Below, piece by piece: positions 1 to 64,000 of a stretch of 64,000 nt of DNA. The notes below the pieces were generated by a model that did no database searches, was not told the DNA's origin, and saw nothing but the letters and a program-made list of their open reading frames with translations. This DNA is from Lepraria neglecta (taxonomy: Eukaryota > Ascomycota > Lecanoromycetes > Lecanorales > Stereocaulaceae), in assembly GCA_033220425.1 (NCBI GenBank), contig CM065647.1, positions 2,976,001 through 3,040,000 on the forward strand. Direction: 5' to 3'. The translations under genes and the position numbers were made by a program. How positions within the stretch are numbered: position 1 is the stretch's first letter; the number at the start of each line of letters is the position of its first letter.

Positions 1-130
1 TATAATCTTCGGAGGGTATTATAGTCGACGCGAACATTGAGTTGCATGGCTCTTGCCAAGAGATGGACTCGAAACATGGTTACAGTCCTACCTTGGTACT
101 TCAGCTACCTCTTGAAGCGATATAATCATC

Positions 131-3100
131 TCAGGCTATGTTTTCCGCTAAATTACGCAGAGCTAGCTCGAAATCATCCCACTCAAGGTATCCTCGAATT
201 GCAACAGCATCCTCGGGGCTGCAGAGCTCAAGGTCAGCCCCATCCCTGATCATCTCTTCAAGTAGCTTCCTCTTCGCTAGGAGGCTATTCTCTTCTTTGT
301 AGAGATAGTCACTTTTCCGAGGAATAGCGTCTTTTAACTTGATTGCCAACATCAGCTGCTCCGCGGACATAGATGACAACTTCCGTACACGATCTTCGAC
401 ATCACGGATGCAAAGCCTCGGGTCGGCCCCACACTCGATCAGGATTTCCAGAAGTTGCAACGTCTGGAGTGAGCTGCCATCTTCGCGCCGTGTTTTCTCT
501 ACCGATGGTGCGGTTGGGCTGAGCGCCTTTGCTCAGTAGTAGCGTTGCGATGTCCGACCTGTAGTGGAATGCTGCCGTAATGAGCGGAGTAGTTATCCCT
601 TCCGGTCCAAACCCTGGTATCTAATTCATATGGCGACCCCAGTCATATACGTTCGCAGTAGAGATGCGATTAACGTCAGCACCTGCTTCAAGGAGGAGTC
701 CCACAGTTTGCAATTGGTCTGCCTCTTCCACATACCAGCTACTGGAGATGGCGTTGACCAGTGGCGCCACACATTCCTCATTGTAGCGCCCGCGACTCTC
801 GTGAAACGGGAAAGTTCCACTTTTGTCAATCAGACTCTGCTTGAAGTCTTCCAAATGCGCTTCCTTGTTCGACAGAATCAGTTGTATCAAGTTTTCTAAA
901 TCCGTTTCTAAAAAGCCATTGACACTGGCTCCAGCTTCTAGAAGAAATGCCACCATATTATTACGCCCTTTGGCAGCAGCGACCCTTAGAGCCGATTGCA
1001 GGCAGATCAGCGGCCTTTTCGTGGCGTCCGTAAAGGGCCGATGCTAGCGCAGTTGTAGGCCCATAAACTCGCGGCTGATGCTTATCGATATTCGCGCCAT
1101 GCCGTAGAAGTGATTCTATGTTTGCACAGTTACCCTGATAGGTAGCAAGTGTGATCGGTAGTCTGAACCCGTCGATGATGGGCCATTGTCGGAGAGAAAA
1201 TCCTAGTCTGGGCCGATTCGCATCCGCCCCTTTTCCCAGAAGCAGCCGTGTTGTTGCCACACCATTGCCTAGGAGAGCCCAATAGGGGACTATTGCCTCA
1301 CTTTCGTCTATTAAATCCACGTGATTGCCATCCGATAACAATCGTTCCATGACTTGATGAAGATTAGAGAACGCCGCAAGATGTATCGGCGCTATAAATG
1401 CTATAGATCCCTGGAAGAAATCACATTCATTGGGCTCAGTCCTCAAGCTGTCGGAGCCATGATAGGGAGGCCATTCGCTAGTGTTGCGGCTCCCAGTGGC
1501 ATTCAGAAGGAGAGCCTGTGTCGTGGCGAGTCTGGTGCCGTTGTTCATGACTAGATGGTATGCGAGATCAACGACCTTCGCACTGTCTGCATTTTGCATA
1601 TGATATCCTCAGTAGACTGCAGCGTAACCGAGTAGTTGGTGACGTTTCCAGCGATAATCGAACAGAGTTGGATCAAACAGAGCACCTTCGTCCCGAAAAC
1701 TTTGTATTCTCAGATACGTCATAAAAGTCAATGCAATCATTTCATGAGCAGTCGGGAAAAGGTCGTCCTTACGGGAGTCGAAGAATTCTTGCGTTGTTGA
1801 AAGTACCAGGCTGAGTATGTTCCTCTTCCCATCAGCCATAACGAGCCCCGCGCAGAAAGATGTGACTGTGGATGTATTGACAAAGCCCGTGGTGTCAAGC
1901 TCGTCATCGTCTTCTCGAATGGCGAGCGCATGCTGGAGTTCTACCAGTCGAAGAGGTCGTTGAGCATTCACGATCCATAGTAGAATATTCTTTCCTAGCT
2001 CGCGTTTGCGAGCCATCTGGGCATTGACACGGTTCCATGCCTGGAGATATGTTTCCTCACGACGCTCGGGCAGGGACTTGAGAGCCTCGCGAACATCACG
2101 TTGGGTAGGCAAGTCCCCAAGAATATCTATATAAAGACGTGCTAAGAGGAACCTTCGCGCGTGTTAGGGAACATTGTCATAATTCCAAAGGACATACATG
2201 CACATTTACTCACATACCCTCTAGCCGGGGTAGAATGGCCTCGATAATCATCTCGTCAAAGCCCGGGCTATCGTTGTTGGACTCTGAGATGTTGTCTTGG
2301 GCGTCTAGGCGACTCTTTATATATTTGCGGATATCGTCTTCGTTGCTTCGGACTTCGAGCCGCACGTGTTTGTCTAGCTTTTGTTCCACGTCCGCTGTGC
2401 CATTTCGGCAGGTGATTAATATGTGCATGGCGATCTCTGTGTAAGTAGAAAATCAGCTCAAATGGCATGGCGGGGCTGCTTCCTGCCAAGGCAGCCGTGT
2501 AAAGTTTAAGGCCCCAATTCTCAAATTTTCCAGACCTCTAAGTGGTCAAGAGGAGAATAAGTTTGGAGACGTACCTGGAGTTGAACGAAATATGGTCTTC
2601 ACCTTCTGCAAAAAGTACCATTCTATCCCCACGTTCATCCAATGCATCAATCACTACCATGATTTTGCGATAGTAGCGAATTAAATTGGAGAACAGAGTC
2701 AGAAGGGCCTTCACGTCCATTCGAACAAACCCGTTGATAGAGTTAGGCAGCACTTGCAGCGGCCCTGCAAGCTGTCGCAACATGCTGCGCATCAGGTTCT
2801 CTGCGGATTGAGGATCGTTGTAGTTGCAATAAGCCATGATCACACCCACACCCTCGGTCCGTTATGTGCGAAAATGGTCTTACCAGATCCCGGGATTCCT
2901 CTGCAGAATAGTATACCTGGCGTTCTTTCCCAGGAGGTGAATTCCACGGAATCAAGGAGCCAGCCACCAGTGTCATCTGTACGAGTACTCGAAATGCTTG
3001 CGTGATAGTCCTCGAAATCTATCTCGGATATATGGGATAAGATTCGTTGTCTCTTCTCATCTGTATGATGCAATTTGATGGCCTTCACATCACTAGCAAC

Positions 3101-3550
3101 ATCTCAAAGCTCATGTTCAATCTCACGAGACAGCTTGAGGTGATCATTTGCCAAAGCTAGATTGAGTAGGCCTTTGTGACGCTTAATGGTGGCGAAGATC
3201 TCTAAAACATCTTGCTTATTGAATGGCCATTTCAGTGCTTGCACAACCGCCTGGGATGTCTTGGAGGGCGGAGCAAGTTTCCTCTTGAGATCTGCAAAGC
3301 ACGCCTCTTACTGCTTGATCGAGCCATCTGAGCTGTTAAGTAGATCAAATGTTGCCATCCACTCGGTCTCGCCGCACATATCAACGCTGTCTTGAAGAGT
3401 CTGGCATAATGAAACAGTAGCTCGGACTTGAGCCAACATGCCTTGACGATCTGCTGTTACCTCCTTTGCTGCCTTGATGAAAGTGACGATCTGGGAGCCA
3501 ATTTGGACGATATTGACGATACCACCGATTATTGCTAACGGACCAGTCAT
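131..3550 (-). pseudogene. Decayed NACHT-ankyrin (NLR-like/STAND) gene
   Basis: Pieces of a fungal NLR-like receptor lie in order on the minus strand. An N-terminal helical domain starts at the ATG at 3550 (MTGPLAIIGGIVNIVQIGSQ). Next come a P-loop (GIPGSGKT, near 2890), a Walker B (MVVIDALDE, near 2650), a winged-helix segment with the family phrase TTQEFF (about 1610-2110), and ankyrin units with the GADAN-type turn (131-1600). Such proteins act in non-self recognition and heterokaryon incompatibility in filamentous fungi. The frame is broken repeatedly. The spacing between P-loop and the following CNYND segment is shorter than usual, suggesting a small deletion. The YAA-x-x-W-GH-like junction before the ankyrins carries TGA where Trp is expected. 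Some breaks could be unrecognised introns, but not all. Ankyrin coding reaches a stop at 131, so the 3' end may lie just inside or just beyond the window. Confidence 0.8.
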
Positions 3551-4155
3551 TTGTGAACTAGCTCATTTAAAATAACTCAATTACTATGTCCACACCACGC
3601 TAGCCAGTAATCTAATCAGAGCCGACCTCTAGACCATTGAAAGGCCATCGAAAGGTCGCTGCCGCCCAACAGGCCCCGTCGCCGCCAACACGCTGCCAAC
3701 ATGCTGTCAACAGGCAAGGCAGTCAGCGAGCTGGAGAAGCCCACGATGCCCAAAGGCCAAAGTCACGAAAACCTCTTTTAGGACTAGCTCCTCCGCTAAT
3801 ATCTAGCCTGGTTAGACCGCATTGCTGAGATCTTCGACTGAAGTCTTCATTACTTGCTGCTCTTACGATGAGGTTCGCCGTCAACTGGTAGGCGATCTGC
3901 TCAGCTGCAGATGCTCACGAATACGAAAAGCTATGGCCCTACAGCCAGCCAGAGTCACGCGCTAATGACGAGGTGGTGCTTTCAGATCATTGGCATCAAG
4001 ACGCGCTCAAAGGATGACATCTCGGCCGAGTATAAATTGGATGCTGCTGCCCTGAAGGACTGAACACCATTTTCAATATCACACAACGCCCCAGATCAGA
4101 GCAATATCCCAATCAGAGCTGCCCAAAATGACTACCACATCCTCAGCAGGAACCC
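3551..4155. other. Intergenic region
   Basis: No convincing gene. It is the shared upstream region of the minus-strand NLR relic and the plus-strand NTF2-like ORF. A TATA-like gtataaatt sits near 4030, about 125 bases before the ATG at 4156, and is a plausible promoter element for the latter. Confidence 0.4.
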
Positions 4156-4683
4156 ATGCCACCCCGCGAACCCACCACAAGCGAAAAGCGCATCATAGAC
4201 GACGTCCTCCTCTACCAGCTCAAACCCTCCGAAACAGCCTAATCCCACTACACCCCTCAAGCCATATTCCACGACCCGGTCAGCATAGCCGAAGGCCTCG
4301 ACAGCATCAAGTCTCAATTCAACGGCATGCCCAAACTCTTCGCCGAATCCATAACCCAGAAATGCGACCTACTAGCCGACTCGCCTCCAAACGCATTGGC
4401 ATTGAATCTGACACAGCCTTATGTGTTCAAGAGCCTGATACCGTTGAATAGTAAGGGGGCGCAGAAGACTATGAATTCGAAGGTTACGTTGCATCTGGAT
4501 TGGGATGGGTTGATTACGAAGCACGATGAGGAGTGGGATCATAAGGAAAATTTGGAGGGGGATGATGGACTTATGGGGAAGCTGATGGCGCCGAGGAAAA
4601 AGACGGATGCGAAGTTGGTGAAGAAGGCTATGCCGAGTGATCCTTCGAAGGTTTCATGGGATGTCGACGCACTGGCTGGCTAA
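4156..4683 (+). pseudogene. NTF2-like (SnoaL-type) protein, interrupted by one stop
   Basis: In one frame, an ATG at 4156 opens MPPREPTTSEKRIIDD and continues through YQLKPSETA to a TAA at 4240. The same frame then resumes with SHYTPQAIFHDPVSIAEG and runs to the TAG at 4681. The phrase 'fHDPvs...G...I..qF' is the usual first half of an NTF2/SnoaL alpha+beta barrel, followed by a beta-rich half (KVTLHLDWDGLITKHDEEWD). Length would be about 175 aa, right for a single-domain member. The codon at 4240 probably was Tyr (TAC/TAT). No intron consensus removes it neatly. Either the gene is recently dead, translation starts at the internal ATG at 4327 (118 aa, without the first barrel strand), or the base is a sequencing error. 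Substrate is unknown for this family. Confidence 0.6.
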
Positions 4684-5021
4684 AAGGACAATTTGTCTAC
4701 GAGGCTTATAGGCTGCATAGCATGAGATGGGGCTTCACGTCGTGAAAGCATCTTCTGTTATTCTCTCAACGCTGAAAATGAAAGCGTGCCACTATCAAGA
4801 TTGTCCCATATCCAGACCTCTTTGCACTATAGCTTTTCCTACGAACGCTACTCCACTTCAAAACTCCAACATGATCCCGACGTTGCAGGACATTGATACC
4901 AGCCTGTGTTCTCCGCAATCCTCGTCCACTCTCCACTACTAGTATATATTCCTGTCCAGTACTCATTTGCGTCACTAGATGTATATTACCAAGCACCTTC
5001 GAACAGGAGAGTCAAGTCTTT
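4684..5021. other. Intergenic, convergent 3' ends
   Basis: Short spacer between the 3' ends of the NTF2-like ORF and the minus-strand membrane-protein gene. I see no further gene. It presumably holds both terminators and polyadenylation signals. Confidence 0.4.
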
Positions 5022-6295
5022 TCACTGATTAGAAGGGCCGGCAATGTCTCTCTGTCTGGACGTGGCGTTGATGGTGGTGGGTATCAGCCCCAGCAGTGCG
5101 AAGACACCGAAAAGAACCGCAGATATACTTTTCGCCCATACAATGTTCGATAAGCCCAAGGCATTACTGATGAAGTTGAGGGATCTCCAAGAAAGAGTTG
5201 TGATGCTGATCGCAGTGAAGGTGCCCCGGCAAGTAAGATAGAGCTCATTTTTCATTCCGCGCACCTGAACAAAGCTCAGCAGCCCTATGCAAATTGCGGC
5301 GGGCACAGTGATCCAGAAGTCGCCTCGAGGGCCGAGAAAATCTCCGAAACGATTAAGCAGCGTCCAGGAGGCCAGTGCAACCAGAATTGCAATGAACGTG
5401 TTTGAAAAGGTTGCTTTCGTCGTGAGGAGCACAAAAGAGAAACAGATGAGGCATAGGCATATTACGATGATCGTAGCTATGATAATCTGGAGTTCCGAAG
5501 GTAAGTCGTCGTCCGACTGTTGCTCGGGTGGCTTCATGGAAGCAAGAGTGTGGACACTGAACTGCCAAAGCTGATGATGGACAGTCGTTCCCGATGCCGC
5601 AATTGACCAGCACAGACTTGTATATATCTCCTGACCAGCTGCGAAAACATTGACGAGAGTCTGGAGGTATGAGACGGGTGCGCTTTCGCTCTGATCCGAC
5701 ATGTTGAGGCCACGTTGCCTGAGGTTGATTGGTCCGTTTTGAAGGCGATCGCGGCAGACATCATTTTGTTGTACGCTCTGCTTCAAACATCAGCACTCCG
5801 TCCAACGCCCACTTCTTGCTGTCAAGGGCAACATACCACATGATCCGTACAAAGCTCCCATAGACTAACTTCATAACTCTTCCTGGCGTATTCGTTGCCG
5901 TACGTCTGACCAGCCCATGCGCCTATGCCAAATATGAGAGCTGCGACGAGTGCTGCACATGTGAGAGTCGTATTTGTTGATGTTATGACTCCTCGGGTTT
6001 TCTCTGGTTTGGCGACATGGAATGATGGTCTCTCGTGGCCAGAAAGCGTCCAGCTGTCGGGAGGAGACTGGGTAGGAGCTGAGTTCAGAACCTGGGTGGC
6101 AGTAATCGAGCCATCATCTCGCGAGACCGATGTGTCTACCCCATTCTGGCCTGTTGCTAAGGCAAGGTCGAGACCTTCAATGAAGCGTCGTGCTGATATA
6201 TCTGCTGCTTGGCTTGATACCGCCTGGGTCTCTGCGAGGGCGGCCGTATTGGTGACCATAATTGAGGCTGTCGCAACTGTCGCAACTGTCGCCAT
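5022..6295 (-). CDS. Multi-pass membrane protein of unknown function
   Basis: Two exons, 6295-5837 and 5777-5022, give 404 aa. The intron (5836-5778, 59 nt) has GTATGT, a GCTGATG branch and CAG, and joins in phase 0. The start is the ATG at 6295 (MATVATVATASIMV). Longer readings upstream lack an ATG. The first half is low-complexity Ala/Thr/Ser and then a hydrophobic helix (AALVAALIFGIGAWAG). After YGNEYARKSYEVSLWELC come a polar stretch and four to five more hydrophobic segments (for example IIATIIVICLCLICFSFVLL and AKSISAVLFGVFALLGLIP). This layout suggests an integral membrane protein with a long soluble N-terminus. No enzyme or transporter motif is seen, and I do not recognise the family. 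Confidence 0.7.
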
Positions 6296-8306
6296 TGTGG
6301 ATATGTATTCGTGTAGATGAGTGATACACCACAAGGATTTTGATGACACAACGTTTCAATCGAACATATGGACACATTGGTGGCCGCCATGGTTGTGGAT
6401 GACACGAAACAGATAAGTCCCGCAAAGGAATGTGGTGCTTCATATCGTTGTCCTGGGGCCTGGTTGAGAACTTACTAAAAGTCAGCTTCAGCCCGATTAA
6501 CGTGAGACTAAAAGGCTGCATGCATAAGCACTTCCACATCAGGTTAGGTTTTGCATGCGCGGTTTTCCTGTCCACAATCTGGCTACTGGAATCCATGTCA
6601 TTCCCTTCCAATTGGGCCCAGCAGTCAGGGAGTCCGAGAAAGATCTTCCCTTAAGGCTAGCACATTTGTACCGTCACAGCCGCCGTTGCTTACGATTCTA
6701 CCACTAATCTCAGCGGCACCTTTATCCTAGTATTCCCAGGACTAGGAACTAATGTCACACCAAAACTGTACCGTCTGATACTTCAAAATTGTTAGGGTGA
6801 GATCATAGATCGGTGGTGGAAAGACTACGGGACCACAACGTATTATTGTTTCGCTCGACATACTTAAAGCGTTTACACGAGCTTCCTAATCTCGTACGTC
6901 GCCAGGAGAAGAATTAGTCTCCTACCCCTGGGCCATAGAAGCACTTGCAGAAGACTCAGCATGGATCGCCACAATCGACGATCTCCGCATTTCTGCTTCT
7001 CTACTCACTCACGGTACCTCACGCTGTATCCTTAAGCCGTTACCAGTACTCAGCACAGAGGAATGGAAAGCAGCCAACCGGACAAAACTTTTCAAATGTG
7101 GCGGAAAAAAGCATTGTACGAGATGCAGCTTTTGCGTGCTGAGTTGAGGGATGGGCTGGATGATGTGAGGGGTGCGAGGGAGGGGACGCCGGGTGGGTGG
7201 CGGAGGGATAGGGATGGTGGTGGTGGGGAATTGGAGATGGATTTGGGGTTTCGGCCTTGATTGTAATTTGTAAGTAGGATGGGAGTTGATATTGAAGGAA
7301 TTGCTTGGTTACCTTCTAAGTTTAGATGTTAGCGGAAGAACTATCCATTTAGTAGTAGATTACCCCACGGGAGGCTGCAGCTATGAACGTTAGTCCGTGA
7401 CCTTCTTTTCCTACTGTGTTTAGCTTCGCGCTAATACATGAACTAGTCCAAATCGAGGTTTTGAGACTTTGAAATGCAACCCAGTTAGTCCGAGGCTTGG
7501 CATTCTAGAAGTATCCTCGATTTTAGACACATCGTACACGCTATTAATGCCTTGTTTACATCAGGTTTCTCTTCTTAGTTTCGTGTGTGGAATCTCAAGG
7601 CCTTCTTGATTCATAATATAATTAAGGATGCATGCTCATACGTATATTCCAAAAACATATGTACATCGTTTCTATCACTTCATCAAATCTAGCCTAGCCC
7701 GTTATCCAACGGCCCTTCAATAGCATGTTAACAGCAAGCCAACAAGCCTTCGCGAGCTTGTTCAGACTTGCAAAGGTTTGCGCCGGTTTGCAGGATGCTC
7801 AACGCCGGAAATCTCAAAACCCCAACGTATCTGGCTGTGATCTCTTTCAAGTGGAAGCAAGAACCAGCACATATGGCGCTCATTTAGCTTCCCCAACACG
7901 AAGTTTCTGCTTCTACACTTTACAAGTGACGTCTACGCTGCTCAACGATCTTGCTCCAACGCCAAGTTCTAGCTGCTACATCCCTATAGGTGACTTTTAC
8001 AATGCTCAATAATCAGTTCAATGGTGTGAATATATCGCACTGTCATGCCAAAAACAGGCAAGAACCTTGCTCCACACTTTCAAATATGAGTTCCTATCTT
8101 CGTAATAGTAAGTTGGAAAAGTGAGCAGCTACGCTTCGCCGCCCTTCACTCAGCATTCTTCTACCACAATAATGAGCTTCAAATCTGCACTTCAGTGCTC
8201 AGAGCCCGTCAGATGGAGGTGTAAATTTGTATTACTGAGCTATAAAGCGGATGTAAAAGTATGTGACAATGTATTACATGCCTTACTAACCACCAATATC
8301 TCGCCG
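6296..8306. other. Long spacer with one decayed gene fragment
   Basis: About 2 kb without an intact gene. Apart from the coding relic at 6690-7260, only short ORFs without codon bias are present (for example 7725-8012 and 8121-8321). It contains the upstream region of the membrane-protein gene and the 3' flank of the DNA ligase. Confidence 0.5.
6690..7260 (+). pseudogene. Remnant of an unidentified protein-coding gene
   Basis: Coding-like segments follow one another in different plus-strand frames. They are YDSTTNLSGTFILVFPGLGT (about 6690-6790), then SYPWAIEALAEDSAWIATID (about 6920-7065), then a Lys/Arg/Glu-rich helical end (QMWRKKALYEMQLLRAELRD, 7090-7180) and a Gly/Arg-rich tail stopping at 7258. 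The second and third pieces overlap around 7060-7090 in frames offset by one, as expected from a single-base indel in EEWKAAN. No ATG opens the first piece. The order and amino-acid texture point to one old gene broken by indels. The family is not recognised. Confidence 0.45.
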
Positions 8307-11300
8307 CTACTGACAGGCTGACCAGTCAGCTCTCTCTAAGTCCTCTTTCGGCATTCGGCTGACCTCGCCTTCGCGCCATCGCACCTCCACCATTTCTTTC
8401 TCAGGGTCCCATGATAACTTCGCAAAGAAAGCCTCTTTTACCCGCTTTTTCCTTTCCCCTGCATCCCCAACCTCATCCTTGAGCATAGCCTCCACTATCC
8501 TCCAATCCCACACTCTGACTGATCGTGGATGCCAAGCAGGGATATGCCGCACGAGTGACCATATGTGCTCCCCAGTGAGATGCCTATCAGCCGGCTCGAC
8601 TAGGAAGATGATGCTGTGTTCGGGAGAGGCAGAGGCCGGGAATGGCGTCGTGGAGGGGAAATCAGAGGGTTCTATTGAGTGCTTGGCCAGAAGCTCTTTC
8701 AGCGGATGTTTGTCGTCCATGAGGCACGGACTCAAGATTAATTGGCGTTTCTTCAGATCCAGGATAGCCTGCTCCACGGCCGTACTTAGAGGCGTCGGCA
8801 TAATAGAATTCCCTTTCTGCTGCCTGCTTGGTGACGAAAGCGGTGTGGAAACTGCGTCGTAGAAGAGTGTCTGCTGGGTCGTAGCAGCAGTCGTGCTCTC
8901 AGAGGCTGTTGTTTCCCGAGAAGGATAAGAAGGCTCTAGTATCTTCCTCCGCTTGTTGCTGCGGCCGTAGAGGTACTCATCAGCGTCAACAGCGATCTTG
9001 CGTACAAGAGAAAAGTCCGTCGTTGACGGCTGCTTCGTCTGCGGGAGGCGCTTTGGGCTTGGAGATGGTAAAGAAGGGCAAGTAGAATTTGTGATCTCCC
9101 GTAGAGGCTTCCCGTAAGTGGCAGTATTGGAGCTATCTGTACCCTGGGGCTCGCGCTTTGACTGCAAAAGTGATGGTCGCGCTTTCTTTGACGTTCTGGA
9201 AGCCTCTTCCAAGTCAGCAGAATCTACGGTCCGCTTCCCCAACAAGCTCGGAGGACTTAGATGTTTCGAACTTAGGTCAGTACCTCGCGACAGCGGTGAT
9301 GATCTTGGCGGTGTTTGCAGAGCGCCATCACTGGTAATGCTTGCCACTAAGTGTTCTGACGTGGGTCGGTCTACCACCTCTCCAGTGCTTAATAGATACT
9401 CCTTGTCTTGCATTTCTCCGGTGTCCATGCGTACCAAGGGTGGGGCGACAGGAGTCCGCATTCGCCGGGATGGCTTGGCTGCAGATACTGGTGGGAGCTC
9501 TTGAATCTGGACCTCGGGTTCTTCATCCTCATCGTCAGTGTAATCCCAGGATGGTATTTGTCTGTTGGCTCTTCGATCTAGTTGGTCAAGCGTCCCAATC
9601 CACTCTGCAAGCTCTTCGGATAAGTCGCCTTTCGGGGTTGTCATGGCTTCGATGGCTATTGCTTGCAGCTCATCAAGACCCACAGCCTGCCTCCAATCCC
9701 TATCTCGATGAAGCTTCAAGACGCGTGGAAACCGAAGGGTGAAGATATCACGATTCGGCGACTTGTCAAAACCACTACCAGCCACATCGAACACGAACGG
9801 CTTTCTGAAGATCACCTTCGGCCTAGGAAGACCAACTGCGAAGTCTAGATTGTAAGTCTCGTGAGCGTCAAGAGAACCTTGCTCCATTGATCGTAGTGGG
9901 AACTGCCCGTGCTGGTTGAGGTACACTAGATCCTCTTTCTTGAGGCAGTCGCAGATCTTGTCAAATATCAAGAATCGGGGCTTCGCTCCAGATTGGAGGA
10001 CTTTTTCTTTGTTTCTCAGGCAGCCAATGTAAAAATGGGTCCACTTAAGGTCCAGATCCGGAAATCTCGAAGCCTCCCTAACATCATAGCCGGCACCAAC
10101 AACTGCGAAGTCGGCAGAGTCCCCCAGCCCTTTGATGCAATCTTTCTTCAGCTTGATCCATCGGCTGGGGTATCTGCCCTTGATTGGTCTCTCAAGGTCG
10201 AAGTAGGGCTCGTCAGAGGGTTTGAGTACCAGTCCTTCCCATCTCCGCACAAAGGCGTGAGCCAAAGCTTCCTTAAGCTGCTTTGGCCCGTCAGGTTTGG
10301 AGAACTGAACGTGCTTTTGCCAGGTTATTCCTGCTTTTCCTTTGATCGGAGTCACTAGCCTCTCTAAAAGACGCCGCCTCTCTCGATGCGGTTGATGGAG
10401 GACCGGGTCATCATCAATAATCATTACGTCGAAAAACATTATCATTAGCTGTTCCCAAGGATGTGGTCTGCAGTCCGATCAGTAATGAACCGGAGATGTT
10501 AGAATTGCGGGAACTCACTGAGAATCCAAAATCGTGCCCAAAAAGCTGCCAGACCGGGAAACATGTTTCCTAATCTTGTGAAACTCCAAAATCGCCTTCG
10601 TCTTCTCGCTCCAAACCAAAAGCTCGCCTTCCAAAATGCACTTTCCAGAAAACCCGCAGTCATCACGTCCAATCCGAAGGCCGTCCTTGATGGCTTTATG
10701 AACACCACTACGGTCAATGGTAGAATCCTTTCCGCTTTTTGAGAAGATCTGAACGCAGTCTTCTCCTCGAGACAGATCAATATGGATCTGGCAATACTCC
10801 CCATCGTGCTTTCTTTCGACGCTCATGGTCCGTCCATCGATCACACTCACTGCGTGTTTGACTCCACCTTTCGCTTTGACCCACTTCGGTGGCCCAATCT
10901 TGAAACCGATCTTCGGAGGCAGAAGATGGGCATCATTAGCGCATTGCTGGGTGAAGCCACCTCCGCCAGCTTCGATCATTTGAGAAGCTGGTAGGCCATG
11001 TAGTTCTGTAATGGCAGCCTCGAAGTCGTCGTACATCTGCATAGCGATGCGCAGGCGAGGATCAATGTGGTAATAGACCATGTTCTCTGTAAGATCCAGA
11101 CAAGAAAAATCCTTCAGTATCAGCCGTGTGAACCATTTGGCCTCCCTTGATTGCATTCTTTGATAGGCATTTCCCAGAAGCTTCAAGACCTCCTGGTCAT
11201 CTTTGACCTCGCGCTGTCTGACTTTAGGCGCGGAAAATCGGCACTGGCCAGCAACCTTAGCAAGGACTTGGTCTACATGTTCGAGTGTGACTCGATCCTT

Positions 11301-11681
11301 TGCCAATGGTGGCGGGAACTCAGCTGGTCGTAATGCACGTTCAACACAGTCGCCTAGGTTGCCTCGTCCTGGCGTTTGCCATTGGTCTAAAATCGTCTGT
11401 CTGTCTTTTCCAATGCAAAGGCATCGTTTCAGTAATTTAGTGAGCCTCTTGAGTTGAATATTATAGACTCGATTCGTCCTTTTGGCTGGGAATAGAGCCG
11501 AGAGTAAGGCCACGGCATCAACATCGGGTGAGTTGATAGAGACTCGATGTGTTGTGAACCACGACTTGAGGGTCTCGTGATACCCCAAGTGAAGTCTAGC
11601 AGGAAGCAAAGGTGGATCACGTCTACTCAAATCTTCAAGAACGGAAAGCAGATCACAAAGCTGAGTAAATAGAAGAGGCAT
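8307..11681 (-). CDS. ATP-dependent DNA ligase (ligase IV-like fungal paralogue)
   Basis: Two exons, 11681-10519 and 10467-8307, encode 1107 aa. The 51-nt intron (10518-10468, GTGAGT...GCAG) joins in phase 2, giving ...DSQPHPWEQLMIMFFD. Residues 1-270 form the DNA-binding domain. The nucleotidyltransferase core follows, with motif I at K291 (ERKHDGEY), motif III (CILEGELLVW), motif IV (EGLVLKP) and motif V (WIKLKKD), then an OB-fold. The rest is low-complexity and Ser/Pro-rich with a basic, possibly nuclear-targeting stretch (SNKRRKILEPSYPSRE), and ends in a folded-looking 110-aa segment that could be a diverged BRCT (VRVWDWRIVEAMLKDEV). Ligases of this type seal nicks by transferring AMP from a lysine adduct. 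An oddity is that motif I is KxDGEY where KxDGxR is usual. Function in repair is inferred from the family, and true Lig4 has clearer tandem BRCTs. Confidence 0.9.
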
Positions 11682-13565
11682 TGTTGCCGTAGGGAGGAAG
11701 CAAAAGCAATAGCAATAGCATTGTGTAAAGGAGAACGAAACCCTAGCTAGAATTTAATGCATAACACCGGAAGGGAATAATGATGCCTAAATGAAGTGAA
11801 GGACAATGGAAAGATGTAGCGGAGATTAAATCAAGACGCGTTGTTTGCCGCTAAATTAAGCGCGCGCAGTCACGTGCTTGTCAAAATCAATCTATATTTA
11901 GCCCCAAAAGACAACACAAATTTGATGAGAATTATATACATTGCAATGTGCAATGGACAGAACCTAGGGGGTTATTATACATAGTCAGAGCAGGAGTTTT
12001 ATCTATTTGCCAACAAGCCTGCCATGAATCTTGGCACGGACGCATTTCATCTATCACGCCCTCAGCTGTAACGCAATCTGCTTCCTCGCTAACCATTGGC
12101 TCCCATTGTTCAAGAAAGATCCCGCTTCCCCGAGACCTCTCATCTAGTCTACCCCACGGACAACGTGTGCTTGGGGTGGCTGGCCCCCAGACGGGAAGCG
12201 CATGTATCTCTGCAATGTTTCAAGTTGCTGTCAACACCTCAACCATGCTTCAGCCCAGACGGCAGCTGGATTATCATCCTCCTGAATATTGTGATCCTGA
12301 AGGTTCTGCTAACGGCAGCAACCTAGATGTAGGAAAGGTTTGCTGAGTGCCGGCATACTTGGCCTTACGCTTATGCACCTAGGTGCTGCCTTGAACTTAT
12401 GAGAGTATAGAAAGCGACGTCAGCAGACAACTTCCAGGAGTACATATCACCGGTTGAAGGGGACCTGCCCGGGGAGGATGTGTCGGTTTAGGCTGACCAG
12501 TAACGGGAAGTACTTGATCCTCCTGCATGCCACATTTCCGCTCTGCACTAGTCCGGTAATGGCAGTTCTCGCTTCCCTCTGATAAGAGCTGTGTTCCAGC
12601 TTTCCTCTCATTTGACGAGTCCGTAAGTATATCCTCGGGCATTCCGCAAACTGACGTTGTCAATCCTATTTTGGAACTCTCCAGCCCTGCTCGTCACCGT
12701 CTGTGTTCCGCGTTGCAACCCCAACGTCCTCTGGCCCCTGCCTATGGCTCTGGATTTTGTTTCACGTGCCTTATCAATGGGAGCCAGCGGCAGCAACTCA
12801 AATTTACACGGGCTGTTTGGGTGATAACCAGTCTACCAGACCTCAAGGTCTGAAACACAGCAAATGCTGCAGGAAGAGCCATCTAAACCAATGACAGGGG
12901 ATCAAAAGTCTTACTGATCTTGGGATGTGGGCGGGAACGGGTTATCAGCAATGCCATTCACACAGACGGACTATGTGCATCCCTGCATCTCCTCCATTTG
13001 TTACGTGCTAGTCCCATTGTGGCTTGTCTTTCTTGTCCCTTAGAAAATTGTGTTTCAAGTTCCTGCTAGTCTGACTATCAATCCAGAACAAGCATGAAAG
13101 CTCTTAGAAGCACCCTCTCATGGAGCCTCTAAAACCTTTCCTATCAGTACTAATCTATCATGTTTACGTGTTGCTGCGTTGAAGGCATCTGGCCCCAGGT
13201 TTGGTCGGTGGAGGTTGTTTCAGCTCCTCTGCCGATTGAAGGCTCCCTCAATTCTTTATCTGATTTTTCCTCACAGTCCGTGCCGAGGAAGAAATTAAAA
13301 CCTTAACATGATTCCAAGACATGGCAAGCACGGCTCGTTGAAACCTCTGCTCTTGGTCTTTAATGTCGCCGGGACATCACGTACTGTTTCAATCTTCACT
13401 AGATGAGTATGGATAAAACGGGCTGGATCCGTGTTCTAAGAATAAGACAAGGCTATGTCTTATATAGAATGGAATACTCCATTACATCCAAGATGATGCC
13501 TTTCTTTAAATCTCTAGTAACGTATAGGTACCTTGCAAATCACCCCGAGCAATCGCTTGTCTAGA
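11682..13565. other. Gene-poor upstream region
   Basis: Nearly 1.9 kb between the ligase start and the SGNH esterase ATG. The first 100 bases upstream of the ligase carry an (agcaat)-like purine run. No ORF here shows coding character, and I see no repeat, tRNA or other RNA gene. Promoters of both divergent genes should lie within it. Confidence 0.4.
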
Positions 13566-14750
13566 ATGCCGAACACCATGCAGTCTCTTTTAGCGCTGTT
13601 TGTATCGAGTATCTTCTTCTCACTGGTCAACGCTCAAGCAACCCCCATTGTTTCCCCAGCCATCAGCAACACTACATTAGCGACTATCATAGGAAGTGCT
13701 CCGCCAAGCACAGCAAGACCGTCTCTCATTGCTTCCAACATCCCACTATCAAACCTCAGCAGCAGCGTGGCAACCCCCTCTGGCGTTGCCGCCCCCAACG
13801 GAAGACCAATTATCACATACATGGCTCTCGGCGACTCGTTCTCGGCAGGAAATGGAGCCGGCAAACTTGTCTCTCCAGATCAGCCCGCCTGCGATCGTAC
13901 CGACGGCTCTTACGTTTACCACCTTTTGAACGATCCAGAGGTCTTTTGCCGAAACGACCCATTCTACCCTCCATCCTTTTACGGCGAGTTTGAATTCAAC
14001 GCATGTTCCGGCGCGGTCACAACCGGTATCCAAAGTCTGCAGATGCAAACAGCAGTAGCACCATACAACCACTTCATCGCAGGTGCAGACCTCTACACCA
14101 TGACAGCCGGCGGCAACGACATGGGTTTCGATAAGATCGTCAAGGCATGTGTTTACAGCATTGTGATTCCGTTTGCGGGCACATGCACGAAGCTCCTCAA
14201 TGCTATCGACGACTACCTAGCCCCCGGCAGCACCTTCCAGAACAATCTCGCCTCCTTGTACGACAACCTACAGACCCAAGCCGGCCCCGGCGCCACTGTC
14301 GTGATCCTCCCCTACATCACATTCTACAATGACCAAGTCTCACGCGGTCCGGGCTGCTGGGTCTCACAATCCACGCGGCAGCGCATGAACCAGCAAGTGA
14401 CAAACGTGAACGCCGCTCTCCGCGCTGCCGCCGATGCTCGCGCGTTCCAATTCCTCGACGAGACTGACCTGCAGAACGCGTTCAATGGCCATCGCTTCTG
14501 CGGTTCTGGGACCAAGTGGATCCAGGATAATATTTTTGAGAGCTTAAATCCGACGGCGCAGGCACAGCTCAATGCGAATGGGACGTTGAGTCCGGCGGAT
14601 CAGAATGCGATTGCTAATGGGACGAGTAATTTCTGGAACACGGGAATTTTTCATCCGACGGCGGAAGGGCATACGGCGTATTATCAGTTGACTAAGGCGT
14701 TGTTGAATCCAGCTGCGAACGTGGTTAGCGATACTAAGGCTACGAGCTGA
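13566..14750 (+). CDS. Secreted GDSL/SGNH-family esterase or lipase
   Basis: A single-exon gene of 394 aa. The first ATG in frame is 13566 (MPNTMQSLLALF), and a second at 13578 would also work. It opens a classic signal peptide ending near NAQA. A Ser/Thr/Pro linker leads into the hydrolase fold. Block I is MALGDSFSAGNGAG with the nucleophile Ser, block III is TAGGNDMGF, and block V is FHPTAEGH with the catalytic Asp/His region (D position occupied by the preceding F-H-P-T context). Cysteines are frequent (CDRTDG, CRNDP, ACSG, CTK, CW, FCGSG), as in exported members with disulfides. It probably cleaves acyl esters on plant or microbial polymers outside the cell. Exact substrate is unknown. 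The 3' third uses AT/G-ending codons more than the GC-rich middle, a gradient also seen in neighbours. Confidence 0.9.
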   Translation: MPNTMQSLLALFVSSIFFSLVNAQATPIVSPAISNTTLATIIGSAPPSTARPSLIASNIPLSNLSSSVATPSGVAAPNGRPIITYMALGDSFSAGNGAGKLVSPDQPACDRTDGSYVYHLLNDPEVFCRNDPFYPPSFYGEFEFNACSGAVTTGIQSLQMQTAVAPYNHFIAGADLYTMTAGGNDMGFDKIVKACVYSIVIPFAGTCTKLLNAIDDYLAPGSTFQNNLASLYDNLQTQAGPGATVVILPYITFYNDQVSRGPGCWVSQSTRQRMNQQVTNVNAALRAAADARAFQFLDETDLQNAFNGHRFCGSGTKWIQDNIFESLNPTAQAQLNANGTLSPADQNAIANGTSNFWNTGIFHPTAEGHTAYYQLTKALLNPAANVVSDTKATS

Positions 14751-15760
14751 TAGGTCTTGTGATGTTGGACAAGGTTAACATGAATCATTAGAGCAAATTG
14801 ACGGACGTGGTAGAAACGGTCTTATGGATTCAACGCCACTCAAAAGCTGTTCGCATTGTAGCTGAGGATCGGAGCCGTATGTGATCTCTTTGATTGGACT
14901 ATTATCCTTTTTCACGAGTACATATTTTGGAACAGTAGCACTTGAGTCTGAGCAGACAACCTACTGCGCCGATCTCTGAATCAGTCTTGTGAGTGCATGA
15001 AATCTTGATCAAATAATTTGCAATTTGTGGATTTCCATGAGGACTCGGGCTACAAGCTTGCCAGTCTAACCAAGATTTATTACAGAAGGTCGTTTCGGCC
15101 CACTGGTGACTGTTCATTGAGGCTGGGATTTGTACTGAGAATCAGGAGTCCTTGGCGATGTTAGACCTCATACTGCTTGAAAAATCAAGGTCCAGCTCCT
15201 AGTCTTCAGACATTGGACAGATCCTAATGCCTTTTGTCTTCCAGCTTGAACATAATGGAAACTTGGACTGGTTCTGACGTGATTTTGCGTATTTCAAGCC
15301 TAAAAACAATTAGAAGAGGAGGGACGAAGGAAAATATCCTCAGAGAAGTGACGATGAGAATGAGCATTTCAGCAATTTCCACTGCGCATTAGACATTTCC
15401 AGCAGTGATTGCGAAGGCCACTCTCATTGGCTAAGGCAATTTGTGGCTATGTGATTCTCAAAGGCATAGGACCCTGCAGCTCAGCGCATTGCGCATACCC
15501 TATCGCTTTTTGGTCTCTAGTTCAGCCTTATGGGCTAATTCTCAGGATCGACGCCTTAGGTATCGCTTCCCCACTCTTCTTTGTTCAGACATCCGTCAGG
15601 CTACCATGTTGAAACATAGCTAATTTGAAGACTTATGTATCATCGGCGATTGAACTTCTGAATCTGTACCGTCATGAATTATGGAAGCTTAGGGCAGCGC
15701 ACCTCCTAGATCATGTGAGCACCATTGAAGATCCTTCCCATTGAGCACGACATCTCCATC
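14751..15760. other. Intergenic region
   Basis: About 1 kb between the esterase and the STAND relic. Only short ORFs without coding bias are present. I see no repeat or RNA gene. Confidence 0.4.
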
Positions 15761-18479
15761 ATGGATTCTCTTAGCATCCTATCTATCGTCCAAGGCTCTC
15801 TAGAACTAGCTGCCAAATGTGTCACAGTCGTCAAATATCTCAACGACTTTGCGACCAAACATCAACAAGCCGAGCTCTTCGTGCTCTCACTGGTCGACGA
15901 ATGCCAGACACTCCATTGGCGTGGGGGCAGATCGAGAGCTGGGCTCACCTGCAGAATGATGCTCAAGTCTATATTGATGACCAAATCATCGAGCGACTCG
16001 GTGCGTCCCTGGAAACCGGAACGATGATACTATCGGTGGTGGAGCATGAGTTGCTGCAGCTTAGACCTTCGTCTACCGGGGGTTTTAGATAGCATAATAA
16101 GATAGTTTAGAATGAGCCGGCTTATCGTGACCACAAAGATCGGGTCAGGGGTCAAATTGGAGCAATGATGCTTTTGCTTGAGGTCATCTCGCTGTAAGTC
16201 AATTGAATGCTGGACAAACCTAATGCTCGCTAATTGTGCCATAGCACCACCGCGAATGAGCGAGATGCGTTCCTTACGAAGTAAGCTCACGTACTGAAAG
16301 CTGCCGATGAGAGCGCGTGGACTATTGTGAACTCTCAGGCGCCAGCTTCAATACGAGACACAGACAGCATCATGACCATAGGAAATACTGATCTGGTCTA
16401 TCGTAGACTCGACTTTGAAAATTATCTTTTCACTGCGAGAGTATACAAGAGAAACTTCAGAAAAATCGAAGTCCGTCAGCTATTTCAAGAACAAGCGAAG
16501 GCAAAGTCCAAACTGGCCATTGTGACCACTCCAACAGTCGATCCAGATGACTTTACCATAGTAGACAACCCGGATACCGAGGAGTTCAGCCCTTCCGAGC
16601 AACAGTAGCATCTGCTTCTAGACAGCATCAATGATAAATTCGAGTTTAAGATGAGCTTGGAAACCCGGTTGGAAGCCTTGGCCTCTAAACCTGCGAAGCA
16701 GACAAAGAAACAGAGGGATAAGGTAGGATTGGAGCTCGTTAATTCTATGCGTAAGCTCCTAGAGCTCAATGCTGAGCTCGAAGATGAGATCGAACGAGCC
16801 ACAAGGAATCTCCCCAAAGACAACCCCTTCAGATGAAGAAGTAGAGGATGTCAAGGTTGAGACTATAAAGGGAGAGGCAGTGATTCCTGCCGAGAGAGAT
16901 GCGAGTTCGTCCGATGCCGAAACATCCTCCTCGAAAAGCCCAGGTCCTGCTGTTCCCACCGAGATGCACGAGGCTGACGCTTTAAGACAAACTCTAGAGT
17001 CACTACCAGGTATAGCATCGTCTGAATCGAGGCACAGACAGATGGAGGAGTATGGGGAAGCAGTCATAGTATGTGAGCAGGAAGGGCAGCTGAAAGAAGT
17101 TCGGCTGGAAGGGGTTGAATCAAAAATTGGAGGAGGTACGGAAAAAGGGACACATGTCCCTATCCCGGGCCAGTCCTACACCCCGGCGTTATCCATCGAC
17201 AGCTCCACTAAGGGCTATACGCTCGAGTCGATGTACAATAAAGCCATTGAAGAGATCAAGACTACCCACGCCTCCGGTAATCTACCACAAGACTACTTCA
17301 ACATTCTCACAGTCACGACAGTTATAGAGAACCTGTGTTTGCTCTCCGTAATCAACCGGTAGGAGCTCAGAAGCCACAGCGTATACAACATACACAATAC
17401 CATTTTCTCTTCTGTCAAGAGGCTCGACGGATATACAGTGCTCTCGATTTGCTTGCGCAGTCTTCAGCGTGGCCTTCTGGGTTGAATGTCATGGGTTTGA
17501 TATGGGGTTCCTTAAAAGTGCTCCTAGCTGTAGCCCGAGACCTCAGCAGGGTCCACGCCCTCGAACATATCGCGCAGGCGTTCCAAAATATTAGTATATC
17601 GCTGAAAACACCCGAGGTACTAACGGAGATATATGGTCCATCTCACATTTATTTGCTGAGACAGCCTCTGATCGGCATTTTCGCTTGATCATATCACTGG
17701 GACTCGGCGTTGTGAGGGCGTGTGAGCGTGATTCATTGCATATGCAGGGTTAATTGATACACACATCTTTGCGGAGCGAGTTCAGTGAGAAAGTGGCGGA
17801 GCTGAGACGAGTAGCACAGCGCATTGATGCCGTCGGAGGAATATTTTACCAGATGCCTACTGTGATAGAGCTAGACTACCATGAACTAGCAAAAAGTGCC
17901 GAACGGAGAGAATTTGAGGCTGGAGGTAGAGCACAAGCTATGTCCGAAGAATCCGAGCTAGAAAGAGTTGAGCAGCAGGCAAAGTGGAATGCGAAATACA
18001 CAGATTGGAAATTTTTCCTCGAACGAATAGGACTGGTCTACACAGTAAGGCTACCGGCGTACCACAGCTCCGGACCAAGTCAAGACAAAGACGGGAAAGC
18101 GAAGATCTATCCGATCTAGGACGATCTATTTAGTTACGCAGCCATAGTGGACATCAAATATATGCAAAATCCCTGGAATCGCCGCAACCAGGACATGCTC
18201 GAGAAAGACACATCGAAGATTTTTGTGCGAATAGAACCTGTTCTGTGGGAGGAAGATGACCATAAAATTCCAACGGTACAAGGCACGAAAATCGCAGCTG
18301 GGCCATCGTTACCACATTTGATACTGGGTAGGGGTACGGAGACACATACGGAAGCTGTCGCAGTGGAGTTAGAAGCAATAGAAAGTGAAATTGTCTCGGT
18401 GGAGTCAGCAGAGTCCGAGAGCGAGCAGAGGCACATGAGTGGCCATAAGCCGCAGAGCCTGACCAAGCTGAAGGAATAG
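15761..18479 (+). pseudogene. Decayed STAND-type fungal signalling gene
   Basis: The ATG at 15761 opens MDSLSILSIVQGSLELAAKC, the standard start of fungal STAND/NACHT and ankyrin proteins. The frame then changes, and the domain continues as QIESWAHLQNDAQVYIDDQI and ILSVVEHELLQL. Further pieces follow in several frames: a Ser/Glu-rich linker (16770-17250), a helical segment (YSALDLLAQSSAWPSGLNVM with GLIWGSLKVLLAVA, 17430-17560) that matches the N-terminal domain preceding NACHT in such proteins, and a charged helical part (17754-18120). No P-loop is found, so either the ATPase is lost or this was a short form. There are at least several frame breaks. It is a host gene relic, likely of the incompatibility/innate-immunity repertoire. 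Confidence 0.65.
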
Positions 18480-19567
18480 GAGTGCAACTGTATGGTTGTG
18501 GCTCCTCCAAAGCTCTAAGGGGGGTTTGAAGACATGGGCAGCGGAATACTTCTGATCGCAATTACCTTGACCTCAGCATAATTGCAACAGTCACGGAGGT
18601 ACATATGTCAAAACATTGAAAATCTTGTGCATACGCTCACGAAGGACAAGTTTGCAGGATTCACATCAGAAGCTAAGGCTTAGGACTAGATCCTGGGGGC
18701 CAAACATTTTTTCCGGGAGCTGTATCCATGCAACAGGACACCTCTCAAGAGCAGTGAACGGACGAATTCGGGGTAATAGCACCCAAATAACGCGCTTTTT
18801 GGTTACATAGTCTCACTCTCAGGCTCAAGATTTGTACCCAATGGTCATATCTACTCAGGCAAATTCCCACTTGCAATCCTCGTACCTAAGGTTCCTATTC
18901 CGGCTACATATCACTTAGACCCACAGGCATGAACCTATCAAAGTCTCCCGATTGAGATCAGGTCACACGTGAATGAAACGGTAGATGATTGTAGTCCCAG
19001 AGTCTGTCTTGGATCAGCTGCAAGGTCGAATCCTTGGATCCTTGGCACCTTGGCTTGAGTATTTCAGGTCCGTTTAGCCTCAAGTTTTAGATCAAGTGAG
19101 ACAGGCCGAAAGCCTTTGACTTGACGGGCCTAGTTGAGAGAACATGATTGGTCGAGGTGATTCGCTAAATGTGTTGAGGCTGAGGGCAACTGCATGCCTT
19201 GTTCAGTGCGGTCATTGACGAAGGAAATGAGTTTAGTCGTCCTTTAAGGTGATTTTGTGGAATGAGGGAGCTGAGAGTAGAAATGGGGACACAATTGATA
19301 ATTGATGTAAAAGCTGTTTGGGATATTGAGGAATGCGCAAGAAGTCGTGAGAGAAAGACCTGGAAAGACTCGGCAGGTAAAGACGACAGGAACGTGCCCA
19401 CTATTTAAATAATAAGGAATTGACAAGACTGCGCTACAGGAGACTTGTCCATGAAGATGTCATTGGAGTCTTCAAAGGGTGACTTCCCTTGATTCATGCT
19501 TCTGCCGCAATTCACATTTCAAGTCGGCACCATAAACGCACCCCAGTAAGTCCAGATCAAATCAGAC
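18480..19567. other. Intergenic region
   Basis: No supportable gene in about 1.1 kb. ORFs are under 80 codons and lack bias. It contains the 3' end of the methyltransferase gene on the minus strand. Confidence 0.4.
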
Positions 19568-20491
19568 CTACTTTTTCTGCAAATAAAACGCTCTACCCAG
19601 CCCGTAGTCCTTCTCCTTCACGGTTCTCAGCCCCGCCTTCTCAACATACCCAGGCCAAGCTTCCTCATCAAAAAGCGCCAAATCATACCTGAACTTGAAT
19701 TCCTTCAACACACTCCCATCCTTCGTACTCTTAACCTTCAACCCAAAAGCATCCACATGATACGGTCCCGCCCACGTCTTCGTATCTGCCGACTTCTCAT
19801 ACGTAATGTCCGGCATCGTCTCGCTCCTAATCACACTCAACTCGCCATCATAATTAGGGATGGATGCCATGCGGCTAGGCATGGCTTCAGATTGGATGAC
19901 AATGATGGCGAGGGCGTTGGGGGAGCTGATGCGTAAGGCGCGCTCTACTTCCCGCAGGAATCCTACGATCTCAGTGGGAGAGAGGAGGTGGTTGAAGCCG
20001 CCACCTGCGAAGTAGAGGAGATCGGTGGCGTTATAGAGGGCAGGCTGGTCGGTCGTGAAGTTCAGTGAGTCACTCTCAACCCAATCTATATCCGCCATGC
20101 CACGGATGCGGTCGTTTGTGTCAACCATCTCCTTCCCGCGTCTCAACATGGCATCGCCGGGATCCACGCCGAAGAACTTGACGTCGAGTTTCTCGATCCC
20201 CTGTGCGTACGCCACCTCTAGTAGGCCGCGCAATACTCTGCCTGTTCCAGCACCCATGTCTACCACGTTGATGGGAGAGGCGCGGCTGTTGAGAAGTAGG
20301 TGGTGCAGGGTTTCCCATATCAATTCGATGTCGGAACCGAGGCCGGGCTTCATGAATTTGAGGATGTGGCCATCATAGAAGTCTGTGTAGTGCTCGTCGG
20401 CGAAAGGGGAGATGGACGCGGCTGTAATGTCTTCTTGAGTGCCTTTTTGGAAGGAGGTGAGAGTATTGGCAACGCTCTCGTGGGAACCCAT
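19568..20491 (-). CDS. SAM-dependent class I methyltransferase
   Basis: A single-exon gene of 307 aa. The first ATG is at 20491 (MGSHESVANTLTSFQKGTQE), and the longer reading upstream has none. Motif I, NVVDMGAGTGRVLRG, is at residues 78-92 and binds SAM. The acidic end of strand 2 is FFGVDPGDAML, and the post-motif region is LLYFAGGGFNHLLSPTEIVG followed by ALRISSPNALAIIVIQ. The C-terminal half (MPDITYEKSADTKTWAGPYH) resembles small-molecule rather than RNA or protein methyltransferases. It stands alone with no biosynthetic backbone gene nearby, so a pathway cannot be assigned. The upstream side carries a TATA-like tatatt near 20603. Confidence is high for fold and low for substrate. Confidence 0.85.
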   Translation of the reverse strand: MGSHESVANTLTSFQKGTQEDITAASISPFADEHYTDFYDGHILKFMKPGLGSDIELIWETLHHLLLNSRASPINVVDMGAGTGRVLRGLLEVAYAQGIEKLDVKFFGVDPGDAMLRRGKEMVDTNDRIRGMADIDWVESDSLNFTTDQPALYNATDLLYFAGGGFNHLLSPTEIVGFLREVERALRISSPNALAIIVIQSEAMPSRMASIPNYDGELSVIRSETMPDITYEKSADTKTWAGPYHVDAFGLKVKSTKDGSVLKEFKFRYDLALFDEEAWPGYVEKAGLRTVKEKDYGLGRAFYLQKK

Positions 20492-22215
20492 TTTGGAAGG
20501 ACGTTGGACGTATTGCTTCAAAAGAGAATGGAGGGGCTAGATATCGAATGACTGAATATCTGGTTTTGTGCTGAACGCTAGAACAGAGGTCTTGTTGACA
20601 GATATATTACGATCTCGTGGGACCAGGACGACTCCCCCGAGTATCACCGAATACCGAGCTAGAGCTAGTGAGCCGTCCTATAGTACCGGCAGTCGTCGCT
20701 CATCAGTTCAGATAACTAGCTTCATATCTTAGACCCTACTATTAGCGTACATATACTACAAGCTCTGGGGGAACGATAACGTGGAGCTGACCAGGAAACC
20801 AGACCGGCGTCAGGGGTTTACTTGAATTCACATATTTCTGATTCGCATGCGAAGTGCTGAAAGTGGATACATCCATGCAGATGATAGCGCACTCATGCAT
20901 GCGTCATGCCTGCGAATCTAGATCTGCTGTCTTCGAACTGCATATAAGCGGAATTTACTGAGAATAAGCCGGACGAGCTCGTACCTGCATCATTGTAACG
21001 CATGTGTGTCTTGAAGGTGCAGCAATCCAAGATTCTGTTGTCTTTCGCCCAAGTCCAGTGAAGAAGCATCTTTCAACGTCAGTTTCCAAAAATGAAGAAG
21101 TGAATCGAGATGCCATATCGGCTCAATTAAGGATAGATCATGCAATCCAGAATATCGGGAAAAGGCATGAATAATTAGAATTCTGGGCAGTGCCATAGAG
21201 TGTTTGTGATCACCTCAATTACACTCCTAGGATCGGAGCTCCTCGGGGATCGTACTACGTTCTCAATGGAGACCACCTGCAGAAAAAGTGCAGCGTTAGC
21301 TACATTACGTAGCCTGAAGGGCCTAATGCCGGGATAAGAGCGATGGTAGGAGGGCTTCTTAAGTCTAGCTCTTTAGCAGCAGTCGTTCGATCCTCTAATT
21401 ACACATAAGCCTTGAACAGACTTACCAAGTCGTTAACAGTAGTCACTCCAAGCTCTAGCGTCACGTTGGCATTCAAACAAGGGGGATCGATGCTCCTAAT
21501 CCCGTCCGAAAGGTCACAGTGGCTCGACATTGGAGCCACATCCACGCAACTAGGGGTTTTTGGAACAACGGCCTCTTAATCAAGTGTATCTGTCTTAATG
21601 AAGAAAGCCTCACGGAGATGTTCGGATGCACGACCGGCGTTGTGCTCCAATAAACTGCAAACACTCTCGATAAAGTGAGGGATTGCAGACCTATGCACAT
21701 TGAACCCACTCAGAACAAAAGGGGGAGCCAATGCTTATGCGATAAAATGCCGACAGCATAGGGATTCTGAATGCTGTAGAGGCAGTGGGTCAAGAAATAG
21801 GGCCAAGGGCCACTGACAATAGCCGTGGTGACTCTAAGATAGCCCAAATGTCCTGAGCGCTGAACATGAAGAGGCCCGCGACCTACAATTGTTTTGGAGT
21901 CTCGTACAGACTCGGTAGAAGATGGATGATCTGCCCGAGATTGGCGGCAAGAATAAGCGTAGTCTTGGCAGCACGTGACCCCGAAGCCTCGAGCATTGAG
22001 ATTGTACAGAAGAAAGTGATACCAAGGAGCCACAATGGATCCATACAATCATGCAGAAGGTGCTGACAGAGATATGTTAAACGGTTCGAGAAGAGATTCG
22101 GAGAAAGTCCGATAAAGTGATAAGTAGACGCGCCAAACGCGCTAAGCGTCTCGTGTAAACATTGAACTCATAAAGTACGGGCTTCAAACACATTGAACAG
22201 ACAGCTTGCGCAAGG
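20492..22215. other. Gene-poor region
   Basis: About 1.7 kb between divergent genes. The minus-strand ORFs at 20990-22060 are short, mostly lack an ATG and have no domain signature. I see no repeat family or RNA gene. Codon texture does not suggest a decayed gene. Confidence 0.4.
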
Positions 22216-24118
22216 ATGCAGCAACTGCTGAAAGACTGGAGGCAAGATGCCATGCGCAAGCATCAATACGAGTCCGCAATTTACATTGGAGACAAGCTGC
22301 TAGCCATTACAAGTGAGCACCTGAGCCACAGTCTACACTCCGGAGAACTCACTAGTAGCAGACGATGACAACGATGCGTTATTCCTTGCTCAAGTCCACT
22401 TCTCTACCGGCAACTACACCCGCGCACAAAGCTTCCTCGAGAAGCACAATCTCATAGGACGCAACACCTCATGCCAATATTTGGCAGCCCATTGTCAGAT
22501 TCGGCAGGGCAAATACGAAGAGGCTTTGTCAATACTAGGAGACAAGAACCCGACCCACCTCATCATATCTCCAAGCAAGGCCCGACGGAAACTACAGCAT
22601 ACAAATGGAACGCTACGCCCAGGGAACAAGCACGGAAAGGGAAATGGGAAGCCGGACAGGATAGAGAGGAGCGAGGAGAGGGACAGGGAGAATCTATCGG
22701 ACATCAAATATGAGGCAGGCATGTGCTATCTGCGGGGAATATGCTACGCAAAGCAGAATGCGTTCGATCGAGCCAAGGAGTGCTATAAAGACGCTGTACG
22801 AATAGACGTGCAATGCTTCGAAGCCTTCGACCAGCTCATGAAGAACTCGCTCATGTCACCAGACGAAGAATGGGCCTTCCTCGAGTCCCTCGACTTCGAC
22901 TCCATCTCTAACGAAAACAACGACATCTCGCAAGAAGCAGCCCAATTCGCCAAGATGCTCTACACCACCCGCCTCTCCAAGTACAAGAACCCTATAGACT
23001 TCAACCACGCATCAGAAACCCTCTCAACCCACTACAACCTTGCTACCAACCCAGATCTCCTCCTCTCGAAAGCTGAACTTCTCTTCACCCAATGCCGCTT
23101 TAAGCAAGCTCTCGCCCTCACGAACTCCACCCTCGACACCGACGAATACAACTTCTCCATATACCCCATCCACCTCGCCTGCCTTCATGAGCTCGCCCAG
23201 ACAAACACCCTCTTCCTCCTCTCTCACCGACTCGCCGACCTTCATCCCGACGAACCTGCCACATGGCTAGCCGTCGGCGTCTACTACCTAAGCATCTCCC
23301 AAATAGCCGAAGCGCGCCGCTTCTTTTCTAAAGCCTCAATGATGGACCCACACTTCGGTCCTGCCTGGATAGGCTTCGCACACACCTTTGCCGCTGAAGG
23401 CGAGCACGACCAAGCCATCTCTGCTTACAGCACGGCCGCCCGCCTCTTTCAAGGCACACATCTGCCACAACTCTTCCTCGGCATGCAAAATCTACAGCTC
23501 AACAATATGACACTCGCCCACGAATATCTCAATGCCGCTCATGCACTCTGCAGTACAGACCCTCTCCTTCTCAACGAGCTAGGCGTAGTCTTCTACCACC
23601 TGGACCACCTCGCTGACGCCATCGCCATGTTCAATAATGCCCTCACTATCGCCGCAGACATTGACAGCGACCCCCGGGCTTGGATCGCCACACGTGCCAA
23701 TCTCGGCCACGCATATCGACGTCAACGGCAATGGGATCTCGCTCTACAAGAATTCGAAGAAGTCCTCCGCCAGGGTGGGCGTGATGCAGGCATCTTCTGC
23801 ACGAAGGGACTGGTGCTGCTAGAGATGGGCAGGAGTTGGGAAGCGGTGTGTGCACTACACGAAGCTCTGGCTGTGGGGCCGCAGGACCCTGTTGCTACCG
23901 ATCTGCTAGGAAGGGCGTTAGAGGAGAATGCTAGTTTGCAAGGATGGGGCAACAGCATGGAAGGTGAAGATGAAGAAGATCGGCAATTTGACAGCTTTAT
24001 CGGGGCTAGGCAAGGAGATGCGCGGAGGAGGAATACGAAGGGGAAGGGGAAGAGCAGAGGGAGGATGAGTGAGGTTGCGGAGGATAGTATGATGATAATG
24101 AGTGATGAGGAGGAATGA
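22216..24118 (+). CDS. cdc16: Anaphase-promoting complex TPR subunit Cdc16/Apc6
   Basis: Exons 22216-22312 and 22359-24118 encode 618 aa. The 46-nt intron (GTGAGC...TAG) joins in phase 1. The first exon, MQQLLKDWRQDAMRKHQYES, matches the start of Cdc16 proteins, which supports this ATG. TPR units run through most of the protein. Examples are YLAAHCQIRQGKYEEALSIL, YLRGICYAKQNAFDRAKECY, AWIGFAHTFAAEGEHDQAIS, LLNELGVVFYHLDHLADAIA and ANLGHAYRRQRQWDLALQEF. The tail is acidic/basic low complexity ending SDEEE. Cdc16 is a scaffold arm of APC/C, the ubiquitin ligase that triggers anaphase and mitotic exit in the nucleus. A Lys/Arg/Glu insertion (about residues 115-155) between early TPRs is longer than in yeast. 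Codon usage is C-ending in the core. Confidence 0.95.
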
Positions 24119-25380
24119 GGAATTACGGCATTGGCTTTGGGAGGCGTCTCGGTCTTGCATGGAGCGATGGCGTCTTGCCATGCATAAAGGAGCGCCATGG
24201 GCTATGACTGTAGATAGATAATACTGATTGTACAAGTATAGATAGCCCAATCCAAAAATATGCTCCTCTTAGGAGTTTACTAAGCAGGAAAAAACACTGG
24301 CCCGTGCCCTTCTCCTCTGGCTTTTGTCAATCCACACTTGCGCTGATGCGGGCTCGTACTGCTGGCTACGTGGCCGATGCTCTGATCCTGCTTTTGGCCT
24401 CTTCCTATCTCGTGTTGCTTCATAACGAAGCAGTTCTCGACTTTAGGATATTAGCAGAAGAGACATAGCATCATCCACTGAAAGAGGTTTCGAAGAGCAG
24501 ACGCAGACTTGGCTAGCGATATAATGAGACGCTCGGGACATGACCATGCTTTCAATGCGAGATCGAAGGCGGAATGGCAGATTCAGAGTTCCATCTCGAA
24601 GCAGAATGGTTGTGTTGAGAGACATGATGAGCCTGGAGGAAGTCCGGCTATTGCGGATCAGAGCTAAAGACTTGCAAGCAGGAGCTGGAGATTGACGATC
24701 AAAGCTACAAAGTACAAAGCTTCTATCCATCATTCGGTTCATTGACCGCTTCTTCAAGGTTGTGTGCACCACATTTGTGAGATCAACTGATTCGCTATCT
24801 ATTGCATGCATCTAACACTAGCATCACCTCTGCCTTAACTTCCTTTTTTTGTGGTTTTATACCAGTGTACAAAGGGACCTAACCATTGCATTCTATGTAG
24901 ACATTGAAAGTATTGAACCTTGCATGATGATATAAAAGAAAAGACCGCCACTGAAGTCCATTGCGCGTTAGGTCGAAGACCGGGGCAAAGCCCATAGTCG
25001 CTGATTGCGTTGTCGTGTTAGCGGTGAAATGTGATAGTAATGGATGCGTCGAAAGTTTTCGAAGTGCTTGAAGGAACGAACATTGAGTAAAGTAGTCGAA
25101 TAAAGGTGGTATTAAATGCCATAGCGAGTGGATACAAGTTGTGCTGAATGGCCACGGAAGAAGTCATCCAAGTGAACGTATCGTATGTGTCGCTAAGCCC
25201 AAGGTTGTTGAAGCAGGTGTGTCCGAGATTCAGTGACACGAGCTATGGTGAGGCTTATCCAATGGTCAATGGTAATGTGTGATGGATAAAATCCATCGTT
25301 GTCACTGGTTGCGGTGGATAGTGAGCGCTCTAACGGCCACCATAGTTGACTGTGTGGCAGCTCAGTAGGTGTAACAAAGG
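24119..25380. other. Intergenic region, convergent 3' ends
   Basis: About 1.26 kb between the convergent cdc16 and BTB genes. A minus-strand ORF at 24443-24811 (122 codons, ATG start) has no codon bias or domain. A second ORF at 25018-25239 is equally weak. A gatataaaag TATA-like motif is at about 24930. Nothing else is recognised. Confidence 0.35.
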
Positions 25381-26939
25381 TTAGGAGGGCAAGCAGCCAG
25401 GCTCACCGAAGAGACTCTCACCTCCAGAGGAATACGCACCCTCAACCGGCTCCTCATTCTTGAAGACGCGGGGACTAGACTGCTCCAAAGCCTGTATCAA
25501 TCAGCATGCCACTCAATAAAGAACAAAGTGACAGTCCCTCATGTTAGGGAAGGAGGGCAAGAACATACTGTAAGCGCAGCCTTGAACAGCTCCCGGCTGA
25601 AACCTCCGCCTTGAGTAGTCATACGAAACAACTCGACCAACGTCTCCTCCTTCGCTCCCTTCAACAAGACAGGCGCAACACACGAGAAATACATCGTGAA
25701 GGGTCCAACATCATGATCGAGGTCCTCATAATACATGTCCTCTGCCCAATTGAAGAACGCAGCGGGGGTGATCTTCGACAACAACCTCGCCTGGCTGAAG
25801 AGCTTGACGACTTGCTTCTGCAATTTGGGAAGCTGGTAGTGCTTTGCGAGAAAAAAGAGCTCGTGGATCTCGTGCATACGCTCTATGGCAGTGATGGCGG
25901 GAGCGGGCTTGGGGGGGTCGGTGGTCAGGTTGAATCGGTCTTTGTAGAGGAACTGGAGCATCTGCTCGAAGGCGATGGGGTCGTGAGGCATGAGGGGGAG
26001 GATGTTCTGCTTGGTCGCACACCTATTGGCTTTGGCCTTCTCGATCTCCAACGCCATGACGGTGGAGCCACGGAGGACGGATTCGTGGCCGTGGAACGTG
26101 GGGCAGTCAGGACGGCCTTCGGGGCCGAGCTGGACAATGAAAATGGTGGTGGTGAAGTTGCTGTGAACTGTCAGGTTTTTGGGCTCTAATGCCTTTGTGT
26201 GTTGACGATTTGGGTAGATGAAGAGCCGGGTAGACGGCAGACACAGGAGATAGCAAGCAGCGTGAACCAAAACTAGCGTAGACAAAGAACAGGGTAGAAC
26301 ACGAGCATAGCAGATGAAGAGCTGCGAAGTCGAAGAGCTGGCTAAAGGGGCTAGTCAGACTTACGTGAACTTGGTAGGAATCAAATCTACACTCGCAGAG
26401 CTCGCACGCGGAGCAGAGCGCGACTGCGGCGTGCTCCTCACGCGCTTGGGAGGAGTAGCAGCAGAGAAGGAGATGCCACGGACGCGCTTGAGTGTCTTCT
26501 GGACAAGCTGCTGCTGCTTGCCCTTGCTACGAGCAGCAGCCTTCCCATTGCTTGAACGAGCGGAGGACGCGTGGGATTCAACAGCAGAATCGTACTCAAA
26601 TTCGTGGCCACACTCAGCATCCCAATCAGAGGTCCCGCTGGCATCTTCTGAGTCAGTAGAGTTGGGGAGAGCGATACCTTCAGCATCGGACTGCTTGGAG
26701 TGCATGAGAGCGGTGGGTGCTTTATGCTTGACGGTGTTGATCTTGACTTTGGGAGCTGGGGTTCGATTGAATTTGCTAGCACCGGTTGCAGTACGCTTGA
26801 ATTTGGCAGGAGTGCCGTGCTGGGAAAGCTTGGATAGGCCAGCAGCAGTAGTCTCCTCCTTGGGCGAATGATCGTGGGAGGGGGATCGAGCTAGAGCTGT
26901 GGAGATTGGGGACACGTCTGGACGCGTAGGAGAAGACAT
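25381..26939 (-). CDS. BTB/POZ domain protein with disordered N-terminus
   Basis: Three exons are proposed: 26939-26365, 26160-25569 and 25491-25381, giving 425 aa. Intron 1 (204 nt, GTAAGT, CTGAC branch, CACAG) joins in phase 2, and intron 2 (77 nt, GTATGT, TGCTGAT, ACAG) in phase 0. The frame is open throughout. Residues 1-190 are Ser/Thr/Lys-rich and disordered (MSSPTRPDVSPISTALARSP). The BTB fold follows: NFTTTIFIVQLGPEGRP, then the FHGHESVLRGSTV shoulder, LPHDP-like PLMPHDPIAFEQMLQFLYKD, and a back region (ELFFLAKHYQLPKLQKQVVK). Fungal BTB proteins are adaptors for Cul3 ligases or transcription complexes, but the partner here is unknown. The first intron's length is atypical for this window, so the splice there is the least certain part. 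Confidence 0.75.
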
Positions 26940-28162
26940 TTTGTGGTCTTGAAGAGCGAGAGGTACGTGAATTTGAAAGTGTAGATGTGAAGTGCAATGA
27001 ATAAGGGTAGCTGGAGCTGGGAAAAGTAAGTTGGAAGAGCAATGGGTGAAGAAAAGTGAGGATTGTTGTTGTTGTGGGAGGGAGGAAAATGGATCAAGAG
27101 ACGCGGAGGGGAGTTGTTTATGTATCACGCAGGTGGCAAATTAATATCCCGTTTAAGTGATGTGTTGACAGCAGATCACAACAAATGGTTGATGTGGGAG
27201 GGGAAGCGCCCTACAATCTCCGGGGTTTGTGCTCAGGGAACGTATCATTCACGCAATCTGGTGACTGTCCGAGTTCACTACCAGGCAAACCCCATTCAAT
27301 GAAGACCTTGGAGCCAAAATAAGCTCCAGGAAATGGGACTCTGACAGGAAATTGTGACGCTAGAGTAAGGAGAATCAAGCCACTCCGTGCTCAACCTCGG
27401 GATGATTATTGCAGTTTGGGAATGTAGTCACGATGATAACCTTAAAACGACCAGAGATCCCGAGAAATTATGAAGGGAAGTTAGTAGCAGGGTGAGGACA
27501 TCGTCACCGCTAAATCTATGAATGAAGCTATTGGTTATTCACGTAATGTCTTGTCATACAACTAAAAGCTTCATGACAGATGGAAGTCAGGCGGGTGTTG
27601 ATAGAGAGCACGATCAAGAGAGAGGTACAGGGCGCCCAAGCGCATGCAAAAGGCGCGGGACACAGCCTTACCAGGTTCGACAGATCTGGGTAACTTGTCT
27701 TTGTGCAAAGCCAATGGATAAACGGCAGAAAAAGGTTCGTATCTCCACAAGACCAGGGTATGCGGCTCTTGGCTCGCACGTTTGGTGTCACCATGGCGTC
27801 TTCGTCGATGGCCGAGCTCGTCTGGCAACCTGTTGTGCTTCAGGTAGTGCCTGAGTAGCAAATTGGGATAACAGTCGTTTTGGGATGTCAGGCAACAGAT
27901 GAAACATCAACCTGTAAATCTAATTTACCACTCTTTAGGCTACCGATCTACAGGAGTTTGATTAGTACTATATGCTTTGAGGGAGATAAGGTATTAGGCC
28001 ATGCCTTTTGCCACTGGTGGCCCTTTCCTCCATGCAAGCTTTGTCCTTGATGCCTTTTTGAAATAGGCCCGCTTGCCCACCCGCCAAGCTCAACATCACT
28101 CGCAGAGTCCTGAAATGATAGGCCGTAAAATTGGACGCGTATCCGAATACCCTTGATCAAAT
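26940..28162. other. Intergenic region
   Basis: About 1.2 kb between the BTB gene start and the 3' end of fal1, both on the minus strand. Overlapping ORFs at 27520-27860 occur on both strands and have neither bias nor domain. It holds the BTB gene promoter. Confidence 0.4.
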
Positions 28163-29427
28163 TTAAGATAATAGATCGGCAACTGTAAGATCGTCAGCCT
28201 CGTATCAAAACATCATAATGCCTTGGCTTACCGTTCATCGGCATCTCATCTATCTGGGTGGAGTAATAAACTAGGATCTGGTAAGTAAAGTCAAAGTCCT
28301 AGGGATGTCAATTGAAGCTTACGTTCGATATCGCGCAGAATGCGGACATCCTCGCTCGTGACGAAATTGATAGCAACGCCCTTCCTTCCGAAGCGTCCGC
28401 TTCGGCCAATCCTATGGATGTAATTCTCACGGTTGCTAGGAAGATCGTAGTTGATGACAAGAGACACTTGCTGGACGTCAATTCCGCGAGCCCAGACGTC
28501 AGTAGAGATGAGAACACGAGAGTTGCCCTGACGGAAGTCCTGCATGATACTGTCTCGCTCCTTCTGAGGCATCTCGCCATGCATTGAGGAGACAGTGAAG
28601 TTGGCCTCACGCATCTTGTCTGTTAACCAGTCCACCTTTCTACGAGTGTTGCAGAAGATGACGGCTTGAGTTATGGTTAGCGTGTCGTAAAGATCGCAAA
28701 GTGTATCGAACTTCCATTCCTCCTTTTCGACAGCGATGAAGTATTGCTTGAGGCCTTCGAGTGTCAACTCATCACGCTTGACGAGGATGCGGACTGGGTC
28801 GGTCATGAACTTGGTGGTCATGTCAAGCACATCGTATGGCAGAGTAGCCGAGACCACGACCACCTGAGTCGCGGGTGGGAGATAGCGGTAAACGTCGTAG
28901 ATCTGCTCTCTGAAACCGCGGTTGAGCAGCTCGTCAGCCTCATCGAGAACCAGGATTTTGATGTTGCGAGTGCGTAGGTTGCGGCGTCGTATCATATCAG
29001 CGACACGCCCTGGAGTGCCTGACACAATATGCTGGCCATAGTCGAGCTTGCGTATATCCTCTCCAACATTGGTGCCGCCAATGCAAGCATGGCACTGAAC
29101 ATTCATGTAATCTCCAAGCGCCATCACAACCGATTGAATCTGTGTGGCCAACTCCCTAGTAGGTGAGAGCACCAAAGCCTGTGTCTCTCTGATCGCGGTG
29201 TCGATGACTTGGAGACAGCTGATAGAGAAGGTAGCTGTCTTACCGGTGCCGGATTGGGCCTGGGCGATAGTGTCTCGTCCTTTGCAAATTTGGACGATAG
29301 CTCGGGACTGGACAGCTGATGGTGACTCGTAGCCGTATGCGTAGATGCCGCGCAGGAGATTCTCCTTTAGCTGCATATTTTCGAAGGTTGGTGCAACCGT
29401 GACTTCTTTCGAGGTTGAGAACTCCAT
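28163..29427 (-). CDS. fal1: DEAD-box RNA helicase Fal1/eIF4A-III
   Basis: Exons 29427-28323, 28270-28232 and 28182-28163 encode 387 aa. The introns are 52 and 49 nt, both joining in phase 1. All helicase motifs are visible: AQSGTGKT (I), PTRELATQ (Ia), TPGRVADMI (Ib), VLDEADELL (II), SATLP (III), [13 protein letters not shown] (IV), [10 protein letters not shown] (V) and [15 protein letters not shown] (VI). The residues [20 protein letters not shown] and the spliced end [16 protein letters not shown] are typical of Fal1/eIF4A3 rather than of translation eIF4A. Fal1 acts in pre-rRNA processing of the 40S subunit, and eIF4A3 is the exon-junction-complex core. The last exons are only 39 and 20 nt. 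It is head-to-head with prp9 across 351 bases. Confidence 0.95.
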
Positions 29428-29778
29428 CTTCCCTGCTTTGGATTAGCTGTCGGTCATGGAGGATCTGATGTGGTCTGCCCACCCTCCGTTTCTCTGTCGA
29501 TGCCCGCCATAATGTTACTTCGTTGGTTTAATTTTGTTTGTTTGGTGGTCTTTTAGAGTGGCAGCAAAGTATACGATTCCAAAGCCTAGGTTGAAGCTAG
29601 AGAACTGTAAGCGCGGCAGCCGCGCGCTCTGATTGGCCAAGACATTGTGTGAGTTTGCTCTTCAATCCTTGTTAGAATGAGGCATACTTCTTTCATTTGT
29701 GCCTCCGTTCTTCCTTCTAAATTTAGAAGTGCTGGGCTTCCTTTTAACCTCTAAGTAGCTCTAGTAACCTACTGCGCC
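29428..29778. promoter_or_regulatory. Divergent fal1/prp9 promoter region
   Basis: 351 bases separate the ATGs of two head-to-head RNA-processing genes, so their promoters must share or adjoin here. Visible signals are a CCAAT box on the minus strand (attgg at about 29632), immediately beside a GC-rich palindromic stretch (gcggcagccgcgcgc, about 29611-29625). No clear TATA box is seen. Co-regulation is an inference. Confidence 0.5.
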
Positions 29779-31419
29779 ATGTTGCTCGAAGAGCAGCGGT
29801 TCCTCCACGAGGACCTGGAGAGATTGGAGCAAGGGATTAGTGACCGAGTTGCAGAAGACTCAAGACACGTACGACTCAACTGTAGCTCTCTAAAGTTGTT
29901 GTGCAGCTTGCTGACCATCTAACCAGATTCGAGACCGATTAAATCGGGACCACCAAATCGCAGGCTTCCTCAACCGCATCCAAGAGCAATCCAAACGACT
30001 CGTTGACATATACAATGACACTGAAGGCTTACGAACGAAAGAAATTCAGTCTATATCCACAGGCGACCCTTTTGACGAGTTTTCCAAGCAGATGGCCGAG
30101 ATTAAAGATTTCCACAAGAGGTACCCGAACGAGCCAGTGGAGAATTTAGAGAGGGCATACAAGCGGAAGGCACCAGGGGAGGGAGAATCGGCGACGATGG
30201 AGGTGGATAACATGTTTACTGGAGAGGAAGCCTTCGGCCGGTTTCTGGATCTGACGACAATACATGAAGACTACCTGAATCTGCAGAATATTAAGAGAGT
30301 GTCCTACCTACAATACCTTACCATGTTTGACAACTTTGGACCACCACATATGACCCTGAAGCGAGCAGATAAGAGCACGGATGCATACTTCAACTACGTT
30401 GGGCGCCTGGCAGATTACTTGGAGAGCTTCATGAGGCGGACGAGGCCCCTCGAAGACCTCGACAAGCTCTTTACTTCGGTGGATCAAGACTTCGAGAAAG
30501 CATGGGAGGAGAACTCAGTCCCCGGTTGGGGTCCAGATGCGCAGCCGGTTGGCCCTGCTGCACCTAAGACGGAAGGTACTGGGGAAGGCGTTTGGTGCCC
30601 CGATTGTGAAAAGGAATTCAAGAACGACAATGTCTACAAAAGCCATCTGAGCGGCAAGAAGCATATCAAAGCCGCTGAAGCACGAAAAGCGCAGAGAGCC
30701 GCCAACGGCACACCAAATGGTGAGACCACGAATGGGCATACCAATGCGCGAGGCTCCACTCTTCAGCGACTCAAGGAACGCGCTATTGCGGAGCGCGAAT
30801 ACCGCGTCAAGCGTCTAGCCTCGATGATGGAAACCGTGCGTACTGATACAAGAGTCAACGTGGAGAGAAAACAAGGCATGACGGAACGCGAGCGCCAATT
30901 GGAACTCGATGCTATGTTCGCCGAATCCGCGGAAGCTCCTAACCGCAATGGGGATGACGAGTCAGACTCTGATGGGGACGAGAAAATCTACAACCCTTTG
31001 AAGCTTCCGCTGGCTTGGGATGGCAAGCCCATTCCTTACTGGCTCTACAAATTGCATGGTCTGGGTGTGGAGTTCCCCTGCGAGATTTGTGGAAACTTCG
31101 TGTACATGGGAAGGAGAGCGTTCGACAAGCACTTCAATGAGGCGCGACATATCTACGGCTTGAAGTGTCTAGGGATAACCAATACAACGCTGTTCCGGGA
31201 GATCACGGGGATCGAGGACGCGTTGAAATTGTGGGATAAGATAACGCGGGATAAGAAGAAGGAGAAAGCTGGAGGGGAGAATATTGTGCAGATGGAGGAT
31301 GCGGATGGGAATGTGATGCCGGAGAAGGTCTACTATGAGTGCGTTACCCCTTCTGCCTAACTCTTGCGAAGAACAGATGCTAATAAATCCACAGTCTACA
31401 GAAGCAAGGTCTTCTTTGA
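29779..31419 (+). CDS. prp9: Splicing factor 3a subunit 3 (Prp9/SF3a60)
   Basis: Exons 29779-29868, 29927-31338 and 31395-31419 encode 508 aa, close to SF3a60's usual 500. Intron phases are 0 and 2. The final exon is only 25 nt and restores the conserved end EDLQKQGLL. N-terminal helices (MLLEEQRFLHEDLERLEQGI) lead to YLQYLTMFDNFGPPHMTLKR. A first C2H2 U1-type finger follows, WCPDCEKEFKNDNVYKSHLS with GKKHIKA. Near the C-terminus is the matrin-type finger, FPCEICGNFVYMGRRAFDKH with FNEARHIYGLKCLGI. SF3a60 is part of the U2 snRNP SF3a complex needed for prespliceosome assembly in the nucleus. It is divergent from fal1. Confidence 0.95.
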
Positions 31420-31819
31420 ATGGTTGATGGACAGTGCTACGTTTAGGAAAAGGTGGCCAGATTTCACGAGGTCTTACGTTCAGGAAGTGTATATAATAAG
31501 TATGCCACCTCCATGGGAGTATCAGCTCCATCTGACAATCACTAGGCGATTCTAATTCATTTGACATCCACATCCGAAAGTTCTAATGTTGCTTGAAGCT
31601 GCATTAAACTAACTCAACTGAAAGCCCCACATTTTCGTAGCGCGATTGGACCTCAAGCTTTACCAAATATGACCCTAGCGTCAGCGAGCCGCGGATCCTG
31701 ATTTGCGGGAAAACATGGTCTATTTTGCGCTTTCTTGGGTTTGGCCATCACGCCATCAACCATATTTACATATCCATGCTTCACCTCGGCTGCTTGCATA
31801 ATCTTCAAAAAGTGCAGTC
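31420..31819. other. Intergenic region
   Basis: 400 bases between prp9 and the co-directional sulfite oxidase gene. They hold the prp9 3' flank and the sulfite oxidase promoter. Nothing further is recognised. Confidence 0.4.
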
Positions 31820-33520
31820 ATGAAGCAGAACCTTCAAAGCGTGTTTTTGAATGCAGTAAAACGAAAGCCCATTGCTGGTGTTAACAATAACCCTACATTC
31901 TTCACACGCAGTGCCATACGTTCAACAATATTCTTACTTCCTTTCTCTACCACATCTAGATCTCCCAAATTTTCTCCGCAATTGTCCAAATATCTCGCAG
32001 CCAGCATCTTTATAGGCGGTGGTCTGGCTGCTTCGATTACCTATTCTCCACTCATCCACGCCGAAGCTCCTCCTGACAGTGGCGACTCCAACACTCCTAA
32101 GATTCGACTCGCCGAAGTCCATCAACACGGCAGAGACGCCGAGACCAAATGGGTCACGAAAGGCACGCGCGTCTACGATATTACAGACTGGATCCCCGGA
32201 CACCCTGGTGGAGAAGTAATACTCCGCGCCGTCGGCGGTGCAATCGATCAGTACTGGAACATCTTCTCCATTCATAAAAAGCAGGAAGTCTATGATATCC
32301 TCGAATCGTATTACATCGGAGATGTAGATCCTCAAGACCTGGTCGACGGCCAAGTCCCCGTTGATCACGTTGAAGATCCGTTCAAGAATGATCCGAAGAG
32401 GGATGAGAAATTGATGGTTCTAACTACGCGACCTTGCAATGCTGAGAGTCCGGAGGAAGAATTGGGGAGTTGGTGCACCCCTAATGAGACGTTTTATGTA
32501 AGAAATCATATGTGGGTACCTGAGGCCAGTGTAGGGAATCATAAGCTTGTGATAGAGCTTCCTGATGGCGAGGAGAAAGAGTACACTTTGGAGGATCTGA
32601 AAGCGAATTTTCAGGAAGTGAAGATAACAGCCACGTTGCAATGTTCTGGGAATAGACGCAAACACATGACGCAAGAAGCCCGCTCAGCCAACGGCCTGCA
32701 ATGGGGCGTCGGTGCAATCTCGAATGCCGAGTGGAAAGGAGTCCGTCTCCGAGACCTCCTGGCAGATGCTGGACTAAATTTGAACGATCTGCCGGAAGAC
32801 GCCAAACACGCCCAGTTCATAGGAGCAGAAGCCTACGGCGCCTCGATCCCCATCGAGAAAGCGGTCGACAAACGCGGCGATGTGCTGCTCGCGTACGAAA
32901 TGAACGGCCAACCCCTCCCACCTGATCACGGCTACCCGATGCGAGTCCTCGTTCCAGGTACTGTAGCTGCGAGAAGTGTCAAGTGGGTTAAAAGAATTGT
33001 GGTGAGCGAGGAGGAAAGCACGAGTCAATGGCAAAGACGCGATTATAAGTGTTTTGGACCGAACGTAGGCGCGCCCCAGGCGAAATGGGATGAAGCGCCT
33101 GCTATTCAGGAGATGCCGGTTCAGAGCGCCATTACCTCTCTCCGTAACATATCATGCCACAGCGCCACGGACCGAAAACTCCTCCAAGTCTACGGCCTCG
33201 AAGAGGACTCTGTAGCAGTCGAAGGCTACGCCTGGTCTGGCGGCGGACGTAAAATCGTGCGCGTTGACATAAGCGCAGACGATGGAAAGAACTGGCATCA
33301 GGCCGAATTACTGCTGGATGAGAGTCTGGGAAGCAAAGCGTGGGCGTGGCAGCGGTGGCGTTGGCTCATTCCAAGATGGCAGGCTGGACGGTGTTTTGTT
33401 GTGAAGGCTGTTGATGAGGCGAATAATGTGCAGCCGGCGGAGTATGAACCGCATTGGAATTTTAGAGGGCATCTGACGAATTCGTGGCATAGAGTGGGAC
33501 GTCGGCATATGGGGACGTAG
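31820..33520 (+). CDS. Sulfite oxidase (cytochrome b5 + molybdopterin)
   Basis: A single-exon gene of 566 aa. The Arg-rich start (MKQNLQSVFLNAVKRKP...) plus a hydrophobic stretch (YLAASIFIGGGLAASITYSP) forms a bipartite mitochondrial presequence suited to the intermembrane space. Residues about 95-175 are a cytochrome b5 domain with both haem-ligand histidines (GHPGGEVILRAVGG and FSIHKKQEVY). The oxidoreductase molybdopterin domain follows (TRPCNAESPEEELG, FYVRNHMWVPEASVG) with the Mo-ligand Cys275 in ITATLQCSGNRR. The dimerisation domain closes the protein (VEGYAWSGGGRKIVRVDISA). This arrangement is that of animal-type sulfite oxidase, oxidising sulfite to sulfate with electrons passed to cytochrome c. 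It is full length with no key residue missing. Confidence 0.95.
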   Translation: MKQNLQSVFLNAVKRKPIAGVNNNPTFFTRSAIRSTIFLLPFSTTSRSPKFSPQLSKYLAASIFIGGGLAASITYSPLIHAEAPPDSGDSNTPKIRLAEVHQHGRDAETKWVTKGTRVYDITDWIPGHPGGEVILRAVGGAIDQYWNIFSIHKKQEVYDILESYYIGDVDPQDLVDGQVPVDHVEDPFKNDPKRDEKLMVLTTRPCNAESPEEELGSWCTPNETFYVRNHMWVPEASVGNHKLVIELPDGEEKEYTLEDLKANFQEVKITATLQCSGNRRKHMTQEARSANGLQWGVGAISNAEWKGVRLRDLLADAGLNLNDLPEDAKHAQFIGAEAYGASIPIEKAVDKRGDVLLAYEMNGQPLPPDHGYPMRVLVPGTVAARSVKWVKRIVVSEEESTSQWQRRDYKCFGPNVGAPQAKWDEAPAIQEMPVQSAITSLRNISCHSATDRKLLQVYGLEEDSVAVEGYAWSGGGRKIVRVDISADDGKNWHQAELLLDESLGSKAWAWQRWRWLIPRWQAGRCFVVKAVDEANNVQPAEYEPHWNFRGHLTNSWHRVGRRHMGT

Positions 33521-34089
33521 GAAGGTGATATGGTTGAAGGATTATGGCGTTTTAGGCGGGTGTGTTTGCATAAAAAGGCGTAAATGTTCGGCTAGTTGGC
33601 ATCTATTGTTGAGTGGAGTGTAGTGAATAATGACGAGAGTGCGAAGGGCCACTGACATAGACGTTCTTTACAGTAGCTGAAATATGCACTTTTCGGACAT
33701 ATGATCCCGCAAGCCGATTCACTGCTCTCAATGCTTTCTGGATCTGCCATCTGGCAAAAACTCTGCTCTTAGACGATCTTTTGTCCTTCTCTTCTGCTCT
33801 TGTGACTCGTCTTCTGGCAGACACTAGTTTCTTAGTAGAGCAACATTTTGCGCAATGGCCTCAGTGAACCTATTGAAGTGCCAATTTATAGCGGTCAGTA
33901 AGCTTGAACCCGAACAGCCCGGCTCATATCTCATGACGACAAATAGGATTATTCACCATAAGTCGATATGCCGCACTCTGGCAACGCTCTCCAAGGCTCT
34001 CCGTTCAAGCTTGCTAGAGGTCGTTGCGAAAGCCGGTCCTGCAAAGGGGTTCTCGCAACAATAGAAAAGACGAGCGAGAGATACAGGAA
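33521..34089. other. Spacer with weak coding-like fragment
   Basis: No intact gene. On the minus strand, 33603-33860 reads CAKCCSTKKLVSARRRVTRA and a further basic helical run without an ATG. It could be a short decayed coding relic. It does not connect in frame with the neighbouring membrane-protein relic. Confidence 0.3.
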
Positions 34090-35247
34090 TCAATATTTCA
34101 TGTGCTCCCGTATGAAAGGTACTCGCAGCAGGCCAGATGTTATCGCGAGAATGGCCACAGTCGGCGAAAGCCAAATTGCAAGGGATTCTGCGTTGGCTTC
34201 TTGCCATTGCGTGATGGGCTTATAGCCTATGATGAAAACCCTGTTGTAATATACCCAAAGCGGTATGACGATCACACAGCCTAGTGAGAGAATCCAACCA
34301 TGTTTCCTGAAGGCTCTTTGAAGGCTAGATTTGGGGATTTGGTCCTCCCATTCAAGGAAGGTAAGAAACATGACAATCACAAATTGCACCTCTTGGAGGA
34401 CAAATTCCCAACGGCCGAAGTAGCTCTCCTCACACTACCCTTCGAAGACCAACACGACTAATATCTCCCCGTAGATGAAAGCGTCGATACTAATAAACCG
34501 GGTTGTCATAGGGTAGAGAACCCCATATAGTAATCGCTTGAGCCACTCGCTCCTCTTGGTGAACAGACGTAGTAAACCGTGTACTATGTAAGGAAGAGCA
34601 ATGACGATGACAATGGCTGTAATCCGCATACAAGCGTCGAGTGGGAGCACGAACATCCAAAGGAGGGGCGAAATAACATAGACTTGTTCAAAAGCAGAGA
34701 ATTCCTCCCAAAACCAGGTCAGTTGGCTCGGGACGCCGTATATATGGACGTGAAGAGATCGTTTTGACAAGGAATCGAATCCCTCGGCCATCAGCGCCTT
34801 ACAAGTCTTTGTGGATCCAGTGGTCTCCTATAATGGGTCAACAAATTACCCATGCACCAGGTCAACATTTTCAACATACTGGAAGGTCAATACAGTCTCG
34901 CCAAAAGGTGGCTTTGAGATTTTCATTGCCTTGTTTCTCGACTTTCCCATAGATCCACGTAATGACAAGACCCATTAGCACCAAGGCTGCATTTATGGCC
35001 GCGTTTGCGACTTTACCCCATGGGCTAATGCGGCTGTCGGTCTAAGGCAATACAGGCTGAAGGCTTGCTATGTTCTGACGTGATCCAGGTGGCCCAGTGC
35101 TACGTTAGGGTGTTGCCTGCTGCCCCCACCTCGCGAGGGTACCCGTTGTTGCTGGTTTGGAGCTGCGGCTTGGCCAGCAGTTCCTCCAGAGGTAGGCGCA
35201 TTGATGTGATTGAGAGCGATTGGGGGCTGCTGTGGTGCAGCAGCCAT
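34090..35247 (-). pseudogene. Broken multi-pass membrane-protein gene
   Basis: The ATG at 35247 opens a Gln/Pro-rich start (MAAAPQQPPIALNHINAP). After one frame change comes DSRISPWGKVANAAINAALV, preceded in frame by a TAG at 35042. A good intron (34879-34828, GTATGT...TTATAG, phase 0) joins FWRDCIDLP to ETTGSTKTCKALMAEGFDSL. Hydrophobic helices follow (VYVISPLLWMFVLP, ITAIVIVIALPYIVHGLL, FVIVMFLTFLEW, LGCVIVIPLWVYYN, AIWLSPTVAILAITSG). A second in-frame TAG lies at 34435 between VVLVFEG and CEESYFGRWEF. The frame is otherwise well preserved, so the gene died fairly recently. I do not recognise the family. Both stops could derive from C-to-T changes (CAG or TGG to TAG), consistent with but not proof of repeat-induced point mutation. 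Confidence 0.6.
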
Positions 35248-36600
35248 AGATAAGTGAACAACGACCAGTGAAAATGTCCAACCACTCAAAGCAACAACTT
35301 TCTCATTCGAGAATAGCGACTCATACCAAAATGCTCGAGTCCTTTCCTATTGAAATAAATTGAAGGCGGCAGAAATTCAAAGCTACTCGAAGATATAGTA
35401 TCGCTTCTTCTTCATTAAGAAAACGTATTAACGGCGCCGCCCCAGCTGTAGTTGACCAACAATACCGCCAGCGCCTTACCCCTGAGGAAGAGTCAGCTGA
35501 ATCTGCTGCTGCAGCTGCATCTCCGCAATTCAGCCTAAGACCTCTGCATCTACAGCACAGAAATTTGCTCCTGAGCATGCCCTAGCATCTCGGACTGATA
35601 CGGCCCCACCAAATTTTGGTGAAGATGAGTCATTTTCTAATTAGTAGGAATGCCCCCGCAAGGAGACTTTTGCTCCCCAGCAAACCACTCAATTTGCTCA
35701 GCCAAAAGTTACTCCACCGCCAACCAACGACGCTATTGGCTATCCCCGAAGACATGAGCTCATGGATCCTGCTATTGGCACTGGTGCCTAGAAAGAAGAA
35801 CGCAAAACAGCAACACCATTGTACCAGCGCCATTAGGAATCGAACCTAATACCATTAAGTATCAACCTGAAACCATATACATGCTCAACGCTTAGCCATC
35901 TCCACTGAATTTAGCGCCTAGTACTAAGGTCTAGGTGGTTCCAGGTTGATACTTAATGGTATTAGGTTCGATTCCTAATGGTGTTGCTGTTTTGCGTTCT
36001 TCTTGTATATAAGCAATTTGGCTACTAAACATGCTTCTGCAATTGCAAGCGCGCGCAATGTCAAATCAGACTAGCTTGCCAAGGGCTAGGGCTAGCCGGC
36101 TTGGCGCATGCCTTCTTAGCTAGATTTTGCTCCATAGATTTTTCATCATCTTATATATTCAATATATTATTCAAAATAACTATATAGAGAGCTCTTTTGC
36201 TTCTTCTCCGACAATCGAGGACTCAGCGGAAGTAGATTCAGTTAATATAGACTTCTTTAGAGGAGACTTCTTCTTCTTTAGCGACGGTAGCGGTGGCAGT
36301 AGAGTTTACTTAATAGGTAGTTAAGGCCTTCCTCGACTAGACTGTCTAGGCGGTTATATAGCGGCGGCGATAATAGCTTTAATAGTAGCCTCAAGGTCTC
36401 TTAAGATCCAAAGCTTATTGATAATACTAAGATCTTGCTTTATATTTGCCTTTTTAGGAAGCTTTTATAAGGATTTTAGCTTTTATAGATGTTAGATCCA
36501 AGGTGCGTAGGGTTTGCACCAAATTTTAGTTGGGGGGCTACGGAAAAAGATCAAATTTTCGGAAAGAACCACATTCAAAATAATAGGGGTAATAAGGGTA
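35248..36600. mobile_element. AT-rich repeat relic, possible transposon remains
   Basis: Two textures are seen. From 35400 to 35800, coding-like fragments in shifting frames (RINGAAPAVVDQQYRQRLTP, TPPPTNDAIGYPRRHELMDP) hint at an old retroelement gag-like protein. This assignment is weak. From 36110 to 36500 the DNA is strongly TA-rich with short tags like ttatatag and taatag, as in repeats mutated by RIP. Related inverted sequences stand near both ends: accaaattttggtggg-type at about 35603 (complement) and caccaaattttagttggggg at about 36517. They may be terminal inverted repeats of a roughly 0.95-kb DNA element. Everything here is degenerate with many breaks, and age appears old. The inverted tRNA-like pair is listed separately. 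Confidence 0.4.
35793..36004. repeat. Inverted pair of tRNA-like (SINE-type) sequences
   Basis: Left arm 35793-35869 and right arm 35942-36004 are reverse complements, identical apart from a 14-base insertion in the left arm beside an aatgg duplication. Each arm carries a perfect Pol III box B (GGTTCGATTCC: 35836-35846 on minus, 35965-35975 on plus) inside a T-arm-like stem TTAGG/CCTAA. The left copy also has a good box A on the minus strand (TGGCTAAGCG, 35898-35889), about 52 bases from box B. No acceptor stem can be formed, so this is not a working tRNA. Two copies of a tRNA-derived SINE inserted head-to-head, or a foldback, explain the pattern. Confidence 0.6.
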
Positions 36601-37556
36601 GCGGTCCCGCCAAAGGCACGGTCATTCCCAGCACTCAGGGACTGCCAATTCACTTATAGATAACTGTGTTGCAGACTGCAGCAGCCAAAGCTCATGACCA
36701 GAGCACGGCAACCATAGCAGCGAAAGTAGGTGCGATGTGGGTGCCAGAGTAGCTAGGCAGAAACGAGTTTCCCAACTATGACTGTGAATGAAGGTTTCAA
36801 CGACGACCCTAGACCACAGTTGTAGCAAAAACTAGAACATGTGAGCCAATGATGGCTACCTCGGAGAAGGAAAGTGTATTGATGAGTGGCAGAGCAAATC
36901 AGCCAGTGGATTGTAGTCGTTGGCGCCAACACTTTTCAGGCTAAAACGCGAACTACGTCTGCGCGTATCTCTCACACTCTCCCAAATTCCTCCCCCTTTC
37001 TCCATCCATTGCATCCCACACATCCAAAGTGAGCTCCAAAATTGAGGCAGCGGCATCTGAGGCATCATCTACCTATAATCTGAGGCATCAACCCTTGAAC
37101 AAATCCCCAGCCTAAGAGATATCACGTCACGAAGAATAATTGTGTAACTCGGAACGGCCAACACGCTTCATCGCGCTGCAAGGGTTAAGGCTTGCCTTAG
37201 CTTAAACTCTTCCACTCTTGAACGTGTCCAGGCGTACTACCCCTCCAACACGTGCCGCCGATCAGCTGAATCAGGGACGCGGCTGTACCACTGTACCCTC
37301 TCCTCTTAAAGTCGGAGCTTTCGCCGTCGTCTTCCTTTTCTTCTTCTACATTCTCTCCCTCTACATTCTCTCCCAGTCTCTACACCAAGTCTCCCTCTCT
37401 TCCACGCTCGCCATCACCTCTTCATTACACCTCGATAGCCTCTCTACCTCCATCTTGACATACATACTTCTCTCATTCGGATCTTACGCGAAGCAATACA
37501 CATTGAACACACCAATTCTACAGACATTCCAAGCATACTCAATTGACAACGTCGAC
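36601..37556. other. Intergenic region and 5' leader
   Basis: No gene is supported before the ATG at 37557. The last 250 bases are CT-rich (tcttccttttcttcttctac, about 37330-37350), typical of a fungal promoter/5' UTR, and probably belong to the KEN-box protein gene. Confidence 0.4.
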
Positions 37557-38866
37557 ATGTCTACTATCACAATGGCTACACCTCGTCAGCCCTTTGCTTC
37601 CTTGAGCGGAGTTAGGCTTCGAAACTTGACCAACTCCAAGAACAAGCAGAATGGTAGGTCATATATTTCATGCAATTGCTAAAAGCATTCAAGCACTATT
37701 CCAGCACGAGTCTATCAACACACCTTCTCTTAACTGTCTTGCTGTGAGGCTTCTCTTTGCTCACACAATGGATAGCTATGCCTTCTACAATGACCGGTCC
37801 ACTTAAGCGTCATGCTCCCAACGACTTCGACGACATCGACACAGAGAATATCGACCCATTGATGTTCTCGTCGCCCTCTAAGAAGTCCCGAACTTTCGAC
37901 TTCGAGTTGACCAAGTCCGACAAGACACCTCTCTTCGCCCTCACACCATCCAAGACACCTGCCCAATACATCGAGCGTTCCCAAGTTGCCGGTCAGAAGC
38001 GCAAGGCAGAAGACTCTATCACCCCCAATGGCACACAGAAGCATCAACGCGTCGCACCCTCATCAGCACCTACTCCTGCTGGCCGCTCCCCTAAGAGCAA
38101 GAAGATTGGCATCCTATCTCGTCGTCGGATGACATCCAGCCCATTCACGCGTATCAATCCTCCTGCCTTCTCCCTCGAAGAGTCACAAACTCCATTCTCC
38201 ATCAACGCTGCCCTTGCCGGCACTGTCCCTACATGCAAGTCCAAGTCTACGCATCGTAAGGGATGGCACTTCGACATACACGAAGATACACCTGAAGACG
38301 AGATGGCCAATCTTATGGAGCACTCTACCTGCACGCTTGATATCTCCGATGATGAGAGTGCCTCTCACAAAGGTGACAAAGACAACAAGGAGAACATCCC
38401 GCCTGTCGATGGCCCCGCTGCCATTGGGTACTCATCCACACAAATCACTTCTACTCGTCGAGACATGATGACTGACGAGCCTCGTACACCACTTGGTGAT
38501 CTCGACGCGCAAGACTTCTACGTGGACGGTTGCAATGCATCATCCGTGATCATTGTCCCTGCAGACGATGTAGCTGACTGTGCCAATGAGAAGGCTACCG
38601 CTGCCTCTAACGTCGAAGAGCCATCTCCGCCATCTCGCTCTCGTGCCAATGTCATCACCGAAGGTCGGGAGTGTTGGAAGGAGATCGTTGCACAACTGGC
38701 TGCCGATACGACTGCTACCAACAACCTCACCCTTGAGCAAGAGGCTTCTAAGCAAGAGGCCGCTGACATCCAGATCTGGGAGAGCGCGAGTGCCAAAGGC
38801 GACGACGAGGTCAACGCTCTGGAGTCTGCAGCTGATGACATCAATGGTCAACCACAACTGGCTTGA
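37557..38866 (+). CDS. Conserved fungal Ser/Pro-rich protein with KEN box
   Basis: Exons 37557-37653 and 37776-38866 encode 395 aa. The 122-nt intron (GTAGGT...GATAG) joins in phase 1. The start MSTITMATPRQPFASLSGVR could also begin at the second Met. The protein is largely disordered. It has a TENIDP and KKSRTF patch, many SP/TP sites (LTPSKTPAQ, PAGRSPKSKK), the block RRRMTSSPFTRINPPAFSLE, and an exact APC/C degron-like KEN box in DNKENIPP. A short helical region sits near the C-terminus (ECWKEIVAQLAADTT). No catalytic domain is seen. The texture recalls Cdk-regulated cell-cycle proteins, but function is unknown. It is well preserved with C-ending codons. Confidence 0.8.
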
Positions 38867-40806
38867 GCACCATCCTTACTCACCCATTCCTCAACCTCGA
38901 CCAAGATGCCGGCCGCTTGCAAATGCTTAATCACCTTTAACATCATGCACATTACCTCAAATGCTCCGGCCAAAATGCGATGGTTACACTAGCTTCTCCA
39001 TAGAAGCCTCTAAACAAAAACAAAAAAAATTCTGCTCATGCAACTCGCGATTTCGAGAGCGACTGCTCTCCATTGGACTCTTGCAGCTCTGCATGCTCTT
39101 CCACGGACGCTCATCCGAAGGTGGACACCGAGACGCGACCACCTTATGATCGCAAATCACCACCACGGTCACACTTCCAACACCTACCAACACATCTACG
39201 ACCCTACTCAACGCGACCACGTGCTCTCCATTGGACTGACTTCGGTTTATGTCATGGATCTGAGCTCAGGTCGTATCTTAGGGATGATATCTCAATGATC
39301 GAAAGCGTCTGCAAATCTTCTGGTATTGACTGACCCCGGTCTATGTCTACTGGTCGACTTTGCTCTCTGCTGGTCTCATTGTAATCATTAAATCAGTCTT
39401 TGTGTTTTGTGTTTGGTTGTCTCTTGAGCATCTGAAGGAGGCATGGGATAGGGCTACCTCTTTGGACACCAGTGCGCTTCAAGTTGCTGTCTTTTTTCAT
39501 GTATTGCTCGGTGTTACAGATTGGGACGGATAATCTGGGATTGCTCGACTACTGCGAATAGAAATGGCATCACTGAATGTCCTGCTTATTCTGCTTGCAA
39601 TCAGCACTTTATATTTTAGCATTGGCATCTTGGAGTAGGTGTATTTTTTCAAATCAATCAAAGTTGTTCCTCAAATTACCTTACACCCCTGGACACTCTA
39701 TGTGCTAGCCCATCATTACAACCTTGGTAGCCTAGTCGTGACATCACAAAAGATCCTCAAGCACCGCAGCCTGTCCACAACGATGCCAAACCATCTACTG
39801 AGCAAAGAAATTGCCTCTGACAAAACACGCACCGGCTCCAAAGGATCGACCAGTCCCAAAGTCCGCTGCCTTATGGAGAATCCGCCAGCCGCCAGCCTAG
39901 AGCAACCCCGGGAAAGAGAAGTCAAGCGTCTAGGCCGTGTCCCGAAAGAGGTCAAACTTGAACGTTCAGGGGCGTCGATTTGCCGCTGGAACGACCAGCG
40001 TTAGGGGGCTTTTCGGCCACGGAAGGTGGCCAGTGGAGTGGTTTAGCTGATAGCCGTCCAACATCAACGCCGGTCTTTGAGTCAATCTTGTCTGACAGTA
40101 AGCGGTATGGTTTGGGTGTCCGTTAGAAGGGACGTCACTGACTTTATTAGCAAGCCCATTCGGTGAGCGTATGTTTGAAGTTGGAGCAAAGATGACTTGA
40201 CCACGAATCCTGTCGCCCCCAATGATTCGATGTGAGCTAGAATCCTAGAACCTACAACGGCACACGTGGCCAACTGAGCCAAAAATTCTAACGTGTATAC
40301 CAGAGAATGATACTCACTACGACACTACGTCTCGACCGATGAAGCCTATCATTCCGGATCTATCTGACATCCTTTGCCCTGCCTTGCCCTGGAGTCTTAG
40401 AGAGTATTTTATGCTAAATACAAGGATTTCCTACTCTACAGAGAACACTTTTTCACGTCTATCGTCTTATTGTTCCTTTGATTTGCAAGCTGTTCTGGTA
40501 CTACGGCATTCAGTAGCACCCAGTGTCAGAAGCCAACCGAGGCCTGCAACGGGAGCACCGCCGGCGGCGGCGACTGCGCAATGGCACTGTCGAATGTCTA
40601 ACCACTGAGCTTTCCGTAGAAGCATACCACTCGTCTTTCAGTACAATCTTGAGTCAAAAGCGAGCCTTCCTGCTACTATTTATGGTTCTTGAGTATGGAA
40701 ATTTGGGAGAGTGACCTTAAAAAGGTGGCTGTCCAGAGTCAACTAGGATGATTCCTTCGCCTAGAGCTACTGGCAAGGTCGTTACTGACAACTACCGCTC
40801 TCAATC
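38867..40806. other. Intergenic region
   Basis: Almost 2 kb without a supported gene. A plus-strand ORF from an ATG at 39783 (MPNHLLSKEIASDKTRTGSK, 74 codons) is basic and without domain. A Cys-containing reading at 40520-40590 is isolated. A 15-base phrase, gctctccattggact, occurs twice (about 39063 and 39222). Nothing more is seen. Confidence 0.35.
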
Positions 40807-41007
40807 ATGCCTGAGGTTATGCTCTCATCTGCCCAAGACTCCGACTCTTTCTCCACCAGCTCCTCAAGCTCATCGCCCGACCCATCCGATCCCTCTCCCC
40901 TGAAAAAGTCACTTAAAACCGCCAGCGACCAAGGAGACCTGGACCAAATTCAGGCAATCCTCGAAACCTGTACCACCTCAACGTCTCTTGTTGCAGTGTG
41001 GCAATAG
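40807..41007 (+). pseudogene. Truncated N-terminus of an ankyrin-like protein
   Basis: The ATG at 40807 opens a Ser-rich leader (MPEVMLSSAQDSDSFSTSSS) followed by KTASDQGDLDQIQAILETCT, whose A...GDLdqIqaIL pattern is that of the first ankyrin helix pair. The frame stops at 41005 inside the first copy of a 43-bp tandem repeat, and no further ankyrin units follow. It looks like the 5' end of an ankyrin gene cut off at a rearrangement point. Functional expression is unlikely. Confidence 0.45.
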
Positions 41008-41073
41008 GCTGGGAAGGATGTCTAGCTAATGTGTTGCAATGTGGCAATAGGCTGGGAAGGATATCTAGCTAAT
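40990..41073. repeat. 43-bp tandem direct repeat, two copies
   Basis: Copies 40990-41030 and 41033-41073 are 41 bases long and differ at two positions, both G versus A. They begin gttgca and end tctagctaat. The first copy contains the stop of the truncated ankyrin-like ORF, and the second runs straight into a GC hairpin. A short duplication at a breakpoint is the simplest reading. Confidence 0.8.
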
Positions 41074-41094
41074 GGGGCCCCCCAAGGGCCCCAT
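41072..41094. repeat. GC-rich perfect hairpin
   Basis: atggggccc (41072-41080) and gggccccat (41086-41094) form a perfect 9-bp stem around a 5-base loop (cccaa). It directly abuts the 43-bp repeat. It may be a foldback footprint of the rearrangement. A terminator role is not indicated by fungal biology. Confidence 0.65.
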
Positions 41095-41354
41095 ATATGG
41101 CCAAAACAGACAAAGAACGGCTAGCAATAGGCTTCTGGAATCGCATAGAAAGCAACCAAGCAACGGATTGCAACACTTCCGCTGCCTCAAGGTGCTGACT
41201 TTGTATAGCCGACGGTGGAGGCCCGGGACCAGACCCAGGACCAGACCGAGTCCCACCAGAAAACCCACCCGATTCGGAACCAGACGAAACCAGGTCCTCA
41301 TCAGGTATAGAACCAAGCAAAACAAAGCTAGCGAGACGAATAGCAAGACTAACG

Positions 41355-43785
41355 TGCACTCATCAGGGACATCTTCCTCGTCCTCGTCCACATCAAGCAG
41401 TACTGTAAGCTCGAGCTCTCCCTGCCCGCTCACTCCATACACGTTTTCATTAACCCTCCGGGACAGATTCTACAAACACTTACGCCAGCATCGAGCGGAA
41501 CAATATCGTCCACCGTGTCGTCAGCATGCTCGACTAGCTCAACCAGTTCAGCATGCCCTCTGACCCCGTATTCCTTCTCACTTCCACCAGCCACGGATTC
41601 AGCGACTCTCAGTGCGGCTTCAGCATCAAGCTTCTCGACCGGCAGTAGCAGTTTACGCACTCTCACGTACAACCCGAGTTCTGAGCGTGCCGATATAGCC
41701 GTTACTTCTGCTTCGGCCGCTAAAGGTTCCCTCACTGCTATCTCACTCACACCCCAAACAGGCTCAATACTCCTGAGTACAATTTCAGGATTAGATGCTT
41801 CCACGAGCAACACTTTTGGCACTACGACGGGCAGCACAAAATCAGAGCCCACCAATGCAGGGGTGAATGCTGCGTCTTCAGCTTCGACTGGTTCAGCTAT
41901 ATCAGCCTCGAATGGCGTGCAGACTTCGGCTTCTGTACCAAGTGACGCTTCTACCGCTTCTATCACTGATACTGCTTCTTCAGCTTTGACCGATACAGCT
42001 TCATCAGTCTCTAAGCCTAGAGCCTTCAGGTTCTGCGTTGAGTGATACCTCCACCACTTCTGCTATAGACACTGCTTCATCGGCTTCACGTTCCGGATCT
42101 GCAAACTCGGCTTTGAGCGATACAGCATCGTCAACGCCGAATACTCTGCAGACTTCAACCCCTGCTTCTGCGTCATCAACCCCGACCACTACGTCCATAA
42201 CCCCTGCTATTGCTTCTGTTTCAACCACTCCTGCTGCTGCTTCTCCATCTACCACTCCTACTTCCGCATCAACAACCCAAGGATCCCTTCTCGCCACGAC
42301 CAGCACCCCGACGCTTGATTGCATGGCCGACAGTGCGCCACGGTAATCGCCAACAAGCTGGTGTGACTGTGGCGAAGACATATACCCAACCTTGCCTACC
42401 ATAAGCGGCGCCACTACGGCCAACTGCGCCTACACGTCATTCGATGTCTCCTAAAAGATCTATCCAGTTTCCACAGGCGCAGCTCCTACAAATATCCCAG
42501 GCGAGGACGAAGTCCCAGGATGCAACTATGTACTCCAGGACGTCGAGCAGGGTTGCCCGCACGTAACCTATTGCGATTGCGGAGGCGTCTATGTTTCGCT
42601 CCTCACAGCTACAGTCAGCGGCACAGCATCCATGAATTGCAATGTAAGCTGCCTGACTTTTCGATCCTGATGATGCCTTTGCATCTGCTGACCACCAGAT
42701 AGTACAACACTCAGCCCACGTCGAACAATTGCCCTATCAACCCTGCATACATCACCTCAGCATCTTCAGCATCCGTAGCAGTCGCAACCTCATTATCGGC
42801 AGAATATGTGGCAGCCGCGATTTCAGCATCCGTCTCATCCGCAGCATCGGTCGCCACGGCCGTCAGTCCAGACCAAACGACCCTATCTTGCGGTAAAAAA
42901 TTCGGAAGCCCAGCAGCTTACACGTCCATCCCCAGCGCTGACACAGACCTTCTTCTCGAAAGCACAGCCGCCTTCTGTACCCCTAGCAAGAACGGCATTG
43001 GTAATACGTTGACCCTCGAGAAGGACAAACCCTACCTCCAAGCTATAGACCTCGATGATTAATCAGCAAACGACAGAGAGTATCAATTCTACGTTGTCTG
43101 GGATGCAAGACCCGAATGTGCCGATGTTTCTATGCCAATAATCAAAGGTGCGCTCCCGTCCAGTCCGGACCCCACTTGCAATATATACTTTGACACCCTT
43201 GTTAATGGGTGTGACTCGTAGCCTGGTCAGGATAAGAATGGAGGAATGTTGTACGCGGAATGCGTGGTGGTCTGGGCTTGGGAAGCTTATGCTGGGTGTT
43301 CGCTTGAGGGCGATAATTGTTGATGATACAGGTAATGATAATGATATCTTGATTCAGCTATGTCTTGCCGAAGGAAGCGTTATCTATCCAGCTCCTAAAC
43401 AGCCCAAAGCACTCAACACTAAGCCTCTAGCTGATGGGGTTTCGATACCCTTGCTTCAAAAGCCACAATCCAATCGTTCTAGAAATGAATCAGAAACACA
43501 CGGAGTAAGGTTTCTAACTTGTCTGATCCGAAGTTCTCAACGAAAACTGGGACCGACGGCCTGACAAAGCAAGCCATCCTGACATTTCGGAACATCAATC
43601 GTCCCAACGCCGACTGGATTTAGAGCGCGTTCAGGGTGACTTTCCGAGGCTGCAGAGCGTCACAAAGCACAGTCATCCCAGCCCAAGAGCCGCAAGATTA
43701 CTACTACAGCCGGCTTAAACTCACTGTGCAACAGGATGCCCCGAACTTCAATGCTCTTCACACTGGAATATTCTTTGCGCTGTAA
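41355..43785 (+). pseudogene. Decayed Ser/Thr-rich secreted or cell-surface protein gene
   Basis: Long Ser/Thr/Ala-rich reading (TGSSSLRTLTYNPSSERADI, TTTSITPAIASVSTTPAAAS) lies in more than one plus-strand frame. It includes a motif repeated in diverged form, CPLTPYTFSL (about 41420) and CPLTPYSFSL (about 41550). Downstream is a Cys-containing segment (GCPHVTYCDCGGVYVSLLTA, 42550-42610). A probable intron near 42645-42700 follows, then SCGKKFGSPAAYTSIPSADT and WAWEAYAGCSLEGDNC (to about 43323). A further piece, FRNINRPNADWI, lies near 43600. The composition is that of an extracellular, O-glycosylated fungal protein with a small Cys-rich C-terminal domain. The gene is broken by several frame changes and stops. 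No signal peptide survives at its 5' end. Confidence 0.5.
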
Positions 43786-43817
43786 ATGCCAATACTTATC
43801 GCTTTCAGCCCCAGCAT

Positions 43818-46350
43818 CTAGCCCTCGAACTCAGTCACAAACTCCTCAAAAAAAATTTTATATATATACATAATAGCTACCGGTATACTCCAAAACAAGA
43901 TGTCACTCCCTATCTTACTCGCTATCCCCTTAAATGCGACAAACGAAGCCGACGCGCTCGCGTTCGTAGAAGACACCGTAATGGTACTATTACCAATCGC
44001 CAGAGTTCCCGAGGCCAGCAAGCTAACGGGTGTTCCAGCAATCGTAACGCCAGGCCCACAGGGTTTGATCGTTGTCCCGTCCACAGAAATCGCGCTTGGG
44101 TTGGCCGTGAATATCTTGTTGCCTATGGTGTAGACCGAAGCTGGGCCTTGCACAGGAGATGGTGTGGGTGTGGTGGGGATGGAAATTGCAATGGTACTGT
44201 CTCCGGTGATTAGAGTGCCAGATACTGGCATACTAACAATCGTTCCAGCAATCGTGACACCAAGCCCACCAGACGTGATCGTCGTTCCGTCTTTGGAAAT
44301 TGCGCTTGAGTTTGCTGTGAATATCTGGTCGCCTATGGTATAGATTTGCGGTGGTGGCGTAGGAGGACGTGGAACAGCTATGGTACTGGAGCCGATGATT
44401 AGTGTGCCTGATGCAGCGAGCCTGATGGGTGTGCCTGCTACAGTTATTCCGGGTCCGCCGGGAGTGAGGGTGGTGCCCGCGATGGGAATGGATGTGGGGT
44501 TGGCAGTGAAGATTTGGCCGCCTACGGCGTATATCTGAGGCGAACCAGCGGCTGGCGTTGGAGAGCCGGTGATTATGATGACAGGTCCTTCGGAAATTAG
44601 TGTTTGGCCGTGGATTACGTATGCTGATGCGCTGTTTGGAGTGAATGTTTCAAACCAATGATCAAAAGAGGCGGTGACGGGCCTGCCGGCAACAGGTTGA
44701 TGATACTACAGCCGACAGCGATTTGGCTTGCACTAGGGGCTAAGCGAATGGGAGTGCTGGATACTGTGATTGCAGGCCGCCTATGATGGACGGAGATGCT
44801 TGATTGCCAATAGTTATAACAGGGGTTGCTAGGGTGTTCGGTTGTAATGACGAGGTGACACCATTAATGATGGCGATCCGGCCATTTGGAGCGATGGAGA
44901 CTGTGAAGACTGGTTGAGGCGGAGCTAGACCAGTGACGTGATCTTGCGCATTGGCGACTAGGGTAGCCGTCGGGCCAGGCGTAAAGATTATGGCTCCTAC
45001 ACCTAAGTGTTGCCCTGAGTTTGTTCCTGGGTGGGAATCCTCCTGATTTGCTTGACCATTTTGTGGTCGATCGTTTGATTGTGGAGGAGAATTTGTGTTG
45101 CCTGTACTACTAACTGCGGCTTCCTCTTGGGCCTGATATGGATTGTTGATGGACAGGCCGTTGCTGGTGGGGTTTTTGTTTGGGGGGTCATTCTGGGGCG
45201 TACTGTCGCTAGGTGGATCAGCACCGTGCGATTCGCCGCTGGCCGGCCGATTTTTAGAGGGATCACTGCTGAGCGGCGGGCCCTGGGGGCCAGGTACTCC
45301 TGTCTCCTTGGGCTCGGAATTTGGGCCAGGGTCGGCTAGAGGAGGCATCTGAGGTGCCGGCTGTGGTGCATTATTTGTGGGACTTGTGGGATTCGGTGTT
45401 GGCGTTGCGGGAGCGTTTGCTGGAGCTATCTGAGCCGCAGGAGCCGGTACTGGTGGTTTGGCTGGAAATGGCCCTTCTGAGGCCATGGCCGTTGCTTTGT
45501 TTAGCATCCGAGGAGCGTCGAAAGCTCCAATCTGGATTGGTGTGCAAGTTCTCCATGAGGGGTCCAAGACGGTGCCCTCGGTGAGACCAGCAGGCCAAAC
45601 GAGTTGTGTGTATGGCGACCAGAGAAGCGTATGAATGGGACATGTGGCATAATCATACATTGTTATCCTGTACTGTAGCTCAGTGTAGTTTATTGCTCTA
45701 GTCACGTCGGGGATAGCCGTGTTGCAAACAACGCGGGTAGACAGGGCGTCTGGCTCGTAGGCAACCGTAATGTTGAAACTGACGGCAAAGGGAGACTCGC
45801 ATCATATGCACTGGTAGTAAGGCTCGTACGAGGTTCCCGTATAAGCCGTGTTCGAGCAAAAGCTCCTATTGACTAGCTCTTGGTAGATGACGTAGATGTG
45901 CTAATGGCGAGATGAGCTGTTTTTCGTTGAGACGAAGGGGTACACTCACAACGTAAAGCCATCGGATACCGTGACGTAGGTGCTTGATGCTGCTGCGGCT
46001 GATTTATTTTGTGTGGATCCCGTGCTGTTATCGACGGGCCAATATTGTAGAAATGCGTATCCCGTGATCTGGCACGAGTCGTCACAATCTACTGGAGGAG
46101 CAGGAAGCGAATGGTAGGCTGTTGGTCCGGCTTGGACGGTCCCGTTGACCATGACGCTCCTATTAATTTGAGCTTGGAATGGAGTCGCCGATTGAAGCCT
46201 GGGCACTGCAATGTTGCGTAAGCGTTGCCAATGCTTTCGGCGTGATTATACAGTAGTCAATGTATCAAATCAAGACTGGATGCTTACTCAAATCAAATTT
46301 CTGTCTTCTCTCTTGATGGTGAGGAGTGGGCAACGCGGCAATGCAGCCAT
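43818..46350 (-). pseudogene. Broken cell-surface protein gene with Thr/Pro linker and repeats
   Basis: On the minus strand a folded N-terminal part (QITGYAFLQYWPVDNST; STYVTVSDGFTL) splices toward HIYVIYQELVNRSFCSNTAY. After an in-frame stop it continues as RAINYTELQYRITMYDYATC and VDPSWRTC-like LDPSWRTCTPIQIGAFDAPR. A long Pro/Asn/Ser linker follows (45000-45500). Tandem repeats of a GTxVSL-x-SGTLxIGxSTI type motif come next (43945-44540), and the C-terminus ends in a hydrophobic helix (SDILFWSIPVAIMYIYK). This is the layout of fungal wall-anchored or membrane-anchored surface proteins. The frame changes again near 44740. I could not place the start codon or signal peptide with confidence; an upstream GLSSVLAQITS reading near 46400 may be part of it. 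Confidence 0.6.
43945..44540 (-). repeat. Three diverged ~190-210 bp coding repeats
   Basis: Three related blocks, with corresponding points near 44040, 44250 and 44440, each encode a beta-rich unit of the kind IGNKIFTANPSAISVDGTTI and PGVTIAGTPVSLLASGTL. They belong to the surface-protein relic. Divergence between units is high, so the duplication is old. Confidence 0.65.
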
Positions 46351-47953
46351 GGACGTTTAAGAGGAAGAGCCGAATACTAACGTTGGGCCAGCTTACAAGA
46401 TGTGATTTGAGCCAAAACACTACTTAATCCGACGAATCCGACATATGAGATCTTCGAGATCGCTATTGGACAGAGACGCGAGTTGCGAAGTGAAAACCAT
46501 TGACAACACTCAGATAAATAGACAAGAAATGGATTAAGATGAAATTGTTGTGTAGCATTGTATTAATGAAGTGGAGAGAATGGAAGTCCGAGGCTCGCTG
46601 AGCCTCTCTGCAGCACAAGACATGCAGATCTATAAGACTCCTCCAGCACCCAGGCTCGAACTGCTTGAGAGTGGAAGAATCCACGTTCTGGCACCTTATT
46701 CTGCGCGAACAGAATACCCACTCATGTCCCAATCTAGACGAGGGGCTGTAAATTATCCAAATTTGATGTCATTTGTTGATGAGCGACGATAATAATGAGT
46801 GGGGAGACGACAATGTGGATATGCGGAGGGTGTGTTCAGCAACGGAAAGCTACCAAAAAACAGAAATCCTTCTACTATCCACTTCCAGCTTATTCGAATG
46901 TTACCTCCAAGAACGCAATGATCGTTCTGAGGTCCATGCGCCTCAAAAATTTCTTATTCAGTAAATTGTTTCGCTCGCGTGTAGAGTGATTGGCCCAAAT
47001 GGGCTGTGTAATTCCGTACCTGCAGATAACGTGGTTGCAGAAAGTTTCTAGATCCAAATTCTCCTTGCTGGAAATTAGTCTGACGCACGACATCTTCATG
47101 ATGGCTGGAGTGGCGTCGTTTGGAGAAAGCTTAGCTGCGTACATGAATATACGCATCAGTCGGAAGCATTGAAAACACGAAGCTGAGCTTGGCAGCCCCC
47201 AGATTGTTGCGTGTCGAAGATGTTCGTTGTTACAGGCCGCAAGGGGCCGCATTAACCCCCAGACTGCTTGCTAAGATCAGTGGCCCAGGGTATCCCTAGG
47301 ACCAGCCGGGGGCGTTTTCTGTTCCCCTGGAGGTGCTGAAAGAAAAACTTTATCTATCAAAGTTGAACATTACTAGCTGCAACACGGAAATGCCCAGGTC
47401 TTATCACCTGTTCTCTTTCGATTTTGCTTTAATTAGCACTGATTCTAGGTGCAACAGATTAACCTTTTCGTCGCCGGCGCAGCAAAACTGTTCGCTTGGC
47501 GGGTGGGATCACAGTCTTCGCTAGCCTTGAATGGTTGCCTAATTCCACACCTCACACATCCTTCGATATTCATGGAACATTGTCGCTCTCGCTTCTTTTA
47601 CCTAGTGGTTTATCATGTCTTCCAACTCGGTTCTGAATATTGAAAAGTCTTCTGCTTTTCTCTGTCGTTGCCCTTCGCGCTTTGTCATCGAATTCTTTCG
47701 CACAAACGCCCTGCTATGAAATGGGAGAACCTTTTCAAGAAGAGTAGCCGCAAACTAGAGGCAACACTCCTCCTGATGACCCTACCGTATGCACAAGGAA
47801 CGAGAAAGTGCCTGGCGATAACTCAGCATATTATTGCAATACACTATCTTAAGAATAATTATTCAACGTCTCCGAATTCAACGTCGTCCCGAATCCGGCT
47901 CCCGTATAAGACTCATCCTTTGCGTAGAACCTAACCTCATGGCTGATTAGACC
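46351..47953. other. Gene-poor region
   Basis: 1.6 kb without a supportable gene. ORFs on both strands (for example 46463-46732 and 46890-47252) are short and without domains. It separates the surface-protein relic from the ambiguous ORF at 47954. Confidence 0.4.
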
Positions 47954-48262
47954 TTGTCCAGGGACAAGCATTTCTACCTCTACCTTGACGGCTGGGCACC
48001 CAAAATCACCACCCTCAGCGACGCAACACTCTATTTCAGCGTCAAGTGCGGCGACGATCCTGAGTACTATCGGGGTTTCGGTCCAGAGCAAATCAAGGAG
48101 TTCCCGAACATTGTGATAAGGACAGGTTTCAACGACTATAAGTATGAAGCTGAATATGTCTGGCAAATGAGGCCGGGAAGGATACAGATAATTGCGGATG
48201 GGATGTTCCATAGTGAATTGATTAAGACGGGGACTTTTAGTTTTAGAGCGCGGACTTGGTAG
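47954..48262 (+). CDS. Possible small protein of unknown function
   Basis: A 102-codon reading without its own ATG contains KHFYLYLDGWAPKITTLSDA and EYVWQMRPGRIQIIADGMFH, and ends FSFRARTW at a TAG. Codons are C- or G-ending in the first half, as in real genes nearby, and the alternating hydrophobic pattern suggests a beta-sandwich. However, the opposite strand is also open over the same DNA (47849-48367), with an equally protein-like sequence (MLVPGQGLISHEVRFYAKDE). Only one is likely real, possibly as an exon of a longer gene or a relic. I favour the plus strand slightly. Confidence 0.3.
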   Translation: MSRDKHFYLYLDGWAPKITTLSDATLYFSVKCGDDPEYYRGFGPEQIKEFPNIVIRTGFNDYKYEAEYVWQMRPGRIQIIADGMFHSELIKTGTFSFRARTW

Positions 48263-48929
48263 TCGGATTAGAGGGTCTTGTTTGATTTTGAGGGCACGGT
48301 GGAGCTGGTTGGGGAGGGTTGAGAAGGTAGATGGTTCACAAGGTCGGCTTTCGAGGTTGTTCGGCATAATCCGGTTTGCACTTTATAGCTCTCTTAATAT
48401 TTCAAGTCAGCCTTGACATACTGTTTTCAGATAGAAGACAGTCTGCTATGGAACGCTTTAGGACTAGCGGATTTGGAGAGAAGGGAGGTCTGCCGAGATT
48501 GGCAAAAGCATGTAAATAGGGCCCTCCGCCTACATTTTTCCTCCCTTAGCAACCCCAATAATCAGAATGCCAAACATACCGGGACCCGTACTTCAACTCC
48601 CTTTTCTTTTGGCGATCCTTTGACCGTTTGGCAGATCGAGAAAAATTGTCTTGAAGGATTGCACATATCGAATCAAGCCTTCATCCCACTCTGGCAGATT
48701 GAATCATGCGCAAATGATTTTCGGCCTTGGTTGATTCGACGACATGAGTGGTTGGTAAATCTTCATCGATTATCGTTCTTACCACCGAGTTCCTCCACAT
48801 GCTGTATGGACCGAACATCTTCGAGCTAGTCCCTAAATATGATAGCGGTAGTGGAGACGTGACATGTCAGGCCAATTTTCAAAATTTCCAAAACACAAAA
48901 TTTTTCTTTCTGTTTGCAGTTTGTTAAGA
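48263..48929. other. Intergenic region upstream of MFS gene
   Basis: A plus-strand open stretch at 48413-48829 (ADLERREVCRDWQKHVNRAL) has some coding flavour but no ATG or domain and may be a decayed exon. The last 100 bases form the 5' leader of the transporter gene. Confidence 0.35.
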
Positions 48930-50597
48930 ATGGGAGATACAGTCCTGCCAGACGAGCAGGAGCAGAAGCCATCGTTGTTATACCGCGTTCGATCATCGCC
49001 CTCCTTCACATTGGCTACGATCTGTCTGGCCGTTTTCAACGATGTGTTCCTCTTCGAAGTTGTCAGTCAGCCCATGTTTACTCCCAAAACCCCTCTGGCT
49101 GAAAGGATGTTCCTAGATCATACCAGTATTACCATATGCGCTGCCTGAGAGATTTCATATCTACGGAGAAGAAGGTGCACCTATCACTAAACATACAACA
49201 GTTGAGACTTGCTTTGTGGCTAACGTCGACTTCGGCAGTGCAATCGTGGATCTCCATACTCCTGTCTTCATACAACGGCGCCTTGTTACTGGGAGCACGT
49301 AAGTTGCTTGCTCCTGGGAAAATGTGCATCTAGATTGATGGTCTCCTGTAGTCATATTTGGCTGGCTTGGCTCCAGACTTGCATCTCACCGTGCCCTTCT
49401 CCTCTTAGGACTCATAATGCTCCTCCTCGCAACAAGCTTACTCGCTATCCCAGGCCATGTTGCCATCGTAGCCACTGGCAGGGTCCTGCAAGGTCTCTCG
49501 GCCTCGGTGGTATGGACCAGCGGCCTCACTGTACTCACTGAAACATTCGGGCCGACAAATTTTGGTGAAGTGATTGGATATGTAATGATGTCTGTTAGTA
49601 TCAGTAACACAGCCGCTCCTCTGCTGGGGGGCGTAGTCTATTCGAGAGGCGGATATTTGGCCGTGTCCCTGATGACACTAGCAGCTGTACTGGCTGATGT
49701 CGTTATGAGATTGTTGATGGTTGATGCAAGACAAGGCGGACCGGGATCTCTGGCTGCGAATGATCGTCACAAGGATGTTGAGGACTGTGAGGGCGGCAAC
49801 GGAGCGGATGATCGTGGGCGAACTAACAGAGCACAGGAGCCTTCTTCAGAGACACTAGGTGAGCGAGAACCATTGATACGAAAAGTATCCCCCGAGAAAG
49901 CTGGAGCACATCAGTCAGCCTACCCGATGCTGCTCCGTTCCAAGCGAATACTTGCCGACCTCTGGGGGATTTTCACTTGGGCCTGCATGATGATCAGCTT
50001 AGAGACATTGCTCCCATTGTTTGTCTCGAAGGTGTTCGCCTGGAATTCTACGCAAGCAGGGTTGATGTTCCTTTCCTGGATTATTCCAGGATTCCTTTCG
50101 CCTCTTGCAGGAAAGTGTTCAGATAGGTTTGGGCCGCGGTGGATTATCGTGGTGGCGCTTCTCTTCGCGATTCCGCCTCTGGTACTGTTGAGGCTGGTCA
50201 CGGAACGTATCCTACCCCAGGAGATATTGCTGTGTGGTTTGCTCGCCTTAATAGGTATGTTATCATGAAATGCCCTGCGTCACCCCTACGACGTAAGGTA
50301 CTAATATTTGCGCTCCAAGGGTTGGCACTTACCTTCACAATAACGCCCTTGATGGCAGATCTCGTTTCTGCTACATCCCAGTTGAAAAGCCAACATCCGA
50401 CGGAATTTGGTGATTCAGATGCTTTGGCTCAGGTATATGGGCTTTTCATCTTCGCTTATTCGACCGGAGCGCTCGTGGGTCCAGCGGTAGCAGGCTTACT
50501 AAAGACGCACGCTGGATGGGGCGCGGCCACTATAGCGCTGGCGTGCGCTTGCGGTGTTGCTTGCGTTCCGATCATTGCTGAGTCTAGGAGACGTTGA
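48930..50597 (+). CDS. MFS transporter (DHA1-like drug/proton antiporter)
   Basis: Five exons, 48930-49061, 49117-49174, 49239-49298, 49352-50254 and 50320-50597, encode 476 aa. All phases close. Introns are 53-65 nt with recognisable branch sites (gctaacg, tactaat). The start is MGDTVLPDEQEQKPS. TM1 is TLATICLAVFNDVFLFEV, followed by IIPVLPYALPERFHIYGEE and TM2 VQSWISILLSSYNGALLLGA. The motif A region is IFGWLGSRLASHR. Motif C-like glycines occur in MMSVSISNTAAPLLGGVVYS. A long polar loop (about residues 235-310) separates the two six-helix halves, and the C-half includes GLFIFAYSTGALVGPAVAGL. This is a plasma-membrane or vacuolar exporter of unknown substrate. The broken methyltransferase follows 192 bases downstream in the same direction. 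Confidence 0.88.
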
Positions 50598-50789
50598 CAG
50601 CCATACTGCCAATAGGTTGGAGCTGCTCGCCGGCCTCGATTAAGGTTGTATATGCGCGCTCGGAGATGGTCGGTAGTTGCATCATGGAAGTCAGAACAAT
50701 AAAAAAGACCGTTTTCGCGGGGTTGACAACCACAAGTTGTGCAATTCCAAGCCTCTAACCTTCTGTGTTTGCCAACTATTTTGCAAAAG

Positions 50790-51644
50790 ATGTCCACCTG
50801 GACAACTTCTGAGTCGGCAGGATGGAGCAAGATCGGGCTCTCCCAAGCTTACAATGACGTTGAGCGACTGAGTGGCCCTTTAGCGATGGAGTTGGTGAAC
50901 AGAGTCGATGCTCTTCGTAGTCTCGATAGCACGGAAACCCACGCCTTTGATAATGGCTGTGGCATTGGAGTTGTGACAAGTTTGCTCAAGAACAAGTTTC
51001 CAGATGTGCACATTACCGCAACAGACGCCTCACCTGGTATGATCGACGTTGTTACTGCTCACATGAAGAGCGCGGGATAGAAGGACGTTAAAGCAGCCGT
51101 CGCTGACTCGAGAAATCTGCCTGAGTTACCGGATAACGAATTCACGCATACATTTTCGACGTTCGTGATCTGTCTTGCTCCCGAGCCTGATCGCATAGTT
51201 CAGGAGATGTATCGAGTCACTACACCTGGGGGTGTTCTCGGTCTGGGCGTGTGGGCAGACCCATGGTTTGGCTATACCTCAGATTTATGGACCAAAGCCT
51301 GCAAGCAGCTAGATCCGAGATACGAAAGGGCTCGGATCATGGACGATGAATGGACGCAACCAGAGCAGGTCAAGGCGGGATTGCAGAGGACAGGATTCAA
51401 TGATGTTGTCTTGACAACGGAGAGAGGTGTTTGGGAGTGGGAGAACTTTGACGCGTTTGCAAAATATTTCTTCGATGGCGGAAACCCCGGGAACGAGAGG
51501 ATGATCGACAATTGGAAGGCGCTTGATCGGAGCCTCGGCGAAGTTAGACCCGTATTTAAGAGGATTGTCGAAGAGGAATATGGGCAGCCGAATGGAACAC
51601 TCAAAGGTTATGTACCAGCTCATTTGGTGACCGCTCGGAAATAA
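50790..51644 (+). pseudogene. SAM methyltransferase interrupted by one TAG
   Basis: The ATG at 50790 opens MSTWTTSESAGWSKIGLSQA. The Rossmann core is intact: FDNGCGIGVVTSLL (motif I), ITATDASPGMIDVV (acidic strand-2 end), then after a TAG at 51078 the same frame resumes with KDVKAAVADSRNLPELPDNE, FVICLAPEPDRIVQEMYRVT and GGVLGLGVWAD, running to the TAA at 51642. Total length would be 284 aa. TAG sits where Trp (TGG) is expected in MKSAGxKDV. The rest of the frame shows no damage, so inactivation is recent, or the codon is read through or is a base-call error. The fold is a UbiE/Coq5-type small-molecule methyltransferase. Its position behind the MFS gene may mean a shared pathway, but no other biosynthetic gene is here. 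Confidence 0.75.
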
Positions 51645-52993
51645 GAGGGACGTTAGAGAACTTAATTAAGGGCAAACGAGAGACATTAGACTTAGAGTAT
51701 AGAACAGCCGTTTAATAGCACACCAGGCCAGGCTCATCATCTCCAAGATCATGTTATCATCGAAGCAGAGGCTGCGTTGACCCAGCAGAATTTGTGGTAG
51801 AATTGGTCCTGTCCGAAATATTGATACGGTCAGATATATGTCTCACTGCGCTGGGAGCCACCAAAAACGCTTATTGGACTCCTGAGTCACCCATGAATCA
51901 TCCCAATCTTTCATTGACCAGACGCATGTGTGATAATTAATATTTCAAGCAAAGAAAGTAAGTGTACAGGCAACACGATCTAAACAATGTCACAATTCCA
52001 GGCATCGTTGAGCAATGAGCGCAAGGAGCAGTGAACAGCCGCACTGATAGGCACTGTGAGCTATGATTGCCATTGAGTCAGGCGGTGGTCAATAGATCCA
52101 ACAGCGCACAACCTTGATGCTTATCGGCTATTCTGATGCGCTGGCAACATCAGGCCTCGAAAGCGACGCTGGCCTCTTGCGCTGCACTCAATTGGATGCC
52201 AATGGTCCCTGACTTAGATCGATGGAAGACATCACAGTGCAGCAGGAAATTGGCACCACAATGCAAGTATGGGCTACAGTTAACGCTCGTTTCAATTTGG
52301 AAATATGGTTTCAAGCAAACATCCCAGCGGACTTAGGACGTCCGAGTATCCGCACAGTTGCTTTCCAGAACTGAGGAGCACACTCTAAGGGCTCAACTCG
52401 CCCAGCGGAACAGTGTTTCCGCCGCCCCACTCAGGCCAAGGTGATGACATTTTCTATGCCACCAAGAGCGCTTCCGAGAACCGGTGACAAAAAACGACTC
52501 ATATTGAGATCCAAGCAGGCAATTTCTGTTACATAAAAAAAGAAAAATCATGCTTTTCTGCCACCCCTAACACGTTCTGACCCGATTCGGCGGGATACGT
52601 CCTTCTTCCCCACATTTAGCCCAAAATAGGCGGCCTAGCGCCAAGGACTGCGTCACCCCCTCCTCGTAGCTTCCTCGTACCTTCTCGGATAAACGAGCCA
52701 GCCGACCAGAAAAACTCGCAGAATTTTCGCCATCGTCAGGTCCACTTACTTCATTAGGCCGAAATGCTGACACCACTCGCCAACCAGTGGCGGATCTGCC
52801 GGGAAACAAATACGAGGAAAGTGGAAAACGCAGGCACGTTTGCCGGAAGGTAAGCTACGGACTGGTACATAAACACAACCCTCTCCTTTGTACCGCTTCC
52901 TTCTCCATCCTCAAACCTAGGTCTCTTACCTACTGTATCATTTCTTATTTCTATACCTACTATTGAGTAAGGCCACATTCGTTTGTAGCAGCC
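51645..52993. other. Intergenic region
   Basis: About 1.35 kb without a supported gene. Short ORFs at 52136-52336 and 52567-52978 lack coding features. The last 130 bases are CT-rich (ccctctcctttgtaccgctt) and look like the leader of the glucanase gene. Confidence 0.4.
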
Positions 52994-55189
52994 ATGCTCT
53001 CTTCAACTCTCATTACCCTCGCGGCTTCTCTTTCAGTTGCTTCTGCCCAAGTCTACAAGGGCTTCAACTATGGTGCTACTAATACAGATAATTCCCCAAT
53101 CACCGAGTCCCAGTACCAGAATGATTTCTCCACTGCCCAGAAACTCGTTGGTGCCAGTGGCTTCACCAGTGGTCGTCTCTACACCTCTATCCAAGCCGGC
53201 ACCATAGACACCTATACAGAGGCTTTCCAGGCAGTACGTTCTCTCCCGTCAAACACCCCTTCAACCCCAACAGAACAATTGCTGACTGGCGATTCCCTCA
53301 GGCAATCAATACCAAGACATCCCTTCTTCTAGGTCTTTGGGGGTCAGGCGGCCAAGCAGGCCTCAGCAATGAGATCACAGCTCTTCAGGCAGCCATCAAG
53401 AACTTCGGCAGCTCCCTCACAGACCTCATCGTCGGTATCTCAGTCGGAAGCGAGGATCTCTACCGTATCTCTCCCACCGGTATTGAGAACATGTCAGGGA
53501 TTGGAGCAGGCCCAGATGTCATCAGCAACTACATTGGTCAGGTCAAATCAGCCATTGCCGGCACTGCCGCAAATGGAAAGCCAGTGGGACACGTCGATAC
53601 ATGGACTGCCTGGATCAACGGCTCCAATGATGCTGTCATCGCTGCTGCCGACTTCATTGGCATGGATGCTTATCCCTACTTCCAAAACACCATGACCAAT
53701 CCAATTGCGGACGGATATTCACTGTTCTTCGATGCATACGATGCAACTGTCAGCGTTGCTGGTGGCAAGCCCGTCTGGGTCACAGAAACCGGTACGTTAT
53801 CCTTTCTGAGCTATTGTTTCCTCATTCATGCCCCATTCCGAGCCGGATAAGATTTCCGGCTCTTGAGACACGTCTTACGACTCAAGAATCATGTTAGAAA
53901 GGAAATGCTGACTCCGAAATCATATAGGCTGGCCTATTAGCGGGGCCACCGAAAATCAGGCTGTTCCAAGCTTGCAAAATGCAAAGACGTACTGGGATCA
54001 AGTGGGCTGCGGTCGACTTTTTGGACAAGTCAACACCTGGTGGTACACTCTTCAAGATGCCTTCCCAACCACCCCTAGCCCAAGCTTCGGTGTTGTCGGC
54101 ACTACTTTGAGCGACACGCCTCTCTACGACCTCAGCTGCTCCGGCGTTTCCACCTCTGCCTCTGACATCCCATCTGCTAGCGTTACTGCAGCTATTGAAT
54201 CTGCTACGGCTGCCTCGGCTCAAGCTGGCAATGTTGGCACCGGCCAAAAAATCGGGTCTGGCAGCGAAGCACAGGGCCAAAATGCAGGCTCTGCGTCATC
54301 CCCCGCTGGAACATCGCCTGCTGCTCAACAACAGACTTCCGCGACCGAAACTCAGGCTCCCGCTCAAGCACTAGAGTCGACTATATTCAGCACCAAAGGA
54401 GTGACCATCACAAGCTGCCCAGGTGGCTGCCCCAAGGAAAGCCAACTGCAGACTGAAGCCCCAACTGTTCCCCCTGCTACGGCTCCAACTACACTCATCA
54501 CCAAGACTAGTGTCCTTCCTTCTGCCTCGGCTGCCTCGGCCTCTAGCTGCCTAGCGTACGTACATCTGAGAGTCTTCCTCCCCCTATTCGGACTATTGTC
54601 TGGGTCCTTGTTCATGTTATTGGGGCTATGAATCAGACTGTCCTTCCTAGACATGCCTGAGAATGCTGTCCTTTGCCACAAGCACTGATACTGACTCCGA
54701 AACCTGCGCAGAAGCCTTTCCGGCACATACGAGTACCCACACTTGATCGTTCCGGTCGACAAGACCCAGCCAGACAAGGCTGGTGGGACTAGCTACAACG
54801 GCACTATTTCCTCAACCATTTCATCAATCTTCAACTTCGACATCCCCCAAACCGACTCCGGCAAGACGTGCACACTCGTCTTCCTCCTTCCTCAACAAGA
54901 CCAGTTGACTACATCTGTTTTCAGCCTAAGCGGCTCTGGAGGGTTTGATGTGGCTCAGCTGTCAAGCCCAGTGACCGAGCAGACGAGCTACAACACCGTC
55001 TCATCCGTCTCCAGCGATTTGGGTGGACCAGAGAGCGTCACTCCAGGAAATGAGTATGTTATTGCTAGTGGCTCGTGTGCCGCTAGTCAGAGGATTTCGT
55101 ACGAGGTCACTGCCACAGGCAGCTTAGATCTCAACTACTTCCAGGACTTCAACCCATCACCTATTGGGTTCTACGTTACTGTCTGCTAG
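52994..55189 (+). CDS. GH17 beta-1,3-glucanase fused to But2-type domain
   Basis: Exons 52994-53233, 53302-53791, 53928-54555 and 54712-55189 encode 611 aa. Phases are 0, 1 and 2, and all close. A signal peptide ([20 protein letters not shown]) precedes the GH17 barrel. [12 protein letters not shown] holds the acid/base Glu and VWVTETGWP the nucleophile Glu. A Ser/Thr/Gln linker follows. The final exon adds a But2 C-terminal-like beta domain ([20 protein letters not shown] to [12 protein letters not shown]). If the last intron (54556-54711, GTACGT...CGCAG) is kept, translation ends at 54631 after [18 protein letters not shown], a GPI-anchor-like tail, giving a 477-aa glucanase. Members remodel wall beta-1,3-glucan at the cell surface. 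Which form is made is not decidable here. A separate But2 gene is less likely, as that exon has no signal peptide or ATG at its start. Confidence 0.85.
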
Positions 55190-55628
55190 AGCAGTTAATG
55201 GCTCATGAATGGGTTGGATGGATGGCATAAAAGCAAAGCATTGACAAGGCAAAGGGAAAAGCTTTATCATTCTTGTATACATAATCATTAATGTAATACT
55301 CTTCCCTAAAAAATCTCCATGAGCCCGAACAAGTGGGATAGTAGAACCTGAATCTGAAAGCTTTGCATGCACAAGATTTGGCGATTTTATGTCCGCCTAC
55401 TACTAGTAACCTCGATCCCGTTTTAACTCGTAGGGCTGACTAATCATCTTGAGATCTCGACTTCAAAGCACTCAGCTGCCTATCCCACCCAACACTTTAC
55501 AGTGTCGTCTCCTCTCCTTTTGCAGCGAATCCAGCCATCTAAGCCACCTTTTCACGACTCAAACCCTCCCACACAGTATCCATCTTTTTTTTCCAACTCA
55601 CCTCAACTTCACTCTCTCTACCGCAGCC
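55190..55628. other. Intergenic region and yju2 leader
   Basis: 439 bases between co-directional genes. An open frame runs upstream of the yju2 ATG from 55449, but it has no ATG and is Ser/Pro/His-rich, as expected of a CT-rich 5' leader. Confidence 0.45.
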
Positions 55629-56555
55629 ATGTCCGAGCGCAAAGTCCTAACAAAATACTACCCCCCGGACTTCGACCCCAGTAAAATCGCCCGCACGCGC
55701 AACACCGGTCCCAAAACCGTCGGCCCCAAAACGCAAACAGTCCGTCTCATGGCCCCCTTCAGCATGAAATGTACCTCCTGCGGCGAATACATCTACAAAG
55801 GGCGGAAATTCAACGCTCGAAAGGAAACCACCGACGAAAAATACCTCTCGATCCCCATCTATAGGTTTTATATCCGCTGTACGAGATGTAGTGCAGAGAT
55901 TACGTTTAAGACTGATCCGAAGGGAATGGATTATACGTGTGAGAAGGGGGCGAAGCGGAATTTTGAGGTTTGGAGGGGGAAGGAGGGGGAGGAGGGGAAT
56001 AAGTTGGAGACGGAGGAGGAGATGTTGGATCGGATTGAGGCGGAGGAGGCGGAGAGGGGGGGGGTCATGGCTGAGTTGGAGGAGAAGGTCCATGATGCTA
56101 AGCAGGAGATGGCTATTGCGGATGCACTTGACGAAATACGTACACGCAATGCTAGGATATCTCGCGCTGAGGGGAGAGAGGCGGATGGGGATGGGGGGGC
56201 GTTGGAGGCGGCGGACAGGGTGAGGAGGGAGTTGGAAGTAGAGAGGTTGAGGATTGAGAGGGAGGATGAGGAGGCTGCTAGGAGGGCTTTTGGGAAGGGG
56301 ATTGAGATCGAGGGGGAGGAAGAGGCGCCGGTTGATGGAGCTTTGATGGGATTTGATACCGGGATTGGCGAGCAAGGGAATGTTCAATGGGATGGCGGAG
56401 CTGTCATGTCTGCACCTGCTTCTGCGAGAGGGGAGGTAAAAGCGAAGGGGACTACGGTGGGGGATATGCCACCGCCTGAGTTTAAGAGAGTGGTCAAAAA
56501 GAAAAAGGACTTCTCGGCTGCGTTGGGGATCAAAAAGAAGTCCGCGCTGGTCTAA
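55629..56555 (+). CDS. yju2: Splicing factor Yju2/Cwc16 (CCDC94)
   Basis: A single-exon gene of 308 aa. The ATG at 55629 gives [20 protein letters not shown], the invariant Yju2 start. Two CxxC pairs form the zinc site: [20 protein letters not shown] and [20 protein letters not shown], followed by [17 protein letters not shown]. The remainder is charged coiled-coil ([20 protein letters not shown] to [20 protein letters not shown]) and a basic end ([20 protein letters not shown]). Yju2 is a step-one factor of the Prp19/NTC-associated spliceosome, promoting branching in the nucleus. Codons shift from C-ending in the first third to G-rich (gag/gcg) later. That shift leaves a long spurious open frame on the other strand. 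Confidence 0.95.
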
Positions 56556-57070
56556 GATGGGGAATATGGCTGGCAATCAATGTGATTTGTTTTAGCGTGG
56601 CGTTGGGGCATGGGGGAAATACCTAGATATCTTGTTACGGGATGGATAGTACCAGGAAATGATCTAGGAGTTATGCTGGTTGCTTCCGTTCTTTCGTCTT
56701 GTGGGAGTGCTAGAATATTTCACACAGTCAAAATCACATATATCGACGATGGTAGCGACAGTACCATGAAACGATAATACACGCAGTCTATGCATGCTTG
56801 CTAATCGAACAGGTAAAGAAACCCCATTCTTTTCCATTTGTGGCCAAAGAAATATGTGGAATTATTGAGACATGAAAATGACCAATCCACGCCAACCCGC
56901 TTCTATACTGTGCTCCGGTCCATGTTCTTAAACGCTCCAGAGGAGATCCCATATCGCGAAGACCCCAGCGCTTGTAGTGTACTTTTTCCTTATCCACACG
57001 AAACAACCTTGATGCGCGCGCTTTTGCTCCACCAACCTAACGCCCCTTGTGAAGGCATCGGCCGCTAAGG
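56556..57070. other. Intergenic, convergent 3' ends
   Basis: 515 bases between the 3' ends of yju2 and rts1. No gene is seen. An AT-rich stretch with gatatc and tatcg near 56740 is unremarkable. Confidence 0.45.
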
Positions 57071-59721
57071 TCACCCCGCTCTTGGGACGTTGTTGATCAT
57101 ATCTTGTCTCGTCGTTGGGGGCGCTGGCATGGCTCCGCTGCTTGGTCCATTTCGCTCGAGGCGTTGGCGTATTTGCGTTGCCGGATCTTCGATGGACTGT
57201 GAAAACCGTAAGCATTAGGCGGCCAAGAACAGTGGAGATGATCGATAGGCTTACCTGGCCCCTGGACCTCTTTCCGTCCCTGCTACCACCACTTTCATCC
57301 TGCAGCCTCAATGCATCTAGCCTCTTCTGACTGTCTTGTGTAATGGGATCTTCCTCTATCCTGTTTGAAGGATTGAACTTTTGACCTTTCAGGTTGGTCA
57401 GTGGCGGTATGGCTGCAAACTCGCCGTTCGCCCGTTGCCTTGCCCAATCGGCGACAGTCGCCCATTTGGCTGTGCGGTTTTGTAGTGTTTGCGCGGCGGT
57501 GGCCTCGTTCTCACGGTAGTGATCCGAGCACTCGTCGAAGAGCTGGGGATTGATCTCCATGAAGAGTTTCATCGCGTTGTAGACCATGCCGTGTATTGTT
57601 CTATTAGAATAAGCATGAGCATGAGCATGAGCATGAAGATGAGGATAGGGAAATGGGTCCAGAGAAATCATACCTGTTCCAGTGACCTTTTGAGTTCTCG
57701 TAGAGAGGTTGGAACATGATCGGTAGGATGACTTCGACGTTGTCGCTAATGAGATTGCAGAAGTATTCGTTGTTCCAGAAGTAAAGTGCCCGCTCTGCTA
57801 CCTGGTGCGGAAAATGTTAGTAAAAACTCTGCGAGGAGAGGAGGATCGTAGCTCACTTGGAAATGTGGACTCGCAACGGACTTCGCTAGTTGATTGAAAA
57901 GAGGCTCTTGCACCTTGGCAAATTCTCCTGGATCCATGACCTCGAAAATATCCTCCACCTCGTTCAGGAACATGACCTCTTTCGTGCTATTTACTTTGGG
58001 CCAATATCGTAGTAGACCCAGGACAACCTATAGAGAGAATGAGCATTGATCTTCAATGGCTGGTGGTCGGACTCACCTCTTCTGTCAATGCCGCATCCTT
58101 CTCCAGAAATTGTACAATACAGTAAGCCAGCTGTGGATGGTACATGCTCAAGCTTTTGACCTTATGTAAAGGTATCAATACCCTTGTAAGAAACAATTTG
58201 TGCTCTTCTTTGAGAGGGAGCGCGAAGCCATTGATAATTGAGCCCAGAATCTCCAAAAGCTCCGCGATGCCATTAAACCTCTCTGTCTCATATATGAACT
58301 GGAAGAAAACGTTGTTTATCGATCGCCTAATGTAGGAACGTAAGTTCAAGAATTTGCCGTATATTCGATGTAGTGTAGTTTTGAGGAAATCTCGTTCTCG
58401 AGGATCCTCCGAATCGAAGAGCTCGAGAAGCTGCAGCACATTAGCGATTCGTTCGCTGGAGCTCTATCGAGTGATATACATACCTGGAGAACGAATTGAT
58501 GATCTATGAAACCCTTCGCAATGTTTGTGTTGAAGTCTTGACTTTCAATGAAACGAAGAAAGAACTCGTACACAACCTGAATATGTGGCCATGCCACCTC
58601 CAGCACTGGCTCGTCTTCCTCGGGGTCAAAAGCTTCACCTTGCGGGTTCATTGGTGGAGGAATTGGCCGGAATAGATTCTTGCTGAACATGTCCACCACT
58701 TTCGGATACATTGGTTCTGTAATGACCTGCCGGTTGTTCGCGACGTAGTCTAGCAGCTCGTGCAGCGCCAATCTCTTGATCTCCTTCGACTTCATGTCTC
58801 CGCTAGCGTCATTGAAATCGAATATGATATTACATTGGTCGATCTTGTTCATGAAAAGCTCTTGCCGTCGATTGGGAGGTACTTCGTGGAATCCGGGTAG
58901 CTTCTCGAGTTCTCGCTGGCGCTGATCAGATATGTCAAATCTTGAAGAATGTTGTCGCTTTGGCGTTCGGATACCTTCTGGCACATCCTTTGGCGTTGAC
59001 GTCAATCGATCGAAAGCACCTGATTTTTGTCCCTGTCTTGGTGGAGCAAGGTCTCCAGGCATAGTCTCCGCAGCACCAGGAGGTGGAATGTGCTGTTTGG
59101 TCGTTAGTTTGAGACACCATAGACTGACACAAACGAAATAATGGTTTCGGATTTGGGATATCATGGCTGCTAGAGAACGTACCGGCGCATTGCCAGAGCT
59201 CGGACTTATGACCACGCCTGGTATCCCATGACCTCTTGTCGGTGTAGCTGGACCTCCAGCACCACCCTGTCCACCTACTCCTCCCATACCAGATTGCGAG
59301 GGTATGAAAGTGCCACCGCTAGGTGCTGCGTTGGGAGTACCCTGAGGGGATGGATGGATGGGATTGCCTTGAGGCGCTCGCGACATACCATTCTCCCCAG
59401 GAGGCAATGGCTTATTCCTTGTGTCGTTCAAGGCAGTTGTCGATGAAGTTGGGGTGCCTTGATTCGAAGAGCTAGGAGATTGTGTACTTCCAGGCGCGAC
59501 TAGCGTCGAGGCCGAGCTATGCGACGGGGATGCGGTGCCAGAAGTGGCGTCTTTCTTGTTTTTCGACTTGCTATTTGAATCCCTGGCGCGTGAAAGCTGT
59601 TCATGCTGAGTAAGTCAGCTAATTCATGATTGCAGCAAAACCAGAGGGGTAGTGCGATGAGCGGGCGCTCGGCAGGATCTAGTGGGAGGAGACATACCAC
59701 TCTCTGTTTGAAACCCTTCAT
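57071..59721 (-). CDS. rts1: PP2A B56/B' regulatory subunit (Rts1)
   Basis: Eight exons: 59721-59698, 59596-59183, 59092-58484, 58430-58077, 58027-57857, 57801-57674, 57600-57255 and 57196-57071. They encode 723 aa, and all phases close. The 24-nt first exon (MKGFKQRV) joins [20 protein letters not shown], the typical Rts1 start. A Ser/Pro/Gly-rich N-terminus precedes the HEAT-like B56 core. Landmarks are [33 protein letters not shown]-like [26 protein letters not shown]-like [56 protein letters not shown] and [20 protein letters not shown]. It targets PP2A to substrates in stress responses, septation and cohesin protection. Intron 6 (57673-57601) contains a hexamer microsatellite. Confidence 0.95.
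57612..57637. repeat. Hexanucleotide microsatellite (agcatg)n in rts1 intron
   Basis: About four tandem copies of agcatg lie between the branch region and acceptor of rts1 intron 6. On the sense strand the unit reads catgct, so it forms part of the pre-acceptor tract. Copy-number change would alter intron length only. Confidence 0.7.
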
Positions 59722-60614
59722 CCTGGCAGAGTGTGCCAAAACCTAGAACTTGTACCAATGACGTCTTCCAGGAAAGCTGCAATCCCAACGTAACGCAGTA
59801 GTAAGCCCGCAAACTCACTTCCAGCAAGGTGTCGCTCTCCTGTGCTTGCTTTCACGGCTTATCCTTGGGACTGAAGGGGAGTTTCGTACGGGCGGTCGTA
59901 ATCTCGTAACAGCCGACTGCTTTACGGTAGCATCCCGTTCATAGCTGAATGGGTGTTGGGGATTGGAAGGCTTTCGTTCGTTGTTGTTGCCCGTGGCTTG
60001 AGCCTAGCGTTTCGTGTTGTGGCTCACCATGCGGCTAGGTGCAACCAGCAGTAGCAATAACAGCTCCAGGGTCATTCGTAAGGGACGCGAAGACAGAGGC
60101 GTGCTGGCTGTATCAATGAGTCGTTGACTTTGTGGACCGTTGTCGACGTTGAGTCTCGACAATATCATGCGGCGTTTACGCCAAGCGAAGCAAGAGCGGG
60201 CTTTTCGCGCTACTCCCAAATGGGTTGCGGAGCGCGGTTTTGAAGCGTTGCCAGAATAGCTGCGTCGCCCTTTCAATTTCTTCACAAAACTATTCGCTTG
60301 CATGAAGAGACTTGTCGACGATACTGAATGAGGATCTCGACCTCAGGTCAGGACTCTCAAACATCGCACTCGACGGAAACATCGAGGCAAGCTCAAATCC
60401 GTCTTCAGACAGACAAACTGAGTAACAATCGGGCGTAGCAAACGCCCCAGTGGAGTTATGCAGTAAAGCACGTCAATCTTTCGTCCTCTAGTCTCTATTT
60501 CCATTTGAAGTCTCATACGAATCTCCTTGCATTCACCAAAAGTTCCTTTTCTATCATGGCTATTGGTCCCCTCGTTGTCCCATACTACATATTGTCTAGT
60601 ATCGAGTCTCATCA
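59722..60614. other. Divergent promoter region rts1 / TFIIIC gene
   Basis: About 0.9 kb between head-to-head genes. No coding features are present. The ORFs on the minus strand (60004-60303, 60343-60615) lack bias. Regulatory sites for both genes should be here, and none is clear enough to name. Confidence 0.4.
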
Positions 60615-62639
60615 ATGGCTCTTAAATCTACATCACAGAATTTAACAAGGATGGAGCGCAGCGATAGTGGACCAGGCCAGTCCGAGAAACAACATACCTC
60701 GCTGCCCCCATCAGGATACGCACCTTGGTACAATGTGCCTAACAGGCTTGTTGTGAGTGTCGAGCATCCATACATAATCAAGAATGTCGACAAGGGACTG
60801 GATACCTTGGGCGACGCCAATAAATTACAATCAGTAAGTTGAAGCATCACACACTTTCCGGATCATGGCACTCACGACTCCCTAGCTGGTTCAAGATAGC
60901 GGTGACACAATCGCAAGCTTGTACTTACGGCCAGGCGATCGGATGTCTAAACCCTTGAAGTCTGTCAATGTCAGGACGAACAACGTCCTTCTCAAAGTGA
61001 CGGTGCCAAAGAGAACTGGTCTGAAGCGCAAGAGAGGGTCACAAGGTCCCTACTATGAAAGCCTTGAGGAAGATGGCTCGGCTTCACAGAGTGGGCTACA
61101 ACCAGCGCCTCTGGTTAAAGCCTCTCAATACTTGCTACGTTCAATGCGTGATTGCCCTAAAGACTATCAAGTACAGCCTGTGGGAACCATCAGCAACACC
61201 CATCGCTTCCGAGGTAGCTTCCTCCGGTCTTAGATATAGACTGCCGTATTTTGCGCTGACATGCAGCAGGAATGCCTGATTTCGTCTATTCAACAGCGAA
61301 CAGCCCGTTCATGCAAAAGATGAAAGAATATATCCTCCCTTTTGAATGTATGCCTAGTCATTACTGGACGACTACATGTCCAGCTGCTAATCAAATACAG
61401 ATGAGAAGCTCAAACCCTTCAAACTCGACATGAGCAAAGGTGTCAAAGAAAACACCGAAATCATCCCACCGCCTTCTTTATCCCATCTTACCTACCCCTT
61501 CAACTACTCGTACGTCATATGGACTCATCTAACTATCCATCACCAAAACTAACACCTCCTGAGATACCGCCAGAACCCTTCCGTAAAGCAAGTGGTCGAT
61601 GAGCTTGGCAATGCAACGACCGTCAACATACACAGCGCTCCCAAAACCTGGAACCAGCCTGTGCCTTTCGATGTCGACACCGTCCCAGCCGGCCCTTCGC
61701 CAGACATCCCACCTGAAGAAAGTCAGATACCTCCAATGAAACGGCTAATCGCATCAGCGCGCAGGCTCATGGAGGAGCGACCGATCTTTACCCGACGAGC
61801 CCTCATGAATAGTATACCGGGCGACGACTGGGAGACTGTCGGCCAGAATGTCGCGAAATATGTCTATCAGTATGTTGGGTATATATTCCAGTCGGGCCCG
61901 TGGCGTGATGCTGTGGTTAGATTTGGTGTGGACCCTCGCAAAGATCCGGAGTGTAGAAAATATCAGACAATGATGTTTATGCTTGAGAAGGAGCCGAAAG
62001 ACAACCGGGCGAAGTTTATTCGGACCAAGCCAGACCGTATCGTGACTCCACAAGTAGCGAAGAAAGAGAGTCACTTTTTTGACGGACAGAACGTCAGCAA
62101 GGATGGAAAAGTATGGCAAGTTTGCGATGTCACAGACCCTTTCCTGAAAGATCTTCTTGCCACTGAAGACATCCGACAAGAATGCCTTGTTAGTCTATAA
62201 TCCGCTCGTCCCGCTATCTATTCATGATTCTTCCACTAACCGTGTCCAGATCGAAAGCGACGGCTGGTACCTCAATGGCACCTGGGCTAAAGCCAAGGTC
62301 ATAATGAAGTATAAGCTCAGAGCCATCCTTGACGGTGTCCCGGCGGACGAAGCTGCCTTCGCCAGAGTAGCACAAGAAATGCCGGATACCATCGAAAAGA
62401 ATGACAAAGCCACATCCAGACTGGGCAAAGATGCCACGTCAGAGGAGGTACGGATAGCAAGCGAGATTCGCGCGGCGTCTTTTATGTATCGGATGCCTGG
62501 TTCGGAGACGGTGGGACAGGAGGAGGGGTATGTGGATGAGGAGGTGCAGAATGGAGAGATTGTGATGCCAGAGGGTGCGGGGCAGGGGGTTGTAGATCCG
62601 AGACTGGCTGAAGCTGGACTGGAACTTGATAGACTGTAG
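60615..62639 (+). CDS. tfc1: TFIIIC subunit 5 (tau95/Tfc1, GTF3C5 homologue)
   Basis: Six exons, 60615-60833, 60886-61213, 61270-61347, 61401-61509, 61564-62188 and 62250-62639, encode 582 aa. Introns are 52-61 nt and every phase closes. The N-terminal dimerisation module is PNRLVVSVEHPYIIKNVDKG and SLYLRPGDRMSKPLKSVNVR, then VGTISNTHRFRGMPDFVYST. The central part contains LSHLTYPFNYSYRQNPSVKQ. The winged-helix/tau95 DNA-binding part has RLMEERPIFTRRALMNSIPG, YVGYIFQSGPWRDAVVRFGV and DPRKDPECRKYQTMMFML. The C-terminus is ESDGWYLNGTWAKAKVIMKY and an acidic tail. In TFIIIC this subunit binds box A of tRNA genes in the nucleus. The ATG at 60615 is the first in frame, and 60651 is an alternative. 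Confidence 0.93.
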
Positions 62640-63459
62640 CGTGATGGTTGGACCAGGGAGGTTGCCGAGATGGTTGATGAGATGGACAATGATGCTGACC
62701 CAGCGTCACAACTGCCTTGATCACTCGGATTATAACCCAAATATTAGCTCATGTACCGATCAGGTAGCTTTCCAACACATGCCAAAGTCTACGCAAAGCT
62801 CATGGAACTTCGTACGAATGCTACTCAGCGCCTTGTCGAACATATATGTATTCGAGTAAATCATTCATACTTCTTGCATACATCCTACTCAGCTACCTGA
62901 CATAAGTGCACTTTCGCCTAGAAAACATCACATCAATTGGCGTAAATGACGCTCAGCGGCCGACCCAAGCATGTTAAAATGCCAGGTCCTCTGCTCCTTG
63001 CATGAATCATTCTTGGGGCCAATTAATTAAGATATCAGTCAGCCCTCGTTTGGACATGTCTAGCGAGCAGATGGATGCCTCCAGAATGTTCATATTCATA
63101 TCACATCATATAAATGACAGACGTAGTTAATGGCATATCAACATGAGCGCTAAGAAAAGGAACTCATCAGCTTGAGGTCAATGATAATATCTCTGGGACC
63201 TCCAGCGTTTAGACCTGACTTGTCTGGCCATCGTCATTTTAACTCTCACATTAACATAACGATAGGTCATAGAGGTGCCGCCTGTCATTGATCACTGGCA
63301 GTAACCGTCGAGCTGAGTACGGAGACCTTAAGAATTGTGGGACGATCATGGCAGCTCCGTGTCCCCAATGCTTCAGAAGCGAAGACGCGATAGGTATTTG
63401 AACAAGTTGTCCATCCTTCCAAGCTTGACCCCTCCCTCCCCTAAATTCCATATCTCTTA
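62640..63459. other. Intergenic, convergent
   Basis: 820 bases between the 3' ends of the TFIIIC gene and the right-edge ankyrin gene. A minus-strand frame at 63251-63460 (ASSLLKHWGHGAAMIVPQFL) may be a frame-shifted continuation of the ankyrin protein. Otherwise nothing is seen. Confidence 0.4.
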
Positions 63460-64000
63460 CTAGCTGCGCAGTATCATCGTGGGGGCCAGCGACGCCACCT
63501 CGCTGGACAGATCGCTGACTGCGAGGGATTGATGGATAACCTGCAAAACTGACGGCTTGTCGGCAATCGATTTGGTTTCGGATGTGAAGTACACAGCTTG
63601 TTCCTGTACAGCGTTCGGATCTGTTCCATAATCTAGCAACATGCATAGGAGCTCGCAGCTCATCTGATGTGCATCTGGAAACATAGTCTGATCCATCCCG
63701 CGCATGGTGTCCTCGAGGTGACATACAGCACGCATCCAGGCACTCGGTCCATCCTTGATACTTTGATTTGCATCAGCTCCGTGCTTTAACAGTATCCCGA
63801 TGACGGAAATGTGTTTCTATGCTATGTCATGTTTCTTTTCTCGTGGCAGTGCGCTAATCGAATAGCCGAGCCAAATTGGCCCAGAAGCTGCAGGCAGATG
63901 ATTCGCGTCCCTGTTCAAAGCCTCATTCACGTACAAGCTGAGGCCGAATGATGCGGCGAACGTAGTGAAATTTTCCGTGTGGGGCCATTTACTTGTAGAG
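63460..64000 (-). pseudogene. C-terminal part of an ankyrin-repeat (NLR-like) gene, cut by window edge
   Basis: Minus-strand reading from the right edge gives FAASFGLSLYVNEALNRDAN, then GILLKHGADANQSIKDGPSA and LLCMLLDYGTDPNAVQEQAV, that is ankyrin units with the GADAN turn, ending ASLAPTMILRS at the stop at 63460. Units of this type, especially the FAASFGL start, are usual for the C-terminal half of NACHT-ankyrin proteins. A TAG in frame just before the KHISVIG segment (about 63810) breaks the reading, so the gene is probably a relic, unless an unrecognised intron spans it. The 5' end is outside the window. It mirrors the NLR relic at the left edge. Confidence 0.6.

Follow-up and report, generated by a model that had tools for sequence, protein, structure and literature searches.

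A GH17-But2 gene of Lepraria neglecta and a putative intron-retention switch between secreted and GPI-anchored forms

Group II of the fungal GH17 proteins includes Bgt2p of A. fumigatus and EglC of A. nidulans, both described as GPI-anchored (PMC5872321). Bgt2p is a protein of 446 aa with the omega site at residue 423, and it is the only one of five A. fumigatus GH17 proteins described there as identified by predictors as GPI-anchored (PMC5872321). Bgt2-type GH17 proteins also appear in a list of the GPI-anchored proteins that were identified from extracts of S. boydii (PMC4454578). The eglC-like protein G7048 of Penicillium sumatraense (497 aa) is described with a Gly/Ser-rich C-terminal region and a predicted GPI anchor, is 68.4% identical to Bgt2p in the catalytic domain, and has 1,3-beta-transglucanase activity by which branched glucans are made (PMC9745967).

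In animals, alternative splicing can determine whether a GPI-anchored or a different form is made, as described for ceruloplasmin (PMC5259844) and acetylcholinesterase (PMC12154458). In fungi, intron retention was reported as the commonest splicing variation in one species, with 3,210 events (PMC10869595), and again in a second study (PMC5579035), and translation of a retained intron was proposed for Candida TFB3 (PMC3338533). Proteins with a But2 domain have been reported among the secreted proteins of Cenococcum and Verticillium; in the literature consulted, no description of the role of this domain in secreted proteins was found.

A window of 64 kb (the whole stretch of DNA analysed) contains a GH17 gene for which an earlier note had proposed that the last intron switches the product between a GPI-anchored and a But2-fused form. 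The corrected gene model has four exons, and its features are as follows.

52994-55189, + strand: whole gene, four exons (corrected gene model)
52994-53233, + strand: exon 1, with start codon, signal-peptide-like N-terminus and beginning of GH17 (gene model)
52994-53047, + strand: signal-peptide-like N-terminus of 18 residues, of typical look (judged by eye)
53234-53301, + strand: intron 1, 68 nt, GTACGT...CCTCAG (gene model, splice-site inspection)
53302-53791, + strand: exon 2, bulk of the GH17 catalytic domain (gene model, Pfam, PDB match)
53792-53927, + strand: intron 2, 136 nt, GTACGT...ATATAG (gene model, splice-site inspection)
53928-54555, + strand: exon 3, last part of GH17, up to residue 314, followed by a linker rich in Ser, Ala and Thr (gene model, PDB match, GPI-like rule)
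54556-54711, + strand: intron 3, 156 nt, GTACGT...GCGCAG, good donor, branch and acceptor (gene model, splice-site inspection)
54556-54631, + strand: in-frame read-through tail of 25 residues, GPI-signal-like (translation, GPI-like rules)
54712-55189, + strand: exon 4, But2 domain through the stop codon, Pfam match at about 54731-55156 (gene model, Pfam)

Removal of intron 3 gives a protein of 611 aa with But2 in frame, as had been claimed. Pfam assigned the GH17 family (PF00332, Glyco_hydro_17) at 36.9 bits (E=4.2e-09, cut-off 28.2) and But2 (PF09792) at 180.5 bits (E=2.8e-53, cut-off 24.2), the latter over profile positions 1-141 of 141, and no further Pfam family was matched at E<=1 in a search whose filters drop most weak matches. 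The full-length match at 180 bits suggests that the But2 domain is probably under selection. The But2 open frame (54695-55189) has 164 aa from stop to stop and zero Met; its translation from an ATG thus requires splicing to an exon further upstream, and a separate gene made of the But2 exon was ruled out on this ground. The spliced form ends in FYVTVC, where a GPI-type signal is absent by eye. The AlphaFold model of exon 4 by itself was poor and consisted mostly of strands (mean pLDDT 52.2), and a PDB search with this poor model returned no match at E<=0.001. By domain assignment and translation, the view that the spliced form is a secreted protein built of a putative signal peptide, a GH17 domain of the Bgt2/EglC kind, a Ser-rich linker and But2, without anchor, is well supported. 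As in the secreted But2 proteins described from other fungi, the domain is full-length and C-terminal and the protein has a signal-peptide-like start. Two But2 proteins reported from C. geophilum are small (they apparently have 186 and 204 aa), whereas the domain found here forms part of a fusion with an enzyme. In the open-access literature, as far as the accessible text goes, But2 and GH17 were mentioned together only in separate contexts of one paper.

The best match to a solved structure is G7048 (8akp, E=2.9e-91, residues 20-314), to which the catalytic domain is 55% identical. The glutamates of the GSED and TETGWP motifs are invariant with G7048, and from a reading of the motifs they would form the catalytic pair. 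The GH17 assignment of the earlier note stands on PF00332 and 8akp, while its name "glucanase" is doubtful, given that G7048 is described as a 1,3-beta-transglucanase with branching activity. Its statement that GPI anchoring is known for fungal GH17 proteins holds for Bgt2 and EglC, the near relatives of G7048, as they are described, whereas four of the five A. fumigatus GH17 proteins are described without GPI. Relatives were also sought in prokaryote contigs, where the But2 exon gave 76 pattern matches and the GH17/G7048 alignment 50, and in viral contigs, where the whole protein gave 0 and the alignment 75; none of these matches was confirmed, an outcome to be expected for a gene of a fungus in collections of bacteria, archaea and viruses, and the searches have no bearing on conservation in fungi.

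When intron 3 is left unspliced, the reading frame adds 25 residues to exon 3, which itself ends with SASSCL and two bases of the junction codon, and reaches the stop TGA at 54629-54631, 80 nt before the end of the intron. The resulting protein has 477 aa, and its last 36 residues have the layout of a GPI signal: small residues from the last part of exon 3 (SASAASASS), a short spacer containing a single His and a single Arg, and a hydrophobic end, the last 19 residues being uncharged and mostly hydrophobic. Translation thus bears out the hydrophobic tail and the stop that had been read from the sequence. The GPI-like rules used here were home-made, with no published predictor behind them; by the simple rule six positions (residues 443-448) qualify as omega sites, with spacers of 8 to 13 residues. 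By the same home-made rule, the retained form has a GPI-type C-terminus with omega site, spacer and hydrophobic end.

The most likely reading, to which we give a probability of roughly 0.4, is that this one gene provides two C-termini through splicing or retention of intron 3. When the intron is spliced, the 611-aa GH17-But2 protein would be secreted without an anchor. When it is retained, translation would presumably continue 25 residues into the intron and stop there, and the But2 exon would become 3' UTR. The omega site would be provided by the Ser/Ala-rich end of exon 3, for example SAS at residues 447-449, followed by the spacer SCLAYVHLR, which straddles the exon-intron border, and by the 19-residue hydrophobic end. 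The transamidase would then cleave after the omega residue and add the GPI anchor there, so that the enzyme, like its relatives, would stay at the membrane or wall. For this the retained mRNA would have to be made, exported, spared from decay and translated, and the tail would have to direct anchoring.

The order and spacing of the tail, with small residues, a spacer of 8-13 residues and an uncharged hydrophobic end, are correct, which is a point in favour of the switch. The comparison with group II (Bgt2p, EglC, G7048) points in the same direction. The catalytic domain and Ser-rich linker are shared, and so, in the retained form, are the GPI-like end and the approximate length, whereas the spliced form ends in But2 instead of a GPI signal. 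At 477 aa, the retained form resembles Bgt2p and G7048 in both size and layout, indicating that it follows the usual build of the group and that the But2-ended form is the departure. That the tail sits exactly where group II proteins have one is the strongest support for the switch. The same resemblance, as far as the relatives are described, could be taken to mean that the main form is the GPI-anchored one, with the gene ending at 54631 and the But2 exon joined only rarely. This is very improbable, because But2 is matched in full length at 180 bits, is probably selected and has no start of its own, and because the splice signals of intron 3 match those of introns 1 and 2.

All three introns have the donor GTACGT and a branch-like site of the form CTRAY. 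The distance from this site to the acceptor is 16 nt in introns 1 and 2; intron 3 has two such sites, CTGAT and CTGAC, whose A is found 23 and 17 nt, respectively, ahead of the 3' splice site. All the signals claimed for intron 3, a good donor, branch and acceptor (GCGCAG), were found, with the same donor as in the other two introns. Given these good-looking signals, the gene probably makes mainly the spliced form, and the anchored form would be minor or conditional; strong-looking signals also speak against much retention. In addition, the 3' UTR of the retained form would measure at least 558 nt. A transcript with such a 3' UTR may undergo nonsense-mediated decay. No unusual RNA structure was found over intron 3 (z=+1.18; 175 of 200 shuffled sequences folded equally well or better), and an RNA structure hiding the splice sites was set aside as unsupported. 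The 3' end of intron 3 also contains a tandem acceptor, CAGAAG (54706-54717); use of its second AG would shorten the protein by a single residue (SLSG to LSG) without a change of frame.

The good splice signals also favour another explanation, in which intron 3 is always removed, only the secreted GH17-But2 protein is made, and the hydrophobic reading is accidental. We regard this as a serious possibility, somewhat short of probable, and the frequency of comparable tails bears on it directly. Intron 3 was shuffled 20000 times with dinucleotide composition preserved and six end bases kept on each side. The loose GPI-like rule was passed by 711 of the 20000 shuffles, and 20 were as strong as the real tail. 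When strength was instead taken as the hydropathy of the last 15 residues, again 20/20000 shuffles were as strong, as were 17 of 19317 read-throughs from every GT by phase on both strands of the window. These 17 are not independent and correspond to 5 of 2057 distinct tail ends (reached within 15-40 residues); the tail of intron 3 is one of these 5 and by itself supplies 5 of the 17 read-throughs. Among stop-ended frames in six-frame translation (at least 25 open codons), 18/1623 passed and 3/1623 were as strong, the intron 3 tail included. Of 259 read-throughs from consensus donors, 2 passed, one being the intron 3 tail and the other a weaker one of eight residues.

The per-site rate of equally strong tails is thus about 1 to 2.5 in 1000, which counts against an accident, as does the position of the tail: it directly follows a suitable omega region, and the gene has close relatives whose products are described as GPI-anchored. 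Against this stand the 711 shuffles passing the loose rule and the further equally strong cases in the window, four among the read-through ends and two among the six-frame ends, meaning that such tails are not very rare among many introns. The site was also picked from the whole window, so the chance over all introns lies above the per-site rate and is not negligible; with tens of introns in 64 kb, a number estimated and not counted, the chance of one such tail somewhere in the window is estimated at a few per cent or more. By the GPI-like rule, two stop-ended frames outscore the tail, one at 45356-45430 (+) and one ending at 13040 (+). The former is Gly/Ala-rich, lies opposite a 353-aa frame of the minus strand and probably represents coding sequence read in antisense.

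Codon choice was scored with a training set of 11 long open frames of the window, which was uncurated. Given the amino acids, the 24 full codons of the tail scored -0.024, compared to 0.115 for exons 1-3 and 0.117 for exon 4, and a score as low was found in 8 of 196 overlapping 24-codon coding pieces. On a measure that includes composition the tail scored -0.165, lower than any of the 196 coding pieces, a measure on which a hydrophobic tail would deviate in any case. On this measure it was also lower than each of the nine frames taken from introns 1 and 2 and from the remainder of intron 3 (-0.078 to 0.198), while on codon choice it lay above four and below five of these nine. The codons of the tail look intron-like and unlike those of the exons, which is in accordance with an accidental reading.

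Intron-like codons would also be expected from a third explanation, in which a GPI-anchored ancestor of the Bgt2/EglC kind ended at 54631, a But2 exon was gained downstream, and a new intron engulfed the old tail together with the former 3' end, which are now unused and decaying. The described architecture of the relatives fits this history, as do the combination of intact size and hydrophobicity with a non-exon-like codon choice and the shortness of the intron beyond the old stop (80 nt). Stops and charged residues should, on the other hand, build up in an unused tail that is not of recent origin; we consider this history unlikely, though a serious alternative. The intron-like codons fit an accidental or a relic tail better than the switch. 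The idea of a splice switch is upheld in part: both ends are encoded and the GH17 domain is close to G7048, whose relatives Bgt2 and EglC are described as GPI-anchored, while the codon choice of the tail is not that of an exon. If the tail is a relic, the locus would show a GPI protein gaining a C-terminal domain with its old end turned into an intron.

Under the switch reading, the gene would resemble those of ceruloplasmin and acetylcholinesterase in providing a GPI-anchored and another form; as far as those reports were accessible, the two forms are documented there, whereas here they would arise, putatively, by plain intron retention. In Candida TFB3, as described, the intron length is likewise a multiple of three and the retained frame is proposed to be used. 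The TFB3 introns contain no stop and insert residues, whereas here the intron frame terminates the protein and would alter its location. A fungal gene switching GPI anchoring by splicing was not found among the titles and abstract beginnings of the open-access papers retrieved. GPI switching by splicing is known in animals, and plain intron retention in a fungus would be a new form of it. We suggest, rather tentatively, that a transglucanase is anchored, or released with But2, by intron retention, and that splicing efficiency may set the place of glucan branching. If so, RNA splicing and not gene duplication would set the location of a wall enzyme, glucan remodelling could be shifted quickly among membrane, wall and outside in fungi, and a function would be placed near the But2 domain. 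The anchored form would probably be missed by gene finders, because the intron is spliced in their models.

Other genes of the window were also identified. The next downstream frame on the same strand (55440-56552, +) encodes a Saf4/Yju2 splicing factor (PF04502, E=5e-67), and a second splicing gene, SF3a60/Prp9, is located at 29915-31357; the presence of two splicing genes in the window of the GH17-But2 gene is probably a coincidence. Two adjacent frames at 8310-11753 (-) jointly encode the N-terminal and central domains of an ATP-dependent DNA ligase; the split falls inside the central domain and is probably due to an intron. The frame at 31802-33517 (+) encodes a cytochrome b5 domain fused to molybdopterin oxidoreductase and dimerisation domains, a combination which we take to be that of the kin of sulfite oxidase or nitrate reductase.
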